Positions 1-64,000 of a DNA stretch of 64,000 nucleotides are shown one piece after another (the first letter of the stretch is position 1; each line of letters starts with the position of its first letter). Source of the stretch: Coriobacteriaceae bacterium (GTDB taxonomy: Bacteria; Actinomycetota; Coriobacteriia; Coriobacteriales; Coriobacteriaceae). The translations under genes and the position numbers were made by a program. The stretch covers positions 1 through 64,000 of the forward strand of contig CABIWB010000001.1 in the NCBI GenBank assembly GCA_902362275.1, read 5' to 3'. The notes below the pieces were generated by a model. The model saw nothing but the letters and a program-made list of their open reading frames with translations, was not told the origin of the DNA and did no database searches.

Positions 1-62
1 CGGGCCAGGCTTTATCTGAACGACTTTGCGAAGCAACCGGAGTGAAGATAAAGCCTGGCCCG
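1..62. repeat. 17-bp perfect inverted repeat
   Basis: Bases 1-17 are the exact reverse complement of 46-62, with a 28-base loop that holds a small TTGC/GCAA hairpin. There is no T-run, so it is not an obvious terminator. It resembles the other long inverted repeats seen between genes in this window. The left edge of the window may cut a larger structure. Confidence 0.7.
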
Positions 63-170
63 CCCGCGAAGCGCCACAAAGACCGCAGGGACGGGAGCAG
101 CTATACTACTCTCAGTAGTTAAGGGTCGCGGATCCGCCGCGTCGCCGCTCTCAACAGGAGGTCTTTGTTT

Positions 171-635
171 ATGGCAGATCAAAAGCCGGTTGTCGGGATC
201 ATCATGGGTTCCAAGTCCGATCTGGGCGTTATGGAAGGCTGCACCGCCGAGCTCGAGGCACTGGGTGTGCCCTATGAGCTCGCCATTGCGAGCGCACACC
301 GCACGCCGGCGAAGGTCCACGAGTGGGCTTCGACTGCCGCCGATCGCGGTATCAAAGTGATTATCGCCGCCGCCGGCAAGGCCGCCCACTTGGGTGGTGT
401 CGTGGCTGCCTTTACGCCGCTGCCGGTTATCGGCGTGCCTATGAAGACGAGTGACCTGGGCGGTATGGATTCGCTGCTGTCGATGGTGCAGATGCCTTCG
501 GGCGTGCCCGTGGCCTGCGTTGCCATCAACGGTGCCAAGAACGCCGCCATCTATGCCACGCAGATTCTGGGTGCTTGCGACCCCGAGTACCGCAAGGTTA
601 TCGAGAAGATGAAGCAGGAGATGGCTGACGCCTAA
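171..635 (+). CDS. purE: N5-carboxyaminoimidazole ribonucleotide mutase
   Basis: This is class I PurE, which isomerises N5-CAIR to CAIR in cytoplasmic de novo purine synthesis. The 154-residue protein has the family's usual length. It shows the GSKSD phosphate-binding loop (13-17), SAHRTP (41-46, catalytic His43) and an AAGKAAHLGG segment typical of class I. I chose ATG 171 because AGGAGG lies 9 bases upstream at 156-161; an in-frame TTG at 165 sits too close to it. The sortase gene follows 35 bases later. The other purine genes here (purF, purM, purN) start about 3 kb downstream, so the pathway genes are grouped but not in one operon. Confidence 0.96.
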   Translation: MADQKPVVGIIMGSKSDLGVMEGCTAELEALGVPYELAIASAHRTPAKVHEWASTAADRGIKVIIAAAGKAAHLGGVVAAFTPLPVIGVPMKTSDLGGMDSLLSMVQMPSGVPVACVAINGAKNAAIYATQILGACDPEYRKVIEKMKQEMADA

Positions 636-670
636 GCGTTCCGCCGTTTCACCGCAGTATAAGGAGAGCC

Positions 671-1675
671 ATGTCCGATTATCAGGGAAAACGATTCAAG
701 GCTTCTCAGATTCCCGATCCGTCGAAGCCGGGTGCTGCCCATGCGGCGCAGCAGGGTCGGACATCCTCTCCTCAGCAGCCGCGTGCGCCGCGTCCTGTAA
801 CGCCGACGTCCCATCGCCGCCAGGATACGCCAGCTGCGTATCGCCCTTCGTCATATGGCACGGCAAAGAAACAGGCCCGGACGACGAGGCAGCCGAGTGG
901 CGCGGCGTTCAGCTACGCCGAGCCGCCGCGTAAGAAGCGCCGCTCCATCATTCCTATCCTGCTCATCATCGTGGGCATCGGCCTGATTGTCGCCGCCGCC
1001 GCTATCTTTATTAATGCCCAGATTGGCTATAAGCAGGCGAGCGATTCGTATCAGAAAATCGAGAAGCAATATGTAAGCGATAAGGACGCCAGCGGCGTGC
1101 CGATTATCGACTTTGATGCGCTTGCTCAGACGAACCCCGAGATTGTGGGTTGGATTTACGTGCCGGGAACCAACATCAACTATCCCGTGGTGCAGACCAA
1201 CAACAACTCCAAATACCTCAACACGCTGTTTGACGGCACGGCTAACGCGTCCGGTGCCATTTTCCTGGATAGCGATGACACCGCGCCGGGAATGGTCGAC
1301 CAGCAGACCACGATCTACGGCCACCATATGAACGATGGGTCGATGTTCAACGTGATTTCGGACACCACTGATCAGGCGACGTTCGATAGCATCGAGTCTG
1401 TGTATTACATCACACGGGATGCTACGTATAAGCTGCGACCACTGGCGACCAAAGTTGTCGAGGACACGTATGCCAAGGCGCGCGCGACCAACTTTGAGGG
1501 CGACGACGGGCTGACGAATTATCTGTCCGAGATGCTCGATGGCGCCTCGGCCGTGGCGAGTGATGCCACCGATCGTGCCGCTTCGGCAACCAAGGTCGTA
1601 ACGCTTGTGACCTGTCGTTCGTTATCGCTGAGCAACACGCGCGCCGTCATGGTGCTCGCGCCGGTCGAGGAATAA
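671..1675 (+). CDS. Class B sortase
   Basis: A transpeptidase that anchors surface proteins to peptidoglycan from the outer membrane face. The 334-residue protein has a long Pro/Gln/Arg-rich cytoplasmic tail (1-90), one membrane anchor (about 92-114) and the sortase fold after it. Visible catalytic features are YGHHM (216-220), TLVTC with Cys315, and the downstream Arg324 in NTRAV. YGHHM followed by DGSMF is typical of class B. An AAGGAG site precedes ATG 671. The cytoplasmic tail is much longer than usual for the family. No substrate is encoded next to it; the large PPSTG protein at 52-61 kb is on the same window but not linked. Confidence 0.9.
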   Translation: MSDYQGKRFKASQIPDPSKPGAAHAAQQGRTSSPQQPRAPRPVTPTSHRRQDTPAAYRPSSYGTAKKQARTTRQPSGAAFSYAEPPRKKRRSIIPILLIIVGIGLIVAAAAIFINAQIGYKQASDSYQKIEKQYVSDKDASGVPIIDFDALAQTNPEIVGWIYVPGTNINYPVVQTNNNSKYLNTLFDGTANASGAIFLDSDDTAPGMVDQQTTIYGHHMNDGSMFNVISDTTDQATFDSIESVYYITRDATYKLRPLATKVVEDTYAKARATNFEGDDGLTNYLSEMLDGASAVASDATDRAASATKVVTLVTCRSLSLSNTRAVMVLAPVEE

Positions 1676-1684
1676 GTTGTTTGA

Positions 1685-1719
1685 GAGTAGCTAAAAAGCC
1701 CGTCCCAAATTAGCTACTC
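1685..1719. repeat. Short inverted repeat before the MoaE-like gene
   Basis: GAGTAGCTA (1685-1693) pairs perfectly with TAGCTACTC (1711-1719) around a 17-base loop containing GCCCGTCCC. It lies between the sortase stop and the ribosome binding site of the next gene. It could act as a transcript-end or regulatory hairpin; no T-run follows. Confidence 0.5.
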
Positions 1720-1740
1720 GACGACGGTAAGGGAGAAATG

Positions 1741-2157
1741 ATGCTTGAGAGTGGCAAATTGATGCCTTCGATTGATACTTTGCTGCGCGAGGCCAAGGCC
1801 GATGCTTCGGCGGCAGGCTGCGGGATGTATCTGACGCATAACGGTGTGGTGCGTGCGACGCCCAAGGCCGAGGTGCGCGGAGTCGAGACCGATGGCGTGG
1901 CACCAGGCCACAGGGTGGGCGGCATGGTCTTTGACTACGACGCCGAAAAGGTACGGTCTGCTATCGAGGCCACGCGCGCGATGCCGGGTATCGGCTATGT
2001 GCGCGTGTGGCTGGCAAGCGGCGAGCTTGCCGTAGGTGACGACATCATGCTCGTGCTCATCGGCGGGGACATTCGCCCGCACGTGGTCGATGCGCTGCAG
2101 GCACTCGTTGGCACCATCAAGAACGAATGCGTGAGTGAGGTCGAGCGCGAGGCGTAG
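1741..2157 (+). CDS. MoaE-like protein (molybdopterin synthase large-subunit fold)
   Basis: The 138-residue protein follows the MoaE pattern: an N-terminal GMYLTHNGVVR segment, a central MVFDYDAEKV strand, and a C-terminal part with GELAVGDDIMLVLIGGDIRPHVVDAL then IKNECVSEVE, matching where MoaE has its HR-containing helix and the lysine-rich end. The usual HR pair and the WKKE end are not present, so catalytic activity is doubtful. GGGAG at 1731-1735 favours ATG 1741 over ATG 1738. No moaD, moaA or moeA is nearby, so this is an orphan. The assignment is from pattern only. Confidence 0.55.
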   Translation: MLESGKLMPSIDTLLREAKADASAAGCGMYLTHNGVVRATPKAEVRGVETDGVAPGHRVGGMVFDYDAEKVRSAIEATRAMPGIGYVRVWLASGELAVGDDIMLVLIGGDIRPHVVDALQALVGTIKNECVSEVEREA

Positions 2158-2189
2158 AGGCTTGCGTCGATAGAAGGCTCGTTTATAAA

Positions 2190-2226
2190 AATGCCCGCCG
2201 GTACGTGTGATACCGGCGGGCATTTT
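2190..2226. terminator. Bidirectional rho-independent terminator
   Basis: Perfect 14-bp stem (2190-2203 with 2211-2224) around a 7-base loop, followed by T-rich sequence on the plus strand and preceded by A-rich sequence. It separates the convergent MoaE-like and CmpB-type genes. Confidence 0.9.
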
Positions 2227-2247
2227 GCGTTTTGGGCGCGGTGGGCG

Positions 2248-3477
2248 CTACATGCGCGTCGCGTCCTTGGGGCTCATGGTCATGCTCTGGAAGCGGTTTT
2301 CCATGTACTCGTTATCGAAGTGCTCTCCGTAGAACTGTGCGACGGGAATGTCCGGCTCCGTGCCGTTAACGCGCTGGTACCAGTAGTCGAGCGACTGCAG
2401 CGTCATGACGCCGTCGACCAGCATGATAACGGTAAAGATGACGGTGGCCGAGTAGCGGCTCTTCCAGGGGATCATGTTGATAAGCTTAAGCAGCCTCGGC
2501 AGCAGCAGCTTGATCCAGATGAGGCCGCCCAGGCCCCACAGACAGGCGAAGCCCGTGCAGGTGCGTCCGCCCGTGAGGACCACGAGCGGGTCGGGCATAC
2601 CGAACAGCGTTATGTGCGAGTAGCTCCACGAGACCACGCCAAACGCGGTCTGCATAAACCAGCCCACGAACACCTCAAAGCTGGCGCCGAGCAGGGCGCT
2701 CACCAGGAAAATGATGATGGGGTTCTTTTTGTAGAAGCGGTTGAGCACCATGGTCATGAGCACGGCGCCAAATCCGTAGATGGGGCTGAAGGGGCCAAAC
2801 AGCATGCCGGCGCGGTTCTGGTAGACGCCCGGGTCGTTGACCGTCATGTGCCAGATGTCCTCGGCGATCAGGCCGAGTATGCAGCAGACAAAGAACACCC
2901 AGAACAGGTTGAAGTAGTTGAGCTTGATGTAGCCTTCGCCGGTTTCATCGCGCCCGAGCATGCCCTCGGCGGCGGCGTCGCGATCGAGCATCTCCTGCAG
3001 GCGGCGCTGCAACTCGCGCTCCTGGCGCAGCGTGGGGTCGACGGTGGTCGAAAGCGCGACGAGGATGCCGAGCTGGATGGCAGGGCGAAGCAAGAAGGGC
3101 CCGATGCCCTGGAGCATCACGTCGACCAAAAGCTCGACGACGGTGAATGCAATAAGGATGTAGGACAGGCGGGCGGCGTTGCGGCGCTGGTTTTTGATAA
3201 GGTCCAGGCCAAAGATGATTAGGATGACGGCACTTGCCGCAGAGAGCATGATGCCGGCGACGATAAGGCCGACTGCGACGAGCGTGTTGTCGCCGAGGTT
3301 GGCGGCGGCGTTGCCGTTGATGAGCGCGGTAATGACCCGCCACATAAAGGCAGCGACCGACGGGAGCGTGCCCACGCCGGAAAGGATGCACAGGACGGCG
3401 TACACCTTAATGATGAGGGGGATCTTCTTGACCTCCGTGGCGCTGGGGACGCTGGGGTCGAGTTCATTTCGATCCAT
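2248..3477 (-). CDS. CmpB-type putative ABC-transporter permease family membrane protein
   Basis: The 409-residue polytopic protein has about four N-terminal membrane segments (residues 22-160), a charged stretch (RQERELQRRLQEMLDRD), and a C-terminal half with the conserved signature LFGPFSPIYGFGA followed by further helices. That signature marks the family annotated as putative ABC transporter permease (CmpB/DUF1113). No ATPase or binding protein lies beside it, and the transport role of this family is not established. It is transcribed convergently with the upstream neighbour and divergently from purF. Confidence 0.75.
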   Translation of the reverse strand: MDRNELDPSVPSATEVKKIPLIIKVYAVLCILSGVGTLPSVAAFMWRVITALINGNAAANLGDNTLVAVGLIVAGIMLSAASAVILIIFGLDLIKNQRRNAARLSYILIAFTVVELLVDVMLQGIGPFLLRPAIQLGILVALSTTVDPTLRQERELQRRLQEMLDRDAAAEGMLGRDETGEGYIKLNYFNLFWVFFVCCILGLIAEDIWHMTVNDPGVYQNRAGMLFGPFSPIYGFGAVLMTMVLNRFYKKNPIIIFLVSALLGASFEVFVGWFMQTAFGVVSWSYSHITLFGMPDPLVVLTGGRTCTGFACLWGLGGLIWIKLLLPRLLKLINMIPWKSRYSATVIFTVIMLVDGVMTLQSLDYWYQRVNGTEPDIPVAQFYGEHFDNEYMENRFQSMTMSPKDATRM

Positions 3478-3715
3478 ACATAACCTTTCTCGCTTTGTTG
3501 TAGGTTATAAGGATACGCCGCCGACCTGCCAAAAGACAGGACGAACGTCCCAATTGCAACTTTGTAATCCCCAACGGCGGGCGCGGCAGCCATCTGGGGG
3601 CGCGGGCGCTTGCACTGGACAGACCGATAAAATGTTTGGCCACAAAACGGATTATTAGCTCGGTGGGCTTTTAAAAAGCGCTGCTCATGCGCTGGGGAGC
3701 ACGTCGTGCCGTGCG

Positions 3716-3721
3716 TATAAT
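3716..3721 (+). promoter_or_regulatory. Candidate -10 box of purF
   Basis: A perfect TATAAT lies 42 bases before the purF start in the 286-base gap between divergent genes. The matching -35 region (around 3693-3698, TGGGGA) is poor, so this is only a candidate. No purine riboswitch or operator was recognised in the gap. Confidence 0.45.
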
Positions 3722-3763
3722 AAAGCGGGTAACGCCAAAAATACGAGGCTCTGAGGGGATGCC

Positions 3764-5434
3764 ATGTCTCAAGAAACCATCCGCGCGGCCGAGCGTGCCG
3801 CGGGACAGGTGAACACCATGTCGACGTATGATCCGGACTCCGACCAGCTGCATGAGGAATGTGGCATTTTCGGCGTATGGGCGCCCGATCGCGACGTGGC
3901 TCGACTGACGTACTTTGGCCTGCGTGCGCTGCAGCACCGTGGCCAGGAATCGGCGGGAATCGCCGTGGGTGACGGCGGCACGGTTATGGTCCGCAAGGAT
4001 CTGGGCCTGCTCGACCGTGTGTTCTCCAATGCCGACTTGTCGACGCTCTCCGGCCAGCTGGCTGTGGGCCATGTGCGCTACGGCACCGCCGGCGCCAAGA
4101 GCTGGGAAGCCTCGCAGCCGCATCTTTCTACCATCAACAGCGTCATTATCGCGCTTGCTCACAACGGCACCCTCGTCAACACCGACGAGCTGCGCCGCCA
4201 GCTGATCGAGCTGGGCGTGCCGTTCCTCTCCAATTCGGATTCCGAGGTCGCGACCAAGCTTATCGGCTACTTTACCCAGCGTACGGGTCATCTGCGCGAG
4301 GGCATTCGCAAGGCCATGGAGCTCGTGCGCGGCGGCTACGCCATGACGCTCATCAACGAGCAGGCGCTCTACGCATTCCGCGATCCGCACGGCATTCGCC
4401 CACTCGTGCTGGGCAAGCTGGTGGACGAGGGTCTGGACCAGGCCGATGCCGCAGCCGTTTCGCAGCTGCCCTCGCAAGACGGCGCCACGACGGTCGACTC
4501 CGCCGTCCATGTCACGCGCGCCGGCGGCTGGGTTGTTGCTTCCGAGACCTGTGCACTCGACATCGTGGGTGCCGAGTACGTCCGTGACGTCCATCCCGGC
4601 GAGATCTTGCGCATCAGCGCCGAGGGTCTGGTATCCGAGCAGGGCGTGCCTGCAGCCGAAGAGCCCGCCAACTGCATCTTTGAGCAGGTCTACTTCGCCC
4701 GTCCCGACTCCATCATGAACGGCAAGAGCGTCTATGCCTGCCGTTACGACATGGGTCGTCAGTTGGCACACGAGGAGCCCGTCGAGGCCGACCTGGTCAT
4801 CGGCGTGCCCGACTCCGGCCTGCCGCCCGCGGAGGGGTATTCGCACGAGAGCGGTATTCCCTTTGGCGAGGGTCTCATCAAGAACCGCTACGTGGGCCGT
4901 ACGTTTATCGAGCCCACGCAGGAGCTGCGCGCCATGGGCGTGCGCATGAAGCTCAACCCGCTGCGCGACAACATCGAGGGCAAGCGCCTGGTCGTCATCG
5001 ACGACTCCATCGTGCGCGGCACCACCATGGTGCAGCTCGTCAAGATGCTGCGCAACGCTGGCGCCAAGGAGATTCATATCCGCATCAACTCGCCCGAGGT
5101 CATCTGGCCGTGTTTCTACGGTATCGATACCGACGTGCAGTCGCAGCTTATCAGCGCCAACAAGACGGTCGACGAGATTTGCGAGTATATCGGCGCCGAT
5201 TCGCTGGCTTTCCTTTCGGTCGAGGGCCTGCTGAAGGTCATGCCCAAGGGCGGTTACTGCGATGCGTGCTTTACCGGCCGCTACCCCGTAGCGATTCCCG
5301 AGAGTTTTGGCCGCGACAAGTTCATGGAGGGCTTTAAGCCCCGCAACCTGGATAAGCCGTTGCATTTTGACGACGACGCCGTGGTCGAGAAATACGACGA
5401 CCGCAGCTGGGAAGAGAAGCACGGCGAGGCCTAA
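3764..5434 (+). CDS. purF: Amidophosphoribosyltransferase
   Basis: First committed enzyme of purine synthesis; it makes 5-phosphoribosylamine from PRPP and glutamine. The 556-residue protein is of the Bacillus type: a 32-residue propeptide precedes the catalytic Cys33 in EECGIFGV, and the four conserved cysteines of an Fe-S cluster are present (ANCIFEQ, IWPCFYG, and the two in GYCDACF). The PRPP-binding motif VVIDDSIVRGTT starts at residue 410. ATG 3764 has AGGGG upstream; ATG 3818 would leave a shorter propeptide. A long acidic C-terminal tail ends the protein. purM starts 157 bases after the stop. Confidence 0.96.
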   Translation: MSQETIRAAERAAGQVNTMSTYDPDSDQLHEECGIFGVWAPDRDVARLTYFGLRALQHRGQESAGIAVGDGGTVMVRKDLGLLDRVFSNADLSTLSGQLAVGHVRYGTAGAKSWEASQPHLSTINSVIIALAHNGTLVNTDELRRQLIELGVPFLSNSDSEVATKLIGYFTQRTGHLREGIRKAMELVRGGYAMTLINEQALYAFRDPHGIRPLVLGKLVDEGLDQADAAAVSQLPSQDGATTVDSAVHVTRAGGWVVASETCALDIVGAEYVRDVHPGEILRISAEGLVSEQGVPAAEEPANCIFEQVYFARPDSIMNGKSVYACRYDMGRQLAHEEPVEADLVIGVPDSGLPPAEGYSHESGIPFGEGLIKNRYVGRTFIEPTQELRAMGVRMKLNPLRDNIEGKRLVVIDDSIVRGTTMVQLVKMLRNAGAKEIHIRINSPEVIWPCFYGIDTDVQSQLISANKTVDEICEYIGADSLAFLSVEGLLKVMPKGGYCDACFTGRYPVAIPESFGRDKFMEGFKPRNLDKPLHFDDDAVVEKYDDRSWEEKHGEA

Positions 5435-5437
5435 AAC

Positions 5438-5490
5438 CTGCCATGTAGGGACAGGTTCATTTTGGTCGGTTTTACCTGCTGTTTTGTTGA
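5438..5490. repeat. GGGACAG-type intergenic palindrome
   Basis: Between purF and purM an imperfect palindrome surrounds GGGACAGGTTCATTTTGG; the ends CCTGCCA and TTTTACCTG hint at pairing arms. The same core appears near 8.0, 13.3, 14.0, 16.5, 16.7, 36.3 and 38.4-38.5 kb. Confidence 0.5.
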
Positions 5491-5591
5491 TATGACGGCG
5501 CGTGCTGTTATGGCGCGCGCCGAAATGAACGCAACTATGAGCACCGTTTGGCGCCCGCGCGGCGCCACGGTAGTGGGAGAGGAAGGCTCAG

Positions 5592-6695
5592 ATGAGCGAT
5601 AGCAAGCATGTGACGTATGAGGATGCCGGCGTCGATACCGCCGAGGGTGGCCGCGCCGTCGACGCTATTAAGCAAATGGTTAAGGACACCAACCGTCCCG
5701 AGGTCATCGGCGGTATCGGTGGCTTTGGTGGCTTATTCTCGGCCGCCGCGATTAAGGATATGGAAGACCCGATTCTGATTAGCGGTACCGATGGCGTGGG
5801 CACCAAGCTCGTGCTCGCCCAGATCATGGACCGTCACGAGACGGTGGGCCAGGACCTGGTCGCTATGTGCGTCAACGACATTCTGGCTTCGGGCGCCGAG
5901 CCGCTGTTCTTCCTGGACTACGTTGCCATCGGTCACATCGAGGCCGAGCACATGGCAAAGATCATCAAGGGTGTGGCCGACGGCTGCAAGCTCGCGGGCT
6001 GCGCGCTCGTGGGCGGCGAGATGGCCGAGCATCCGGGCGTCATGGCTCCGGCCGACTACGACCTCGCCGGCTTTACCGTGGGCGTCGTCGATCGTCCCAA
6101 GATGCTCGACCCCGCGAATGTCCGTCCTGGCGACGTGATCCTGGGCCTGCCTTCCACCGGTGTGCACTCCAACGGCTACTCGCTCGTGCGCAAGGTCATC
6201 GGCGTCGACGGCATCAAGCCGGGCACGCCCGAGGCCGCCGCTAAGGCCGAGGAGCTGAGCCGTCCGCTCGAGGAGCTCGGCGGCGCATCGCTGGCAGACG
6301 CTCTGCTGGCCCCCACGCGCATCTACGTCAAGCCGATTCTGGAGCTGCTGCGCGGTGGCGCCAACGTTCATGCCATTGCCCACATCACTGGCGGCGGTAT
6401 TACCGAGAACCTCAACCGCGCGCTCGCCGACGACATCGACGCTGTGGTCACCCGCAACGGTGCGGAGATGGGCTGGGACGTTCCGCCCGTCATCACCTAC
6501 GTGTCGCGCCAGGCCGAGCTCGCGCCCAACGAGGCGTGCAAGACCTTCAACATGGGCGTTGGCCTGTGCCTGATTGTTGCCCCCGAGGACGAGGCCGCGG
6601 TTACCGAGGCCCTGGTCGCGTTGGGCGAGAAGCCGTTCCGCGTGGGCGAGTGCGTCGAGGGTTCCGGTAAGGTCGTGTACTCCGATGAGCGCTAA
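5592..6695 (+). CDS. purM: Phosphoribosylformylglycinamidine cyclo-ligase (AIR synthetase)
   Basis: Cytoplasmic purine-synthesis enzyme that closes FGAM to AIR using ATP. The 367-residue protein opens with the family's TYEDAGVDT motif, then shows GGFGGLF, SGTDGVGTKL, and HITGGG near residue 265. The length is a little above the usual 340-350. AGGAAGG precedes ATG 5592. Its stop overlaps purN by 11 bases, so the two are co-transcribed and probably translationally coupled. Confidence 0.96.
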   Translation: MSDSKHVTYEDAGVDTAEGGRAVDAIKQMVKDTNRPEVIGGIGGFGGLFSAAAIKDMEDPILISGTDGVGTKLVLAQIMDRHETVGQDLVAMCVNDILASGAEPLFFLDYVAIGHIEAEHMAKIIKGVADGCKLAGCALVGGEMAEHPGVMAPADYDLAGFTVGVVDRPKMLDPANVRPGDVILGLPSTGVHSNGYSLVRKVIGVDGIKPGTPEAAAKAEELSRPLEELGGASLADALLAPTRIYVKPILELLRGGANVHAIAHITGGGITENLNRALADDIDAVVTRNGAEMGWDVPPVITYVSRQAELAPNEACKTFNMGVGLCLIVAPEDEAAVTEALVALGEKPFRVGECVEGSGKVVYSDER

Positions 6696-7386
6696 CGAGC
6701 AGATGACTGCCGCCGAGGGCCTGGGCTTTGTGCCCTACACCCGTCCGACCGGCACCGATACGGCCGAGCCGCTCAAGATCGGTGTGCTCATCAGCGGTTC
6801 GGGTACCAACCTGCAGGCGCTGATCGATCTGATCGCCGCCGGCAAGCTCAACGCTTCGATTGAGCTTGTGGTGTCGAGCCGTCCTTCGGCTAAGGGTTTG
6901 CAGCGCGCTGAGCGCGCGGGCATCCAGACGCTCACACTGTCCAAGGATGTCTATGCCGACCCTATTGCCGCCGACGAGATCATCGCGCACGAGCTTCTCG
7001 AGTGCGGTTGCGAGTATGTGGTCATGGCCGGCTACATGCGCATGGTGCACACGCCGCTGCTGGCGGCGTTTCCCAACCGCGTGGTCAACTTGCATCCGGC
7101 GCTGCTGCCGAGCTTTACCGGTGCGCATGCGATTGATGACGCCTTTGCGCGCGGCGTCAAGGTAACTGGCGTGACCGTGCATTTTGCCAACGAGATCTAC
7201 GACAACGGTCCCATCATCGCCCAGCGCGCGCTGGCTGTCGAGGAAGGCTGGGATGTCGATACGCTCGAGGAACACATTCACGCGATCGAGCACGTGCTGT
7301 ATCCCGAGGTCGTGCAGATGCTCGCCGACGGCCGCGTTCACGTGCTGGAGAGCGGCAAGGTCGCAATTGACGCGCCTCGCGGCTAG
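6685..7386 (+). CDS. purN: Phosphoribosylglycinamide formyltransferase
   Basis: Transfers a formyl group from 10-formyl-THF to GAR. The protein has IGVLISGSGTNLQALID near the N-terminus, the catalytic stretch MAGYMRMVHTPLL, and NLHPALLPSF followed by GVTVHFANEIYDNGPII. ATG 6685 overlaps the purM end by 11 bases and gives 233 residues; ATG 6703 is an alternative. The roughly 30 residues before the Rossmann strand exceed the usual PurN start. A terminator hairpin follows at 7419-7460. Confidence 0.95.
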   Translation: MSANEQMTAAEGLGFVPYTRPTGTDTAEPLKIGVLISGSGTNLQALIDLIAAGKLNASIELVVSSRPSAKGLQRAERAGIQTLTLSKDVYADPIAADEIIAHELLECGCEYVVMAGYMRMVHTPLLAAFPNRVVNLHPALLPSFTGAHAIDDAFARGVKVTGVTVHFANEIYDNGPIIAQRALAVEEGWDVDTLEEHIHAIEHVLYPEVVQMLADGRVHVLESGKVAIDAPRG

Positions 7387-7418
7387 CGGCGCACAGTACA
7401 ATTTGGCCGAGTAGTCAG

Positions 7419-7460
7419 GGTGGTCATTGGTGCCAAGGCGCGCGTGGCCACCTTTTGTTT
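7419..7460 (+). terminator. Terminator after purM-purN
   Basis: GGTGGTCA (7419-7426) pairs with TGGCCACC (7445-7452) with one G-T wobble, then TTTTGTTTT. Confidence 0.7.
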
Positions 7461-7538
7461 TGGGTAGTCATCAGGGACGGTCTTTAACGACTGGTCATTC
7501 AAGAACGCCTCCGATGAATAGGTGAGAGAGGTGAGTGC

Positions 7539-8003
7539 ATGGCGGATAACGAAGCGCTGTTTACGCCTGAGTTGGTGTTTTTTGATTGGGAGTGTGCGAC
7601 GCCGGATGAGGTGTTCGCGCGGCTCGAGGGCGAGCTTGCACCACGTGGCTACATTGTATCCGGTTGGCTCGACGCCGTTCGCACGCGTGAGGATGCCTAT
7701 CCCACGGGTCTTGCCATGCCGGCGGCAAACATTGCCATTCCGCATACCGATCCGGGGTTTGTGGCCAAGCCCTATATCGCGGTGGTGAAGCCCGCCGCGC
7801 CCGTGACATTTAACGCTATGGCTGGCATGGGCGCTCCGGTGCCGGCGCAGATCGTCATCAATCTGGGCATCGCCGAGCCGGGCGGCCAGGTCGAGGCCCT
7901 GCAGGCACTCATGAACATCTTTATGGGCGCCGATGCCGCAGCCGACGTGCTCGGCCAGACCACGCCCCAGGGCATGGTCGACGCCATCCGCCGCCACTTC
8001 TAA
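7539..8003 (+). CDS. PTS EIIA domain protein, fructose/galactitol-type
   Basis: A 154-residue stand-alone phosphotransfer protein of the PTS EIIA-2 family. The phosphoacceptor His is seen in NIAIPHTDP, and the last third (QVEALQALMNIF) fits the galactitol-type IIA. No EIIB, EIIC or sugar enzyme gene lies beside it, so its partner is elsewhere or it has a regulatory role. A weak GAGAGAGG site precedes ATG 7539. It stands alone between the purN terminator and a repeat-rich gap. Confidence 0.85.
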   Translation: MADNEALFTPELVFFDWECATPDEVFARLEGELAPRGYIVSGWLDAVRTREDAYPTGLAMPAANIAIPHTDPGFVAKPYIAVVKPAAPVTFNAMAGMGAPVPAQIVINLGIAEPGGQVEALQALMNIFMGADAAADVLGQTTPQGMVDAIRRHF

Positions 8004-8017
8004 GGTGGGGCTGAGTC

Positions 8018-8102
8018 GGTACTTGGGGACTGTCCCTAACTGCCGGCTGCCAGAGCTGTCCCCTTTGCACCAAAATGGTGCAGATTAACCTGTCCCCAAC
8101 GC
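8018..8102. repeat. Tandem GGGACAG-type palindromic elements
   Basis: Two or three copies of the GGGACTGTCCC / CTGTCCCC core occur in the gap before the foldase gene, with a local CACCA/TGGTG pairing in the middle. They belong to the same intergenic repeat group as the copy at 5438-5490. Confidence 0.5.
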
Positions 8103-8173
8103 ACCAAGCGTGCCGCGGGGGCTGCGTTGTGACACAATGGCGTTTGTTCGATTCGTTATGCGAAAGGCCAACT

Positions 8174-9394
8174 ATGGCAAATAAGAAAAAGAACTCCGAG
8201 GCCGCGCCGACGCCCGAGCAGCAGGCCTGCGCTGCCTCCAGCTCTCGCAAGAAGCAGCGCAAGACGTACGTGTCTAAGACCGTCAAGATCGTCCTGGTGG
8301 TCATCGGCGTGCTGGCGATGCTGCTTTCCGTCTCGGCGATGGCGTGCTCCGGCCTTATGTCGCAGGCTGAGGACACCTCGGGCTACAAGCTGACCGGCGG
8401 TGTTGCTGCTACTATCAACGGCACCAACCTCACCGAGGACACCGTGACCAAGCAGATCATGAGCATGCGCACGTCCTACGGCTACACCAAGGACAAGGAC
8501 TGGGCGCAGTATCTGGTTGACAACGACCTCACGCCCAAGAAGTACCGCAAGCAACTTATTGACTCCTACGCGCAGCAGATTCTGCTTCAACAGGCACAGA
8601 AGGAGAACGGCGTGACGGTGTCGGATGAGGAGGTCGAGAAGGCATGGAAGGACGCGTGCAAGAGCGCGGGCGGTGCCAAGGCCTTTAAGAAGACCCTCAA
8701 GACCTACGGCTATACCGAGGACACCTACAAGGACTCACTCAAGGAGAGCCTGGCGCAGCAGAAACTCAAGGATGCCGTCGCGCCCACGAGCAAGCCCAAG
8801 GACAGCGAGATTGTTGATTACATCAACGAAAATCTGTCCAGCTACAACGACGCCCGCCGCTCGTCGAACATCCTGATCAAGGTTGATTCCGACGCTTCCG
8901 ACGAGGACAAGGCTGCCGCCAAGGCCAAGGCGCAGGAGTGCCTGGACAAGATCAACTCCGGTGAGCTGAGCTTTGAGGATGCCGTTGAGCAGTACTCCGA
9001 GGACGCCGGTTCCAAGGAGAAGAAGGGCGATGTGGGCTGGGATAAGCTCACCACCTTTGTCGACAGCTACCAGACGGCGCTCGAGGGACTCAACAAGGGC
9101 GACGTGAGCGAAGTCGTCGAGTCGACCTATGGCTACCACATCATCAAGTGCACCGACTACTTCCATGTCGATAATCAGGTTGATGACATCAACCAGGTGC
9201 CCGAGGCCATCAAGAAGTATGTCTCCAACGTGGTGAAGACGCGGGCGGCCAGCACCGCGTACAGCGAGTGGCTGGAGCAGTACAAGAAGGATGCTGACAT
9301 CACCGTCAATCCCATGCCCAAGGACGTACCCTATAACGTGAGCCTGAAGGGCGTCACCAAGAGTTCGACCGACGATTCGTCGACGGCTGAGTAA
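8174..9394 (+). CDS. PpiC-type peptidyl-prolyl isomerase, membrane-anchored foldase
   Basis: Extracytoplasmic foldase of the PrsA/SurA type. The 406-residue protein has a basic N-terminus, one membrane segment (about 37-57, ending AMACSG), a SurA-like N-terminal chaperone region, and a parvulin domain with RSSNILIKV, EQYSEDAGSKEKKGDVGW and the terminal YGYHIIKCTD. The AMAC site is a poor lipobox, so a plain signal anchor is more likely. ATG 8174 follows GAAAGG; the reading frame is open upstream but has no coding signs. A Ser/Thr-rich tail ends the protein. It lies 54 bases before the YqeY gene. Confidence 0.85.
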   Translation: MANKKKNSEAAPTPEQQACAASSSRKKQRKTYVSKTVKIVLVVIGVLAMLLSVSAMACSGLMSQAEDTSGYKLTGGVAATINGTNLTEDTVTKQIMSMRTSYGYTKDKDWAQYLVDNDLTPKKYRKQLIDSYAQQILLQQAQKENGVTVSDEEVEKAWKDACKSAGGAKAFKKTLKTYGYTEDTYKDSLKESLAQQKLKDAVAPTSKPKDSEIVDYINENLSSYNDARRSSNILIKVDSDASDEDKAAAKAKAQECLDKINSGELSFEDAVEQYSEDAGSKEKKGDVGWDKLTTFVDSYQTALEGLNKGDVSEVVESTYGYHIIKCTDYFHVDNQVDDINQVPEAIKKYVSNVVKTRAASTAYSEWLEQYKKDADITVNPMPKDVPYNVSLKGVTKSSTDDSSTAE

Positions 9395-9448
9395 CCATGG
9401 GGCGGTGCTCGCGTGAGTGTCGCCCACGCTATTAGAGAGGATTTGCAG

Positions 9449-9892
9449 ATGACCAACGAAGAGCTGCAGAAGGAAATGATCGCTGCCATGAAGGCCAAGG
9501 ACAAGGTTCGCCTGTCCATCATTCGCCAGGTTAAGGCCGAGGTGAAGAATATCGAGGTTAACGAGCGCCGCGATGTGACCGAGGAAGACGTCAACAGCAT
9601 GATCAAGCGTCTGATCAAGCAGACGAGCGAGACGCTGGAGATGTCCATCAAGGCCGGCACCGACCAGGAGCGTACCGACAACCTGACCGAGCAGGTCAAG
9701 ATTCTGGAGAGCCTGCTGCCCGCACAGGTTTCGGGCGAGGAGCTCGAGGCCCTGATCGAGCAGGTTATCGCCGAGCTGGGCGCCACGTCCAAGAAGCAGA
9801 TGGGCCAGGTTATGGGTGCCCTGGGCAAGGCCACCGGCGGTAACTTCGATAAGCCGGCAGCGGCAAAGATCGTCGGAGCCAAACTCGCGTAA
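9449..9892 (+). CDS. GatB/YqeY domain protein
   Basis: The 147-residue protein matches the YqeY family along its length: an N-terminal helical domain with KAKDKVRLSIIRQVKAEV and a C-terminal domain with ILESLLPAQ and KKQMGQVMGALGK. The family shares the tRNA-binding tail domain of GatB, but the role of free-standing YqeY is not settled. AGAGAGGA lies before ATG 9449. A hairpin at 9897-9922 and a terminator at 9972-10006 follow. Confidence 0.88.
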   Translation: MTNEELQKEMIAAMKAKDKVRLSIIRQVKAEVKNIEVNERRDVTEEDVNSMIKRLIKQTSETLEMSIKAGTDQERTDNLTEQVKILESLLPAQVSGEELEALIEQVIAELGATSKKQMGQVMGALGKATGGNFDKPAAAKIVGAKLA

Positions 9893-9896
9893 TTTG

Positions 9897-9922
9897 TTAC
9901 GCGGTTTTACCAAACCGCGTAA
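9897..9922. repeat. 11-bp hairpin after the YqeY gene
   Basis: TTACGCGGTTT (9897-9907) pairs perfectly with AAACCGCGTAA (9912-9922). It starts five bases after the stop codon and has no T-run. Confidence 0.65.
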
Positions 9923-9936
9923 CGGCTCGACGCTGC

Positions 9937-10035
9937 AAACCCGTACACGCGGCAATCTGACGTTCAATTTCAAGGGCGCGACCATAAGGTCTGCGCCCTT
10001 TCATTTCACGTCACCTTGCTCGCGTGTACGGGTTT
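9937..10035. repeat. 15-bp inverted repeat enclosing a terminator hairpin
   Basis: The outer arms 9937-9951 and 10021-10035 are perfect reverse complements. The inner stem, AAGGGCGC (9972-9979) with GCGCCCTT (9993-10000) plus TCATTT, looks like an intrinsic terminator. The outer arms could compete with the inner one. Confidence 0.7.
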
Positions 10036-10075
10036 TCGCTGACTTATGCTCAACAAGGGCGGTTGTATTATTTTC

Positions 10076-10150
10076 GGCACTCATTGGGGGCAGACTTAAA
10101 TGAGTGCCCAATGAGCGGGTACTCATTTAAGTCTGCCCCCAATGAGTGCC
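10076..10150. repeat. 30-bp perfect inverted repeat
   Basis: Arms 10076-10105 and 10121-10150 are exact reverse complements around a 15-base loop. The loop repeats part of the arm end (GCCCAATGAG). It stands 113 bases before the glnQ start. No terminator T-run follows, and it codes for nothing recognisable. Confidence 0.85.
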
Positions 10151-10263
10151 CAACGACTAGGGCGAAGATTGCGGGTTCTTTACGGGAATGTAGTGTGGGC
10201 TGCGGAAACGTCGTTCTTTCCGTACAATAGTTCAACTCGTGTAAACGCAGGGAAGGGACATTC

Positions 10264-10995
10264 ATGGCAGACATGATCGAGATCAAGCATCTCAACAAGT
10301 ACTTTGGCGACCTGCATGTGCTCAAAGATATCAATCTCACCGTCAAACGCGGCGAGAAGCTCGTAATGATCGGGCCTTCCGGCTCGGGTAAGTCGACGCT
10401 CATCCGTTGCGTCGATTATCTTGAGGAGCCCACGTCGGGCGAGGTCGTCATCGACGGTACGCCGCTCACCAAGAAGAATCACCTGGAGATGGCTCGCAAG
10501 TATAGCTCCATGGTGTTTCAGCAGTTCAACCTGTATCCCAACATGACGGTGCTGGGCAACCTGACGCTCGCGCCCATCAAGCTGCAAAAGAAGAGCAAGG
10601 AGGAGGCGACCGAGATCGCCATCGCCGCGCTCAAGCGCGTCGGCATGGCACATAAGGCCGGCGAGTATCCGCAGAATCTCTCGGGTGGTCAGCAACAGCG
10701 CATCGCCATCGCCCGTGCCCTGTGCACTAAGCAGCCCATCATCCTGTTTGACGAACCGACCTCGGCGCTCGACCCCGAGATGGTCCAGGAAGTCCTGGAC
10801 GTTATGATTGAGCTCGCGCAGGAGGACATCACCATGATCTGCGTGACGCACGAGATGGGCTTTGCGCGCCAGGTGGCCGACCGCGTCATCTTTATGGAGG
10901 ACGGCCGCATCCTGGAGGAGGGTACGCCCGAGCACTTCTTCGATAACCCCGAGAACCCGCGCTGCCGCGAGTTTCTGTCCAAGATTTTGCACTAG
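10264..10995 (+). CDS. glnQ: Polar amino-acid ABC transporter ATPase (GlnQ type)
   Basis: The 243-residue ATPase drives uptake of a polar amino acid, most likely glutamine or glutamate. It has Walker [10 protein letters not shown] (37-45), the signature LSGGQQQR, Walker [15 protein letters not shown] and the His-switch VTHEM. The whole chain follows the GlnQ/HisP pattern. GGGAAGGGA precedes ATG 10264. It is the first gene of a four-gene transporter operon with a binding lipoprotein and two permeases. Substrate is inferred from the family, not seen. Confidence 0.93.
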
Positions 10996-11003
10996 GCGCG
11001 GTG

Positions 11004-11879
11004 ATGGACATGACGGATATGACGAGGGCGGCCGTGTCGCGCCGTCACTTTTTGCAGCTGGCGGGTGCCGGCATGCTTGCGCTGACGGGGACCGCGCTTA
11101 CCGGTTGCGGTAACTCCACCAGCGGCGAGGGCTCCGAAAAGGGGTCCAAGCTTGCGGCCATCAAGTCGCGTGGCCATCTGAATGCCGGTGTTAAGAAGGA
11201 CGTTCCCGGCTACGGCTATTACGACACCGCCAAGGGCCGCTTTGAGGGTATGGAAGTCGATTTGTGCTACCAGATCGCCGCTGCCGTCTTTGGCGTGAGC
11301 TACAAGGAGGCCCGCGCCCAGGAGCTTGTCGAGTTTACCGACGTAACGCCCAAGACGCGCGGCCCGCTGATCGACAACGGCCAGCTCGACGTAGTCGCGG
11401 CGACCTACACCATCACCGACGAGCGCAAGAAGAGCTGGGATTTCTCGACGCCGTACCGCACCGACTACGTGGGACTTATGGTCAAGAAGCGTTCGGGCTT
11501 TACCTCGATTGAGGATCTGGACGGCAAGGTCATTGGCGTGAGCCAGGGTGCTACCACGCAGGGCCTGATTGAGCAGATGATCAAGGACAACGGCTTTAGC
11601 TGCAAGCCCGAGTTTAGGGCCTTTAGCGGTTACCCCATCATCAAGAGTTCGCTCGACGCCGGCAATATCGACGTCTTTGCCATGGACCGCTCCACGCTGG
11701 CCGGCTATATGAACGAGACCGTTGAGTTGCTGCAGCCCGAGGTCAAGTTTGGCGAACAGGGCTACGGCGTGGCGACCAAGAAGGGCTGCGACCTTTCGGC
11801 CGTGGTCGATCAGGTGATTTGCGATCGCCTGGCCGACGGCTGGATCGACCAAGAGGTCAAGACCTGGGGTCTTGTATAG
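11004..11879 (+). CDS. Polar amino-acid ABC transporter binding lipoprotein with Tat signal
   Basis: Extracytoplasmic substrate-binding protein of the bacterial family 3 type. The N-terminus carries a twin-arginine motif, SRRHFLQ (12-18), and a lipobox LTGC with Cys35, so it appears to be exported by Tat and lipidated. The mature part shows GYYD, FEGMEVDLC and the DVVAATYTITDERK stretch typical of glutamine/glutamate binding proteins. ATG 11004 or GTG 11001 can start it. It lies 8 bases after glnQ, and the permease gene starts 25 bases after it. Confidence 0.9.
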   Translation: MDMTDMTRAAVSRRHFLQLAGAGMLALTGTALTGCGNSTSGEGSEKGSKLAAIKSRGHLNAGVKKDVPGYGYYDTAKGRFEGMEVDLCYQIAAAVFGVSYKEARAQELVEFTDVTPKTRGPLIDNGQLDVVAATYTITDERKKSWDFSTPYRTDYVGLMVKKRSGFTSIEDLDGKVIGVSQGATTQGLIEQMIKDNGFSCKPEFRAFSGYPIIKSSLDAGNIDVFAMDRSTLAGYMNETVELLQPEVKFGEQGYGVATKKGCDLSAVVDQVICDRLADGWIDQEVKTWGLV

Positions 11880-11904
11880 GCGCATCGTCCAAGGAAGGAA
11901 TCAA

Positions 11905-12651
11905 ATGCTCGAAGGATTATTTGACGCCGACCGTTGGTCGACGACATTTCAAAACATGGGGCCCTTCTGGGAGGGCTTTGGCGTGACGCTGCAGGTGGTC
12001 GTTGCCGGTCTGCTGCTGTCGCTGGTGCTGGGCACGCTGCTGGGTGTGTTCTCTACAACCCGTTCGCGTGCGCTGCGTGCGATCAGCCGCGTGTACGTGG
12101 AATTTTACCAGAACACCCCGTTGCCCGTGCAGGTGCTCTTTATGTACATGGCCGGTCCGCAGTTTTTGCAGGCCATAACCGGTGCCGACCAGCCGGTGCG
12201 CATTGCGCCGTTCGTGCTGGGCTTCTTGGGCGTGGGTCTGTATCACGCGGCCTACATCTCGGAGGTCATCCGCACTGGTATTGAGGCGGTTCCGCGCGGT
12301 CAGATGGAGGCGGCCCAGAGCCAGGGCTTCACCCGTGCGCAGGCATATTGGTACATCGTGCTGCCCCAGACATTCAAGATCATTCTGCCGCCGCTGTGTA
12401 ACCAGGTGCTCAACCTGGTCAAGAATACGTCGGTGCTGGCGCTTGTAGCCGGCGGCGACCTTATGTACCGTTCCGACAACTTTGTGAGTCTGTACGGTTA
12501 CCTGCAGGGATACATCGTCTGCTGCCTTATGTACTTCATCATCTGCTTTCCGCTCGCCATGCTGGTGCAGTGGCTCGAGCGCCGCTCCAAGGAGCGTCCG
12601 CGCGGCGTGGGCTTGGCCGAGCTGGGGCTCGACAACGTAGAGGAGGCCTAG
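11905..12651 (+). CDS. Amino-acid ABC transporter permease 1
   Basis: HisMQ-type inner-membrane permease of 248 residues with about five membrane segments. The cytoplasmic EAA loop (EVIRTGIEAVPRGQMEAAQS) is intact and contacts the ATPase. AAGGAAGGAA precedes ATG 11905; earlier in-frame codons overlap the binding-protein gene and look non-coding. The second permease begins three bases after the stop. Confidence 0.92.
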   Translation: MLEGLFDADRWSTTFQNMGPFWEGFGVTLQVVVAGLLLSLVLGTLLGVFSTTRSRALRAISRVYVEFYQNTPLPVQVLFMYMAGPQFLQAITGADQPVRIAPFVLGFLGVGLYHAAYISEVIRTGIEAVPRGQMEAAQSQGFTRAQAYWYIVLPQTFKIILPPLCNQVLNLVKNTSVLALVAGGDLMYRSDNFVSLYGYLQGYIVCCLMYFIICFPLAMLVQWLERRSKERPRGVGLAELGLDNVEEA

Positions 12652-12654
12652 CGC

Positions 12655-13293
12655 ATGGAAATCTTCAACGCGACCAACCTGCTCTACATCTGGGGCGGCT
12701 TTGTTAAGACCATCGAGATCTCGGCGCTGTCGATCTTTTTCTCGCTCATCCTTGGCACGGTGCTGGCGCTCGTTAAGAGCTATGCGCCCCGCCCGTTCCG
12801 TATTTTGGTGAGCGCCTATATCGAACTGTTCCGTTGCACGCCGAACCTGCTGTGGATCCTGTTTATCTACTTTACGGTGCAGGGTTTGGACATTGTGATT
12901 TCGACCATCGCCTTTACGTTGTTTACCAGCGCTGTTATGGCCGAGATTGTGCGCGGCGGCCTCAACTCGATTCCGCGTGGCCAGTTTGAGGCGGCGCAGA
13001 GCCAGGGCTTCGGCTTCTTTGCCACCATGCGCTACATCATTTTGCCGCAGACGTTTAAGACGATCATTCCGGCGCTGTTTAGCCAGTGCACGACCGTCAT
13101 TAAGGACAGCTCGTATCTTTCGGGCATTAACGTGGCCGAGCTCATGTACACGGCAAACGTGGTGATGGCCCACGCGATCGACCTGTCGCAGGTGCTTATG
13201 CTCTACGGCCTGGTGTTTGCGATGTACTTTGTGCTCAACTTTGGTATCTCGCTGCTGGTTCGCGCATATCAGAGGCGAATGGTGGCAGCGTAG
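12655..13293 (+). CDS. Amino-acid ABC transporter permease 2
   Basis: The 212-residue partner permease has the same fold as its neighbour, with the EAA loop EIVRGGLNSIPRGQFEAAQS. The two permeases are expected to form a heterodimer channel. The ATG is three bases after the previous stop with no separate terminator, so it is translated from the same message. The next gene is separated by a GGGACAG palindrome. Confidence 0.92.
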   Translation: MEIFNATNLLYIWGGFVKTIEISALSIFFSLILGTVLALVKSYAPRPFRILVSAYIELFRCTPNLLWILFIYFTVQGLDIVISTIAFTLFTSAVMAEIVRGGLNSIPRGQFEAAQSQGFGFFATMRYIILPQTFKTIIPALFSQCTTVIKDSSYLSGINVAELMYTANVVMAHAIDLSQVLMLYGLVFAMYFVLNFGISLLVRAYQRRMVAA

Positions 13294-13296
13294 AAT

Positions 13297-13326
13297 GTGG
13301 CAAAGGGACAGCCCCTTTGTCACATA
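13297..13326. repeat. GGGACAG-type palindrome
   Basis: TGTGGCAAAGGG pairs with CCCTTTGTCACA with one G-T wobble around ACAGC. It falls between the transporter and the kinase-like gene and may lower read-through. Confidence 0.65.
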
Positions 13327-13341
13327 GAGAAAGGAATCGCG

Positions 13342-13965
13342 ATGAGCGATCTGGAGAATAAGAAGAGTCCTGTGGTCATTACCATCGCGCGCGACTTTGG
13401 CGCCGAGGGCCACGAGATTGGTCGCATGCTTGCCGACGAGTTGGGGATTCCGCTGTACGATAACGAGCTGCTGGTGCGTGCGTCGCTGCGCGCGGGCGAG
13501 TCGCTCGACAAGATGGCTGCCTACGACGAGCGCCTGGCCGTGGAGAACATGGCGTTTCTGCCCGACCGCTACGATGCGCGTTCGTACTCGGACAAGTTGT
13601 TCCAAAAGATGAGCCAGGTGATTTTGGATCTGGGCGAGACTGAGAGCTGCATTATCGAAGGCCGTCTGTCCGATTACCTGCTGCGCAACAATCCCAATCA
13701 CATTGCCGTGCTGGTGACCGCGCCCTTTGAGGATCGCGTCGAGATCGTGCGCAAGAAGCGCGGCCTCAACAAAAAGAAGGGCGCCAAGCTGGTCAAGCAG
13801 CAGCAGAAGGCGCGCGAGGCGTTCTATAAGCGCTACAGCGCCGGAAAGTGGAAGATGACGAGCGGCAAGGACATCGTCGTCAACCGCGCCAAGCTGGGCC
13901 GCGAGGGCTGCAAAGACGTTATCGCCGCAGCCTACCGCTACAAGGTGACGCAGCTCGAAGGCTAA
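13342..13965 (+). CDS. Cytidylate kinase-like family protein
   Basis: The 207-residue protein belongs to the cytidylate-kinase-like family. Its start VVITIARDFGAEGHEIGRMLADELG has the family's modified P-loop, then LYDNELL and a central IIEGRLSDYLL. AGAAAGGA precedes ATG 13342. The substrate of this family is not established, and true cmk usually has a different P-loop. It follows the amino-acid transporter operon but is probably a separate unit, with a palindrome between them. Confidence 0.82.
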   Translation: MSDLENKKSPVVITIARDFGAEGHEIGRMLADELGIPLYDNELLVRASLRAGESLDKMAAYDERLAVENMAFLPDRYDARSYSDKLFQKMSQVILDLGETESCIIEGRLSDYLLRNNPNHIAVLVTAPFEDRVEIVRKKRGLNKKKGAKLVKQQQKAREAFYKRYSAGKWKMTSGKDIVVNRAKLGREGCKDVIAAAYRYKVTQLEG

Positions 13966-13976
13966 GCGACCAAAAC

Positions 13977-14007
13977 CACCACAAAGGTCCTGTCCCCATC
14001 GTGGTGG
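13977..14007. repeat. GGGACAG-type palindrome
   Basis: CCACCAC (13977-13983) pairs with GTGGTGG (14001-14007) around GGTCCTGTCCCC. Confidence 0.55.
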
Positions 14008-14025
14008 CTTGGGCGGTCGGCATAG

Positions 14026-14062
14026 AAAAAAGTCCCCGCCGGGCGTGTGCTCGACGGGGACT
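14026..14062. terminator. Bidirectional terminator between convergent genes
   Basis: An AAAAAAGTCCCCGCCG arm pairs with CGACGGGGACTTT, with one mismatch. The A-run before it and T-rich sequence after it allow termination from both sides, serving the kinase-like gene and nfnB. Confidence 0.8.
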
Positions 14063-14092
14063 TTGCCGTTTGGTGGCTAGCGCTGTAGGTGA

Positions 14093-15502
14093 TTACTCGC
14101 CCAACAGGCTCTTGGTGATGGAGGCAGCGGCCTTCTTGCCGGCGCCCATCGCCAGAATGACCGTAGCGGCACCGGTGACGATGTCGCCGCCGGCCCAGAT
14201 ACGGGGATCGGTGGTCTGGCCGGTCTCCTCATCGGCAACGATGTAGCCCCACTTGTTGAGCTCCATCTTGCCGCCGATCTTCTTTGCGAAGGGGTTGGCG
14301 TTGGTGCCGATAGCCGAGATCGCGACGTCGCAGGGGATCTCCTCGATGGCGCCCTCGATGGGCACCGGGCGACGACGGCCGGACTCGTCGGGCTCGCCGA
14401 GCTCCATCTTCTGGACCTTGACGGCGCACACGGAGCCATCCTCGCCAGCGACAAACTCGAGCGGGGAAACGAGCGGCAGAACCTCGACGCCCTCGGCCTT
14501 GGCGTGGTGCAGCTCGGCACGACGGCAGGGCATCTCATCCTCGGTACGACGGTACGCGATAATGGCGTGCTCGGCGCCCAGGCGCTTGGCGGTACGGACG
14601 GCGTCCATAGCCACGTTGCCGCCACCAAAGACAACGACGTTCTTGCCGTGCTTGGTGGGGGTGTCGTACTCGGGGAACTTGTTGGCCTTCATCAAGTTCA
14701 CGCGGGTGAGGTACTCGTTTGCGAAGAAGACGTTGGGCAGGTTCTCGCCGGGGACGTTGAGGAACTTGGGCAGGCCAGCGCCGGTCGCCACGTAGATGGC
14801 GTCGAAGCCCTGCTCGAACAGCTCTTCGGCCGTGGCCATGTTGCCCACGACGGAGTTGTACTCAAACTTGACGCCCATGTCCTCCAGGCCGTCAATCTCG
14901 CGCTTGACGACCGCCTTGGGCAGACGGAACTCGGGGATGCCGTAGACCAGCACGCCGCCGCCGGTGAAGAATGCCTCAAAGACGGTGACGTCAAAGCCGT
15001 TACGGGCGAGCTCGCCGGCGCAGGTGATGCCGGACGGGCCGGAGCCGACGACGGCGACCTTCTTGCCGTTCTTGGGGGCCATCTTGGGCGTGGAGGCGAG
15101 CTCGGGGCGGTCACCCAGGAAGCGCTCGAGCTGGCCGATGGCCACGGGCTCGGACTTCTTACCACGGATGCACTTACCCTCGCACTGGTTCTCCTGCGGG
15201 CAGACGCGGCCGCAGATGGCGGGAAGCATGGAGTCCTCGCGGATGGTATCGAGGGCGCCGCCGAAGTCCTTCTCGCGGATCTGCTCGATAAAGCGGGGGA
15301 TGTTGATGTTGACGGGGCAGCCCTCAACACAGAACGGCTTCTTGCAGTTGAGGCAGCGCTCGGCCTCGGCCAGCGCCATCTCCTCGGTGAAGCCCTTGTC
15401 GACGGGGCGGAAGTCGCAGGCGCGCTCGGCAGCCGGTTCCTCGTTATCGGGGGTGCGGGGCGACTTCATATCCGCAACGAAACGACCATTAACTAGTGGC
15501 AT
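14093..15502 (-). CDS. nfnB: NfnB/GltD-type NADPH:ferredoxin oxidoreductase large subunit
   Basis: The 469-residue flavoprotein resembles the glutamate synthase small subunit. Two [4Fe-4S] motifs are seen at the N-terminus: Cys50, 53, 58, 62 and Cys97, 101, 107, 111. FAD binding (VVGSGPSGITCAGELA) and NADPH binding (VVFGGGNVAMDAVRTA) follow. Its partner at 15493-16332 overlaps it by 10 bases and is NfnA-like. That pairing points to the electron-bifurcating NADH-dependent ferredoxin:NADP+ oxidoreductase rather than glutamate synthase, since no large GltB gene is present. The same pair has also been called sulfide dehydrogenase SudA. Confidence 0.82.
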   Translation of the reverse strand: MPLVNGRFVADMKSPRTPDNEEPAAERACDFRPVDKGFTEEMALAEAERCLNCKKPFCVEGCPVNINIPRFIEQIREKDFGGALDTIREDSMLPAICGRVCPQENQCEGKCIRGKKSEPVAIGQLERFLGDRPELASTPKMAPKNGKKVAVVGSGPSGITCAGELARNGFDVTVFEAFFTGGGVLVYGIPEFRLPKAVVKREIDGLEDMGVKFEYNSVVGNMATAEELFEQGFDAIYVATGAGLPKFLNVPGENLPNVFFANEYLTRVNLMKANKFPEYDTPTKHGKNVVVFGGGNVAMDAVRTAKRLGAEHAIIAYRRTEDEMPCRRAELHHAKAEGVEVLPLVSPLEFVAGEDGSVCAVKVQKMELGEPDESGRRRPVPIEGAIEEIPCDVAISAIGTNANPFAKKIGGKMELNKWGYIVADEETGQTTDPRIWAGGDIVTGAATVILAMGAGKKAAASITKSLLGE

Positions 15503-16332
15503 GCGCAGCTCTTTTCCTCATAGGCCTTGAGGGACTCGCCCTCTTCGGAACGGTAAGCGGCCTGGCGGGCACGAAGGTCATCCCAGTCGACCAGGGTGGC
15601 ATCGAAGTCGGGGCCGTCGACGCAAGCAAACTTGGTCACGCCGCCCACCTCGACGCGGCAGCAGCCGCACATACCGGTGCCGTCAACCATGATGGGGTTG
15701 AGCGACGCGGTGATGGGGGTGTCGTACTTCTGGGCGGTGAGGGTCGAGAACTTCATCATCGGAACGGGGCCGACGCAGAAGACCTGGCTCACGGCCTTGT
15801 CCTGCAGCAGGCGCTCCAGCGGAGCGGTGACAACGCCCTGCTCGCCGTAGGAGCCGTCGTCAGTGGTGATGTGGATGTGGTCCTCGTCGAGGAGCTCGCG
15901 GAACTGGTCCTCCATGAGCAGGAGGTCCTTGGTGCGGGCGCCCATGATGGCGTGCACCTCGTGGCCGGTCTCGACCAGGTGCTTGGCGACCGGGAAGGCA
16001 ATTGCCAGGCCGACGCCGCCGCCAATGACGGCGCAGGGGCCCTCGGCCATCTCGGTGGGAACGCCCAGCGGGCCCACGACGTCGCGCAGCGACTCGCCGG
16101 CCTCATAGGTGGAAAGCATCTCGGTGGTCTTGCCGATCACCATGAAGATGAACTCGACCCAGCCCTCGTCACCGTTCCAGCCGGCCAGGGTAAACGGGAC
16201 GCGCTCGCCCGTCTCGTTGGCGCGGACCATGAGGAACTGTCCAGCGTGCGCATGCTTGGCGATTGCGGGCGCCTCGATGCGGAACTTGAACACCTTCTCC
16301 GAGAACTGCGTCTTCTCCAGGATCTTATACAT
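15493..16332 (-). CDS. nfnA: NfnA/SudB-type FAD/NAD-binding subunit
   Basis: The 279-residue protein is a ferredoxin-NADP reductase-like subunit with an FAD domain (VPFTLAG), an NAD domain (GGGVGLAIAFPVAKHL) and a C-terminal [2Fe-2S] site (VDGTGMCGCCRV then FACVDGP), fitting the Asp-Cys3 ligation known for NfnA. It is first in a two-gene operon with nfnB. Together they would balance NADH, NADPH and ferredoxin pools in an anaerobe. PyrK and sulfide dehydrogenase beta are close relatives; no pyrD is adjacent. Confidence 0.82.
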   Translation of the reverse strand: MYKILEKTQFSEKVFKFRIEAPAIAKHAHAGQFLMVRANETGERVPFTLAGWNGDEGWVEFIFMVIGKTTEMLSTYEAGESLRDVVGPLGVPTEMAEGPCAVIGGGVGLAIAFPVAKHLVETGHEVHAIMGARTKDLLLMEDQFRELLDEDHIHITTDDGSYGEQGVVTAPLERLLQDKAVSQVFCVGPVPMMKFSTLTAQKYDTPITASLNPIMVDGTGMCGCCRVEVGGVTKFACVDGPDFDATLVDWDDLRARQAAYRSEEGESLKAYEEKSCACH

Positions 16333-16507
16333 AGAACCCCTCTCTTGTTAGGGCCGCCGAACCGTGCCTCCACGGAAATGGACGGTAGCCCGAGTAAAAC
16401 CGTACGCGCACAGGCGTTGTGCAGACATACGGTGCAAATTATACCCTCATGGGCATGTCGCTTACGTGTTTCTTCGGCAGGTGGGAAAAGGGTTTATCCG
16501 GTTCGAC

Positions 16508-16702
16508 CTACCAAAAAGAGACAGGTTTATTTTGGCAGGTTTATCAGTCAAAACGGCAAAGGGGGCCGGCCTCGAGTATCGGTGAGGCCGGCCCCCTTTG
16601 GGGTGTTATGCGTGTATGGTAGCGCGGGGTTTATTGCGATGCGGGCACCGGGGCGTTTCCGTAGATAAAAGCTGCCAAAATAAACATCCCTTTTTGGTAG
16701 GT
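16508..16702. repeat. Two CTACCAAAAA palindromes around a strong terminator
   Basis: The 371-base gap between pth and nfnA holds three structures. A palindrome at about 16508-16541 pairs CCTACCAAAA with TTTTGGCAGG around GAGACAGG. A second, similar copy lies in opposite orientation at about 16672-16702. Between them a GGGGGCCGGCCTC stem (about 16560-16599) with T-rich flanks acts as the pth terminator on the minus strand. Confidence 0.65.
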
Positions 16703-16703
16703 T

Positions 16704-17333
16704 TTAGTGCTTGCCGTTGGCGGAGGCGGCACCGTTGACGTGGTCGCGGGCATAGATCACGCCGTGCACGATTGCCAGGCCGGCGGCGTCGGCGGCGCGG
16801 GCGCAGGTGTCCTGGAAATCCTCGGCCTCGCGGGCGCGCAGCTGCTTGAGCACATAGTCGGCCACGGGCATTTTGCCGGGAGGGTTGCCGATGCCGGTGC
16901 GGATACGGCTAAAGTCGCGGCTGCCCATCTTGTCGATGATGGAGCGCAGGCCGTTGTGACCGGCATGGCCTCCGCCCACCTTGACGCGCACGTCACCGGC
17001 GGGAATGTCGAGCTCGTCGTGAATCACGAGCAGCTCCTCGGCCTTGATCTTGTACTCGCGGCAGAGCTTGGAGATGGGGCCACCCGAGGTATTCATATAC
17101 GACTGCGGCTTGACCAGCACGATCTGGCGCTTGCCGCCCTCTTCCTCGGTATCGTTGATATTGATGAGCGCGACCTCGGCGCCTGCTTGGTTTTTCCAGT
17201 ACGTGACGCCGGCCTGACGGGCCAGCTCGTCGATTGCTTTGAAACCAGCGTTGTGGCGGGTCTCGGCATATTCCTCGCCGGGGTTGCCAAGTCCGGCAAC
17301 CATGCGAATCTTAAGCGGCTGTGCAGCTGCCAT
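16704..17333 (-). CDS. pth: Peptidyl-tRNA hydrolase
   Basis: Releases peptides from stalled peptidyl-tRNA. The 209-residue protein has GLGNPGEEYAETRHNAGF (catalytic His in RHNAG), VLVKPQSYMNTSG, VIHDELDIPAGDVRVKVGGGHAGHNGLRSI and RTGIGNP, all family hallmarks. AAAGGA lies upstream of ATG 17333; the ATG at 17339 sits directly on that site and the longer reading frame adds unlikely residues. In related bacteria pth follows glmU and prs closely. Here 1.9 kb of inserted material separates it from prs. Confidence 0.95.
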   Translation of the reverse strand: MAAAQPLKIRMVAGLGNPGEEYAETRHNAGFKAIDELARQAGVTYWKNQAGAEVALININDTEEEGGKRQIVLVKPQSYMNTSGGPISKLCREYKIKAEELLVIHDELDIPAGDVRVKVGGGHAGHNGLRSIIDKMGSRDFSRIRTGIGNPPGKMPVADYVLKQLRAREAEDFQDTCARAADAAGLAIVHGVIYARDHVNGAASANGKH

Positions 17334-17448
17334 GTTCATCCTTTCGTTGATTTGTCGCCTGCTATGGTGAGCGACCCTGTTGCCGCTGTCAAATGGAGGG
17401 CAATTGAGGTTGTTTGGGGGCGTTTGAGCCGCCGTCAAAATCCGAGGT

Positions 17449-17650
17449 GGACAGTTAGTTCAGATCCGTATAAGTTCCGAGGACTCGAATTGTTCAATCC
17501 AATGCCGATGCGTTGTTTTGGAACTTTAGTTAGTCCATATGACGCTGTTTTGAAGTCTACCCTGCCTCCAAATAGGGCGAATGGTATAGAGATGGCGGCA
17601 AAACAGCCTAATTCAATGTGTTCATTTATACGTATTTGAACTAACTGTCC
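17449..17650. mobile_element. MITE-like element E1 with 25-bp terminal inverted repeats
   Basis: The arms 17449-17473 and 17626-17650 match at 23 of 25 positions and contain the core TTAGTTCAGATMCGTATA. The 202-base body is AT-richer than its surroundings and has no recognisable gene. A second element with the same arms but different body lies at 18978-19155. No target duplication is obvious. Confidence 0.7.
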
Positions 17651-17684
17651 AGCCCTGCTCGACGGCGCACGGGTGATTCGTCGT

Positions 17685-18812
17685 TTAGACCGGCGCAAGG
17701 CCGATTCCGGCCCGCAGAGCGTTGAGCCAAGCGGCCTGACGCTTGCGATAGCCCTTGATGCGATATCGGAATCGGACTCCCGCGAGTCGATGCATCGTTT
17801 GGGCGAAGGCTTCGAGTGCAACAAGGTCTTTCATTTGGTCGCGATTGATAACCAGGACGTGGATGCCCATTGCCTTGAGGCCATTATTTCGATTGCCATC
17901 GTGGATGCGAGCGTTTTGAAGCTCATGCCCAATTCCGTTGTATTCGTTGTCGACTCTGGCTGCCGGGCAATATAGGTCGCAGATGGCGTAAGGGATGCCG
18001 GAGGACATGTTGACCGCAAGGGTGTCGAAATCGACACGGTAGTTGAGCAGCAGGCCTCCCATGGGCAAGCTGCAACACCCGAATCCGCCAAAGCGCATGG
18101 GTACGCCCAGGACGGCGAACATCAATGATTCCGCTGGGGATGCGGATCCGGCCCGGGCGAGTTTGACAGCCGTACGAAACGAGGCGTAGGAACTGCTTTT
18201 GGCAAACCGTGCGACTGCCTCGAGCTCTTCGATGGTTGTGGCGGGTTCGCATTTGTAGTGTGCCTGTTCGTAGCGGGTTTCGGCTTGCTTTTCGGGTGTC
18301 GGTTGGTCGCCCTGGCAATCGAGGTCGTCCATCGCTTCGAAGCTGTTGGCCTTGGGCCACGTGTCGTCGTAGGCGATGGGGTAAGTTGCCTCGGGCGGAA
18401 GTGAGTAGGTTCCGAGCAGCTCCATGAGAAACATCAAGGTTTTGGCAACTGATTCATTTTTGGAACAAAGCATGGCTGTCATGGCAGGAGACGTTGCGTA
18501 GATGTCGGCCTCGACGTGCATAATTGCACCTTCAGGAAGCGGAGCGGAGAGAATATGCTGAAGAAGTCGCTTGTCGGGGCGTCTGTTGTCTTCGTTTGAA
18601 ACGAGAAGATCGAGCAGTTCGGAATCATCTTCATTCCAGGCGTCGAGTATCGAAAGTGCGCCAAAGTCTATCGCGTCATTGTTGGGAATACAGCTAGCCA
18701 AGGCATGTGCTTGCTGTTCGCTATCAACGAAGTCCCAGGGTAGGGCAGAGTACGCCCGTCGTGCGCGACGAATTGCGCGAAGGGCGGAGAAATGTGAAAT
18801 CACGGTCGTCAT
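17685..18812 (-). CDS. Unrecognised protein with a putative PD-(D/E)XK/Vsr-like nuclease domain
   Basis: I do not recognise this 375-residue protein with certainty. Its N-terminal half is helical with no motif. The C-terminal part (from about residue 225) reads SPAESLMFAVL, then LLNYRVDFD, CDLYCPAARVDNEYNGIGHE and RNNGLKAMGIHVLVI. That order (E, hydrophobic strand, D in a strand, NEYNG, then G-I-V strand) resembles the DUF559/Vsr nuclease fold, with Asn where most relatives have Asp. No good ribosome site precedes the ATG at 18812. Two related inverted-repeat elements flank it, and the block interrupts the prs-pth neighbourhood, which suggests acquisition. Confidence 0.6.
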   Translation of the reverse strand: MTTVISHFSALRAIRRARRAYSALPWDFVDSEQQAHALASCIPNNDAIDFGALSILDAWNEDDSELLDLLVSNEDNRRPDKRLLQHILSAPLPEGAIMHVEADIYATSPAMTAMLCSKNESVAKTLMFLMELLGTYSLPPEATYPIAYDDTWPKANSFEAMDDLDCQGDQPTPEKQAETRYEQAHYKCEPATTIEELEAVARFAKSSSYASFRTAVKLARAGSASPAESLMFAVLGVPMRFGGFGCCSLPMGGLLLNYRVDFDTLAVNMSSGIPYAICDLYCPAARVDNEYNGIGHELQNARIHDGNRNNGLKAMGIHVLVINRDQMKDLVALEAFAQTMHRLAGVRFRYRIKGYRKRQAAWLNALRAGIGLAPV

Positions 18813-18977
18813 AGCTATAACGTACTAAGTTGGCGGCAGAATGCGACCGCCATACCGTTCTTTTCGCTTAGCGGGGCACTGCGCGCCATGAACGGCTGGG
18901 TGTTATGAAATCGGTGGAATCGGTTGAGGGGATTGCAGGAAATTGAGCTCTGCCGCGAAGGTTGACGATAGCTACTG

Positions 18978-19155
18978 GGCAGTTAGTTCAGATACGTATA
19001 AGGCGGCGGGCGTTCGAGGGCGATTTGAGGATAAATATGCAGCGGTTGTACTCGAAAACGATGAGCTTTGGACGGCATGGCATCCGCCGGGGAGCTCAGA
19101 AGGCTCCGAACGGTCCTTTGGAGCTTTAAAAAATACGTATCTGAACTAATTGTCC
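18978..19155. mobile_element. MITE-like element E2, related to E1
   Basis: Arms 18978-19000 and 19133-19155 share an uninterrupted TTAGTTCAGATACGTAT core and differ only near the tips. The body differs from E1, but both begin with a plus-strand reading VSSDxYK. It lies between the nuclease-like gene and the prs terminator. Confidence 0.7.
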
Positions 19156-19173
19156 AGGGCGGGTTGGCGAGGG

Positions 19174-19208
19174 ATAGAAAAAGGGTCGGAAGCGAGCTTC
19201 CGACCCTT
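19174..19208 (-). terminator. prs terminator
   Basis: AAAGGGTCGGAAGC pairs with GCTTCCGACCCTTT; on the minus strand the stem is followed by T-rich sequence. Confidence 0.85.
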
Positions 19209-19242
19209 TAAAAGCATCAAAGATGATGCGATGCGCGTTGGA

Positions 19243-20229
19243 TTACAGCGCGAAGTCGCCGCCGACGAGCGTGGAGACGGGCTCCTCGTGGTAAACGGCG
19301 GAGATGGCCTGAGCGAACTCCTCGGCGACCGAGATGGTCTTGATCTTGCCGCCGACCTCGACGGGAATGGCATCGGTGACGAGGCACTCAACGATCGGGG
19401 CGTCGTTCAGACGCTCGATGGCCGGACCGGAGAAGATGCCGTGGGTGGCGCAGACGTAGATGTCGCCAGCGCCCATAGCCTTGAGCTCCTTGACGTTGGC
19501 GCACAGGGTGCCAGCGGTGTCGATCATGTCGTCGTTGATGATGCAGGTCTTACCCTTGATGTCACCGATGATGCCCATGACCTCGGCGGCGTTGTGGCGC
19601 GGACGGCCCTTGTGGGCGATGGCCAGGTCGCAGCCGAGCATATCGGACAGCTTCTTGGCGGCCTTGGCGCGACCCACGTCGGGGGAGACGACAACCAGGT
19701 TGTCGGTGTCGAAGTTCATGGCGTTGTAGTACTGGCCAAACAGCGGCAGTGCGGACAGGTGGTTGACCGGGATATCAAAGAAGCCCTGGATCTGACCCTG
19801 GTGCAGGTCGAGGGTGATGATGCGGTCGACGCCGGCGCGCTCGAGCAGGTTGGCGACGAGGCGGGCGGTGATGGGCTCGCGCGGGCCGGCCTTGCGGTCC
19901 TGGCGGGCATAGCCGTAGTGGGTGATGACGGCGGTGATGGAGCGGGCGGATGCGCGCTTGGCAGCGTCGGTGGCGATGAGCAGCTCCATGAGCATGTCGT
20001 TGACGTTGCCGCCGGCCACGGACTGAATCAGGAAGACGTCGGCGCCGCGGACAGTTTCGTCGTAGCGGGCGTAAATCTCACCGTTGGCGAACTGCTTTAG
20101 CGTAAGGCCCGAAAGCTCGACCCCAAGGTACTCAGCGATCTTCTGAGCGAGGGGACGGTTGGAGGAACCGGAATACACGCGGATGGACTTGCGCATATTC
20201 TCCGACTTCTCGGGATCATTAATCGGCAT
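19243..20229 (-). CDS. prs: Ribose-phosphate pyrophosphokinase
   Basis: Makes PRPP from ribose-5-phosphate and ATP, supplying the purine enzymes encoded earlier. The 328-residue protein shows KQFANGEIY, the ATP loop HYGYARQDRK, the PRPP-site region, and HGIFSGPAIERL. The family usually has a VSPDxGGxxRA segment and a DDxxDTxGT loop; here these are VSPDVGRAKAA and NDDMIDTAGT. AAAGGAGAAGG precedes ATG 20229. It lies downstream of glmU on the same strand, but a terminator-like hairpin at 20374-20403 comes between. Confidence 0.95.
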   Translation of the reverse strand: MPINDPEKSENMRKSIRVYSGSSNRPLAQKIAEYLGVELSGLTLKQFANGEIYARYDETVRGADVFLIQSVAGGNVNDMLMELLIATDAAKRASARSITAVITHYGYARQDRKAGPREPITARLVANLLERAGVDRIITLDLHQGQIQGFFDIPVNHLSALPLFGQYYNAMNFDTDNLVVVSPDVGRAKAAKKLSDMLGCDLAIAHKGRPRHNAAEVMGIIGDIKGKTCIINDDMIDTAGTLCANVKELKAMGAGDIYVCATHGIFSGPAIERLNDAPIVECLVTDAIPVEVGGKIKTISVAEEFAQAISAVYHEEPVSTLVGGDFAL

Positions 20230-20373
20230 TACCCTTCTCCTTTATATCGAATGCCATATAGATGCCTTGTTGCATTGTAACCGCGCGACGGGGCTTATCG
20301 GGTCTTGATAACGTCTTTACCGTCAACGGACACGAACCGACCACTCATCCGGTTGCGCAGGTCACGATAGAAA

Positions 20374-20408
20374 AAGGAGCCGCCCCCATGGGAACAGCTC
20401 CTTAGATG
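20374..20408 (-). terminator. glmU terminator
   Basis: On the minus strand AAGGAGC pairs with GCTCCTT around a loop with its own CCCAUGGG pairing, followed by TTTTT. It would limit glmU read-through into prs. Confidence 0.75.
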
Positions 20409-20420
20409 CTTGGTAAAACG

Positions 20421-21833
20421 TTATACCTCGTCGTCCTCGTGCAGACGGCGGCGGTAATCGGCGGCCCAGCCCTCAATGTTTACCTGACGGGCACGACCCA
20501 GCCCGAGCGCGTCTGCCGGGACCGGCTCGGTGATGACGGAGCCGGCGGCCACGAGTGCACCGTCGCCAATCTGGGCGGGCGCGACCATCATGGTGTCGGA
20601 ACCGATGAAGGCATCCTTGCCGATGACAGTCTTGTGCTTGTGCACGCCATCGTAGTTGCAGGTGATGGAGCCCGCGCCCACGTTGACGCCGGAGCCCATG
20701 GTGGTGTCGCCGATGTAGGACAGGTGCGGCACCTTGGAGCCCTCGCCGATCGTGGACTTCTTGATCTCCACGTGCGTGCCGGCCTTGGAGCCGTCGAGCA
20801 TATGGGTGCCCGGGCGCAGGTAGGCGCGCGGGCCGCAATCGACGCCGTTCTCGATGACGGCCTCGATGGCGATAGTCTCATCGATGACGCAGCCGCTGCC
20901 GACGGTGGTGTCGGTGAGGCGGCTGTTGGGGCCGAGCTGGCACTCCTCGCCCACGGTGACGTGGCCGATCAGGTGCGTCTGCGGCCACACGACGGTGTCG
21001 CGGCCGATAACGGCGTCGGGGCCGATCCAGGCCTGCGTGGGATCGATGAACGTGACGCCCTCGGCCATCCAGTGCTCGTTGATGCGGTCGCGCGCGATGG
21101 CGGTGAGCTGCGCGAGCTGGATGCGGCTGTTGACGCCCAGGCCGTCGCGGTAGTCGTCGCAGTGGAAGATGGAGACTGCCTGACCATGGCCTTTAAGGAT
21201 CTCGAGCATGTCGGGCAGGTAGTACTCGGACTGCGCGTTGTCGTTGCCGATCTCGTTAATGTGGGCGGCGAGCTGCGCGCCGTCGAAGGCGTAGCAGCCG
21301 GCGTTGCACTCCAGCAGCGTGGCAGCCTGCTCGGGCGTGCAGTCCTTCTGCTCGATGATGCGCTCGATCTGACCATCGGCGCTCAGCTTGATGCGGCCGT
21401 AGCCGAAAGGATCGGGCGGGGTCATGGTCATGACGGTGCAGGCGAGCTCGCCGGTGGCGACGGTCTGCGCGAACTTGGCGACGGTGTCGACGGTGATGAG
21501 CGGCAGGTCGCCGTTGAGCACGACGACGGAGCCTTGCGTGATGCCGCAGGCCTCGAGCGCGACCTTTACGGCGTGGCCGGTGCCCAGGCGCTCGGTCTGC
21601 TCAACGCATTCGACCTTGGTGGCGCTGTTGGCGTAGGCGCCGTCGATGAGGGCGCGCATCTCGTCGGCGTGGCTGCCGATGACGACCACGACGCGGCTGC
21701 AGCCGGCCTTGATGGTGGCGTCGACGATCCACTGGACCATGGGCTTGCCTAGGATCTTGTGCGAAACCTTGCAGTGGTTCGACTTCATGCGGGTGCCCTC
21801 GCCGGCGGCGAGGATAATTGCGGTTGCGTCCAT
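20421..21833 (-). CDS. glmU: Bifunctional UDP-GlcNAc pyrophosphorylase / glucosamine-1-P acetyltransferase
   Basis: Makes UDP-GlcNAc for peptidoglycan. The 470-residue protein starts with the uridylyltransferase loop LAAGEGTRMKS, followed by VLNGDLPLI, and ends in a left-handed beta-helix acetyltransferase domain with repeated hexads and the YDGVHKHKT active-site region. AGGAG precedes ATG 21833; the frame remains open upstream but that part looks non-coding. glmU is divergent from the ECF transporter genes. Confidence 0.95.
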   Translation of the reverse strand: MDATAIILAAGEGTRMKSNHCKVSHKILGKPMVQWIVDATIKAGCSRVVVVIGSHADEMRALIDGAYANSATKVECVEQTERLGTGHAVKVALEACGITQGSVVVLNGDLPLITVDTVAKFAQTVATGELACTVMTMTPPDPFGYGRIKLSADGQIERIIEQKDCTPEQAATLLECNAGCYAFDGAQLAAHINEIGNDNAQSEYYLPDMLEILKGHGQAVSIFHCDDYRDGLGVNSRIQLAQLTAIARDRINEHWMAEGVTFIDPTQAWIGPDAVIGRDTVVWPQTHLIGHVTVGEECQLGPNSRLTDTTVGSGCVIDETIAIEAVIENGVDCGPRAYLRPGTHMLDGSKAGTHVEIKKSTIGEGSKVPHLSYIGDTTMGSGVNVGAGSITCNYDGVHKHKTVIGKDAFIGSDTMMVAPAQIGDGALVAAGSVITEPVPADALGLGRARQVNIEGWAADYRRRLHEDDEV

Positions 21834-22026
21834 GTGATCTCCTGTTACGTTATAGAGACGTGTGTTTGGAAACGATACACGGCGCAATATGATACCGCAG
21901 GCATATGATGAGCGCGTAACGATTGGTTTGCGGCGGTTGAGGCTTGCGCTGCCGGCGTGGCGTTTGCACTGCTCGCGTGCGGCGTTGGCGGTGCTGCGGA
22001 GCTGTCGTTTGAGCGAGGGGACGGGG

Positions 22027-22920
22027 GTGCCCGTGGACAACATACAAGAGGAGTTTGGCGGCGAGCCCGTCGCGGCATTCTCGATGTCGCATCCGTCTGT
22101 GCCGGCCCTCTACATGGTGCTGACGCTGGGGCTCACCATGTTCTCGATGCAACCGGTGCTGATCGCGCTGTCGCTTGCGGGCGGGCTGGCGTACGGGCTT
22201 GCGACGCGCGGTGCTGCGCGCACGTTGGGGGCGCTTCGCTGGCAGCTGCCGGTGATTTTGATTATCGCGCTGGTCAATCCGCTGTTTAGCGCCTCGGGCT
22301 CGACGGAGCTGTTTCGTATTGGCATGCGTGCGGTGTATCTAGAGAGCATGGTTTACGGCCTGTGCATGGGCGGGCTGTTTGTGGCGAGCGTGCTGTGGTT
22401 TGAGGCCGCGGCGTCGATGCTCGAATACGACAAGGTGCTCGCGCTGCTGGGTAATGCCGCACCGGTGATTGCGCTCATGATCTCGATGTGCATGAGGCTT
22501 ATCCCGCAGTTTTTGCGCCGCGGTCGTACGGTGCTGGCGGTGCAGGATGCGATTGATGTGCCGGGCCGTGCGCCGGCCGACCCCGTGCGCTCGCGCCTGC
22601 GGGCGTCGAGCGTGTTGATGGGCTGGGGCATGGAAGATTCGCTGGAGCGCGCGGACGCGATGCGCTCGCGCGGGTGGGGTGCCGCGACGCGTCGTACGAC
22701 GTATGCGCGGTATCGACTGGAGCGCAGCGACGTTGCCGCGCTGGTTGGGCTTGCGCTGTTTGGCGTGGTCACGGTGGCAGTGGCGTGGACCGCGACGACG
22801 CAGTATTCGTTTTATCCGCAGCTCTCGGTGCCGGCGCCGTGGCCGAGCTATGTCGTGTACGCTGCCTGGATGGTGCTGCCTTGCGCGTTGCACGCGATTG
22901 ATGAGAAGAGGTTTGGCTGA
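22027..22920 (+). CDS. ecfT: ECF transporter T component
   Basis: Integral-membrane coupling subunit of a vitamin or metal ECF transporter (CbiQ/EcfT family). Several membrane segments are visible, followed by the coupling region with RLIPQFLRRGRTV and DAMRSRGWG, a signature of this family. The start is uncertain: GTG 22027 after GAGGGGA gives 297 residues, near the family's length; ATG 22084 is also possible, while codons before 22027 look non-coding. Its TGA shares one base with the ATG of the ATPase gene, indicating coupling. No riboswitch was recognised in the gap shared with glmU. Confidence 0.83.
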   Translation: MPVDNIQEEFGGEPVAAFSMSHPSVPALYMVLTLGLTMFSMQPVLIALSLAGGLAYGLATRGAARTLGALRWQLPVILIIALVNPLFSASGSTELFRIGMRAVYLESMVYGLCMGGLFVASVLWFEAAASMLEYDKVLALLGNAAPVIALMISMCMRLIPQFLRRGRTVLAVQDAIDVPGRAPADPVRSRLRASSVLMGWGMEDSLERADAMRSRGWGAATRRTTYARYRLERSDVAALVGLALFGVVTVAVAWTATTQYSFYPQLSVPAPWPSYVVYAAWMVLPCALHAIDEKRFG

Positions 22921-24563
22921 TGGCTCGGTTTGATAGGGGCCCGGCGGCGGGTGTGACATATGGCTCGGCCGCGCCGGCGATTGAGGTGCGAGGCCTTAGT
23001 TTTGCCTATTCCGGGGCCGAGACACCGGTGCTCGAGGGGCTTGATTGGCGTGTTTCCCAAGGTGCGTTTGCACTGCTTGTTGGCGGTACCGGTTCGGGCA
23101 AGTCGACGCTGCTGTCGCTGCTCAAGCCCGAGATCGCTCCGGCGGGCGAGCGCACTGGCGATACGCGCGTGCTGGGCGAGAACGTTGCCGACATGGGCAT
23201 GCGGGCATCGGCGGAGCGCGTGGGCTATGTGTTCCAGGATCCCGAGAACCAGATCATGTGCGAGACCGTGTGGCACGAGATGGCGTTTGGCCTGGAAAAC
23301 TTGGGGCTAGCGCGTGATGAGATGCGCCGTCGCGTAGCTGAGACCAGCTATTTCTTTGGGCTGGAAGATTGGCTTCACCGCGATACTGACACGCTTTCGG
23401 GTGGTCGCAAACAGTTGCTGTCGTTGGCGGCCGTTCTGGCGCTGCGCCCGTGCGTGCTGCTGCTCGACGAGCCCACGTCTCAGCTCGATCCCGTTGCCGA
23501 GAAGAATTTCCTGCACGCGCTGTTTCGTGTGAATCGCGAGCTGGGCTGCACGGTTGTTGTGGCGACGCATCAGCCGCGCCCAATGCTCGAATACGCGACG
23601 TGTGCGTACCGGATTGAGGACGGTCGCGTGCGCGAGCTGGCGGATATGGCTTCTTTGGGACGCCGAGAATCGCTGTTTTCCGATGACATGTTGGGGTGGG
23701 GTGCCATCCGATGTGCAAATAAAGGAGTATTCAGCAGGCGTGAGGACAATTTGGGCTCTCTGGAGCCGCCCGGGGACGTATCGAGCGCGAAAAAAAGTTC
23801 GGAATTGGACAAATCGTCCGAATTTGTGGCGCAAACGTCGCTCGAGAACGGCTCGGAAGCCTTCTCGCGCACGGATGGAAGCAGAATACTCCAAAAAATG
23901 CACGGCGGGTCGGCTACCACCCTGTCGGAAGGCTGGTTTCGCTACGATCGAGCGTCCGGCTGGGTGCTGCGCGGGCTTGATGCGTCGTTTTCGGCTGGCG
24001 CGGTGCACGCGGTTGTGGGCGGTAACGGCTGCGGCAAGTCGACGATGCTTTCGGTGCTGGCCAAGACTGCCAAGCTGCAGCGTGGTCGTATGGTGCGCGG
24101 GGCGGTCTCGGCTGCGCTGCTGCCGCAGAACCCCAAGGCCCTGCTGGTTGCCGAGACGGTGCGCGACGAGCTGATGGAATGGGCCTCGACCTGCGGATAT
24201 GACGAGAACTTGGCGCGGGAGCGTGCGGCGCAACTGGGATTGGACGGCCTGGAGACGCGCCACCCTTACGACCTCTCGGGCGGACAGCGCCAGCTGCTTG
24301 CGTTGGCAAAGCTGCTGCTGATCGGCCCCGAGCTGCTGCTGCTTGACGAGCCCACGAAGGGCTTGGACCTGGAGAGCCGTCGCATCATCGCTCGCGCCCT
24401 GCGTGACCATGTGAAGGCTGGCGGCACCGTCATCATGGCTACGCACGATTTGGACTTTGCCGAGCAGGTAGCCGACGACGTCGCCATGATGTTTGACGGC
24501 GAGATTGCCTGCATGGAGCCCCCGGCCGAATTCTTTGCCGACAACGTGTTCTATAGGGCGTGA
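22920..24563 (+). CDS. Fused ECF ATPase (EcfA-EcfA' in one chain)
   Basis: The 547-residue protein carries both ATPase halves of an ECF transporter. Domain 1 has Walker A GGTGSGKST (55-63), LSGGRKQ and LLLDEPTSQLDP; domain 2 has GGNGCGKST (about 367), LSGGQRQ and LLLDEPTKGLDLE. Between them, about residues 255-330 form a Ser/Glu/Lys-rich linker whose codons (AAA, GAA, TTG, TTT) differ from the GC-rich domains, with a TTCGGA/TCCGAA pairing in the DNA. The linker may be an in-frame insertion. The S component gene starts five bases after the stop codon. Confidence 0.9.
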   Translation: MARFDRGPAAGVTYGSAAPAIEVRGLSFAYSGAETPVLEGLDWRVSQGAFALLVGGTGSGKSTLLSLLKPEIAPAGERTGDTRVLGENVADMGMRASAERVGYVFQDPENQIMCETVWHEMAFGLENLGLARDEMRRRVAETSYFFGLEDWLHRDTDTLSGGRKQLLSLAAVLALRPCVLLLDEPTSQLDPVAEKNFLHALFRVNRELGCTVVVATHQPRPMLEYATCAYRIEDGRVRELADMASLGRRESLFSDDMLGWGAIRCANKGVFSRREDNLGSLEPPGDVSSAKKSSELDKSSEFVAQTSLENGSEAFSRTDGSRILQKMHGGSATTLSEGWFRYDRASGWVLRGLDASFSAGAVHAVVGGNGCGKSTMLSVLAKTAKLQRGRMVRGAVSAALLPQNPKALLVAETVRDELMEWASTCGYDENLARERAAQLGLDGLETRHPYDLSGGQRQLLALAKLLLIGPELLLLDEPTKGLDLESRRIIARALRDHVKAGGTVIMATHDLDFAEQVADDVAMMFDGEIACMEPPAEFFADNVFYRA

Positions 24564-24567
24564 TGGG

Positions 24568-25281
24568 ATGACGGACTGTCGTTTCTCGCGCTTGCTTGCA
24601 AAACTGGAGGTCCCGCTGTTGTTGGCGGTGCCGGCGGTGATGGCTGCGGCGTTGCTGTCGGGTGTTGGGCAGGCAGCGTTGGCCATGCTGGTTGTGGTGG
24701 CGCTGGTGCTCGCACTGTTCTTTGCGGGTTACGAGGCATCTCGTCCGGGTTTGCGCCAGATTATGCCCACGCTGGTGCTGGCGGCGCTGGCGGCGGCGGG
24801 GCGCATCCTGTTTGGGCCCATTCCCGACTTTAAACCGGTGAGCGCTATCGCCATTATCGCGGGGGCGACGCTTGGCCGTCGCAATGGTTTTATGGTTGGC
24901 GCGCTGGCGGCGCTGACCAGCAATTTCTTTTTTGGACAGGGCATGTGGACGCCGTGGCAGATGTATGCCTGGGGGCTCGTGGGATACGTTGGCGGTGCGC
25001 TGTCGTATGCGGGTGCATTCGGCCGCGCCGATGGCACCGTGCGCATGCCGGCGCTACTGACCTACGGCTTTGCTTCGGGTTTGCTGTACGGCGTTGTGAT
25101 CAACGCCTACGACATTATCGGTTTTGTTCAACCACTCACGTGGGCGGGTGCCATGGCGCGTCTTGCCACCGCCGTACCGTTCGATATCACGCACGGCCTT
25201 GCGACCTGCGTGTTTTTGGTCGCCCTGTACAAGCCTTGGTGTCGCCGCATCAACCGAGTCGTCGTGAAATACGGGCTGTAG
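24568..25281 (+). CDS. ECF transporter S component, substrate unknown
   Basis: The 237-residue polytopic protein is the substrate-binding subunit of the ECF transporter. It shows the family stretch GRILFGPIPDFKPVSAI, GATLGRRNGFMVGALAAL and GQGMWTPWQMYAWG, found in a class of S components placed next to EcfT and EcfA. The sequence does not let me name the vitamin. ATG 24568 follows the ATPase stop by four bases. The operon order T, AA', S suggests a dedicated rather than shared module. Confidence 0.8.
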   Translation: MTDCRFSRLLAKLEVPLLLAVPAVMAAALLSGVGQAALAMLVVVALVLALFFAGYEASRPGLRQIMPTLVLAALAAAGRILFGPIPDFKPVSAIAIIAGATLGRRNGFMVGALAALTSNFFFGQGMWTPWQMYAWGLVGYVGGALSYAGAFGRADGTVRMPALLTYGFASGLLYGVVINAYDIIGFVQPLTWAGAMARLATAVPFDITHGLATCVFLVALYKPWCRRINRVVVKYGL

Positions 25282-25323
25282 GGTTGGTTACGCCGGGGCG
25301 GGAATCAATACTGCCGAAGCGCC

Positions 25324-25485
25324 ATTTCAAAACTATGCCGGTTTACGGGGCCAGATTGGCGCAAGCAGACCATGCTGGCTATTTTTGAAATAGAGCAAGC
25401 CGTTTACCTGCGGTTTTATTATTTCGGAATTGCGTATGGTTGGGGGTTCGCGATTCAGCCCCGTAAACCGGCATAGTTTTGAAAT
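25324..25485. repeat. 27-bp perfect inverted repeat with 108-base loop
   Basis: Arms 25324-25350 and 25459-25485 are exact reverse complements; one more pair extends them inward. The loop contains a third partial copy (TTTTTGAAATAG) and TACCTGCGGTTTT, which recurs in the next element. The wider gap 25282-25816 (535 bases) has no gene. Confidence 0.8.
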
Positions 25486-25584
25486 AGCCGGCTGATACGA
25501 CGGGCATCGTGGCCCTCGGAGAGCCAAATTGATCCGTTTTCTTTCGCCTCCAGACGTTCCCAGGGAATCAGCTGAACCCGCCCG

Positions 25585-25742
25585 CCACGAAATCGGTCTA
25601 TCTACTACGTTTGGCCCGACACCCCCAACCACAACCGTGTTATATGAAAAACCGTAGGCTTTCTACCTGCGGTTTTCTTTTTGCGTTGTTCACTGTGGTT
25701 GAGGGTAGTGGCTTAAACGTAGTAGATGGGCCAGTTTCGTGG
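25585..25742. repeat. Nested inverted repeats around a terminator
   Basis: Outer arms ATCTACTACGTTT (25600-25612) and AAACGTAGTAGAT (25715-25727) extend imperfectly to 25585 and 25742. A middle pair, CAACCACA (25626-25633) and TGTGGTTG (25694-25701), encloses an inner stem AAAACCGTAGG/CCTGCGGTTTT (25648-25676) with CTTTTT after it, a good intrinsic terminator. Similar nesting occurs at 9937-10035. Confidence 0.75.
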
Positions 25743-25816
25743 CAAGCGAGCTGCGTGGATGATCTCGCGAAGTGAAAATGATTCCTTTTCCTCCGTCCCC
25801 AGGAAATCAGTTTGGG

Positions 25817-26635
25817 CTAGAGCTCTAGGGTGAGGGTGACGGGGCAGTGGTCGCTGCCGAAGATGTCGCCGCGGATGCCGGTGTCGCGTACGTTGTCGGC
25901 GATTGCGTCGCTTACCAGGAAGTAGTCGATGCGCCAGCCGGCGTTGTTCTTGCGGGCATTAAAGCGGTAGCTCCACCAGCTGTAGACGCCCTCGACGTCG
26001 GGGTTTGCCGCGCGCCAGGTATCGGTAAACCCGGCGTTGAGCAGCTCGGTGAACTTGCCGCGTTCCTCGTCCGAAAAGCCAGCGTTGCCGCGGTTGGACT
26101 TGGGGTTCTTAAGGTCGATCTCCTCATGCGCCACGTTAAAGTCGCCGCAAGTTACGACGGGCTTGCCGGTCTCGCGTTCAAGCGCGCTCAAAAAGCCGCG
26201 ATAGGCATCGTCCCAAGCCATGCGCACGTCGATGCGGGCGAGTTCGTTTTGCGCGTTGGGAGTGTAGACATCCACAAACCAGAACTTGTCGAACTCCAGC
26301 GCGCAGACGCGGCCCTCGGTTACGGCTTGGGTGACGAGTGCGGCCGCCTCGCCCTCGCCGGCGTAGGGTAGCAGCGCGTCGGCGTGCAGCACGCGCAGCG
26401 GTTCCTGGCGGCTAAAGACCGCAGTGCCTGAATAGCCTTTACGCTCGGCGTAGCTCCAGGTTTGGTGATAGCCGGCCAGGTCAATATCGACCTGGCCTTC
26501 TTGCAGCTTGGTCTCTTGCAGCGCCAGGATATCGACGTCGAGTTCTTGCGCGATCTGGATAAAGCTCGGGTCCTTTTTGAGCACGGCGCGCAGGCCGTTG
26601 ACGTTCCACGAGGCGAAAGTGTAAGTCTGAGGCAT
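25817..26635 (-). CDS. xth: Exodeoxyribonuclease III
   Basis: AP endonuclease/3'-5' exonuclease of base-excision repair. The 272-residue protein has the family metal and catalytic motifs in order: SWNVNGLRA, LQETKLQ, VYTPNAQ, CGDFNVAHEEIDL and the terminal GSDHCPV. Length is typical. It is a single gene transcribed away from the sirtuin gene, which starts 135 bases from it on the other strand. Confidence 0.95.
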   Translation of the reverse strand: MPQTYTFASWNVNGLRAVLKKDPSFIQIAQELDVDILALQETKLQEGQVDIDLAGYHQTWSYAERKGYSGTAVFSRQEPLRVLHADALLPYAGEGEAAALVTQAVTEGRVCALEFDKFWFVDVYTPNAQNELARIDVRMAWDDAYRGFLSALERETGKPVVTCGDFNVAHEEIDLKNPKSNRGNAGFSDEERGKFTELLNAGFTDTWRAANPDVEGVYSWWSYRFNARKNNAGWRIDYFLVSDAIADNVRDTGIRGDIFGSDHCPVTLTLEL

Positions 26636-26770
26636 GGTGTCCTTTCGACGGGGTTGGCAGGCTTAAGATTAGCGCAACAGGGGCGGGGTGGGCTCCGCGC
26701 ATGCTGACTTAAAGGCCGTATGCTGGGACGTCGCCCAACGCTGCCCGACTAACAAGGACGGAGGACTCAT

Positions 26771-27523
26771 ATGACGCAGGCAATATCGGACCCCAGGCAG
26801 GCCTCCGCCGCGCTGGCGGATCTGTTCAATACCCACGAGCGCGTGGTGTTCTTTGGCGGCGCTGGTGTTTCCACGGCAAGCGGCATTCCCGATTTTCGCA
26901 GCGTTGACGGCCTGTATCACCAGCAGTTTGCCTGTCCGCCCGAGACCATGCTCTCGCACAGCTCTTACGAGACACATCCGGCGGAGTTCTTCGACTTTTA
27001 CCGCACCAAGATGATCGCGCTTAACGCTAAGCCCAACCGCTGCCACACCAAGCTGGCCGAGCTGGAGCGAGCCGGCAAGCTTGATGCCGTGGTGACGCAA
27101 AACATCGACGGCCTGCACCAGACGGCCGGCTCGCAGCGCGTGTTTGAGCTACATGGTTCGGTCCACCGCAATATCTGCCAGACGTGCGGCGCGGTCTATA
27201 GTGCCGAATGGATTTGCTCGCGCGAGCACGAGGACGCCGCGGGCGTGCCCGTGTGCCCCGCGTGCGGTGGTCGCATCAAGCCCGATGTGGTGCTCTACGA
27301 AGAGCCGCTCGACGAGTATGTGTTGACCGGTGCCGTTGCCGCCATCGCCGCGGCCGATGCCCTCATTGTGGGCGGGACCTCGCTCGTGGTGTATCCGGCG
27401 GCAGGCCTTACGCGATACTTTACCGGCGATACGCTGGCCATATGCAGCCTTGCTCCCACCGATCAGGATGCAAATGCCGACCTGCTGATTTCTTGCGACA
27501 TCGCGGCCGCGTTTGCGTTCTAG
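26771..27523 (+). CDS. cobB: NAD-dependent protein deacylase (sirtuin)
   Basis: Removes acyl groups from lysines using NAD. The 250-residue protein has GAGVSTASGIPDFRS, TQNIDGLHQTAGS, the catalytic His in ELHGSV, and a zinc site with CQTCG and CPACGG. The spacing between the Cys pairs holds an additional Cys (WICSREHED). ACAAGGACGGAGGA precedes ATG 26771. It lies upstream of the folate gene fusion, separated by 95 bases. Confidence 0.93.
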   Translation: MTQAISDPRQASAALADLFNTHERVVFFGGAGVSTASGIPDFRSVDGLYHQQFACPPETMLSHSSYETHPAEFFDFYRTKMIALNAKPNRCHTKLAELERAGKLDAVVTQNIDGLHQTAGSQRVFELHGSVHRNICQTCGAVYSAEWICSREHEDAAGVPVCPACGGRIKPDVVLYEEPLDEYVLTGAVAAIAAADALIVGGTSLVVYPAAGLTRYFTGDTLAICSLAPTDQDANADLLISCDIAAAFAF

Positions 27524-27618
27524 CCTGTGTGCGCGGATACAATAGAAAGACTTAGTGCAAAGCGACCCCGCCGCCAGCTCCCCAAGCTCGGCGGCGTGGA
27601 CATTTTAGGAGGATGTTC

Positions 27619-29355
27619 ATGGCGAACGACAGCAAGACATGGCGGTGCGGAAAGTATGAGCTCAGCTTTGACCGTCCGCGCATCATGGGCGTTCTCAACG
27701 TGACGCCCGATTCGTTTAGCGATGGCGGGGAGCACTTCGACCCGGATGCCGCCATCGAGTACGGCCTGGCGATGCTCGACGCCGGCGCCGACATCATCGA
27801 CGTAGGCGGCGAGTCCACGCGCCCTGGCTTTACCCCGGTCAACCCCGACGAGGAGGCTCGCCGCGTGCTGCCAGTGGTGCGCGCGCTGGCCAAGGAGGGC
27901 GCCATCGTCTCGATTGACACGCGTCATGTGGCGGTTGCCAAGGCGGCCGTGCGCTGCGGCACCTCGATCGTCAACGACGTGACGGGCTTCACCGATCCCA
28001 AGATGGTCGAGTTTGTTAAGACGAGCACCTGCGGCGTCATCGTGATGCATGCCGGCGAGGTCGCCGCGCCCACCCGCACGCACGCAACGGTGCAGCTCGA
28101 TACCTCGGCAGCGGCGTTTGTTGCCGAGAAGGCGCGCGAGGCGGCTGCCGAGGCCGCGCGTGAGGCTGAGAAGCCGGCTCGTCGCCGTCACGGCAAGTTG
28201 CTGGGCGAGCCTAAGCCGGAGGCCAAGCTTCCGGGCGGCGTGGTGCAGCCCTCGTTGCCGTTTGGCGAACCGGAGCCCACGCCCGAGCCTTCAAGCGAGC
28301 AGGGGCAGGAGACGCCGGCCGCCGAGCAGGCTGCTGCCGCCGAGACCGTCGCGCCCGCGCCCGAGGCCACCGAGGCCGCATCGGAGTCCAATGACCGCCT
28401 GGCCGCCATGATGCGCCGCAGCGCCCGCCGCGAGGAAGCCTACGTGCCCACCTCGCAGCTCCGCCGCTTCACCCTGCCCGATTCGGCGCCCATCATGCGC
28501 CGCGTCATGGGCTTTCTGTCCGACCAGGCCCGCACGCTCATCCATGCCGGCGTGTCGCGCGACCGCATCTGCATTGATCCTGGCCCGGGCTTTGGTAAGT
28601 CGGCTAACGAGGACATCGTCATCCAGCGCGAGACTGCCAAGATGGCGTCACTGGGGTATCCGCTCATGTGTGCCGTGTCGCGCAAGCGCTTTGTGGGCGC
28701 CGTCTCGGGCGTGGCCGAGGCCGCCGAGCGCGATGCCGCTACGTTTGGCGTGTGCCTGGGCGCCATCCAGGCCGGTGCCAACATCGTGCGCGTGCACGAC
28801 GCCGCGGGTTTTGCGCAGTTCCTGAACGGCTACTGGGCGGTTGCCAAGCCACAGCCGCGCCGCGCATTTGTGGCCGTGGGCTCCAACCTGGGGCATCGCT
28901 GCGACAACATCCGCGCCGCACGCGACATGATCGCCGAGATTCCGCTCACCTGCGTGTCCAACTCCTCCAAGATTTACGAGAGCGAGCCGGCCTACGAGAC
29001 GCGCCAGGACGCGTTTGCCAACGCCGTCATCGAGATCAAGACCGAGCTGGCGCCGCTGGTGCTGCTCGATGAGCTCATGAAGATCGAGGCCGAGCTTGGG
29101 CGCGACCGCTCCAAAAAGGCCAAGGCCAACGGTCCGCGCACCATCGACCTGGACCTGCTGTGGATGGACGGCGAGACCCACGGCGGCAAAAAGCTGCGCC
29201 TGCCGCATCCGCTGATCGGCGAACGCGACTTTGTGCTGGTGCCGCTCGAGGACCTGATGCACGACCCGGCGCGGTTCTTCCGCTACAACGGTGTCGAGGT
29301 CAAGGAGCCCGAGGACCGCGTGGGTCATATCGTGGGCGAATTGGGGCGTATGTAG
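27619..29355 (+). CDS. folP-folK: Fused dihydropteroate synthase - HPPK
   Basis: One 578-residue chain for two folate steps. The DHPS part starts with IMGVLNVTPDSFSDGGEHF and DVGGESTRPG, and resumes at ICIDPGPGFGKS (about 315) and SRKRFVG. Between VIVMHAGEVAAP (about 141) and residue 285 lies a long Pro/Ala/Glu-rich insert in the loop after the MH motif, whose usual MHM.G.P form is changed. HPPK follows from about 414 (AFVAVGSNLG, GPRTIDLDLLW, HP). AGGAGG is six bases before ATG 27619; ATG 27613 is too close. The next gene begins immediately after the stop. Confidence 0.92.
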   Translation: MANDSKTWRCGKYELSFDRPRIMGVLNVTPDSFSDGGEHFDPDAAIEYGLAMLDAGADIIDVGGESTRPGFTPVNPDEEARRVLPVVRALAKEGAIVSIDTRHVAVAKAAVRCGTSIVNDVTGFTDPKMVEFVKTSTCGVIVMHAGEVAAPTRTHATVQLDTSAAAFVAEKAREAAAEAAREAEKPARRRHGKLLGEPKPEAKLPGGVVQPSLPFGEPEPTPEPSSEQGQETPAAEQAAAAETVAPAPEATEAASESNDRLAAMMRRSARREEAYVPTSQLRRFTLPDSAPIMRRVMGFLSDQARTLIHAGVSRDRICIDPGPGFGKSANEDIVIQRETAKMASLGYPLMCAVSRKRFVGAVSGVAEAAERDAATFGVCLGAIQAGANIVRVHDAAGFAQFLNGYWAVAKPQPRRAFVAVGSNLGHRCDNIRAARDMIAEIPLTCVSNSSKIYESEPAYETRQDAFANAVIEIKTELAPLVLLDELMKIEAELGRDRSKKAKANGPRTIDLDLLWMDGETHGGKKLRLPHPLIGERDFVLVPLEDLMHDPARFFRYNGVEVKEPEDRVGHIVGELGRM

Positions 29356-30057
29356 ATGATCGAGATGAATGCTGTTGCCGCCGGCACCGAGCTCGACGCG
29401 GCACGTGACGCGGGCCGCAAGGGCGTGTCCGCGGGCTGGTGCGCATGGAGCGCGGGCAACGCTTCGCTGGCGTTTTCGCTGGTTGTGCGTCCGGATGTGA
29501 ATATGCACGCCTTCCATGGCCTGCCGTTTGTGGCCGCGATGGGCATGATGGACGCGCTCGTGGGAACGGCTGCGGCACCGGGGCTGGGCCTTGCCGGCAA
29601 GGTGGGTATTCAGTGGCCGAGCGACATTGTGTGCGGCGCGCCCGCGTTTGAGACGTCGTTCGCGCGCGTCGCCGTCAACGGTGGTGCCGGTGCTGCGGGC
29701 ATGTTCGGTGCCGTGACGGTGGATATTGAGCGTTCGGCGTTGAGCGAGCTTGGTGTGGACGTAGCTGACGAAGCGCTGGTCGAGGCGTTGGCCGTCGCCG
29801 TGCTGACCCGTGTGGACACCTGGGAGGTTGTTGCCAACACGCCGCAAGGCGCCGCAGGGCCGCTGGCTCCCGTGCTGGGCGAGTATTTCGACATGGTGCC
29901 GCTGCTCGGTCGCCAGGTTGCGGCGGTGTCGCCCAACGGCTTGCCGCTTGCGGTCGGTGTGTTTGCGGGCCTGGACATCTGGGGCCGCGCGACCATCAAG
30001 ACCGATGCCGGCGAGCAGGAGTTTCCGCCCGAGGCCGTACGGATTCGCGGTCTGTAG
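29356..30057 (+). CDS. Biotin protein ligase-like protein, probably degenerate
   Basis: The 233-residue protein keeps the BirA/LplA outline: LAFSLVVRPD, then VGIQWPSDIVCG in place of the KWPNDI motif, a central GAVTVDIER strand where BPLs have the biotin-lysine contact, and an SH3-like end with NGLPLAVGVFAGLDIWGRATIK. The nucleotide/biotin loop GRGRxGRxW is not seen; AGRKGVSAGWCAW stands there instead. The catalytic Lys after WPND is also missing. It may be a non-catalytic relative. It follows folP-folK without a gap. Confidence 0.55.
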   Translation: MIEMNAVAAGTELDAARDAGRKGVSAGWCAWSAGNASLAFSLVVRPDVNMHAFHGLPFVAAMGMMDALVGTAAAPGLGLAGKVGIQWPSDIVCGAPAFETSFARVAVNGGAGAAGMFGAVTVDIERSALSELGVDVADEALVEALAVAVLTRVDTWEVVANTPQGAAGPLAPVLGEYFDMVPLLGRQVAAVSPNGLPLAVGVFAGLDIWGRATIKTDAGEQEFPPEAVRIRGL

Positions 30058-30077
30058 CGTCTCGACTTCGCCAGAGC

Positions 30078-30851
30078 CTACGCTAGCTCCTGCATGCGGC
30101 GGTAGATTTCGCAGATACCCTTGATGGTGAGCTGTCCGTCGACCACGTCGAAGGCGTCGGTCGAATCGGCGACGATGCTGGCGAGACCGCCCGTGGCGAT
30201 AACGGTGGCATCCTCGCGGCCCAGCTCGCGCTTCATGCGCGCGACCAGGCCCTCAGCCATGGCGGCGGCGCCCGTTACGGCGCCGACCTTGATGCACTCC
30301 TCGGTATCGCGGCCGATGGCGTGCTCGGGCGCCTCGAGCGGAACGCTGGCGAGCTTGGCGGCTCGGGCGGCGAGCGCGTCCATCGAAATGCGGATGCCCG
30401 GCGCAATCGCTCCACCAATGTAATAACCATCCTCGTCGATGACGTCGATATTGGTCGCGGTGCCAAAGTCAACCACGATTGCCGGCGCGCCGTAGAAAGT
30501 TTCGGCCGCAACGGCGTTAGCGACGCGATCGGCGCCTACGGCCTGGGGACGCGCCGCGCGCAGCTTGGTCACCGGGGCCGTCTGCGGCCCGATGACGATG
30601 GCGTCCGCCGCGATGCGGTCGGCCACGGCGTGCCATTCGCGCGAGAGCTGCGGTACCACGCCCGCAAAGGCGATCGCGTCGACCGCATCGAGCGAAAGGC
30701 CGTACATCTTAAAGAAACCCATCAGGCGCACGTGGATCTCGTCGGCGGTATAGGAGCGGTCGGTGGGCATACGCCACGACTGCACCAACTCGTCTCCGTC
30801 AAACAGGCCCATGGCCGTCTGCGTGTTTCCCATATCGATAGCGAGTAGCAT
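30078..30851 (-). CDS. coaX: Type III pantothenate kinase
   Basis: First step of CoA synthesis, of the ASKHA-fold type. The 257-residue protein begins MLLAIDMGNTQTAMGLF and shows GADRVANAVA, VVDFGTATNIDVI and IAPGIRIS. GGGAG lies before ATG 30851; upstream in-frame codons have no coding signs. Convergent with the biotin ligase-like gene, 20 bases between stops. Confidence 0.94.
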   Translation of the reverse strand: MLLAIDMGNTQTAMGLFDGDELVQSWRMPTDRSYTADEIHVRLMGFFKMYGLSLDAVDAIAFAGVVPQLSREWHAVADRIAADAIVIGPQTAPVTKLRAARPQAVGADRVANAVAAETFYGAPAIVVDFGTATNIDVIDEDGYYIGGAIAPGIRISMDALAARAAKLASVPLEAPEHAIGRDTEECIKVGAVTGAAAMAEGLVARMKRELGREDATVIATGGLASIVADSTDAFDVVDGQLTIKGICEIYRRMQELA

Positions 30852-31047
30852 GTCTACTCCCGGTGTTGGCATAAAAGGACGCGCACCATTGTATACGCGC
30901 CGCCGACGGCGCTCGGCTGCGATTCGTTTACGGTGATAGGGGCTGAGGGGTTTAAATATGAAGGAATTATGCTCTACGAGATTTTCCTTGCCGTTTACCG
31001 AACTCCCGCGTAATATTCTTTCTTGCGCACATGAGGCGCCCAGACAT

Positions 31048-31124
31048 TGCGGGGTGGAGCAGTCTGGTAGCTCGCCGGGCTCATAACCCGGAGGTCGTAG
31101 GTTCAAATCCTGCCCCCGCGACCA
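31048..31124 (+). tRNA. Initiator tRNA-fMet (CAT)
   Basis: The cloverleaf has anticodon CAT, and the anticodon stem carries the three G-C pairs (GGGCTCATAACCC) of initiators. The first base and position 72 form a weak T-G pair, again as expected for an initiator. The T-arm GGTTCAAATCC and an encoded CCA are present. Its 3' half is the attachment site of the island that follows. Confidence 0.93.
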
Positions 31125-31127
31125 AGA
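31080..31127. other. Left attachment site (attL)
   Basis: The tRNA 3' half from the anticodon loop through CCA plus three bases is repeated directly at 49899-49946 with 47 of 48 matches (one C/T difference at 31113/49932). It marks the left edge of an integrated element. Confidence 0.85.
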
Positions 31128-31133
31128 TCTTTG

Positions 31134-31164
31134 AGGTCAGTTGCTTAGGCGGCTGGCCTTTTTT
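31134..31164 (+). terminator. Terminator after tRNA-fMet
   Basis: AGGTCAG pairs with CTGGCCT (one G-T pair), then a run of six T. This terminator is inside the island. Confidence 0.65.
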
Positions 31165-31168
31165 CTTG

Positions 31169-31210
31169 TTGTGGCAGCCCGTTTTGGGGCTTGTGGCAGA
31201 TTTGTGGCAG
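31169..31210. repeat. Three TTGTGGCAG repeats, left end of island
   Basis: Copies at 31169-31177, 31191-31199 and 31202-31210. Three copies also occur at the right end (49748-49780). They could be arm-type binding sites for the recombinase. Confidence 0.6.
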
Positions 31211-31400
31211 TCGCGGGATCCAGTCGTGCGTTTTGCCCGCTGGCGCCTGCAATTTCAAATCACGTGCATAGGGCGGCATTTCGACGGATGGCATTTTATC
31301 CATATCGACAAATCGTAGACAGGTATGGAGGAAAATGGCGGAAGGGAAATGATGAGATGATGCCCTGATGTGAGGCTGGGCGAAGATGGGGGAGAGCGCC

Positions 31401-32219
31401 ATGCGCATGCTGGTCGTCGATGACGAGGTCGATATCGCGAATATGCTCGCCGAGTACTTCCGCATGGAAGGCTACGACGTCACATGCGCGAATAGCGGGG
31501 CAGAAGCGCTCGCCGCGGCCTCTGCAGGCGCCGCCCCCGACATCATGCTGCTCGACGTGAACATGCCCGGTATGGATGGTTTTGAGGTGTGCCGCCGCGT
31601 GCGCGAGCATCTGAGCTGCCCGATCATCTTTTTGACCGCGCGCGTCGAGGATGTCGACCAGCTCGACGGTTTCGCAGCCGGTGCCGACGACTACGTGATG
31701 AAGCCGTTCTCGCTCGAGGTGCTCGGGCGTCGCGTGGCCGCGCACATGGCACGTGAGGGGCGCGTGCGCGAACGTGAGAACGCGGTCCGGTTCTTCCGGG
31801 AGCTCACGATTGACTACAAGCAGCGCACGGTTGAGGTGCGCCCCGTCACTGGTGAGCCAGGGGACGGGGCCGTGGAGGGCGTCGGCGTGGAAAAGCCCGG
31901 TTCGGAGGGCTCCCATGCAAAGATCTCCGATGCGTTGGAGGGATCGATCGCGGGAGGTGCCGGCGCCTGCCCCTCCCGCACGTACATTGACTTCACCAAG
32001 CTCGAGTTCGATATCGTCGCGCTTTTGAGCAAGCGCCCGGGCCAGGTGTTCGACCGCGATGCTATTTACGAACGCGTGTGGGGTTGGGACGCCGCGGGCG
32101 ACCCGTCGCAGGTGCGCGAGCATGTGCGCCGCATTCGTAACAAGCTTGCCGCCGCCGGCGTGGCCGATGATCCCATCGAGACGGTGTGGGGCGTGGGCTA
32201 CAAGTGGGTGGCCAAGTGA
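31401..32219 (+). CDS. OmpR-family response regulator
   Basis: Cytoplasmic transcription regulator of a two-component system. The receiver domain has DDE at the N-terminus, phosphoacceptor Asp52 in LLDVNMPGMDG, the Thr in FLTAR and Lys in VMKPFS. The winged-helix domain ends with the usual REHVRRIRNKLAAAGV and TVWGVGYKW. About 45 low-complexity residues (GEPGDGAVEGVGVEKPG...) interrupt the start of the winged helix between RTVEVRP and YIDFTKLEFDI. GGGGGAG precedes ATG 31401; ATG 31386 is less likely. It overlaps the kinase gene by four bases. Confidence 0.92.
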   Translation: MRMLVVDDEVDIANMLAEYFRMEGYDVTCANSGAEALAAASAGAAPDIMLLDVNMPGMDGFEVCRRVREHLSCPIIFLTARVEDVDQLDGFAAGADDYVMKPFSLEVLGRRVAAHMAREGRVRERENAVRFFRELTIDYKQRTVEVRPVTGEPGDGAVEGVGVEKPGSEGSHAKISDALEGSIAGGAGACPSRTYIDFTKLEFDIVALLSKRPGQVFDRDAIYERVWGWDAAGDPSQVREHVRRIRNKLAAAGVADDPIETVWGVGYKWVAK

Positions 32220-34003
32220 TCAGGGGCGATGAAGAACGCCGCGAACGTCGCGCTCACCGTGCCGAGCGCCGCGCCCGGTGCGCCGAGCGCCGCGAGGCCC
32301 GCGCCCGTGAGCGCGAGGCCCTGAAGCGGCTTCCCAGGCGCGAGCGCTTGCACGTGTGGTGGCGCACGCGTCCGCTCGGCGTGACGTTCACGGTGTATTT
32401 GGCCGTGTACCTTGTGGTTGCGACCGTCGCGTCGCTCGGGCTTATCGAGGTGCTCTCGGCCTGGAACAACGGGTACTACGAACTCGAGGTGACACTCGAC
32501 AACGGCTTGACCCAACGCGGCCCAATCGATTCGGGCCCGTATATCTATGACCCCAACACACGGGAGCTGCTGCCCGCCTCAGAGCTCGACTTGCCAGGCG
32601 ACGGCCCATATGCGGTTTTCATCGCGACGGGGGATTGGGGGACTGGAAGCGATTATGTCCCGGATGGCGGACGCACTATCAGCTCGTTGTATGCAACCGT
32701 GGGCCTGGTCCGCAGCGGCCAGGTCCAGCTATACGATTGGGGGCTGAATTACAACGAGAGGTATCCGCAGGAGGATATTCTGGAGGTGAACAGCACGATC
32801 TCCGCGGACAATCTCGCCCGATATGACGAGTTGAGCCGCAAGGGCCGTGCGCAGAGCGTCGAGTTGTTCGAGTCGATGACCGGGGCGGATCTCGAGGAGA
32901 CGTTCGGCGAGGGATTGGTTTCGAATACGGCTTACTATGCGGCATCGCAGCCTCCCGCGAGCTTGATGCCGTGGATCCTCACGCTTGCCACGGGACTTGC
33001 GCCCGTCCTCGCATACGGCGGCCTGGGCCTGCTCACGTTCCGCCGCTTCTACCGCGTGCACATTGCCGGGCCGCTGGCCGAACTCGCCGGCGCGGCCGAC
33101 CGTATCGCCGAGCAGGGCTTGGATTTTGCCATTGGCACCGTTCGCGGTCGCGAGTTGGGGCGCTTGTCGGAGACGCTCGAGTACATGCGCGCATCGCTGC
33201 TCGAGGCCCAGCGCGAACTGTGGCGCACGGCCGAGTCGCGGCGGCGCCTCAATGCGGCGTTCGCGCATGACCTGCGCACGCCCATCACCGTGCTCAAGGG
33301 GACGGTGGAGATGGCTCAGATGCGTCTGCGTCGCGGGGACACGTTGGATGTGGACGCGCTCGACGCACTTTCTTCCCAGGTCGCGCGACTTGAGCGATAC
33401 GCGACTTCGATGGGCGGCCTCACCAAGCTTGAGGACCGTCCGGTCGAACGCGAGTCGCTCACGCTTGATGACCTGCGTGAGGAGCTGGACCGCCATGTAT
33501 CTGGGGTTATCGCCGCACGCGGTGGTGGTCTGAAGCTGGAATTGCCATCTACGGGCACGGCGGCTGCCGCGTCGGCGACCGAGACAGCTGCCATGCCGGC
33601 GCCCGATGCGATTGGCGGGTCGGCCTCCGCGGCGGACGGTCGTCCCGTTGTGCCCCTCTTCCTCGACCTTCCCTTGGTGGAGGAGGTGCTCGACAATCTG
33701 CTGAGCAATGCTTGCGTGCATGCATCGAAGCGCGTGGCATTCGATATGATGGTCGATGCGGGGATTCTCACCCTGGTCGTCACCGACGATGGCCCTGGGT
33801 TTACTCCCGAGGCGCTTCACCGCGGTTGCGACCCGTTCTTCAGCGAGAACAAATCAGCGGAGCATTTCGGACTGGGGCTCAATGTGTCGAGCGTCTTGTG
33901 CGGTCTCCACGGGGGTGAGATCGCCCTGACGAACGCAGAGACGGGTGGAGCGCGTGCTATCGCGACCTTCGATGTGCGGCCAGAGTGGGAAAACGCCTCT
34001 TAA
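32216..34003 (+). CDS. Sensor histidine kinase
   Basis: Membrane kinase paired with the preceding regulator; GTG 32216 overlaps its stop as GTGA. The 595-residue protein has an Arg/Glu-rich cytoplasmic start, a membrane segment near residues 51-77, an extracytoplasmic sensor region of about 180 residues, a second membrane segment, HAMP-like linker, His351 in AFAHDLRTP, the N-box LLSNACVHASK and G-boxes TDDGPGFTPE and FGLGL. An Ala/Ser/Thr-rich insert of about 40 residues precedes the N-box. The signal is unknown. Confidence 0.9.
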   Translation: MIRGDEERRERRAHRAERRARCAERREARAREREALKRLPRRERLHVWWRTRPLGVTFTVYLAVYLVVATVASLGLIEVLSAWNNGYYELEVTLDNGLTQRGPIDSGPYIYDPNTRELLPASELDLPGDGPYAVFIATGDWGTGSDYVPDGGRTISSLYATVGLVRSGQVQLYDWGLNYNERYPQEDILEVNSTISADNLARYDELSRKGRAQSVELFESMTGADLEETFGEGLVSNTAYYAASQPPASLMPWILTLATGLAPVLAYGGLGLLTFRRFYRVHIAGPLAELAGAADRIAEQGLDFAIGTVRGRELGRLSETLEYMRASLLEAQRELWRTAESRRRLNAAFAHDLRTPITVLKGTVEMAQMRLRRGDTLDVDALDALSSQVARLERYATSMGGLTKLEDRPVERESLTLDDLREELDRHVSGVIAARGGGLKLELPSTGTAAAASATETAAMPAPDAIGGSASAADGRPVVPLFLDLPLVEEVLDNLLSNACVHASKRVAFDMMVDAGILTLVVTDDGPGFTPEALHRGCDPFFSENKSAEHFGLGLNVSSVLCGLHGGEIALTNAETGGARAIATFDVRPEWENAS

Positions 34004-34148
34004 GGGCGGAAGACACAGCCGGAGAGGGCTCAATTCATAAAGAAAAGCTTAGGAATGCCTAAGGCTTACGTAATTGTCAGCGCTGGTCGACAAAACGTAG
34101 ACACTCCCTTGCGACACTTAACTCGCACGGAAACAAGGAGGTGCCGCG

Positions 34149-35054
34149 ATGATGAGAATGCAGACCGAAGGCGAGTCCCCCATGGAGCTGAACGTCTTGC
34201 TCCCGCAGCAGCATGTGGCATGCGGTGGTGCGGCGCGCACGCTCGACGTGAAGAAGCTGACCGAGGCTTGGAAGCGCGGTCGCGTCGAGACCGAGGCTGA
34301 GCCGGAGATCGATGGCGAGTTGCGCGCCGCTTCGGCGATGGGTTGTTTCGAGGCCGCCAGGGAAGATGCCGAGGTCGACGCCAGGCGCCGCGCGATGCGC
34401 CGCCGTGTCATCGCGAGCCTCGCGCTCGCCGCGGTCGCGACGGCTGCGCTGTGCTGGGAATACCTCCCCGCCCTGCTCGCTTGGCTCGCAGACGCCCGGG
34501 CCGTTCGCTCGTTTGTGGCGGACCATGCCATCGCGAGCCGCTTGGCGATGCTCGGCATAAACATCGTGCAGGTGCTGCTCGCGTTTCTTCCCGGTGAGCC
34601 GGTGGAGCTCGCCAGCGGGTACGCATTCGGCTTCTGGGAGGGGACGGCCCTGTGCCTGGTCGCCTCGGGGCTGGCGACCTCGGTCATCTATTGGGCGACG
34701 CGCCGTTGGGGCTGGAAGCTCGTCGGCCTGTTCTTCGACCGCTCGCTCTTCGACCGCTTCTCCTGGCTGAAGAGCGCCAAGTGCCTTGAGCTTATCATGC
34801 TCGTCGTGTTCCTGATCCCCGGCACGCCCAAGGATTTCCTGACGTATTTCGCCGGGCTCACGAACATGCGTTTCCTGCCGGTCGTCCTGATCGCCACGTT
34901 CGGGCGCATCCCTTCCATCGTGACCTCGACGATCACGGCGTCAGCGGTCGGCGCCGGAAATTGGACGCTGGTCGCGTGCACGCTGGTGGCATCGGCACTT
35001 TTGCTCGCGGCGGGTGGGCTGATATATCGATGCTTGCGCAGCCGCACACGGTGA
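34149..35054 (+). CDS. TVP38/TMEM64 (VTT-domain) membrane protein
   Basis: The 301-residue protein has a soluble N-terminal part of about 95 residues, then several membrane segments with FLPGEPVELASGYAFGFWEG and VFLIPGTPKDFLTYFAGLT, the hallmarks of the VTT/DedA-like family, which includes lipid scramblases. AAGGAGG lies eight bases before ATG 34149. It follows the two-component genes in the same direction after a 145-base gap with a small hairpin at 34047-34064, so it could be the system's target. Confidence 0.8.
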   Translation: MMRMQTEGESPMELNVLLPQQHVACGGAARTLDVKKLTEAWKRGRVETEAEPEIDGELRAASAMGCFEAAREDAEVDARRRAMRRRVIASLALAAVATAALCWEYLPALLAWLADARAVRSFVADHAIASRLAMLGINIVQVLLAFLPGEPVELASGYAFGFWEGTALCLVASGLATSVIYWATRRWGWKLVGLFFDRSLFDRFSWLKSAKCLELIMLVVFLIPGTPKDFLTYFAGLTNMRFLPVVLIATFGRIPSIVTSTITASAVGAGNWTLVACTLVASALLLAAGGLIYRCLRSRTR

Positions 35055-35226
35055 GAAGCGCGGGTGCTTGGCGCGGGTCCTTGGTCGCGCGGCTCGTGTG
35101 TATGTTGGGAGGGGTATGTCTCCCACGGGTATTGGGAGGCGTTTGCCCCGAGCGCCGGGCATGCTGGGGGCATTTTGGGTCAGGATGGAGGCCTGTTGGA
35201 CGGCGAAGCTCTTGATGTGTGCTCAA

Positions 35227-35301
35227 AACGTTCGCCAGAGGCGACCCTTCCTTTTCGTTTCCCGAGGATTTGAGAATGAAGGGTCGCCTCTGGCGAACGT
35301 T
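35227..35301. repeat. 24-bp perfect inverted repeat
   Basis: Arms 35227-35250 and 35278-35301 are exact complements around a 27-base loop. It sits nine bases outside the left end of the IS1595-like element and has the same look as 10076-10150. Confidence 0.8.
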
Positions 35302-35310
35302 TATTGTCAA

Positions 35311-36196
35311 GGCTGTGTTAACCCGCCTATGACATGGAAATCTCCGGGTGGAACGGGCACGGCTGCCGCCAGAGCCCGCGTCAGCTCGTCCGGTATGTCC
35401 CCGACCCCATCTGCGCCCGCAGCAGCGAGGCGGCGTCCCCGCCCCGGCGCGCCTCGCGCGCCCAGCAGAACCACGCGAGGTAGTTGGGAAGGCGCCTGGT
35501 GGACACGCCCCCGAAGCGGGCGAGGAACGCCTTGAGCGCGGAGTGCAGGGCGTTGACGCGGTTGAGCGGGGCGCGCGGGCCGGAGGAGGCGAACCTCTCG
35601 TGGGCCGCCACGCCCATCTCGGCCAGGGCGCGCACATAGCCGCGCTGGCGGTCGGTGGAGACCACCGCCCCCTCCACCGGGTAGCCCGGGCCCGCCTCGA
35701 AGGCCGGCAGCATCGACGCCATCACCTCGCAGAGGCGGTGGCGCATCGAGAAGCTGGTCTTGAGCGGGACGCCGCACGCGGCGGCGTCTCGCAGCGTGGC
35801 GCCCGCGAGCATCGCCTCGGCGTAGCGCGCCCAGGTCGCCGCGGGCTGCTTGGTGGTGCCGAGCGCCCGCCCCGTCGACGCCCGGAAGCTGCGGCCGCAC
35901 CCGCGGCAGAGCCTCCTTTGCGCCCCGTCGGCGTCGCGGCCCCTCCTGACGGTGCGGGGGCACCCGCATCTGGGGCAGGCCTCCGGAGGCTCCTCCTCCG
36001 CGCCCGCCGGCATCTCGCCGGCGACCGCCTCGAGCAGCAGCCCCAGCATCTCCTCGCGCTCCTCGGGGCGCATCGCCCTCACGATCGCCCCGTACCCGAA
36101 CCTGTCCTCCACGCCGCCTCCGATCGCCCGATTACTGACGATCAGAGGTTACGGCCCCGTGGGGACAGAAGATGCAATTAGCGGGTTAACACAGCC
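35311..36196. mobile_element. IS1595-like insertion sequence, copy 1, defective
   Basis: Terminal inverted repeats GGCTGTGTTAACCCGC (35311-35326) and GCGGGTTAACACAGCC (36181-36196) are perfect, and two more bases each side also pair. At 886 bp it is shorter than typical members because the transposase has lost a central part. No target duplication was seen. Confidence 0.85.
35381..36112 (-). pseudogene. IS1595-family transposase with internal deletion and early stop
   Basis: The 243-residue reading has the IS1595 zinc ribbon (CPRCGC and CRGCGRSF), helix-turn-helix region, and the C-terminal NRVNALHSALKAFLARFGGVSTRRLPNYLAWF. The first catalytic DDE strand normally found between the GYPVEG segment and TDRQRGYVRAL is missing, so about 80-100 residues seem deleted. 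The stop after YRTS replaces a Trp codon seen in the second copy (TGA for TGG), shortening the C-terminus by about 19 residues. It cannot be active. Confidence 0.8.
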
Positions 36197-36325
36197 TTGG
36201 GTGGAAGGACTTTGCTTGACGCTCGTTTCGGCGGCGCGGTTGCCGGACCGCAGCACCAGTGACATAACATCGATTCAAATTTGAGATTTGTCTCGCTCGT
36301 GATGCGGGCTTGGGCGGGCTTTGGT

Positions 36326-36366
36326 CCCCACCTCAATTTAGGGTCTGTCCCTCAATTGAGGTGGGG
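36326..36366. repeat. GGGACAG-type palindrome
   Basis: CCCCACCTCAATT (36326-36338) pairs perfectly with AATTGAGGTGGGG (36354-36366) around TAGGGTCTGTCCCTC. It ends just before the DUF4097 gene stop and may serve as its transcript end. Confidence 0.75.
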
Positions 36367-36373
36367 ATTGCCG

Positions 36374-37333
36374 CTATTTCGAGGTGAAGTTGATCTGGAT
36401 GTCGCCCAGGTTGCTGTCGACACCGATGATGCGCGCAGCGTCGTCGGCGCCCTGCGGTGCCACGATGTCGCCTTGGTTGGTGTGGGCGTCGATATGATAG
36501 GAGTCTTCTGCCCCCAGGTACGACAGGTAGATGTCCCCGTTCACGCATTCAATCCGACTCGTGGTGATGTCGAGCCTCTGCGCCGAGATATCCCCGTTCA
36601 CGGATTCGCACAGCAGGTCATCCTGCAGCGCCAGGTCCGCCAACATGATGTCGCCGTTTTCGTTCACGACCTGGGCCTTGTGTGCCGTGGCGCCTCCCAG
36701 CGAGATGTCGCCGTTGAAGTTGGTCGCGAGGACCGCGTCGGCCTCGACGCCGGAGAGCAGGGTGTCGCCGTCCTCGTTGATCGCGTTGAGTTCGGCGGCG
36801 GAGACGTTCTTCGCCACGACGTCCCCGTTGCTGTTGGAAGCTCGCAGCCCGGCGAGCCCGTGCACGTTCTCCGCGACGACGTCGCCCGAATCGGAGTGCG
36901 CCTCGATCTCACCGGTGAACGACGCGGGCACGCGAACCACGGTCGTGGTGTCGTCGACGCCGCCTGCCTCGGCGGGGGAGAGGTCGATCATGACGCCCTC
37001 CATGGGCTTCGAGTCGACGTCGACCTTGAGCACGCCGTCCGCGTCCTCGACGGAGACGCTCTGGCAGTTTCCCGTCCAGTACTCGAGCTCGATGGCGTCG
37101 CCGTCGGCGGGTTCGATGCGCACGTTCTCGAATTCGGACGTGATGACGATGCGCCCGTGCGGCGAGGCGGCTTCGTCCTCGAGCGCGCTCACGGTCTGAT
37201 GCCAGTCGTAGTTCACGGTGGACAGGTGGGCGGTGTCAAATCCGGCCGCCGCCCAGGCGCCGCACGAGAGCATCGTTCCCGTGCCGATGAGCGCCGCGGC
37301 GGTGACGAGGATGATCTTGGGGGCCTTACGCAT
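36374..37333 (-). CDS. DUF4097-family secreted/anchored beta-helix protein
   Basis: The 319-residue protein has an N-terminal signal or anchor (KIILVTAAALIGTGTMLSCGAWA) and then a repetitive beta-rich body with recurring xNxNGDI/xSDSGDV units, typical of DUF4097 (adhesin-like beta-helix). AAGGAGG before ATG 37333 sets the start. It overlaps the DUF1700 gene by eight bases and is the last gene of the PadR operon. The role of the family in this conserved trio is not known; envelope stress sensing has been suggested. Confidence 0.8.
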   Translation of the reverse strand: MRKAPKIILVTAAALIGTGTMLSCGAWAAAGFDTAHLSTVNYDWHQTVSALEDEAASPHGRIVITSEFENVRIEPADGDAIELEYWTGNCQSVSVEDADGVLKVDVDSKPMEGVMIDLSPAEAGGVDDTTTVVRVPASFTGEIEAHSDSGDVVAENVHGLAGLRASNSNGDVVAKNVSAAELNAINEDGDTLLSGVEADAVLATNFNGDISLGGATAHKAQVVNENGDIMLADLALQDDLLCESVNGDISAQRLDITTSRIECVNGDIYLSYLGAEDSYHIDAHTNQGDIVAPQGADDAARIIGVDSNLGDIQINFTSK

Positions 37334-38036
37334 TGTGAACGCCTCCTTCCGGGAGGGTGTCGTGGACGGAGGGGACGCTCTCGACGGCTGCGGGCATGCT
37401 TGGGCCGCCGTGGGTCTTTGCGCGATTGGACGTGTCGTCATCATCTGTGCCGCTCACGCGCACGAACAGGCTCGCGACCCAGCGCGCGAAGGCTCTCGTT
37501 GCCCGGAAGAGCAGCCTGCTCGCCCAGAACACGGCGAAGGAGGCGACGAGCCCGAAGCCGCTCGACACGAGCGAGAGGCCGAGGACGAAGACGCCGGGCA
37601 GCGGCATACCCCCGCCCAGGGTCGAGGCGAGCGCGGCGATTCCCGCGAAGGGCATGAGCACGAGGACCGCGTCGATGGCCCACAGCGCGGCGATGACCGC
37701 CCAGATCGCGACGTACACGGCGAGCGCGGCCGCCGCGAGCGCGAGCGCGACGGGTACCCAGATGGGGGAGAACACCGCGAGCAGCACGATGTTGAGGGAG
37801 CGGCTGCCGGTGTTGGCCCGCGCGATGGCGCGCGGGATGGGCGGGGTCTCGGCGGCGATCTGCGCCGCGATCTCGTCAACCGGACCCAGGCCCGCAACCG
37901 CCTCGGCCTCGGAAAGGCCGTCTTCCATGCGGTCGCTGATGGCCTCGTCGTAGAACGCGAGCGCCTGCTCGACTTCGGCGTGCGGGAGCTTGCCCAGCGC
38001 CCGTTCGAGTTCGGAAAGGAATTCCTGCTTGGTCAT
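37326..38036 (-). CDS. DUF1700-family membrane protein
   Basis: The 236-residue protein starts with the family signature MTKQEFLSELERALGKLP and EAISDRMEDGLSEAEAVAGLGPVDEIA, followed by three or four membrane segments and a polar tail. It lies between padR (four-base overlap) and the DUF4097 gene (eight-base overlap). This PadR-DUF1700-DUF4097 set recurs in Gram-positive bacteria; the mechanism is not established. Confidence 0.85.
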   Translation of the reverse strand: MTKQEFLSELERALGKLPHAEVEQALAFYDEAISDRMEDGLSEAEAVAGLGPVDEIAAQIAAETPPIPRAIARANTGSRSLNIVLLAVFSPIWVPVALALAAAALAVYVAIWAVIAALWAIDAVLVLMPFAGIAALASTLGGGMPLPGVFVLGLSLVSSGFGLVASFAVFWASRLLFRATRAFARWVASLFVRVSGTDDDDTSNRAKTHGGPSMPAAVESVPSVHDTLPEGGVHNA

Positions 38037-38347
38037 CGTTGCGCACCTCGCTTTACAAAGTCATAGATCGACATGATGTCCGCCTGCTCGGATAGGAACT
38101 CGGCGATGCGCTCCTCGCCGGTCGGCGTGAGCCGGTAGTACTTTCGCAGCCGCCCGTTGTGCTCCACGGAGTAGGCGGTCAGGCACTCGGCCTTCTCGAG
38201 GCGCTTGAGCAGCGGGTAGAGCGTCGACTCGGTGAGGCCCAGGATGTCGGGCACGTCCTTCACGATCTGATAGCCGTAGGAGTCCCGTCCCTGGAGCGAC
38301 GCGAGCACGCATATCTCGAGGAAGCCGCGCTTCATCTGAGCATCCAT
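38033..38347 (-). CDS. PadR-family transcriptional regulator
   Basis: The 104-residue winged-helix protein has the PadR pattern: QMKRGFLEICVLASLQGRDSYGYQIVKD, then ESTLYPLLKRLEKAECL and YYRLTPTGEERI. GGGAGG precedes ATG 38347. It is the first gene of the three-gene operon and probably binds the palindrome at 38366-38386 to control itself. The inducing signal cannot be read from the sequence. Confidence 0.92.
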   Translation of the reverse strand: MDAQMKRGFLEICVLASLQGRDSYGYQIVKDVPDILGLTESTLYPLLKRLEKAECLTAYSVEHNGRLRKYYRLTPTGEERIAEFLSEQADIMSIYDFVKRGAQR

Positions 38348-38365
38348 GATACCTCCCTTCGACAG

Positions 38366-38386
38366 ATACTATACGGCGCATAGTAT
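38366..38386 (-). promoter_or_regulatory. Palindrome, likely PadR operator over promoter
   Basis: ATACTAT (38366-38372) and ATAGTAT (38380-38386) form a 7-bp inverted repeat 19 bases before padR. The minus-strand reading contains TATACT, a plausible -10 box, so binding would block the promoter. Confidence 0.6.
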
Positions 38387-38398
38387 AAGGCGTCAACT

Positions 38399-38540
38399 AC
38401 CTCAAATGAGGGACAGGCACTTTTTGAGGTCTTGGGGTGCGGTGCCGCAAGGACGACTCGTCGTAGCGCCGCACCCTCCCGCGACGAGATCGTTGCGGGA
38501 TCGCCGCCGGCTCAGAAAAGGGACTGTCCCTAATCTGAGG
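38399..38540. repeat. Two GGGACAG-type palindromes
   Basis: ACCTCAAA...TTTGAGGT (38399-38430) surrounds GAGGGACAGGC. CTCAGAAAAGGGAC...GTCCCTAATCTGAG (38511-38539) has GGGACTGTCCC at its centre. They differ in arms but share the core. Confidence 0.65.
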
Positions 38541-38555
38541 CGGCGGAACACAGCG

Positions 38556-38598
38556 GAGGCCGCGCCCGGCTCCCTTGGGGGATGCCGAGCGCGGCCTC
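38556..38598 (-). terminator. Terminator-like stem after the anti-sigma-like gene
   Basis: GAGGCCGCGCCCGGC (38556-38570) pairs with GCCGAGCGCGGCCTC (38584-38598) with one mismatch. It is GC-rich without a strong T-run. Confidence 0.6.
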
Positions 38599-38638
38599 GT
38601 TCTGCGCAGCTGCTGCGTTGCTCGCCCGTACGGCGTGT

Positions 38639-39880
38639 CTACTCGACCGGGATTGTCAGGTCGCCGATGGTGATGCTGACGATATCGTCGACATCGCGGA
38701 TCTGGTCGAAAAGCCAGGTCTTCTGCACGACGGTTTTGTCGCCCTCCTGCCAGGACCCGTAGCCGCTGCCGATTTCCTCGGTGGTGCCGTCGGTGAAGGT
38801 CACGCTGAAGTTACCGTAGCCGGCACGGCTCTCGGAATTGGTCTCGAGGCCCGTGGGTTCGGAAGGGCCGTCCAGGGCATCGACCGTGTAGGTGACGTCC
38901 GCGCCGAGCGGGGAGATGGCGAGTTCGTTCATGACGGCGTTGCTGCCGTTGACGGTGAACGTCTGGCCTGCGGGCAGATCGACGGAGAGGTCTTCGTAGT
39001 CGATCTTGAAGGACATACTCCAGTCGCCGGTGGCGAGCGTCTCTGCGGGAAGGTCTCGCCCGTCTGCCTGCTTGCCCTCGGGGAAGTAGAGGAGCTTGCT
39101 GGCGTCGAAGTGCAGCGTCTCGCCCACGAGCGAGGAATCGGAGCCGGTGAGGCTCATCATCTCAACGAGTTGGATGGCGTTGTCCGAGGGGTCGGCGTCG
39201 AAGGTGTAGGAGCTGCCGTAGCCGCCTTTCACGCCAAGGCGCAGGGCGGTCAGCGCGTTGATACTGCCGCCTCCTTCGAGAAACAGATTGAAGGCGCCGT
39301 TCTCGTTCATCGTGAGCTCGTCGAATGCGGTCCCGTCATCCTTCTCGATGGTGTAGACCACCGCGTAGGCGTGGCGCATGCCGATGATGGCGTCGGCCGT
39401 AATAGTGATGCCGTTGCTCGTGCAGCTCGCGTCGATCGGTCGGCCGATGCGGTCGATGAGCTCGGTTTGCGCGGGGCCCGCGCCGAAGACCGCGGCGAGG
39501 GAGTCCGCCGCGCGGGCGAGCGTCCCCGTGGCGTACGCGGTGCCGCCGCCAACCGTGAGCAGGACGGCGATGCCGAGTGCCGCGGCGATGTGGTGCACCT
39601 TGGGACGGCGAGCAAAGGGGCGGGCCTGCCGACGACCCGTCGCGATGCGGGAGGGCTGATCGGCGCGGGCGACGGGGAGTTCCAGGATCTCGGCGGGAGC
39701 GGCTTCGCCAGTGTCCTCGGCTGAGGCGCTCGGCGCGGTCTCGTACGCGGTGGGGATTCCAATGGGGTCCGCGCTTGCCGCTTCGATGAGTCGCGCCGTC
39801 ATGCGCGCCTTCTGCTCGTCGGTAAAGGAGAGTTGGTCAAGGTTGGATCGATAGGAGGTGGAATCAAAGGTCGAGCTCAT
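38639..39880 (-). CDS. DUF4179-like membrane protein, likely anti-sigma partner
   Basis: The 413-residue protein has a cytoplasmic N-terminus (SNLDQLSFTDEQKARMTARLIEAA), one membrane segment (about 97-117), and an extracellular beta-rich region like DUF4179 proteins encoded next to ECF sigma factors. It overlaps the sigma gene by 17 bases; AAGGAG inside that gene precedes ATG 39880. By position it would sequester the sigma factor until an outside signal arrives. This function is inferred from context. Confidence 0.7.
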   Translation of the reverse strand: MSSTFDSTSYRSNLDQLSFTDEQKARMTARLIEAASADPIGIPTAYETAPSASAEDTGEAAPAEILELPVARADQPSRIATGRRQARPFARRPKVHHIAAALGIAVLLTVGGGTAYATGTLARAADSLAAVFGAGPAQTELIDRIGRPIDASCTSNGITITADAIIGMRHAYAVVYTIEKDDGTAFDELTMNENGAFNLFLEGGGSINALTALRLGVKGGYGSSYTFDADPSDNAIQLVEMMSLTGSDSSLVGETLHFDASKLLYFPEGKQADGRDLPAETLATGDWSMSFKIDYEDLSVDLPAGQTFTVNGSNAVMNELAISPLGADVTYTVDALDGPSEPTGLETNSESRAGYGNFSVTFTDGTTEEIGSGYGSWQEGDKTVVQKTWLFDQIRDVDDIVSITIGDLTIPVE

Positions 39881-40460
39881 GTCGAACTCCTTCCAGGGCG
39901 GGGCGAAGTTTGGACCGGCCGCGGCTGAGTCGCGTTGCCACGGCCGATTCGGATGCATGGACGATGGCGGCGATCTGCTTGATGGAATAGCCCTCGTAGT
40001 AGTGGAGGTAGATCGCCTCGCGGTATTCCAGGGGCAGGGCCATGACGCGCTCCAGGATGCCCTCCGCGTGGGCTTCGAGCTCGTGTTCCGTGGCTCGTCG
40101 CGGCGCGGTGGGCTCGGCGATCTCGTCGAGCGCCACGGTGTCGCGTCCGGTTTGGCGCCTCAGGAGGTCCTTCGCGGCGTTGATGGCGACGCGGATGATC
40201 CAGGCGCGCTCGTGCTCGGCCGATTCGAAGCCCTTCGTGCGGCCGAGGGCTTTAAGAAGGACCTCTTGGCAGATGTCCTCGGCATCTTGCGTGTTGTGCA
40301 GATAGGTGTAGCTCACGCGGAGTATCGTGTCGGCATATGTCGCCACGAGTCGGTTCGCCTCCGCTTCGATCGGGCGGCTCGTCGGCTCGCCAGCCGTCTT
40401 AGGCGGCCGTTCGAGCGTTTCGCCTGCCCGTCGCGCGGCCGATGCAATCCAAGCTCCCAT
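39864..40460 (-). CDS. ECF-type RNA polymerase sigma factor
   Basis: The 198-residue protein contains region 2 (VSYTYLHNTQDAEDICQEVLLKAL) and region 4 (LPLEYREAIYLHYYEGYSIKQIAAIVHASESAVATRLSRGRSKL). GAGGTG lies before ATG 40460; the reading frame is open to 40634 but the additional part looks non-coding. It is first in a two-gene operon with the DUF4179-like protein and divergent from the membrane-protein run starting at 40615. Confidence 0.92.
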   Translation of the reverse strand: MGAWIASAARRAGETLERPPKTAGEPTSRPIEAEANRLVATYADTILRVSYTYLHNTQDAEDICQEVLLKALGRTKGFESAEHERAWIIRVAINAAKDLLRRQTGRDTVALDEIAEPTAPRRATEHELEAHAEGILERVMALPLEYREAIYLHYYEGYSIKQIAAIVHASESAVATRLSRGRSKLRPALEGVRHELDL

Positions 40461-40614
40461 GTCCTCACCTCGCTTTCTCGGGTGGTTTCGATGTGCGAGG
40501 GACCGGTTTGCGATATCTCCCTCTATCAACAATACGTGAGCGCGCCGGAAAGTTGGCATAATTGGCTTGTGCATTTGCCTCGATTCCGTTTCGCCTGCGT
40601 GGAGAGGAGCGGAT

Positions 40615-41253
40615 ATGAATGAATCTGCGGCCATGCCGCGCGACCAGCTTTCCCGTCGGTTGGCGATTGCATGCAGGGCTTTGGCATGGGCGTCCCTTCT
40701 GCTTTGCGCGCTTCACGCGCACGATGCGGTGGGCGCCGTGGTGCTCGTCGGTCCGTTGGTGCTTGCCCCCGCGGGATATCTGTTGGTTATGGCGATTGCC
40801 GCCGTTTCGATCGGTCTCGCGTTTGCGAGTTGGATGATCGGCAAGGCGTGGCGGGCGGCTCCCAACGAGGGGAGTGCGGCGCCCGTCCGTCCCGTTCGCG
40901 GTAGGGCCGTCCGATGGCTCGCGAACGGCATCACGGTCCTCGCTCTGTCCGCATCCATTCTGGTGGCCGGTTTCGAGTGCCTTCTGGCGGTGCCTTATAT
41001 CGCCGAGCCGACGGGTCCCGCGGGCGACCGCGTCGTGGTGGTGGAGCGTAACGTCCTTCTGGCGGGCTACGGTGACGTGTATCTGATCCCAGGAGGCTTT
41101 GGTGTGGGCAGGAAGATCGCCGGCTACAGTGCCGACGATGGTTACAGCCCCATGGGCAACGGGACCTACGCGCTCGAGTGGCGCGGGTCAGAGCCGCACT
41201 TCACCGCATTCGGTACCCCCGCCAATCCGGTTGTGATGTATCCCGCCGATTGA
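40615..41253 (+). CDS. Unrecognised membrane protein
   Basis: The 212-residue protein has a short polar start, about three membrane segments (near residues 25-45, 50-75 and 101-125) and a C-terminal soluble part with VVVVERNVLLAGYGDVYLI and YSPMGNGTYALEW. I do not recognise the family. GAGGAGCGG precedes ATG 40615. It is the first of a run of plus-strand genes that face away from the sigma factor, with a 154-base gap between. Confidence 0.65.
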   Translation: MNESAAMPRDQLSRRLAIACRALAWASLLLCALHAHDAVGAVVLVGPLVLAPAGYLLVMAIAAVSIGLAFASWMIGKAWRAAPNEGSAAPVRPVRGRAVRWLANGITVLALSASILVAGFECLLAVPYIAEPTGPAGDRVVVVERNVLLAGYGDVYLIPGGFGVGRKIAGYSADDGYSPMGNGTYALEWRGSEPHFTAFGTPANPVVMYPAD

Positions 41254-41409
41254 TGCCGTCCCGCAGTGCCCTCCACACGCGCACCGCGCACGGCGAGCCC
41301 TTCGTTCTCTTTACCGAACCGACGCCGTGGGTTGCCCCGTCATGTGCTAGATTCGACTGAATCGTCGGCCCGGGGACGGACTGGGCCGCATCGACGTGAG
41401 CGAGGAAGC

Positions 41410-42237
41410 ATGGGACGTTTCACCACCGCGAGGGACCGCAAGCAGGGCGCCGTCGCCATCATCGGCTGCGTCTTCCTCTTCACCGCGTTCGGCGTGCTCG
41501 TCTACGGCCGCTTCGCCACGAGCGTCGGGGCGGCGGCGCTGTACAACCGTGCGTCGGTCGGCGTCGGGTTTATCCTCTTCGGTATCTCCATGCTGTGCTT
41601 CACGCCCATGGTCTACCTGCAGCGCATGCATCGCAGGCACGTCGACTCCGCCGTCCTCGCCCGCGAGCTCAAGGGCATCCTGCTCGGCTTTTTCTGCTAC
41701 GTGGTGCCGTTCTTCCTCGCCATGGGCGCGCTCTCCTCTGCGGACAGCACCGGCGCGTTCGGGCTCGCCCTCATGGTCGCTTTCGGCGCGATTCCTTTTG
41801 TGTATCGCCGCCATCGCAAGAAGGACCCCATCTCCTACAGGCACACCGGATCCGCCGCGCTCGTGGCGTTCTGCGGCGTGTTCGCCGTCATCTCGATCGC
41901 CGGCGGCGCGTTCTCCTGCAGCGAGATGCTCGACGATCTCAACGGGGGATGGCGGCAGGAGCGCTTCGCCTTCTACGAGGCCGAGATCAACAAGCCGCGC
42001 GGCCGCGGGGCGGCGCTGTCGCCCACCACGTTCGAGGTCTCGCTCTACAGGGACGGGGAGTCGGTGGCGAACCACCGGGTGGACGCGCGCCTCAGCGTGA
42101 ACGCGGCCGACTGGCCCGAGGTCGCGCTTGTCCTCGACGAGCCGATGGCCGAGGTTCGCTGGTACCCCAAGACCCGCACTCTCGTGGGCGCGCGCGACGT
42201 GGACGGCCCCGCCACCGCGGGCGACCCGATCGAGTAG
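41410..42237 (+). CDS. Unrecognised membrane protein
   Basis: The 275-residue protein has five or so membrane segments (including AIIGCVFLFTAFGVLVYG and ILLGFFCYVVPFFLAMGAL) and a C-terminal soluble region with EVSLYRDGESVANHRVDARL and EVRWYPKTRTL. No family was recognised. The GAGGAA site is close to ATG 41410. Very high GC at third positions fits the rest of the island. Confidence 0.65.
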   Translation: MGRFTTARDRKQGAVAIIGCVFLFTAFGVLVYGRFATSVGAAALYNRASVGVGFILFGISMLCFTPMVYLQRMHRRHVDSAVLARELKGILLGFFCYVVPFFLAMGALSSADSTGAFGLALMVAFGAIPFVYRRHRKKDPISYRHTGSAALVAFCGVFAVISIAGGAFSCSEMLDDLNGGWRQERFAFYEAEINKPRGRGAALSPTTFEVSLYRDGESVANHRVDARLSVNAADWPEVALVLDEPMAEVRWYPKTRTLVGARDVDGPATAGDPIE

Positions 42238-42421
42238 GGGGCGGCAATGGCGCGCGCGACTGAGAGAACGGCTCCTGTGGCGGAGTCCCCTCACGCCCGG
42301 TCGACGCTCAAAAGCAGCTGTCCGGCGGGGCCGACTCTCGTCGCGTGTCAACGGCGCCTTCGTCCGGTCCGCTCGTCCGCGCGCCTGTACAGCCCGGGGG
42401 GGCTGCGGGTGCGCCCTACTC

Positions 42422-42649
42422 ATGGCCCCGGTCATGGCCGCCGCGATGGGGTTGGCGGCGCTCTCGCTCGGCATGGCCGCGCTGGCCGTCGGCGGATTGG
42501 CGATCGCCGTCGCCCTCACGGTGCTGGAGGTCCGCCGCGCGAGGGGAGGGGCCAGCGTTCGGCCCGGGTTCGCGGTCGCCGCGGGCGCCCTGTACCTGGC
42601 GAGCGTCCCGTACCTCGTGTTCTTCATCTGGCTCTGGTTCGTCGACTGA
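42422..42649 (+). CDS. Small hydrophobic protein, possibly the end of a frameshifted gene
   Basis: The 75-residue reading has two membrane segments (MAAAMGLAALSLGMAALAVGGLAIAVALTVL and AGALYLASVPYLVFFIWLWF) separated by a basic loop. The frame is open before 42422 but looks poor in coding signs. An ATG at 42247, ten bases after the previous stop, starts in another frame and runs 58 codons before becoming nonsense-like, so a frameshift near 42400 may have split one gene. Not recognised. Confidence 0.45.
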   Translation: MAPVMAAAMGLAALSLGMAALAVGGLAIAVALTVLEVRRARGGASVRPGFAVAAGALYLASVPYLVFFIWLWFVD

Positions 42650-42670
42650 CCGTTTTGGAAAGGGGCTCAC

Positions 42671-43009
42671 ATGCTCTTCTCGCTGTATAAGGCCACGCTT
42701 GATGATGAAATCAGGAGGGGTTTGGAATCCTCCGCGTATTCCGAGATGGAGATCGAGGGAGTGCGTTGCAAGTTGAGGCGCCAAATCGAGGAGCGGACGA
42801 GGGCGACGAGCAGCGTGCTCGCCCTCTTCGCCGCCTTCGACGCCATGTTGGTGATGACCAGGAGCTCCGTGCCCGTCCTCATCGCGATGCTCGTCGTCGA
42901 GGGCCTTGCCCTGTATGCGGCATGGTATCTGCAGGCGGGCTGCCTCAAGCGGCAGTTCAACAAGGCCCTGCGGCGCGGGTATCCGGGGTTCGATCATTTG
43001 AAGCTGTGA
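42671..43009 (+). CDS. Unrecognised small membrane protein
   Basis: The 112-residue protein has a soluble, charged N-terminal part (DDEIRRGLESSAYSEMEIEGVRCKLRRQIEERT) and two membrane segments (VLALFAAFDAMLVM and VLIAMLVVEGLALYAAWYL). GGAAAGGGG precedes ATG 42671. It follows the previous gene by 21 bases and is likely in the same transcript. No family recognised. Confidence 0.6.
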   Translation: MLFSLYKATLDDEIRRGLESSAYSEMEIEGVRCKLRRQIEERTRATSSVLALFAAFDAMLVMTRSSVPVLIAMLVVEGLALYAAWYLQAGCLKRQFNKALRRGYPGFDHLKL

Positions 43010-43137
43010 GGTGAGCCGCCCGCCCGGCAATTGAAGGTGGCGGCCGCGCTTGTCTTGCCAGCTGAAACGCCGGCGCGGTGGCCGGCAATCCCGGAGGGGG
43101 TATAATCCCCTAAACCCATAGCGAGGAGATGACCGCC

Positions 43138-44043
43138 ATGAGCAACCTTCCGACCCCGCCCGCTCCGGCGCCGGAGCCCAACCGCATCGACAACGTCTCG
43201 CCGTCGGGTGACGGACGCTCCTCCTACTGGGGTTTGGATGCGCAGGAGACCGTTGCCGCGTATGTCAAGCGGGTGCGCGCGATCAAGGCGCAGTCCATCG
43301 CGCTGATTCTCGCCAACCTCGTTGCGATGATCTGGTTTGTCGAGGAGGGCCACTTCGCGCTCTACCTCGTCTGCTTTGTCCTCCTGTTCGCCATCGTGCT
43401 CATTGCGCGCGTGCGCATGGGCGCACTGTTCCTCAAGCTTGGAGAGGTCGTCTCCCAGGATTGCGACCCCGCCCGCTATCGCACGGTGCTCGATGTGCTT
43501 TCCGCCCGCGACCGCTTCGGTCGCTCCGCGAACACCATCGCCATCGAGCTCGCGTACTGCGACTACCTTGAGCTCGATAGCGCCGGCGCCCTGCGCCGCC
43601 TCGAGTCCGTCACCTTCAAGCGCAAGGACAACGTCAGGTGGTTCCGAGCCATGCAGATCGAGTTTTTGAGCCGGATCGATGTGGGTGACCTCGAAGGTGC
43701 GCGCGATGTGCTGGCGAGGCTCTCGGCGTTCCGGAAGAACTTCAAGGAGGGCTCGCGCAACCGAGCCTCCGCCGACCTGCAGGTCGCCGATTACGCCGTG
43801 CTGGTGCGCCCGCCCGCCGAGTGGGACGCCGCCGACGCCGCGCGCATGCGCGAGCGCACGGCCCTGGCCGATTGCCATCAGCAGCGTGCGAACTGGCAGC
43901 TCTATCTCGCCGAGTACGAGCTGCTGCACGGGTCTGCCGACCAGGCTGCGCGCCTGGCTGCCGATGCCTCCCTCGAGCCGCTCACACCCCGCATGGAGCG
44001 CCTGCGCGCTGAGGTCCTGTCAGGGCTGGAGGTGAGCGGGTGA
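43138..44043 (+). CDS. Unrecognised membrane protein with a TPR-like helical domain
   Basis: The 301-residue protein has a Pro-rich start, two adjacent membrane segments (about 45-85), and a long helical domain with repeated patterns such as IAIELAYCDYLELDSAGALRRLE and DVLARLSAFRKNF, suggestive of TPR-like pairs. GAGGAG is before ATG 43138. Its stop overlaps the next ATG by one base. No family recognised. Confidence 0.6.
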   Translation: MSNLPTPPAPAPEPNRIDNVSPSGDGRSSYWGLDAQETVAAYVKRVRAIKAQSIALILANLVAMIWFVEEGHFALYLVCFVLLFAIVLIARVRMGALFLKLGEVVSQDCDPARYRTVLDVLSARDRFGRSANTIAIELAYCDYLELDSAGALRRLESVTFKRKDNVRWFRAMQIEFLSRIDVGDLEGARDVLARLSAFRKNFKEGSRNRASADLQVADYAVLVRPPAEWDAADAARMRERTALADCHQQRANWQLYLAEYELLHGSADQAARLAADASLEPLTPRMERLRAEVLSGLEVSG

Positions 44044-44513
44044 TGGAATACGCCGTCTTCAGGCTCGCGATGCGATCCTTGGTCTTCCTTGTCGCGTTTG
44101 CCCTTTGCGTCTCGCACCTCGTGCGCAAAAGGGACTTCATCGACGCCGTCTTCCGGAGCCCGGACGAGGTGAGGAAGAGCTTCAGCGGCAGGAACGACGT
44201 CCTGTTCCTGAGGGTCTTGAACATCATCCCGATGGTCGTGGCGGTCGCTACGGCGGGCTTCCTCGTCGCCGCCCTCCTCGACGTGCCCCGGATTATCGAC
44301 GGGGATTACCTCGGGATCGAGGGCGTCGCGGTCGGCCGCGCGCACGGCGGGGCGGACGTGCCGAGCGAGCGCCGGGGCATCTCGGTGCGCGACGGCGAGA
44401 CCGGAGAGGTCGTCGACCTCACGGTGTTCTCCGGCTATGTCGACGAGGGTGAGAGGCTCGCGGTGGAGTACCTGCCGCACACGGGCTACGGCGCGATCGT
44501 CGAGCGGGGCTGA
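44043..44513 (+). CDS. Unrecognised membrane protein
   Basis: The 156-residue protein has two membrane segments (FRLAMRSLVFLVAFALCV and IIPMVVAVATAGFLVAALL) and a beta-rich C-terminal part with DGETGEVVDLTVFSGYVDEGERLAVEYLPHTGYG. ATG 44043 shares a base with the stop of the preceding gene. This layout, two helices then a small soluble end, recurs in neighbours at 40615 and 41410. Not recognised. Confidence 0.6.
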   Translation: MEYAVFRLAMRSLVFLVAFALCVSHLVRKRDFIDAVFRSPDEVRKSFSGRNDVLFLRVLNIIPMVVAVATAGFLVAALLDVPRIIDGDYLGIEGVAVGRAHGGADVPSERRGISVRDGETGEVVDLTVFSGYVDEGERLAVEYLPHTGYGAIVERG

Positions 44514-44778
44514 CGGATATTTGATATGTTCGCTGACCGCATCGAAAGAGATGCTTGCGGAAGAAGCAGGCGGGCTTCTGCTTGCTTGATGCCCGAATGC
44601 TCGTCGACCTCCTGTTGGCAGCGGCTCGCAAACCGGTCTCAGATGCTTAGATCATACCGTTCATCTAATTTAAAAGCGCAGGTGAGCCGCTTGATAAGTA
44701 TTTTTACGGACGCTTTCCGGTCCATGTGCTATAACCATCTGCAACATCTCCGGGGATGCATGTATCGAAGGAGGGACA

Positions 44779-45408
44779 ATGGAGGTCGGAAACCGGATTC
44801 GTCGCGAGCGGCAGCGCCTTGGGATTTCTCAAGAGGAACTTTCTCGCCGCGCATATGTATCGCGCCCAACGCTTTCGCATTGGGAAACGGGCAGGACGCT
44901 CCCTGACGCGCAATCCCTGCTGGTTCTTTCCGAGATATTCGGAACGAGCATTGATGAGCTCGTGAAAGGGGATGTTGCGGAAATGGAAGAGATGGTCGAT
45001 CGCGAAGCGCGGGTGGCCATAGGTAGGACGCTCGCGCTTGCCTGCGTTGCCGTAGGTGCGGGAGTCTGTCTTGTCGCGGTCTCTTTTACCGCGCGCTATC
45101 TGGTGGGGTCCGTCGCATTTTACTCGATGACGCTTTTGGGCATGGTGATGGGCTTTACGGTGATTGCACGGGCGGGCGAGAGGGCCGTATCCGCTGCATC
45201 CGCCGCCGGGGTGCTTGCCGAGTTGGCTGCGGGCAAGTGCGCCGCTGCGGATAAGGTCGTGCTTCGTGAGCGATTGGCCCATGAGATCGCGCGCGATGGC
45301 GTGCGCGACCCATACGCTCGCCTTGCATTGGGCGCAGCGTGTGCGGTAGATATCGCATGCATGCTCGTGTGGTTTGCGACACTTATCCGGCCTGGTTTAT
45401 TTGCATGA
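44779..45408 (+). CDS. XRE-family regulator with membrane domain
   Basis: The 209-residue protein starts with a clear helix-turn-helix (MEVGNRIRRERQRLGISQEELSRRAYVSRPTLSHWETGR), then three membrane segments, the last near the C-terminus. Such membrane-linked XRE regulators are common in Gram-positive bacteria. GAAGGAGG precedes ATG 44779. A TATAAC at 44730 may be its -10 box. The 265 bases before it hold nothing else that I recognise. Confidence 0.85.
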   Translation: MEVGNRIRRERQRLGISQEELSRRAYVSRPTLSHWETGRTLPDAQSLLVLSEIFGTSIDELVKGDVAEMEEMVDREARVAIGRTLALACVAVGAGVCLVAVSFTARYLVGSVAFYSMTLLGMVMGFTVIARAGERAVSAASAAGVLAELAAGKCAAADKVVLRERLAHEIARDGVRDPYARLALGAACAVDIACMLVWFATLIRPGLFA

Positions 45409-45498
45409 TGTCGCCGTGCCGCCGCACACGCATGCCTTGCGCTTGATCGGGGTCGCTATGATGGGCCTGGTTTATTTCGGAGGTCATTGGGGGCATCA

Positions 45499-45933
45499 TC
45501 AATAGCCCCAGTCGACGACCTTCCATGGGGCGCCTTGCGAGGGCCTGGTCAGAACCCATTGCCAGCCCTCGTATCTGCCGTTCGGCGAGAAGCCCTCGTC
45601 AGCCGCCCGCCAGTCGGTCGTGAATTCGGACAGCACGACGATAAGGTCCCCTTCGCCTTCTTGCCCATGCTCGAGCATTTCGTCCAGATGGCGGGTTTCG
45701 ACCTCGCTGTCATAGCGGACTTCTTCGAGCGTGCATCCCTCGAATTCCGAGGCGAACTCCGTTTCGATGGCATTGAACGCGGCGAGGATGTCGGCTTCGG
45801 TATAGCGGTCCGTGGATTGCGCGACGCGCTCGACCGATTTCACGTCTCCACTGGAGGGGCCGACGAGCGCCATCAGGATGCCAAGGGCGGCGAGAGCGCC
45901 CGCTATCGCGACGAGAGCTGTTTTCCTGTTCAG
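45499..45933 (-). pseudogene. Secreted protein gene with its start codon hit by an IS
   Basis: The minus-strand frame reads NRKTALVAIAGALAALGILMALVG, a clean signal peptide, then a 120-residue soluble domain (YTEADILAAFNAIETEFASEF...WVLTRPSQGAPWKVVDWGY). The IS1595-like end begins at 45933, which is exactly the third base (minus-strand first base) of what would be the ATG: the codon now reads CTG. The gene thus lost its start and its promoter. An internal ATG at 45873 would leave only 124 residues without the export signal. Family not recognised. Confidence 0.6.
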
Positions 45934-46225
45934 GCTGTGTTAACCCGCATATGACATGGAAATCTCCGGGTGGAACGGGTGCGGCTGCCGCCAGAGCCCG
46001 CGCCAGCTCGTCCGGTATGTCCCCGACCCCATCTGCGCCCGCAGCAGCGAGGCGGCGTCCCCGCCCCGGCGCGCCTCGCGCGCCCAGCAGAACCACGCGA
46101 GGTAGTTGGGAAGGCGCCTGGTGGACACGCCCCCGAAGCGGGCGAGGAACGCCTTGAGCGCGGAGTGCAGGGCGTTGACGCGGTTGAGCGGGGCGCGCGG
46201 GCCGGAGGAGGCGAACCTCTCGTGG
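45933..46225. mobile_element. IS1595-like remnant, copy 2
   Basis: About 293 bp nearly identical to 35311-35604, with the same terminal repeat at 45933-45948 and the transposase 3' end on the minus strand. It lacks the rest of the element beyond the CTCTCGTGG point. Its transposase end has no premature stop and reads on to YRTSWRGLWRQPHPF. Confidence 0.85.
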
Positions 46226-46281
46226 ACGCGCGCGGCAAAACGGGTACAAGCGTCACAGGACGACAGGGAGGACGGCAGGAC

Positions 46282-47301
46282 ATGGACACGACGCACCGCG
46301 ACCTCGAGCGGGACATCGAGCGCATCGACGCGATGCTGCATGCGGACGAGGCGCCGCGCGGGCGGCGGGCCGCGAAGAGCGGCGGCTCCGAGGACGAAAG
46401 CGGGCACAAGGGCGGACGCAGAAGCGGACGCGAGGCCGCCGCGGCGCGCATCGAGGTCATCGACTTGGGCGAGGTCGACGGCCTCGGCATCGAGGACAAG
46501 GACGTCCTGCGCACCCTGCGCGAGCTCGCCACGAGCCACTCGACGTTCGCCGAGGCGTACGCGGGGTGCTTCGCCGGCTCCGTCTACCTGCCCGAGGCCC
46601 CGGGCGCCACGCGCAAGCGCGTGCGCTTCGGCTTTTACCTCGACGCCGCCCGCCTCGCGCTGCTCGGCATCGACGGCGCGTACTCCGGCACGGCCGAGGG
46701 CGCCCTCACCGACGACCTCTCGTCGTACCCGTCGGCCCCGCGTGCCCTCTACGAGCTGCTGCGCCATCTCATCCGCGAGGACTTCCTGCGCCTCGTCGAC
46801 GTCGAGGGCGAGCTGTCCGACATCGAGGAGCGCATCATCGCCGCGCCGAGCCGCCTGCGCGGCGAGGACGGCCGCATCCTGCGCCGCCGCAGGGAGCTCA
46901 TGCGCCTGAACGGCGCCTACCAGCAGCTCGACGAGCTTGCCAGCACCATCGCGCAGGACGACGACGGGCTGCTCCCCCGCACCGATCGGCGGCTGTTCAA
47001 CACGCTGTCCCAGCAGGCGCAGCGCCTGTCCGCGAAAGCCCAGTACCTGCGCGAATACTGCGTGCAGCTCATCGAGCTCAAGGACGCGCGGGCCGACGCC
47101 CGCCGCGACGCCACGAATCTCTACCTCACCGTCGTGGCGTCCATCTTCGTGCCCATCACCACCATCACGGGGTGGTACGGCATGAACTTCTCGAACATGC
47201 CCGAGCTGAGCTGGGAGTACGGGTACGCCACGGTCATCGCGCTGAGCCTCGTCATCATCGCGGCCGAGCTGGCGTTTTTCAAGTGGAAGAAATGGCTGTG
47301 A
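46282..47301 (+). CDS. corA: CorA-family divalent cation transporter
   Basis: The 339-residue protein has a large cytoplasmic domain with long helices (LYELLRHLIREDFLRLVDVEGELSDIEERI) and two C-terminal membrane segments; the filter motif GMN is at 300-302 in YGMNFSNMPEL, typical of CorA Mg2+/Co2+ channels. The N-terminus has an Arg/Gly/Ala-rich stretch. GGGAGGACGG precedes ATG 46282. The IS remnant ends 56 bases upstream, so the native promoter may be gone. A long in-frame extension upstream is only antisense transposase. Confidence 0.88.
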   Translation: MDTTHRDLERDIERIDAMLHADEAPRGRRAAKSGGSEDESGHKGGRRSGREAAAARIEVIDLGEVDGLGIEDKDVLRTLRELATSHSTFAEAYAGCFAGSVYLPEAPGATRKRVRFGFYLDAARLALLGIDGAYSGTAEGALTDDLSSYPSAPRALYELLRHLIREDFLRLVDVEGELSDIEERIIAAPSRLRGEDGRILRRRRELMRLNGAYQQLDELASTIAQDDDGLLPRTDRRLFNTLSQQAQRLSAKAQYLREYCVQLIELKDARADARRDATNLYLTVVASIFVPITTITGWYGMNFSNMPELSWEYGYATVIALSLVIIAAELAFFKWKKWL

Positions 47302-47544
47302 GATAGGCGCGCCCGGGTGGGGCGAGACGAGGACGCATGCGGTGTGCGCCCGGACGGTGCGCGGCACCGGACGCCGGTCCTTCCCGTCCAGCGCGCGAGC
47401 CCTCATAGATGCGCGGCGCCCGCACGCGCAGCCGCTAGCGGCGCGCGAGGAAGTTCTGGTAGGTGAATCTGAATCAGCCCCGTTTCCGTTGACACGTCGA
47501 GTTCCGTTTCGGCATGATGTGCCAAACGGGGAACGGAGGCAGAT
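47302..47544. other. Gene-free GC-rich spacer
   Basis: The 243 bases after corA have a GTCCGGTGCCGCG-type pairing near 47350-47380 and, from about 47465, sequence that probably belongs to the IS3 element end. No gene recognised. Confidence 0.4.
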
Positions 47545-47612
47545 ATGGGACACCCATCCCCCAAGTACACCGCCGAGTTCAAGCAGCGGGCGGTGGAGCT
47601 TTACCGCGAGAG
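47545..47612 (+). pseudogene. IS3-family OrfA fragment
   Basis: The first codons read GHPSPKYTAEFKQRAVELYRER, a typical start of IS3-family OrfA, with GGAGG upstream. The sequence then runs directly into the inverted IS21 fragment, so only the N-terminus is left. Confidence 0.65.
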
Positions 47613-48164
47613 GCCCTCGCACGTGCACTCCGAGCGCTGGGACATGCAGGCCCGGGCGTAGCGGGCGTCGGGGTGCGGCAGCGAGACGACGAGCAACTTG
47701 AGCGCGAGGCGCTCTCCGGCCACCACGGCCTCGAAGTTGCCGTAGTCGACCTGCGCGGTCCCCGGCGCCCACTCGAGCTCGAGATAGCCCTCTTCGGTGC
47801 CTTGGCGGTGAGCGTTTCGCCACTCGCGCACGTAGCGTCGCGCTGTGGAGTAGGAGCCCTTGTAGCCCCTCTCCGCGACCAGCCGGTCATAGATGCGCTT
47901 CGCGGTATGGCGCTGCTTGCGAGGTGCGCCCGAATCGGCCTCGAGAACGGCATCGATCCATGCGGCGTCGTCGGGTCCGAGTGCGCGGCGCGCCCTCGAC
48001 CTCGGCTCCGGCGCCGCGGGCGACATGTCGGCCATATCGGCGTATTTGGCGACGGTGTTGCGGCTCAGCCCCAGCCTCCTCGCGATCTCCGCCCGCGGGA
48101 CCCCCGCGGCGTCCATCACGCGTATATCATTGACATCATCCAAGGGCACGGTCATCTCCTCCAT
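47605..48164 (-). pseudogene. IS21-family IstA transposase fragment
   Basis: The minus-strand reading has the IstA helix-turn-helix (MDAAGVPRAEIARRLGLSRNTVAKYA) and the first catalytic region ending APGTAQVDYGNFE and YARACMSQRSECTCEGL. The remaining two thirds and IstB are missing. The fragment joins the IS3 remnant at about 47605-47612. On its other side, about 48165-48330 is the non-coding IS21 end, which cuts into traG. Confidence 0.75.
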
Positions 48165-48326
48165 CCTTTCCGGGCGGGTCCGTCCAAAGCCTTCGCCCGG
48201 AAAAACAATACGGCGAGGGCCGCGCCCCTGGTTCTTGGGGTGCGGCCCTCATGATCAAAATGCTCAATTCTTAATGCGCACGGTGCTCAAATCCCAGCGC
48301 TCATTCGGACCAGTTCTTATTGCACA

Positions 48327-49329
48327 TCAACACTGCGGAGTTCGTTGCCCCCGGAGGACAGGAGCTGCGAGGCGCGGCTGCGGGCGGGGTGCCCGTCGGG
48401 CAGCTGGCGCAGAAGTGCCTTGAGAGGGGCCGTCGGATCGGCTCCCTCGCCCTCGGTGCCCCGGCAAAGGACCTCGTTGACGGTCGCGAGGTGCTTCGCC
48501 CCGGCGGGGCACTCCTCAGAGCACGCGATCAGCAGTATCAGCGCGGAGCAGCCGCTCCGTGCCGACTCCGTCCAGTGAGAGGAGCCCTGCCCGCGCTCCT
48601 CTGGGAAGAGCACCATGGCGATGGCGTCCGCCGCCTGTTCCGCCCCTTGGGAATTACCTTTCTCGGCGAGTTTGACCACGAGGTTGATGGGGTTGAAGCG
48701 GTGGCCACGATAGGGGTTCTGGGTGTCGAGCAGCAGCACATCGTAGCCGCGCCGCTCCAGCTCGGCCCCGGTGATCTCGATGAGCTCGTTTTTCACGTCC
48801 GTGACGGCGATGGAGACCGGCTCGGAGCCGTTGGCCCCGTCACCATAGGTGAGCAGGTCGATGGTCGGAATGAGGCAGAAGCGCGTCTTGCCCGACCCCG
48901 TGGAGCCGTCGAGCAGCACGTGGCGCTCAGGCTCGAATAGGTACTTGCCCTTGGTGAAGCCGTATGCGAAGCCGCGCGCTTTGGGCTCGCTTTGCTGTCC
49001 CATGTGACGGAGCCCCTGACGAGCTCGGTTCCCGTCTTGATGCGGGCGCTGCCAAGGACGCCGCCGTCCTCGCCGCACCCCTTCGCCTGCTCCATCGAGA
49101 AGAAGAGCAGCGAGATGAGGAAGAGCAGTGCGAGCGTGGCTGCGGTGCCCGCCGGATGGGCGGCGAAGCCGCCCGACAGCCACCAGTCGGGAACGGCGGT
49201 GAGATCGAAAGTGGGGATGGTGGTGATGGTGCCTCCGCTCAAAAGGTAATCCACTGGCCGGGCAAGTGCGGTGCAGCAAAATTCCCCGAGTGCCAGAGCG
49301 CTGATGAGGGAGGGGATGAGGATTTCCAT
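48327..49329 (-). pseudogene. TraG/VirD4-type coupling protein, frameshifted and truncated
   Basis: Starting at 49329 the minus strand reads MEILIPSLISALALGEF, two membrane regions, then GVLGSARIKTGTELVRG. Near 49000 the coding frame shifts and resumes with SEPKARGFAYGFTKGKYLFEPERHVL and the Walker A LLDGSTGSGKTRF, FNPINLVVKLAEKG and SHWTESARSG. It stops around 48327 where IS21 sequence starts, before Walker B. Intact relatives deliver DNA to a type IV secretion channel. It begins eight bases after mobC. It cannot be functional. Confidence 0.8.
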
Positions 49330-49337
49330 TTCTCCCC

Positions 49338-49727
49338 CTAACTGCGCGCTGCGGAGATAAGCGCGCAGATGTTGTCCGCTGCTGCGGAGACGCGGCGCAC
49401 CGCGCGGTCGGTGTTGGCGGCGGAGTCCCCGTCTGCCCCGAAGGTATTGAGCGCGCTAGCGCATTGGTTCAAGTTCGACCCGGCGTGCTTCAGGTCTGCG
49501 AATGCCTTGCGGAGCTCGGCGATGTCGATGTCCAGCGTGGGACGGGCCTCGGCGTCGCCAAGCAATCTCGTCCGCGCGAAGGCGGAAATGCTCATGCCCG
49601 CCTTGCGCGCACGTGAGCGGATGCGGGCGAGCTCGTTCTCGGTGACGCGGACGTAGATCCGCCTACGGCGTCCGATTGTGTTGTGCTGCTCGTCGCCTTC
49701 TCGGGCGATGTTCGTCTTGTCGTTCAT
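49338..49727 (-). CDS. mobC: MobC-like relaxosome protein
   Basis: The 129-residue protein starts with a ribbon-helix-helix region (RRRRIYVRVTENELARIRSRARKAGMSISAFARTRLL) and a C-terminal MobC region (ADLKHAGSNLNQCASALN). Such proteins help the relaxase open DNA at oriT. AAGGATT is upstream of ATG 49727. No relaxase is left nearby. With traG it identifies the island as a former mobilisable or conjugative element. Confidence 0.8.
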   Translation of the reverse strand: MNDKTNIAREGDEQHNTIGRRRRIYVRVTENELARIRSRARKAGMSISAFARTRLLGDAEARPTLDIDIAELRKAFADLKHAGSNLNQCASALNTFGADGDSAANTDRAVRRVSAAADNICALISAARS

Positions 49728-49747
49728 GGAAGTAATCCTTACGTCGG

Positions 49748-49780
49748 TTGTGGCAGAGCTTGTGGCAGGATTTGTGGCAG
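49748..49780. repeat. Three TTGTGGCAG repeats, right end of island
   Basis: Copies at 49748-49756, 49760-49768 and 49772-49780, in the same orientation as those at the left end. Confidence 0.6.
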
Positions 49781-49898
49781 CAGGTCCGCTTCCACGGACT
49801 ACCACAGGCTCCCTAGAATTACTTCCCGTTGCCGTTTTACGAGGTAGATACCCCTAATCAACTCTCATGCGTTTGCATGGCCTACGTAGATAATGCCC

Positions 49899-49946
49899 CT
49901 CATAACCCGGAGGTCGTAGGTTCAAATCCTGTCCCCGCGACCAAGA
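49899..49946. other. Right attachment site (attR)
   Basis: Second copy of the tRNA-fMet 3' half (47 of 48 matches with 31080-31127). The 5' half of the tRNA is absent. A terminator follows directly, as expected for the tRNA gene's original downstream region. The 459 bases 49728-50186 hold only this, the repeats and the operator. Confidence 0.85.
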
Positions 49947-49952
49947 ACTTGC

Positions 49953-49983
49953 AGCTCGTCGGCTTAGCCGGCGAGCTTTTTTC
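49953..49983 (+). terminator. Original terminator of the tRNA-fMet gene
   Basis: AGCTCGTCGGC (49953-49963) pairs with GCCGGCGAGCT (49967-49977) with one G-T pair, followed by TTTTTT. Its position, right after attR, supports integration at the tRNA. Confidence 0.85.
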
Positions 49984-50141
49984 ATGCGTATTGATTGGGT
50001 GCTTTTTGGGTGTTAAGGCCATGGACGCTCGAATTACCCGATTTCGTTTTACGAGAGCCGGCTCAGGACGGCGCTTTCTCCGGTGCGTGGCGTGCTTGGA
50101 TCACTTGGGTCACTTGGGTGATGTATCATGCTGTAAAGCGA

Positions 50142-50176
50142 CAATGTCGCGACAGGAAAACGACGCTGTCGCATTG
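50142..50176. promoter_or_regulatory. Palindromic operator-like repeat, upstream copy
   Basis: A 35-base sequence with CAATGTCGCGACAG at one end and CTGTCGCATTG at the other sits 10 bases before the start codon of the AlbA_2 gene. An almost identical copy follows the gene at 51560-51594. Confidence 0.7.
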
Positions 50177-50186
50177 GAGGTTGCGC

Positions 50187-51554
50187 ATGAATGCAGAGGA
50201 GCTAAGAGGTCATCTTTCTGCCGGTGAAGGATTGATGGTCGAATTCAAGCGTTGCGGTTCGGGGCCACAAAACGACCTGTACGAGACCATCTGTTCGTTT
50301 GCGAATCGCCAAGGCGGCAACATCTTTATGGGCGTTGACGACGACGGTGCCGTTGTCGGCATTCCATCCGGCGCTGTTCGCAATATGCAGCGGATGGTTG
50401 TAAATGCGGTGAGCAACCCAAAGCTGTTTCCCATTCCTCCGGTTATTGAAACTGAATCTATTGAGATCGATGGGGCATGGGTGATTAGGGTCTGGGTGCC
50501 CGTCGGGCCAGCCGTCTATAGTTTCAAGGGCGTGATATATGACAGAATCGCCGACGCGGACGTCAGGGTTACGGGCATTGAACAGATTACGATGCTGTAC
50601 CTTCGCAAACAGAACGAGTATTCCGAGCGACGTGTGTTCAAATATGTCGGAATCGATGATTTTGACCCAGCGACCATTCATCGTGCCCGTTCGCTTGCCG
50701 TAGCAAGAACGCTCGGCCATCCGTGGGGTTACATGGACGATGAGGAGCTGTTGAGGAGCGCCAAGCTATATCGAAAAGACCGCAGGACGGGAGATGAGGG
50801 CTACACCCTTGCGTCCGTTTTGCTGTTTGGCAAAGAAGAGTGCATTTCGGATGTGTGCCCGGCATACAAGACTGATGCAGTCGCAAGGATCGAGAACGAA
50901 GATCGGTATGACGATAGGATGACGTTCACGGGCAATCTCATCGACTCGTACGATGGGCTTATTCGCTTTGCGAAAAAATACATGCAAGATCGGTTTGTTC
51001 TTATAGATGGGCAGCGAATCAGTGCTCGTGACATCATGGTTCGAGAGATCGTTGCGAACTTACTGATTCATCGTGAGTACATCAGTCCCTTTCCAGCTAA
51101 GCTCGTGATCACCCGCTCGCAGCTTGTTACGGAAAATGCAAGCAGAGCTATGTTCGAGGGCAGGCTAACGTTGTCAGATTTCAACCCCGTTTCAAAAAAC
51201 CCGAGCATAGCGGGGGTCTTTAAGGAAATTGGATACGCTGAGGAGCTCGGAAGTGGGTTCCGTAACATACAGCGGTGTTCATTGGCGTACAGCGGCAGAT
51301 CGGCGATTCTTGAGGATGGAGACGTTTTCAAAGCCTCCGTGTCCCTCACGCCCATTGCGGCCGCTCGAGGTGGAGAGGGTGCCTTCGAGGCCGCAAGGGT
51401 GCTGTGCGAGCGGGACGGCTTCATAAGCTCGTCGACGCTTTCGGAATATCTGGGTGTTACGACGAGGACAGCGCAGCGTCACATCCGCCGCCTGCTGGAT
51501 GATGGGTTGATTAGCGAGGACCCGGTTCACGCTCGGAGTTATATTATGAAATAG
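50187..51554 (+). CDS. AlbA_2-domain (Schlafen-like) ATP-binding regulator
   Basis: The 455-residue protein has an N-terminal AlbA_2 domain (LMVEFKRCG, ETICSFANRQGGNIFMGVDDDG), a C-terminal HATPase_c_4-like region (REIVANLLIHREY, EIGYAEELGSGFRNI), and a final winged helix (ISSSTLSEYLGVTTRTAQRHIRRLLDDGLI). This architecture is usually annotated as transcriptional regulator; the function is unclear. GGAGG is seven bases before ATG 50187. It is AT-richer than the island before it. The two bracketing palindromes suggest autoregulation or a mobile unit. Confidence 0.82.
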   Translation: MNAEELRGHLSAGEGLMVEFKRCGSGPQNDLYETICSFANRQGGNIFMGVDDDGAVVGIPSGAVRNMQRMVVNAVSNPKLFPIPPVIETESIEIDGAWVIRVWVPVGPAVYSFKGVIYDRIADADVRVTGIEQITMLYLRKQNEYSERRVFKYVGIDDFDPATIHRARSLAVARTLGHPWGYMDDEELLRSAKLYRKDRRTGDEGYTLASVLLFGKEECISDVCPAYKTDAVARIENEDRYDDRMTFTGNLIDSYDGLIRFAKKYMQDRFVLIDGQRISARDIMVREIVANLLIHREYISPFPAKLVITRSQLVTENASRAMFEGRLTLSDFNPVSKNPSIAGVFKEIGYAEELGSGFRNIQRCSLAYSGRSAILEDGDVFKASVSLTPIAAARGGEGAFEAARVLCERDGFISSSTLSEYLGVTTRTAQRHIRRLLDDGLISEDPVHARSYIMK

Positions 51555-51559
51555 CGCGG

Positions 51560-51594
51560 CAATGTCGCGACAGGAATGCGACGCTGTCGCATTG
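51560..51594. promoter_or_regulatory. Palindromic operator-like repeat, downstream copy
   Basis: It matches 50142-50176 except for two bases in the centre (AATG instead of AAAA). It starts six bases after the stop codon. Confidence 0.7.
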
Positions 51595-51599
51595 CCTGT

Positions 51600-52157
51600 A
51601 TAAGACAAAATCGGGGCATATAGCAGCCTGTCAAGGGCGTTGATTAATTCGTTGGCAAGCTCCAGCTGGCTGGCTCCGCCGCGATCTTCGATAACCATGT
51701 AAAGCCATTTTGCCTCTGTCGGCCTAGTGAATACTGGCACAAGCCGACCCAGGTCGGATCTTGCTTGCGGGCCGGTCGCTAACTTGATTCTCTCGCAACC
51801 CTTGAGGCATCCGACGTTGGTTAGTCCAAGGTGACGGCTTTGGCTCTCTACGATGGTTCTATAGAGGGGCCACGTTGACTCATCGCCGAAGGTGGCGTCA
51901 TTGATCAGCGCGTTTCCATCTCGGTAAAACGGATTAAACATTACCGGGATGGTATAGCCGGGCGCATCGATGGCGAGCTTTGAGCTAAGGGTAGAGCGTT
52001 CGGATTTGATGAAGCCGCTTTTGACGAGCAGGTTGTTTTCGGCAGCTTCGGATCGCATCGTCCTCATAGTCCCGCCGGGTCGGAGCGATATCGATAGCAG
52101 GTTGCGGAGTAACACCCAGTCCTGAAGGGGTTCGAGGTAGCGCGCAGAGATGCGCAT
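51600..52157 (-). pseudogene. Unrecognised reading frame, probably 3'-truncated
   Basis: A minus-strand frame reads MRISARYLEPLQDWVLLRN..., with protein-like stretches such as TEAKWLYMVIEDRGG and QLELANELINALDRLLYAPIL, until the palindrome at 51594. Beyond it the frame continues only as antisense of the AlbA_2 gene, so the original end seems lost. An upstream ATG at 52211 would place the G-tract (as CCC codons) inside the gene. I do not recognise a family; it may be a relic. Confidence 0.35.
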
Positions 52158-52181
52158 TTGCCAAAATCTGAGGGCAAATTC

Positions 52182-52198
52182 GGGGGGGGGGGGGGGGG
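52182..52198. promoter_or_regulatory. 17-G homopolymer tract
   Basis: Seventeen uninterrupted G residues end 36 bases before the start of the giant surface protein and just before a candidate -10 box. Such tracts change length by slipped-strand mispairing and can switch promoter strength. The exact length may vary between cells or be misread. Confidence 0.85.
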
Positions 52199-52202
52199 AT
52201 GC

Positions 52203-52220
52203 TATAGTCAAGACTATATG
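52203..52220 (+). promoter_or_regulatory. Candidate -10 region of the surface protein gene
   Basis: Two boxes, TATAGT (52203-52208) and TATATG (52215-52220), lie in a short palindrome (ATAGTC/GACTAT). For either box the -35 position falls in or at the edge of the G-tract, so tract length would set the spacing. No clear ribosome site separates them from ATG 52235. Confidence 0.5.
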
Positions 52221-52234
52221 TAACCAAAACGGTC

Positions 52235-55200
52235 ATGAATGGACATATCGTGTGCAAACGTACTGCTAACCGCACCCGCGCCGCACGTTTCGCAACCTCG
52301 CAGCGCCGTGCACGCCGCCCGCTCATCATCGCGCTCCTCATGGGGGCGCTCGCCTTGACCTCCGTGCCCGCCGCATTCGCCGCGACGCAGGGCCCGGGCG
52401 GCCAGGCCCCGGCAGACGAGAACCTCGTGACGGGGATCAAATCGCCCAAGAACGCGACTATCGACCTGTTTGACTACTGGATCATCGCGGAGGACACCCC
52501 GGACAACAATGATCCGAGCAACTGGCGGGATGTCGGGATCAACCAAGGGCACGAGTTACGCTTCAGCGACGCGGGCAGGTATGAGAGACCCACATCGAAC
52601 TCCATCAACGCATGGACGGGCAAGAGCGGCAAGCCCTACTTCGGCATCGTCCAGCCGACCCTCGGGCCGGATGGCTACCCCGTGCTCAAGGCTGGAAACA
52701 TCTACCAGTCCAAGGGTGGGCTCACAACAGAGGAACAGTCCCTCGCGTATCTCTTCAACGATGCGCCCGTGCCCGGCAAGCGAACCCATCGTGACGTCAA
52801 GGGCCTCGTGCAGTACATCAACGGCTATTACACGTATGACTGCACCAAGAACTTCGCCATCTACAACGCGGAGCAGAACAAGTTCGACCTCTACAAGCAG
52901 CCGGGTGTGAAGGCCAACACGGGCTCCAAGACGCTCGGCCAGTTCTTCCCCTTTGCCAGCGAGAATGAGGTGTTTGAGAGGGGTGCCAGTGGTGCCCTGG
53001 TTCCCAAGGACATTGACGCGAAGAATCCGGTGATGAACCACTATTTCGGACTCGACCTCACTGCCGATTTCACCCAGCCCGCGAGCGGCATGGTGGCGGG
53101 TAAGGACATGAAGTTCGAGTTCTCGGGCGACGACGACGTGTGGGTCTTCATCGACGGCGTGCTCGTGGGCGATTTGGGCGGCGTCCATGGAGCCGCGTCG
53201 CTCTCCATCAACTTCAAGACCGGCGAGGTCAAACTCGGCGACGCACGCAAGAATCCCAATACGACCTGGGGCGGCAAGGAGACCACGCTGCGCGCGTGCT
53301 TCGAGGAGGCCCTCGGCAAGGAAAAGGCCGCCGCGTACTTCAAGGAGGGCACGAACGCCTTCCTGCCCGGTAGCTACCACACGCTCAAGTTCTTCTACCT
53401 CGAGCGCGGCAACACCGATTCCAACATGAAGCTCATGTTCAACCTGCAGCGCGTGGCGCAGAGCACCATCCGCAAGGACGACCAATACGGCGCCCCCGTG
53501 CCGGGTGCCCAGTTCGCGCTTTACGCCGCGGAGCGCACTGGCGAGGGCGAGAGCGTGCAGTACACCCAGAAGGGGGATAGGCCCATCTGGCAGGGCGCCA
53601 CGAACGCGGCGGGCAACATCAACATCATGACGCCCGACGGAAAGCGTCCCTATGACTTCGACGAGGCGCATAACAACAAAGGCCAGGATTACTACATATT
53701 GAAGGAGCTCTCCGCGCCCGAGGGCTATCGCACGAGCCCCGAGGCGTGGTTGCGTTACATGCCGAGCCACGGCGACGGCCAGGACGGCTTCTTGGTGTGC
53801 GAGAACCGGTGGGACTCCGGCGTGTACGCGCGCCCCAATCAGGTGACCGTGGTGAATGAAGAGAACGTCGTCACGGACGTTCAAGGGACTAGGCATGAGG
53901 TTTCAGACGGGAATACCCTGCTTGCCGTGGTGCTCAAGCGTCATCCGGACAAGAAGGATTGGCATCCCGTCGGCGGAGAGCACGGCGCGTGGAAGGTCTC
54001 GGACGCGGGAATGACGAGTGTCGCGCAGCTCAACGGGCTCATGCGTGAGGGCTATACGCACGTCTTCTCCAAGAACGATGAGCAGTGGAGCGTCGACTTG
54101 GGCGACCTGCCGGGCGACCCCACCGACTACCCCTTCATGACGGCGACGCCGCAAAATGCGGATTACGCCATCGGCTACTACTTGGTGGATATGGATCGCA
54201 CCGCTCTGGAAAAGCTCATCGCGAGCGGTCACGATCCCATCACGAAGGACAACGCGCATTTTCTGGATTCAACGGGCGCGAAGGGCAACTTCAAGCGAGA
54301 GAGCTACGCGACCCTGCATGTGACCGACACGATTAACGGTCTTGCCGTGCAGAAGCTCGACGATGCGGGCAATCCCATCAACGGCGTTACCTTCCAGCTT
54401 TTCCGCGCTGATCAGATGGAAATGGTCGGCGAGGGGGCGGATGCCAAGCTGGTGCCTAAGGCCAACGAGCTTCCGTACATGGAGCGCACGACGAAGAACA
54501 TGATCGACGTCCCTTCGATCGCCCTCGATGGCACGGCGTATTTCGACCGCATCGTCAAGCACGATACGCCGCCTGCGGATACGTATTACATCGTCGAGAA
54601 AGATGTGCCCAAGGGGTATGCGGGCGCCGTCGACCCCATTCGCGTCATCGTCGATGCTGACGGAGTGCACGCCGACGCGGGCGTGGCCGGTGACGACGTC
54701 ATGGTCTCCGTGGGCATCGGCTCGCTCATCGATTCTATGAATCACTACGGCAGCAACGACGGTGTCGAGGTGACGCTCCACGATGTGGTGGCGCAGCTTC
54801 GCGTCGGTACGGTGACTGACAGCGAGACGCCCGGGTTCTATAGGATCGGCGGTTGGGAAAAACCCGCGCCTGAGGCCGAGCAGCAAGATCTGTACTTGCG
54901 CTATTCCGACGAGAGCGCCACGCACGAATACGTCTGGAATAATAAGCATGAGCCCAAGAGCGGCACGCGATTCACGACCGATGAGGGTTTTATCCGCGCT
55001 GCGGTCAAGCAGGACGCCGAGTCGTGCGATCAAAATCACGGTATCGGCACCTGGGATGACTTGGGGACCAAGGACATCACCAATCTCTTCACCGGCTCAA
55101 CTGTGGTCCACGTGACGAACCATCGCGTCGCCTCGCTCGAGGTGGAAAAGCAGGTCGTGATCCCCGAGGGGCTCACCGGTCCCGTCGATTGGAAGGACAA

Positions 55201-58200
55201 GGTCTTCACGTTTGACTTCGAGTTCAAGGACAAGGATGGCAAGCCGCTCGCCGGGGAATTTGACGCACGCGTGTTCGGCGCCGACGGCGTGCAGCGCGGC
55301 GACGACTTCAAGATCGCGAGCCGCGGCACCCATACTCTCAAGCACGGTGAGGTCATGCGCGTGTACGGCTTGCCGGATGGGGCGACCTATACGGTGAGCG
55401 AGCCCGTGGAGCAGATGCCCGAGGGCTTTACCCAGACGCTGCCGCTCGATGGGGCGGGCAAACCCACAACCGCCACGGGTGCGATCAAGCTGGGCGATAC
55501 ATCCCGCGTGCTGTTCGAGAACACGTACACGCCTGCGCCCGCCGTGCTCGACCCGGCAACGTGGCAGATTAAGAAGGAGTTCGTCGACGCCCAGGGCACG
55601 TCCGCGTGGGATCTCAAGTTCAACGCGAATCCGGCGTTCACCTTCGTGCTGGATACCGACCCGGGCACGCCGATGCCTGATGGCGCGACTCTCAATGAGA
55701 ATAACCGCCTCCAGTCGACCATCGTGATCAATCGCGAGGATGAGCAGGCGGGGTACGCCAAGAGCTTCGGCGCCATCCATTACGAGCATCCGGGCACCTA
55801 CCTGTATGCGCTTGCCGAGAAGACGCCGGATGCCGCCGACCGCATCCCTGGCGTGTCGTATTCCGACGCCGCGTATCGCGTGGTGGTGACCGTCTCTGAT
55901 GATAAGGCGGGCAAACTCGTCGCAGACGTTCGGCTGCGCAAACTCGCTGACGATGCCGGCGTTCCACAAGGCGATAACGATGCCGGGGTACCCGTTGAGC
56001 CTCAGAACGGCGTTCACACCGCGCTCTTTAAGAACGTTTTCGCCCTGAATGAGGTTCAGATCGGCCCGTTGGCGACGAAGGTCCTCAATGGGCGTGGTTT
56101 CTCCGCCGACGGCTCGGGTGCGGGCGAGTTCACGTTCCGCATGCGGCCCGCCGGCGACCATGCGGCTGACACTCCCATGCCCGAGGGCACTGCGGGCGAT
56201 GGTGCATCTCGATACATCGAGGTGCACAACAAGGGCTCGATGCTCTCCTTCGGACAACCCACGTTCACGTTCGAGCATCTAAACGGTGCTGATAAGCGGA
56301 CTGGTCGCTTCGACTATGAGCTGTTCGAGGTCATCCCCGATGATGCCGTCAACGCCGATGGGGTGAGATGGGATGCCGCGACGGCCGATCAGAAACTTGC
56401 CGGCGGCTTTGCCAAGCAGGGCATGACATATGACTCGACGCGCTTCGTCGCGCGGGTGAACCTCACGCTCCAGGATTCCCCGATCAAGCGCACTGGTGGC
56501 ACAGAGGCGCTCGCTGCCACGATTACCTACTACCAGGTCACGGGGCTGAACGAGCAGGGCGCTTGGACGGGTTCTGACAACGATCTGACTCCGGTTGAGC
56601 CTACGCCCGGCGGTGCCGACCGCGTTGAGTTCCATAACACGTATCGTGCCGCTGCCTCAACGGCGGGCATCAGACTCACCAAGACGCTTGAGGGCCGCGA
56701 TATGAAGGACAAGGAGTTCTCGTTCACGATCGAGGGCGCCGATGAGGAGTCTCGCAAGCTGCTGGCTGAGACGGACAAGAGCTTCAGCGCTCCTGCGGCG
56801 ATGAGCGGCGAGAAGGCCGTTATGGACGGCAAACTCCAGCTTAAGTTTGACCAGTCGCATGCGGGCTGTACGTATACGTACTACATCAAGGAGGTCACGC
56901 CCCTGTGGGGTGGTGAGCAGATGCCCGGCCTCGTTGGCGGTTGGGACAATTCGATTTACCGTCTTGAATACCGCGTGACCGACAACCTCGATGGCACGCT
57001 CAAGGTAGTTCCAAGGCTCTATCGTACGTACGATCGCTCGGGTGCCATCGTCAACATTCCTCTCGACCTGGGCACGCACACTGATTCCAGCGGCGTGATT
57101 ACGCTCGATTTCGTGAACCGTTACAGTGCGAGCACGACCTTCGCCGGCATCGAAGTCGCCAAGACCATGTATGGCAAGGACCTGGAGGACAAGCAATTCG
57201 GCTTCACCTTGGAACCGGTCGACCCAGCCTCGGCGCAGAAGATGCTCGACCGCGGCCTTCCCGCCGATGAGGAGCAGCTCGAGCGCATCTTCGCCGCCGG
57301 GGAGGCTCCGGAGGGCGAGCCGCACCTGATGGAGAAGCTCAAGGGCCTGAAGTTCACGCAGGCGGATGCAGGGAAGACGTATTCGTATCGGGTTAAGGAG
57401 AATGTCGATCCCGCATGGGATGAGGACGGCGAGGCGCCCGGCGTTCAGGCCGATGGCGTGACCTATGACCGCTCGCAGTTCCTGGTCTCCATCACGCCTG
57501 CGGACAAGGGCGACGGAACCATGAAGACCGTGACCACGGTCGCGCGCACGCACGACGCGCTCACGGGCGATCAGCTGGCAGAGTCCGGGCTGATCGGCAC
57601 GTGGGATAGCGACAACCCCGCAGAGGGCCAGGCCGCAAACCCGCAGGTGCCCTTTGTGAACAGATATAAGGCAAGGCCCGGCGCCCTCCAGTTCGACCGC
57701 TTCACCAAGCGTCTTGTCGGCCGCGATTGGTCCGCTGCGGACTCCTTTGAGTTCACCTGCGAGCAGATGTCCTTCAGCTCTGGCGGACATGACTACAAGC
57801 CGGGCGATGAGGGCTTCGTCTCTGTGCCGCTCGTTGTCTCGCCGGTGAATGCCGAGTCGCCTCAGGACGAGAACGGCTTCAAGCTGTTTGGGATTTCGAC
57901 GAGCCCGGACGTCCTGTACGAGCAGAGCGGAAGGTACGACTACCGCCTTCGTGAGAAAGTCCCCGCCGACGCGGTCAACGCGGCGGGCGTGCGCTATGAG
58001 AACGCGACGGACGAGCAGAAGGCGGCCGGCGGCTTCGTCCAGGACGGCGTCGTGTACAGCAATCGCGAGGTCCGCTTTACGGTTTCCACATTCGACCTCG
58101 GCACGGGCGACGTCTTTGTGATCGGACCCATCCTGCAGGACGGGCCGCAGGAGGATGGCGCGTACTTCACCAACAAGGTGCGCCGGACGGATACGGCCCT

Positions 58201-61027
58201 CATGGCCAAGAAGGTGCTGGAGGGACGTCCGAATCCGCTCGCCGAGGGCGAGTTCTCCTTTGTGCTCGCACCGGTCGACGGCGGCCAGCCGCTCGTCTCG
58301 AGCAATGACGCCGAGGGCAACGTGAGGTTCTCGGGCTTGACGTTCGACGAGCCGGGCGTGCATCAGTACACATTGCGCGAGGTGCATGAGGCCCCGCAGG
58401 CGAACGGCGTGACGTTCGACGATGCGGTCTACGATGTGACGGTGAACGTCTCTGAGGCTGCAGACGGCGAACTCGTTCCTGAGGTGTCGGCGTTCAAGGA
58501 CGGCAAGCCGGTTGAGGGCGTCCCCGTGTTCACGAATCGCTACGAGTCCACGGTCGACTACTCCGCGCTGGGCGGCCTCAAGATCACCAAGGTCCTCAGC
58601 GGCCGCGATATGGCAGACGGCCAGTTCGCCTTCACCGTGAAGGCGACAGGCGACGACGCCGAGGCGATTGCCGCCGCTGCGAGCAAGCTCGGTTTTGCCG
58701 AGGGGCAGACGGAGCGCGTCTTCACGTCCCATGCCGCGAAGGATGGGGCAGTCGACACCATCGATATTCTCGCCGGACTTCCCGATGGGCTCGTGTTCAC
58801 CCAGGCTGACGCGGGGAAGACCTTCGCCTACGAGGTGCGTGAGAGCAGGGGCGGCGAAGCCGGATACACCAACGACCAGACGGTCTATGACGTCTCGATC
58901 GCCGTCGTGGATGACGGTGCGGGCACGCTGACGGTCACCACGACCGTCACGGGTGGCGCCGAGGGCGAGAAGACCTACGTGTACACGAGCGGCCAGAAGC
59001 CCGAGGAGGTCGAGCCCGTGGTGCTGCCCTTCGTGAACAGCTACGCGGCTCAGGGCGACGTCTCGATCGCGACGAGCAAGGTGCTCCACGGACGCCCGCT
59101 CGAGGCAGGGGAGTTCTCCTTTGAGCTGAGGACGGGCGACGGCGCGGCTGGCAGCAGCGAGGTCATCGCGCGTGCTGAAAACGCTGCCGACGGAACCGTG
59201 GACTTCGGCAAGATCGAGTTCACGCTCGATACGTTGGCAGAGGCCGTCGATAGGGGGTACGCCACGCGCGACGCCCGGGGCATCTGGCATGTGCGCCAAA
59301 CCGCCGTCGAGATCGTTGACGGCCTGCCCGACGGCGTCTCCGCGACCGTTCCGAGCCTGAGCTTTGAGGTGAGCGTCGAGGACAAGGGCGACGGCACGCT
59401 CGCGGCGACGGTGCAGGGGCTGGACGGCCACTCATTTGAGAACACCTACGTCACGAACGGTGGCGAGCCTGTGCCAATCGCGCTTGCGGGCCGCAAGGTG
59501 CTGACTTACGCCGAGGGCCTGGCGCCTGCGGACATCACCGGAAAGTTCACCTTCACGGTGACGGGTGAGGACGGCGCGCCGATGCCCGAGCGCACCGAGG
59601 TCACCAATGCCAAGGACGGCTCGGTCGACTTCGGCAAGATCGAGTTCACGCTCGACGGCTTCAACCGCAAATGGGCCACGGAGCATCCCGAGGACACCGG
59701 CCTGGAGGCGCTTGCCGATGGCGAGGCGGCTGCGCGCAGCGGGAAGCCGCGCACGGTGTCCTTCACCTACACCATCACGGAGTCCGGCGAGGTGCCGGGC
59801 GTGACTAACGATCAGAACGCATCGCGCACGGTGACCTTCGCCGTGACGGACGACGGCTCGGGCGCCCTCACCGTGACGCGCGATCCCGCCGAGGGCGCGA
59901 GCTTCACCTTCACCAATGCTTACACGGTGGACGAGCTCTCCTCGAGCGTGACTGACCAGATTGCGATTTCCAAGGACCTCACGGGCAAGCCGCTTGCGCA
60001 GGACGCCTTCGCCTTCGTGCTCACCGAGCTCGTCGATGACGGAGCGGGCGCGGACTTGCAGGCCCTGACCGCGACGAACGGCGCGGACGGCAGGGTCGCT
60101 TTCCCGGCGCTCACCTATACGGAGCCGGGCGTCCACACGTACCGCCTTGCCGAGGCCGTCGATGAGAACGCTGGCGGCATCGAGTTCGACAAGGCTGTGT
60201 ATACGGTGCGCACGACGGTCGTCGACAACGGCGACGGCACGCTTTCCGCCACGCACGAGGTTCTCGACGAGAGCGGGAGCAAGGTCGATGCGGTTGTGTT
60301 CGCGAACGCCTACGATCCCGTGGGCGTCACCGTGCCGCTTACGGCATTCAAGATGCTGACCGGTCGCATGCTAGAGGATGGTGAATTCTCCTTCGAGCTG
60401 GTGGATGCGGACGGTACGGTCCTGCAGACGGTCTCGAACGACGAGCGCGGCAACGTCGCATTCACGCCCCTGCGTTATACGGCTGAGGACCTGGCGGATG
60501 CCGCTTGGGTCGATCAGGACGGGGTCATCTCGCGTGCGCGCGAGTTTGCATACGCCGTGCGCGAGGTCGTTCCCGCGGATGCCGTGAACGCGGATGGCGT
60601 GCGCTGGTCCGATGCCACGGAGCAGCAGCGTGCGACGGGCGGTTTTGTCAAGGACGACGTCGTGTATGACGGCAGGGCGTTCACGGTGACCGTGGCGCTC
60701 TCCGACGACGGCGGCGGTGCCCTGAGCGCCACTGCCTCGTGGAGCGAGCCGCCCGTGTTCCAGAACGTCTATGACAGGCCTGAGGAACCCGGCGATCCGG
60801 GTTCGCCCCACGTACCTGGCGATCCGGGTTCGCCCCACGTACCCGGCGATCCGGGTTCGCCCCACGTACCTGGCGATCCGGGTTCGCCCCACGTACCTGG
60901 CGGTCCGGTTGGCGGCGGGAAGCCGCCCTCGACGGGCGATACCTCCCTCGTGCTGACGGTCGGCGTCGCAATCGCGGGAGTCGCTGTTGCGGGCCTGGGA
61001 ATCTGGCTGGCGCGTCGCAAGCGGTAG
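52235..61027 (+). CDS. Giant sortase-anchored fibro-slime / pilin-like repeat protein
   Basis: A 2930-residue surface protein. In order: basic start and signal peptide (LIIALLMGALALTSVPAAFA); a fibro-slime domain with FSGDDDVWVFIDGVLVGDLGG (about 296-316); SpaA-like domains at about 409-520 and 701-820; then about ten to twelve pilin-like (Spy0128/FctA) repeats from about 960, each opening with a K-x-L-x-G-R-like strand (TKVLNGRGF, TKTLEGRD, KKVLEGRP, TKVLSGRDM, SKVLHGRPL, FKMLTGRML) and closing with F-x-N-x-Y (FENTY, FVNRY, FHNTY, FANAY, FQNVY), the probable Lys-Asn isopeptide pairs. A GDPGSPHVP linker leads to PPSTG (2897-2901), a hydrophobic segment and RRKR. PPSTG replaces LPxTG. No ribosome site is clear. 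Confidence 0.9.
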   Translation: MNGHIVCKRTANRTRAARFATSQRRARRPLIIALLMGALALTSVPAAFAATQGPGGQAPADENLVTGIKSPKNATIDLFDYWIIAEDTPDNNDPSNWRDVGINQGHELRFSDAGRYERPTSNSINAWTGKSGKPYFGIVQPTLGPDGYPVLKAGNIYQSKGGLTTEEQSLAYLFNDAPVPGKRTHRDVKGLVQYINGYYTYDCTKNFAIYNAEQNKFDLYKQPGVKANTGSKTLGQFFPFASENEVFERGASGALVPKDIDAKNPVMNHYFGLDLTADFTQPASGMVAGKDMKFEFSGDDDVWVFIDGVLVGDLGGVHGAASLSINFKTGEVKLGDARKNPNTTWGGKETTLRACFEEALGKEKAAAYFKEGTNAFLPGSYHTLKFFYLERGNTDSNMKLMFNLQRVAQSTIRKDDQYGAPVPGAQFALYAAERTGEGESVQYTQKGDRPIWQGATNAAGNINIMTPDGKRPYDFDEAHNNKGQDYYILKELSAPEGYRTSPEAWLRYMPSHGDGQDGFLVCENRWDSGVYARPNQVTVVNEENVVTDVQGTRHEVSDGNTLLAVVLKRHPDKKDWHPVGGEHGAWKVSDAGMTSVAQLNGLMREGYTHVFSKNDEQWSVDLGDLPGDPTDYPFMTATPQNADYAIGYYLVDMDRTALEKLIASGHDPITKDNAHFLDSTGAKGNFKRESYATLHVTDTINGLAVQKLDDAGNPINGVTFQLFRADQMEMVGEGADAKLVPKANELPYMERTTKNMIDVPSIALDGTAYFDRIVKHDTPPADTYYIVEKDVPKGYAGAVDPIRVIVDADGVHADAGVAGDDVMVSVGIGSLIDSMNHYGSNDGVEVTLHDVVAQLRVGTVTDSETPGFYRIGGWEKPAPEAEQQDLYLRYSDESATHEYVWNNKHEPKSGTRFTTDEGFIRAAVKQDAESCDQNHGIGTWDDLGTKDITNLFTGSTVVHVTNHRVASLEVEKQVVIPEGLTGPVDWKDKVFTFDFEFKDKDGKPLAGEFDARVFGADGVQRGDDFKIASRGTHTLKHGEVMRVYGLPDGATYTVSEPVEQMPEGFTQTLPLDGAGKPTTATGAIKLGDTSRVLFENTYTPAPAVLDPATWQIKKEFVDAQGTSAWDLKFNANPAFTFVLDTDPGTPMPDGATLNENNRLQSTIVINREDEQAGYAKSFGAIHYEHPGTYLYALAEKTPDAADRIPGVSYSDAAYRVVVTVSDDKAGKLVADVRLRKLADDAGVPQGDNDAGVPVEPQNGVHTALFKNVFALNEVQIGPLATKVLNGRGFSADGSGAGEFTFRMRPAGDHAADTPMPEGTAGDGASRYIEVHNKGSMLSFGQPTFTFEHLNGADKRTGRFDYELFEVIPDDAVNADGVRWDAATADQKLAGGFAKQGMTYDSTRFVARVNLTLQDSPIKRTGGTEALAATITYYQVTGLNEQGAWTGSDNDLTPVEPTPGGADRVEFHNTYRAAASTAGIRLTKTLEGRDMKDKEFSFTIEGADEESRKLLAETDKSFSAPAAMSGEKAVMDGKLQLKFDQSHAGCTYTYYIKEVTPLWGGEQMPGLVGGWDNSIYRLEYRVTDNLDGTLKVVPRLYRTYDRSGAIVNIPLDLGTHTDSSGVITLDFVNRYSASTTFAGIEVAKTMYGKDLEDKQFGFTLEPVDPASAQKMLDRGLPADEEQLERIFAAGEAPEGEPHLMEKLKGLKFTQADAGKTYSYRVKENVDPAWDEDGEAPGVQADGVTYDRSQFLVSITPADKGDGTMKTVTTVARTHDALTGDQLAESGLIGTWDSDNPAEGQAANPQVPFVNRYKARPGALQFDRFTKRLVGRDWSAADSFEFTCEQMSFSSGGHDYKPGDEGFVSVPLVVSPVNAESPQDENGFKLFGISTSPDVLYEQSGRYDYRLREKVPADAVNAAGVRYENATDEQKAAGGFVQDGVVYSNREVRFTVSTFDLGTGDVFVIGPILQDGPQEDGAYFTNKVRRTDTALMAKKVLEGRPNPLAEGEFSFVLAPVDGGQPLVSSNDAEGNVRFSGLTFDEPGVHQYTLREVHEAPQANGVTFDDAVYDVTVNVSEAADGELVPEVSAFKDGKPVEGVPVFTNRYESTVDYSALGGLKITKVLSGRDMADGQFAFTVKATGDDAEAIAAAASKLGFAEGQTERVFTSHAAKDGAVDTIDILAGLPDGLVFTQADAGKTFAYEVRESRGGEAGYTNDQTVYDVSIAVVDDGAGTLTVTTTVTGGAEGEKTYVYTSGQKPEEVEPVVLPFVNSYAAQGDVSIATSKVLHGRPLEAGEFSFELRTGDGAAGSSEVIARAENAADGTVDFGKIEFTLDTLAEAVDRGYATRDARGIWHVRQTAVEIVDGLPDGVSATVPSLSFEVSVEDKGDGTLAATVQGLDGHSFENTYVTNGGEPVPIALAGRKVLTYAEGLAPADITGKFTFTVTGEDGAPMPERTEVTNAKDGSVDFGKIEFTLDGFNRKWATEHPEDTGLEALADGEAAARSGKPRTVSFTYTITESGEVPGVTNDQNASRTVTFAVTDDGSGALTVTRDPAEGASFTFTNAYTVDELSSSVTDQIAISKDLTGKPLAQDAFAFVLTELVDDGAGADLQALTATNGADGRVAFPALTYTEPGVHTYRLAEAVDENAGGIEFDKAVYTVRTTVVDNGDGTLSATHEVLDESGSKVDAVVFANAYDPVGVTVPLTAFKMLTGRMLEDGEFSFELVDADGTVLQTVSNDERGNVAFTPLRYTAEDLADAAWVDQDGVISRAREFAYAVREVVPADAVNADGVRWSDATEQQRATGGFVKDDVVYDGRAFTVTVALSDDGGGALSATASWSEPPVFQNVYDRPEEPGDPGSPHVPGDPGSPHVPGDPGSPHVPGDPGSPHVPGGPVGGGKPPSTGDTSLVLTVGVAIAGVAVAGLGIWLARRKR
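60791..60898 (+). repeat. Four tandem 27-bp repeats (GDPGSPHVP linker)
   Basis: Four copies of a 27-base unit differ only at one C/T position and encode GDPGSPHVP four times just before the sorting signal. In-frame units can be gained or lost without disrupting the protein, changing the wall-spanning stalk. Confidence 0.9.
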
Positions 61028-61079
61028 CTCAGAGGCAGCTGGTCCATCTTGCGCGAGAACGCGCATTTATATGACGGCG

Positions 61080-61113
61080 AGGCGCCCTTGGGGATTTCCA
61101 AGGGCGCCTTTTC
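61080..61113 (+). terminator. Terminator of the giant surface protein gene
   Basis: AGGCGCCCTTGG (61080-61091) pairs perfectly with CCAAGGGCGCCT (61098-61109), followed by TTTT. Confidence 0.9.
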
Positions 61114-61251
61114 AATGCCGCTTGGACGGCTGAATGGCGGTACGCGCCTGACTCGTCATGACACGGTGGCACCGGGGGGAGAAGCGTATACATTGATTAA
61201 GCGCAACCGCGGCGTGGGCAATGAGGAGATCGGAGAGAGCCCATGGAACCG

Positions 61252-61940
61252 CTATCGCGCGTGGGCGATGACCGCATCGCGCAGCCAAGCGGTGCAGCCC
61301 TTGACGACTTCATCATAATATGAGGTGAATCGTTCGTCCGCCACATACATCTCGGCCAACCCCTTATGTGCCTCCGGCGAGTAGAAGCTCCAGGTGTAGT
61401 CGAGCCATTCCTTGTGAAGGGCGCACAGGCGCGCACCTGCTGGTCCTGTTGGATCGGCGCCCGCCCTCACGGCATCTTCGAGTTCTTCATTGATTCTGCG
61501 TCCCAGCTCTTGGAAGCGCGCGAATTGGTCCTTGCTCAGGTTGAGCATCTTGCGGTTGGCGCCGTCCGCCGCCGCGTCACCCCAGCGTTCTCGCACCTCC
61601 TGCCCGTACGTGCGCTCATTGTCTTCAACGAGCTCTCGTTTCATGCCCTCGAATTTTTCCTTGTCGTCCATGTGGGTTCCCTTCTCGATATGGTCGATGG
61701 TCTGCTCGACGGTGCGGATGAGCGCATCGAGGCGGCCTCGCTCCGCTTTGAGCGTCGCAAGGTGTCGATTCAGCGCACACGTGCGGTCCGTTTCGGTGCC
61801 GCTGAGTGCATCCGATATCTCGGCGACTCCCACGCCAATGTGACGCAGAAGTAGAATCTCCTGCAAACGGTCGATGTCCGCCGATACGTAGCGGCGGTAT
61901 CCGTTGGGTCCGCGCGTCGGCGTCAACAGCCCCGCCTCCT
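61252..61940 (-). pseudogene. MerR-family regulator with TipAS domain, 5' end missing
   Basis: The minus-strand frame has the MerR wing (EAGLLTPTRGPNGYRRYVSADIDRLQEILLLRHIGV), a coiled coil (LKAERGRLDALIRTVEQTIDHIEKG) and a C-terminal TipAS domain (KFEGMKRELVEDNERTYGQEVRERWGD...). The first 20-25 residues, with the recognition helix, are missing: upstream of about 61940 the sequence is the antisense of another gene. The open frame that continues to 62553 is not real. Without the HTH start it should not bind DNA. Confidence 0.75.
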
Positions 61941-61950
61941 CAACCGCCGC

Positions 61951-62496
61951 GGCTGCTTCCCCAAGTTCGACCTGTTCATCGAGCAGACGAGGGACGTCTG
62001 GAAGGACATGCTCGACATCCGCAAGCGCTTCGAGCCGCGCGCCGAGGAGCTCGCCAGGAAGTACGCGCTGGCCGACTACACCATGTTCATCGGCTCGGGC
62101 GCGCTGTGGGGCGAGACCATCCTGTACTCCATGTGCCTGCTCGAGGAGATGCAGTGGAAGCGCATCCGCCACATCACCTCGCACGACTTCTTCCAAGGCG
62201 CGCTTGAGCTGCTCGAGCCCGGCGTCCCGGTGTTCCTGTTCATGGGCGAGGACGAGTGCCGCGCCCTCGACGAGCGCGTCCGCGCCTTCCTCACCAGCGG
62301 CGTGACCGGCGACGAGGACTACGTCATCATCGACACCGCCGAGTACGCCATCCCCGGCCTGGACGACGACTTCCGCGTCATCGTGTCCCCGTGGATCCTC
62401 TCCGTGCTGACCACCGACCGCCTCTCGCGCAACTACGAGCTGGTCACCAAGCACAACCTCAAGTACCGTCGTTACTACCACCAGTTCGACTATTAA
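61951..62496 (+). pseudogene. SIS-domain sugar isomerase/deglycase, 5' end missing
   Basis: From 61951 the plus strand reads CFPKFDLFIEQTRDVWKDMLDIRKRFEPRAEELARKYALADYTMFIGSGALWGETILYSMCLLEEMQW..., a SIS domain like those of the AgaS/FrlB (fructosamine-6-phosphate deglycase) group, ending normally at YYHQFDY. The N-terminal half is missing at the same junction that removed the MerR start. The substrate class is inferred. ATG 62008 could still start a partial 162-residue protein. Confidence 0.7.
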
Positions 62497-62526
62497 GAGT
62501 CGTCGCTGCGATAGGCTTGCGTAACA

Positions 62527-62559
62527 GGGCGTCCGCTTGCGCGGGCGCCCCATTTTTTT
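62527..62559 (+). terminator. Terminator of the SIS-domain gene
   Basis: GGGCGTCCGC pairs with GCGGGCGCCC (one G-T pair), followed by TTTTTTT. It is intact although the gene is not. Confidence 0.85.
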
Positions 62560-62577
62560 GGCTCTCCGCTATTTATG

Positions 62578-63924
62578 GTGGGTAGCACTTCTGCATCGCT
62601 TGTGGTCCTGGCCTCCGAACGGTAGGATTTTCCCCGACAGGAGGCTCCGTCCCGGAGGCGCGATATGGATGCTCAGGCAGGCATGCTGGCAAGGCTCTTC
62701 GAGAGGTCGATGGGGCTCGGGGACGAATGGGAGGTCTCCGATGTCTGGTTCGAGGAGCGCGGAGGGGCGTAGGACGAGCTCCATGCGGGGGTGGCCCATC
62801 GGAAGGGCCAGGCGGCGGAATGCCCCGTATGCCACAGGAAGCGCGGCACCTACGACACGCGCGAGAGGACCTGGAGGCATCTCGACATCTGGCAGTACGA
62901 GACGATCGTCCACTGCGCCGTGCCGAGGGCCGACTGCCCCGAGGACGGCGTGCATGCCTGCAGGATGCCCTGGGAGGTGCGCCCGAGCTCGCACTTCACC
63001 GCCCTCTTCGAGGCGCAGGTGATCGTGATGGCGCTCTCCGGCATGGCCGTGACGGCGATAGCGCATCTGGTGCACGAGACGGATGCGCGCATATGGCGCC
63101 TGCTGGGCAAAGCCGTCGCCGAGGCGAGGGATGCCGCCGGCTATTCGGATGTCGTGCGCGTCGGGATCGACGACACCGCGAGGAGGCGCGGCCAGAGCTG
63201 CATCAGCATCATGGCCGACCTCGACGGGCAGCGCGTCATAGCCGTCACCGAAGGAAGGGACAAGGGCGCCGTGGGCAGGCTCTGCGGCGAGCTCGAGGGG
63301 CACGGAGGGGACCGCACGAAGGTCCAGGAGGTCACCCGCGACATGGCGGAGGCATGCTCGCTGGGGGTCGCTGCAGAGATGCCCCAGGCCGTCCAGACCG
63401 TGGACAGGTTCCATGTGGTGCAGCTCCTGAACAGGGCGATCGACCATGTGAGATGCGCAAAGAAGCGCCGCCAGCTCGCAGGCACGAAGTACGTCTGGCT
63501 GCAGGGGAAGGAGTCGCTTACGGAGCGCCAGCTTGCCAAGAGGGAGGAGCTCGATCCGGCGAAGACCCATCTCAGGACGGCACGCGCATGCCAGATGGGA
63601 GAGGCGCTCCAGGACGTCTATTCATGCGCAGGCAGGGAGTCTGCCGCCAGGGCCCTCGACCGGCTCTGCTCATGGATGATGCACTCCAATGTCAGGGAGA
63701 TGAAGACCGTGGCGAGGACGCTCAGGAAGGAGCGGGAGGGCATCCTGAACTGGTGGAAGAGGGGCTCCACAAACTCGTTCCTGGAAGGGCTGAACTCCGT
63801 CGTCCAGTCGGTCCGCAGCGCTGCAAGGGGCTTCAGGAGCATCGCCTATTTCAGGACGATGATCTTCCTCCGGCTGGGCCGTCTGGACTTCACGGCCCAG
63901 AAGAAGCTGGCATGCGCTACCCAC
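62578..63924. mobile_element. ISL3-family insertion sequence
   Basis: GTGGGTAGC (62578-62586) and GCTACCCAC (63916-63924) form the tips of imperfect terminal repeats. The transposase fills the interior. It sits right after the SIS gene terminator. Confidence 0.75.
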
Positions 63925-63927
63925 TAG
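62665..63927 (+). pseudogene. ISL3-family transposase with an in-frame amber stop
   Basis: The frame starts MDAQAGMLARLFERSMGLGDEWEVSDVWFEERGGA at 62665 and hits TAG at 62770-62772 (codon 36), then continues DELHAGVAHRKGQAAECPVCHRKRGTYD. The remaining protein is intact, with the ISL3 zinc motif, the catalytic VGIDDTARRRG, QTVDRFHVVQLLN and the terminal SNVREMKTVARTLRKEREGILNWW and GLNSVVQ. Translation may restart at 62791 to give 378 residues. Without read-through or restart it is inactive. The stop codon overlaps the right terminal repeat. Confidence 0.82.
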
Positions 63928-64000
63928 AAACGTCGAAGAGCCCATTTTTGGCCTTCGGTGGCAAATACGAGCGCTTGCCATAAAAATGAGTGACGTCTCT
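63928..64000. other. Window end, no gene recognised
   Basis: After the ISL3 element 73 bases remain. GGCAA...TTGCC (63959-63980) may pair. Nothing else is recognisable. Confidence 0.4.

Follow-up and report, generated by a model that had tools for sequence, protein, structure and literature searches.

Sortase-dependent pili of the gut actinobacterium Bifidobacterium breve are switched by G tracts whose length is plastic within the population (PMC9187656). The B. breve tracts studied lie inside coding sequences and were shown by experiment to turn expression ON or OFF through the reading frame, while one passage of the same report places other G tracts in promoter spacers (PMC9187656). In Gardnerella, about 70% of G/C tracts of at least 8 bases are located upstream of ORFs at distances of up to 300 bp. 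Many of the genes with tracts encode surface proteins, including LPXTG proteins, and one locus was checked for length variation by Sanger sequencing (PMC11287997). The fim promoters of Bordetella contain an extended stretch of C/G, reaching C19 in fim3 of B. bronchiseptica, whose length affects adhesin transcription; an upstream element called the fim box has been defined experimentally (PMC1891110). Finally, phase variation of the Eggerthella lenta capsule results from a large reversible DNA inversion (PMC13174815, a preprint).

G-tract switching in Coriobacteriia was not described in titles or abstract openings among the matches listed, most subscription journals being outside the scope of the search, and no report of it in Collinsella was found in the literature searched. 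Eggerthella lenta belongs to the same class as the organism considered here. We analyzed a 64-kb stretch of DNA (hereafter, the window) from a Collinsella gut bacterium that carries a G17 tract 5' of the gene for a giant cell-surface protein. Our preferred reading, to which we assign a probability of about 0.74, is that the tract constitutes a slipped-strand contingency switch that would vary transcription of the giant protein. Slip-prone promoter switches of this type are already known; the apparent novelty lies in their occurrence in Coriobacteriia, where we found no report. A switch had been proposed for this locus in an original prediction made from the sequence. Its central elements, namely a length-variable G tract 5' of a -10 box, a giant sortase-type protein, and a host in Coriobacteriia, held up under analysis. 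The start codon that it named is probably not the one used, and no convincing -35 box was found.

The G17 tract and its promoter

The window letters contain exactly 17 consecutive Gs, and the tract ends 36 bases before the ATG at 52235; both figures agree with those originally given. This is the sole G or C run of at least 9 bases within the 64-kb window, in which 1.5e-5 runs of 17 or more are expected under a first-order model. Shorter G runs are depleted, as illustrated by runs of length 6 (1 observed versus 16.6 expected). Promoter-region homopolymers that control surface genes are typically recognized at about 8 or more bases, a length that the G17 tract, situated just before a -10-like box, clearly exceeds. 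Searches for one exact 19-base promoter pattern in viral contigs and for positions 52100-54100 among plasmids (megablast) returned no match. Elements in the vicinity of the tract are as follows.

52182..52198, plus strand: G17 homopolymer tract, read from the sequence; G10 at the same position in C. stercoris and other lengths in public alleles
52200..52208, plus strand: candidate extended -10 element TGCTATAGT, read from the sequence and kept in C. stercoris; function putative
52215..52220, plus strand: second -10-like box, TATATG, read from the sequence; function putative
52171..52176, plus strand: AGGGCA, the best -35-like hexamer (3/6 matches); weak
52157..52178, plus strand: dyad TTTGCC-N10-GGCAAA directly 5' of the tract, a possible regulator site; weak
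52203..52218, plus strand: palindrome TATAGTC-AA-GACTATA, spanning the -10 and the likely start site; borderline

Both -10-like boxes of the original prediction are present (TATAGT at 52203-52208 and TATATG at 52215-52220), and a single base separates the end of the tract from TGCTATAGT. The -35 box expected upstream of the tract is not convincing. With a spacing of 15-19 bp to TATAGT, and for every tract length between 7 and 20, the hexamer closest to TTGACA agrees with it at 3 of 6 positions at most (2/6 at length 17). A consensus scan of the window region and of C. stercoris detected no sigma70-type promoter. AGGGCA would be separated from TATAGT by 17 bp at G8 and 19 bp at G10; at G17 the distance is 26 bp by coordinates. 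The dyad was equaled in score by 15 of 500 shuffles, which is borderline, and does not rank first among the dyads of C. stercoris. The palindrome, as good as which were 19 of 500 shuffles, is partly lost in that species.

Given the -10 boxes just 3' of the tract, the simplest reading is that the tract acts through the promoter. Replication slippage, the presumed cause of length changes, would add or remove Gs directly 5' of the extended -10, which would shift the -10 relative to upstream contacts such as a weak -35, an activator site, or an UP element. As a result, transcription of the giant protein would vary from cell to cell within a population, with a predicted ON/OFF output. Our tentative guess is that G17, with its 26 bp to the best -35-like hexamer, corresponds to a low or OFF state and that approximately 8-10 Gs would support higher expression. 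In one version of the model, the dyad would serve as the upstream contact for an activator, by analogy with Bordetella fim promoters (PMC1891110).

A different mode of action would bypass -10 spacing altogether: the tract could act through the 5' end of a transcript that started upstream, or through a G-quadruplex or R-loop. Seventeen Gs suffice for an intramolecular quadruplex, and the failure to find a good -35 also favors such a mode. Nevertheless, the -10-like boxes lie just 3' of the tract, and to the left of 52145 the window and C. stercoris have different flanks, so that an upstream start would not be a feature shared by the two. We therefore consider action without -10 spacing improbable and retain the promoter switch as our working model.

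The ATG at 52235, originally designated the start of the giant gene, is ACG in C. stercoris, which points to the GTG at 52250, common to both genomes, as the shared start. The ATG is probably not the start used, and the GTG stands 51 bases past the tract. An in-frame TAG (52205-52207) between the tract and the start codon leaves the tract outside the frame of the giant gene, and changes in its length are thus unable to shift that frame.

The giant gene and a segment shared with Collinsella stercoris

Four further features define the gene and its surroundings.

52250..61027, plus strand: giant surface protein gene from the shared GTG; the ORF from ATG 52235 comprises 2930 amino acids
60787..60908, plus strand: 27-bp tandem repeat of 4.5 copies coding PGDPGSPHV, read from the sequence
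52145..61941, plus strand: 9.8-kb segment in common with C. stercoris at 95% identity by sequence comparison; promoter, tract, and gene lie inside
51279..52157, minus strand: remnant of a resident gene of ~400 amino acids with its N-terminus replaced at the 52145 junction, recognized from the N-termini of relatives and from the junction

The giant protein begins with a signal peptide-like N-terminus, contains a fibro-slime match, SpaA, DUF7601, and 10 FctA stretches, and terminates in PPSTG followed by a hydrophobic and basic tail. These features identify a sortase-type protein, as proposed originally, with one correction: the sorting motif (~60923-60937) is PPSTG here versus LPSTG in C. stercoris, and anchoring in the window strain may be impaired as a consequence. 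PGDPGSPHV motifs number four in the window gene versus one in C. stercoris, which suggests that the wall-proximal part of the giant protein is also variable in length. A class B sortase-like gene (TIGR03064, just below cut-off) is located at positions 671-1675 of the window.

Scanning of the first 400 residues against one genome per species yielded 27 loci, the nearest of which belongs to C. stercoris DSM 13279 (97%). In this genome the promoter is kept and the tract is G10. G/C runs of at least 9 were found in 3 of the 27 loci: that of C. stercoris, a Bifidobacterium primatium locus with G10 at the gene start (L011), and L019, where a C9 run lies 4.7 kb past the start of the match. The C. stercoris genome contains 18 G runs of at least 9 bases after merging of 34 overlapping matches. 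Comparison of the giant genes of the window and C. stercoris revealed a dN/dS of 0.29 (dS 0.098), indicative of purifying selection.

The window purF is 93-97% identical to those of 21 of 43 genus genomes versus 79% to that of C. stercoris, with which the giant gene shares 95% identity. This discrepancy makes joint horizontal transfer of gene and tract probable; with one housekeeping gene as the basis, the 9.8-kb piece carrying tract, promoter, and gene probably moved as a unit. Among the 43 genus genomes, only that of C. stercoris has the promoter region; two other matches are pieces of 26-27 bases inside the gene. The left junction (52145) replaced the N-terminus of the resident minus-strand gene. 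At the right junction (61941), a MerR-TipAS gene is cut and adjoins part of a SIS-like gene, so called from a Pfam match below cut-off. A 433-amino acid minus-strand ORF (61252-62553) is a product of this junction that combines the C-terminal part of TipAS-MerR with the antisense of the SIS-like gene. The element at 61933-62500 is present twice in several genomes; considered as a flanking repeat and traced in 10 genomes, it proved to be part of the SIS-like gene, and no link to the tract was found.

The left junction bears on another explanation for the tract, namely, that it is a coding poly-C switch of a minus-strand gene at 51279-52211. An open minus-strand ORF does extend through the tract, both here and in the public ORF calls P0004, P0008, P0009, P0027, and P0045. 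However, full relatives of this gene (393-423 amino acids; partial-coverage rows with 48-56% identity) carry a different N-terminus, and the ORF crosses the 52145 junction, beyond which it is antisense to the giant gene. Moreover, no Pfam family was found in P0001 or in the relatives P0004, P0010, and P0011. The ORF runs through the tract by chance alone, poly-C being read as proline, and we regard a minus-strand coding switch as very improbable.

Length variation at the locus and G runs in homologous genes

Natural tract lengths were decoded from 21 public antisense ORFs that run from the 5' end of the giant gene back through the tract, which were read as codons with known flanks. Nineteen ORFs contained uninterrupted tracts of 4 (one ORF), 8 (four), 9 (four), 10 (six), 11 (two), 12 (one), or 13 Gs (one), values that represent counts rather than frequencies because only open antisense frames are visible; the tracts of the remaining two (P0020 and P0040) are interrupted. 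The ORFs are cluster representatives from assemblies, in which homopolymer errors are possible. For P0038, the script returned 9 with a poor fit, and we used the value of 10 obtained by eye from the codons; in alleles with C for T at the tract edge, the script value fell one below the run, and the run is reported. The range of 4-13 Gs together with the interrupted forms indicates that tract length is highly variable. When the G17 of the window and the G10 of C. stercoris are included, the promoter exhibits eight length classes. Such differences between strains characterize slipped-strand promoter loci, and they answer half of a test set by the original prediction, in which one fixed length in all strains would have spoken against a switch. 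The left flank of the window is clear in 8 of the 21 ORFs (P0004, P0008, P0009, P0020, P0027, P0043, P0044, and P0045), and P0038, a ninth allele, has 13 residues of it in common. Thus, lengths vary even within this arrangement.

Many poly-G runs occur in the genus assemblies G032, G033, and G034, which raises the question of a sequencing or assembly artefact. The window run, in contrast, is single and internal, its flanks both match C. stercoris, and the complete-genome record of that species has a G run at the same place. An artefact is accordingly hardly credible, although the exact length of G17 may be off. Among the matches listed, G032 and G033 have many poly-G runs at contig ends, and these are probably sequencing artefacts.

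Homologues of the N-terminal part of the giant protein are encoded by 18 of the 43 genomes searched in the genus and by 77 of the 396 searched in the class. We selected 74 regions, consisting of the best 73 of 105 places in the class and one place from the genus search (L068); many of the weaker 32 places left out are second pieces of one gene. With gene starts estimated from the match position, the 5' windows (29.6 kb) contained 18 sense G-runs of at least 8, versus 3 in the other 217 kb. C runs of this length numbered 1 in the 5' windows versus 4 elsewhere. The enrichment of 5' G-runs has a binomial p of 2e-14; collapsing two groups of related tracts raises it to 9e-12, and these values are guides since further loci may be related.

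These data also bear on whether the tract is hypermutable but neutral, its length varying with no useful effect on expression. Consistent with neutrality, G-runs of at least 8 are missing from the 5' window in 56 of the 74 homologous regions, and two alleles at the locus carry interrupted tracts. Arguing against it, 5' G-runs of the homologues occur far above the rate in surrounding DNA, and a neutral G17 at a promoter is unlikely in a window that is depleted of G runs of at least 6 bases. We judge neutrality unlikely overall and continue to favor a contingency switch.

Tracts in homologues occupy two kinds of position. Those of L058, L063, L064, and perhaps L163 lie in the promoter region, as does that of L201, which is 5' of the gene but outside the window used for counting and was counted against the enrichment. 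Others follow the start codon and precede the signal peptide. The tracts of L072 and L164 are among those inside the coding sequence. Twelve coding-tract loci were picked for a clear start codon (six form one homologous group; L074, L173, L179, L190, and L212 are not in the set). As assembled, 4 are in frame and 8 out of frame, as would be expected of genomes caught in either state. Across the genus, the pattern G8-N0-8-TATANT matched 8 tracts (overlaps merged; one at a contig end) versus 4 matches for the reversed control, an enrichment too weak to count in favor of a switch.

Other tracts and relation to known systems

G runs also precede genes of other kinds. A G11 tract lies before an AMP-binding gene in C. 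stercoris (L040) and in a second species, G016 (L159), and is preceded at 10 bp by a TTGCCA-like box. The AMP-binding assignment comes from Pfam on the gene of L040; we take the gene of both loci to be dltA-like. At L144, a few bases separate a G11 tract from the start of the DNA methylase gene that follows it (PF01555), and phase variation of this methyltransferase is possible. Promoter-like arrangements were observed before a DUF6020 gene (L090; G run between TTGACG and TATACT, spacer 19) and before an RpiR-type regulator (L028; G run between TTGACC and TTCAAT, spacer 17).

It is tempting to speculate that G tracts form a contingency system across the whole class Coriobacteriia, in which a family of giant sortase-type adhesins repeatedly gained tracts, in the promoter or the N-terminal coding region, and in which the switch travels between species with its gene. 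We hold this broader view tentatively, at slightly under even odds. If it is true, the tracts at the dltA-like AMP-binding gene in two species and at the methylase gene would point to a phasome in these gut bacteria. If the proposed switch at the window locus is true, gut Collinsella would hedge the display of a giant surface protein by stochastic switching, and the cells of a clonal strain would differ in host contact, phage receptors, or immune targets. Sortase-anchored proteins under G-tract switching would then be known beyond Bifidobacteriaceae, in another class. The decoded alleles constitute a ready natural length series at the giant gene promoter.

How does the locus compare with described systems? 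E. lenta likewise exhibits phase variation of its surface, yet the cited preprint attributes it to inversion and not to a homopolymer tract (PMC13174815). Gardnerella represents another bacterial family than the organism of the window locus (PMC11287997). As in the Bordetella fim genes, a long run is situated in the promoter of a surface protein; unlike the fim box of those promoters, the window offers a weak dyad only, and the bacteria and the protein are unrelated (PMC1891110). With B. breve, the locus shares a G tract at the 5' end of a sortase-type surface gene, but the Collinsella tract, a putative switch, lies upstream of the frame (PMC9187656). The tracts of L072 and L164 are nearer to the coding tracts described in B. 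breve than is that of the window (PMC9187656).
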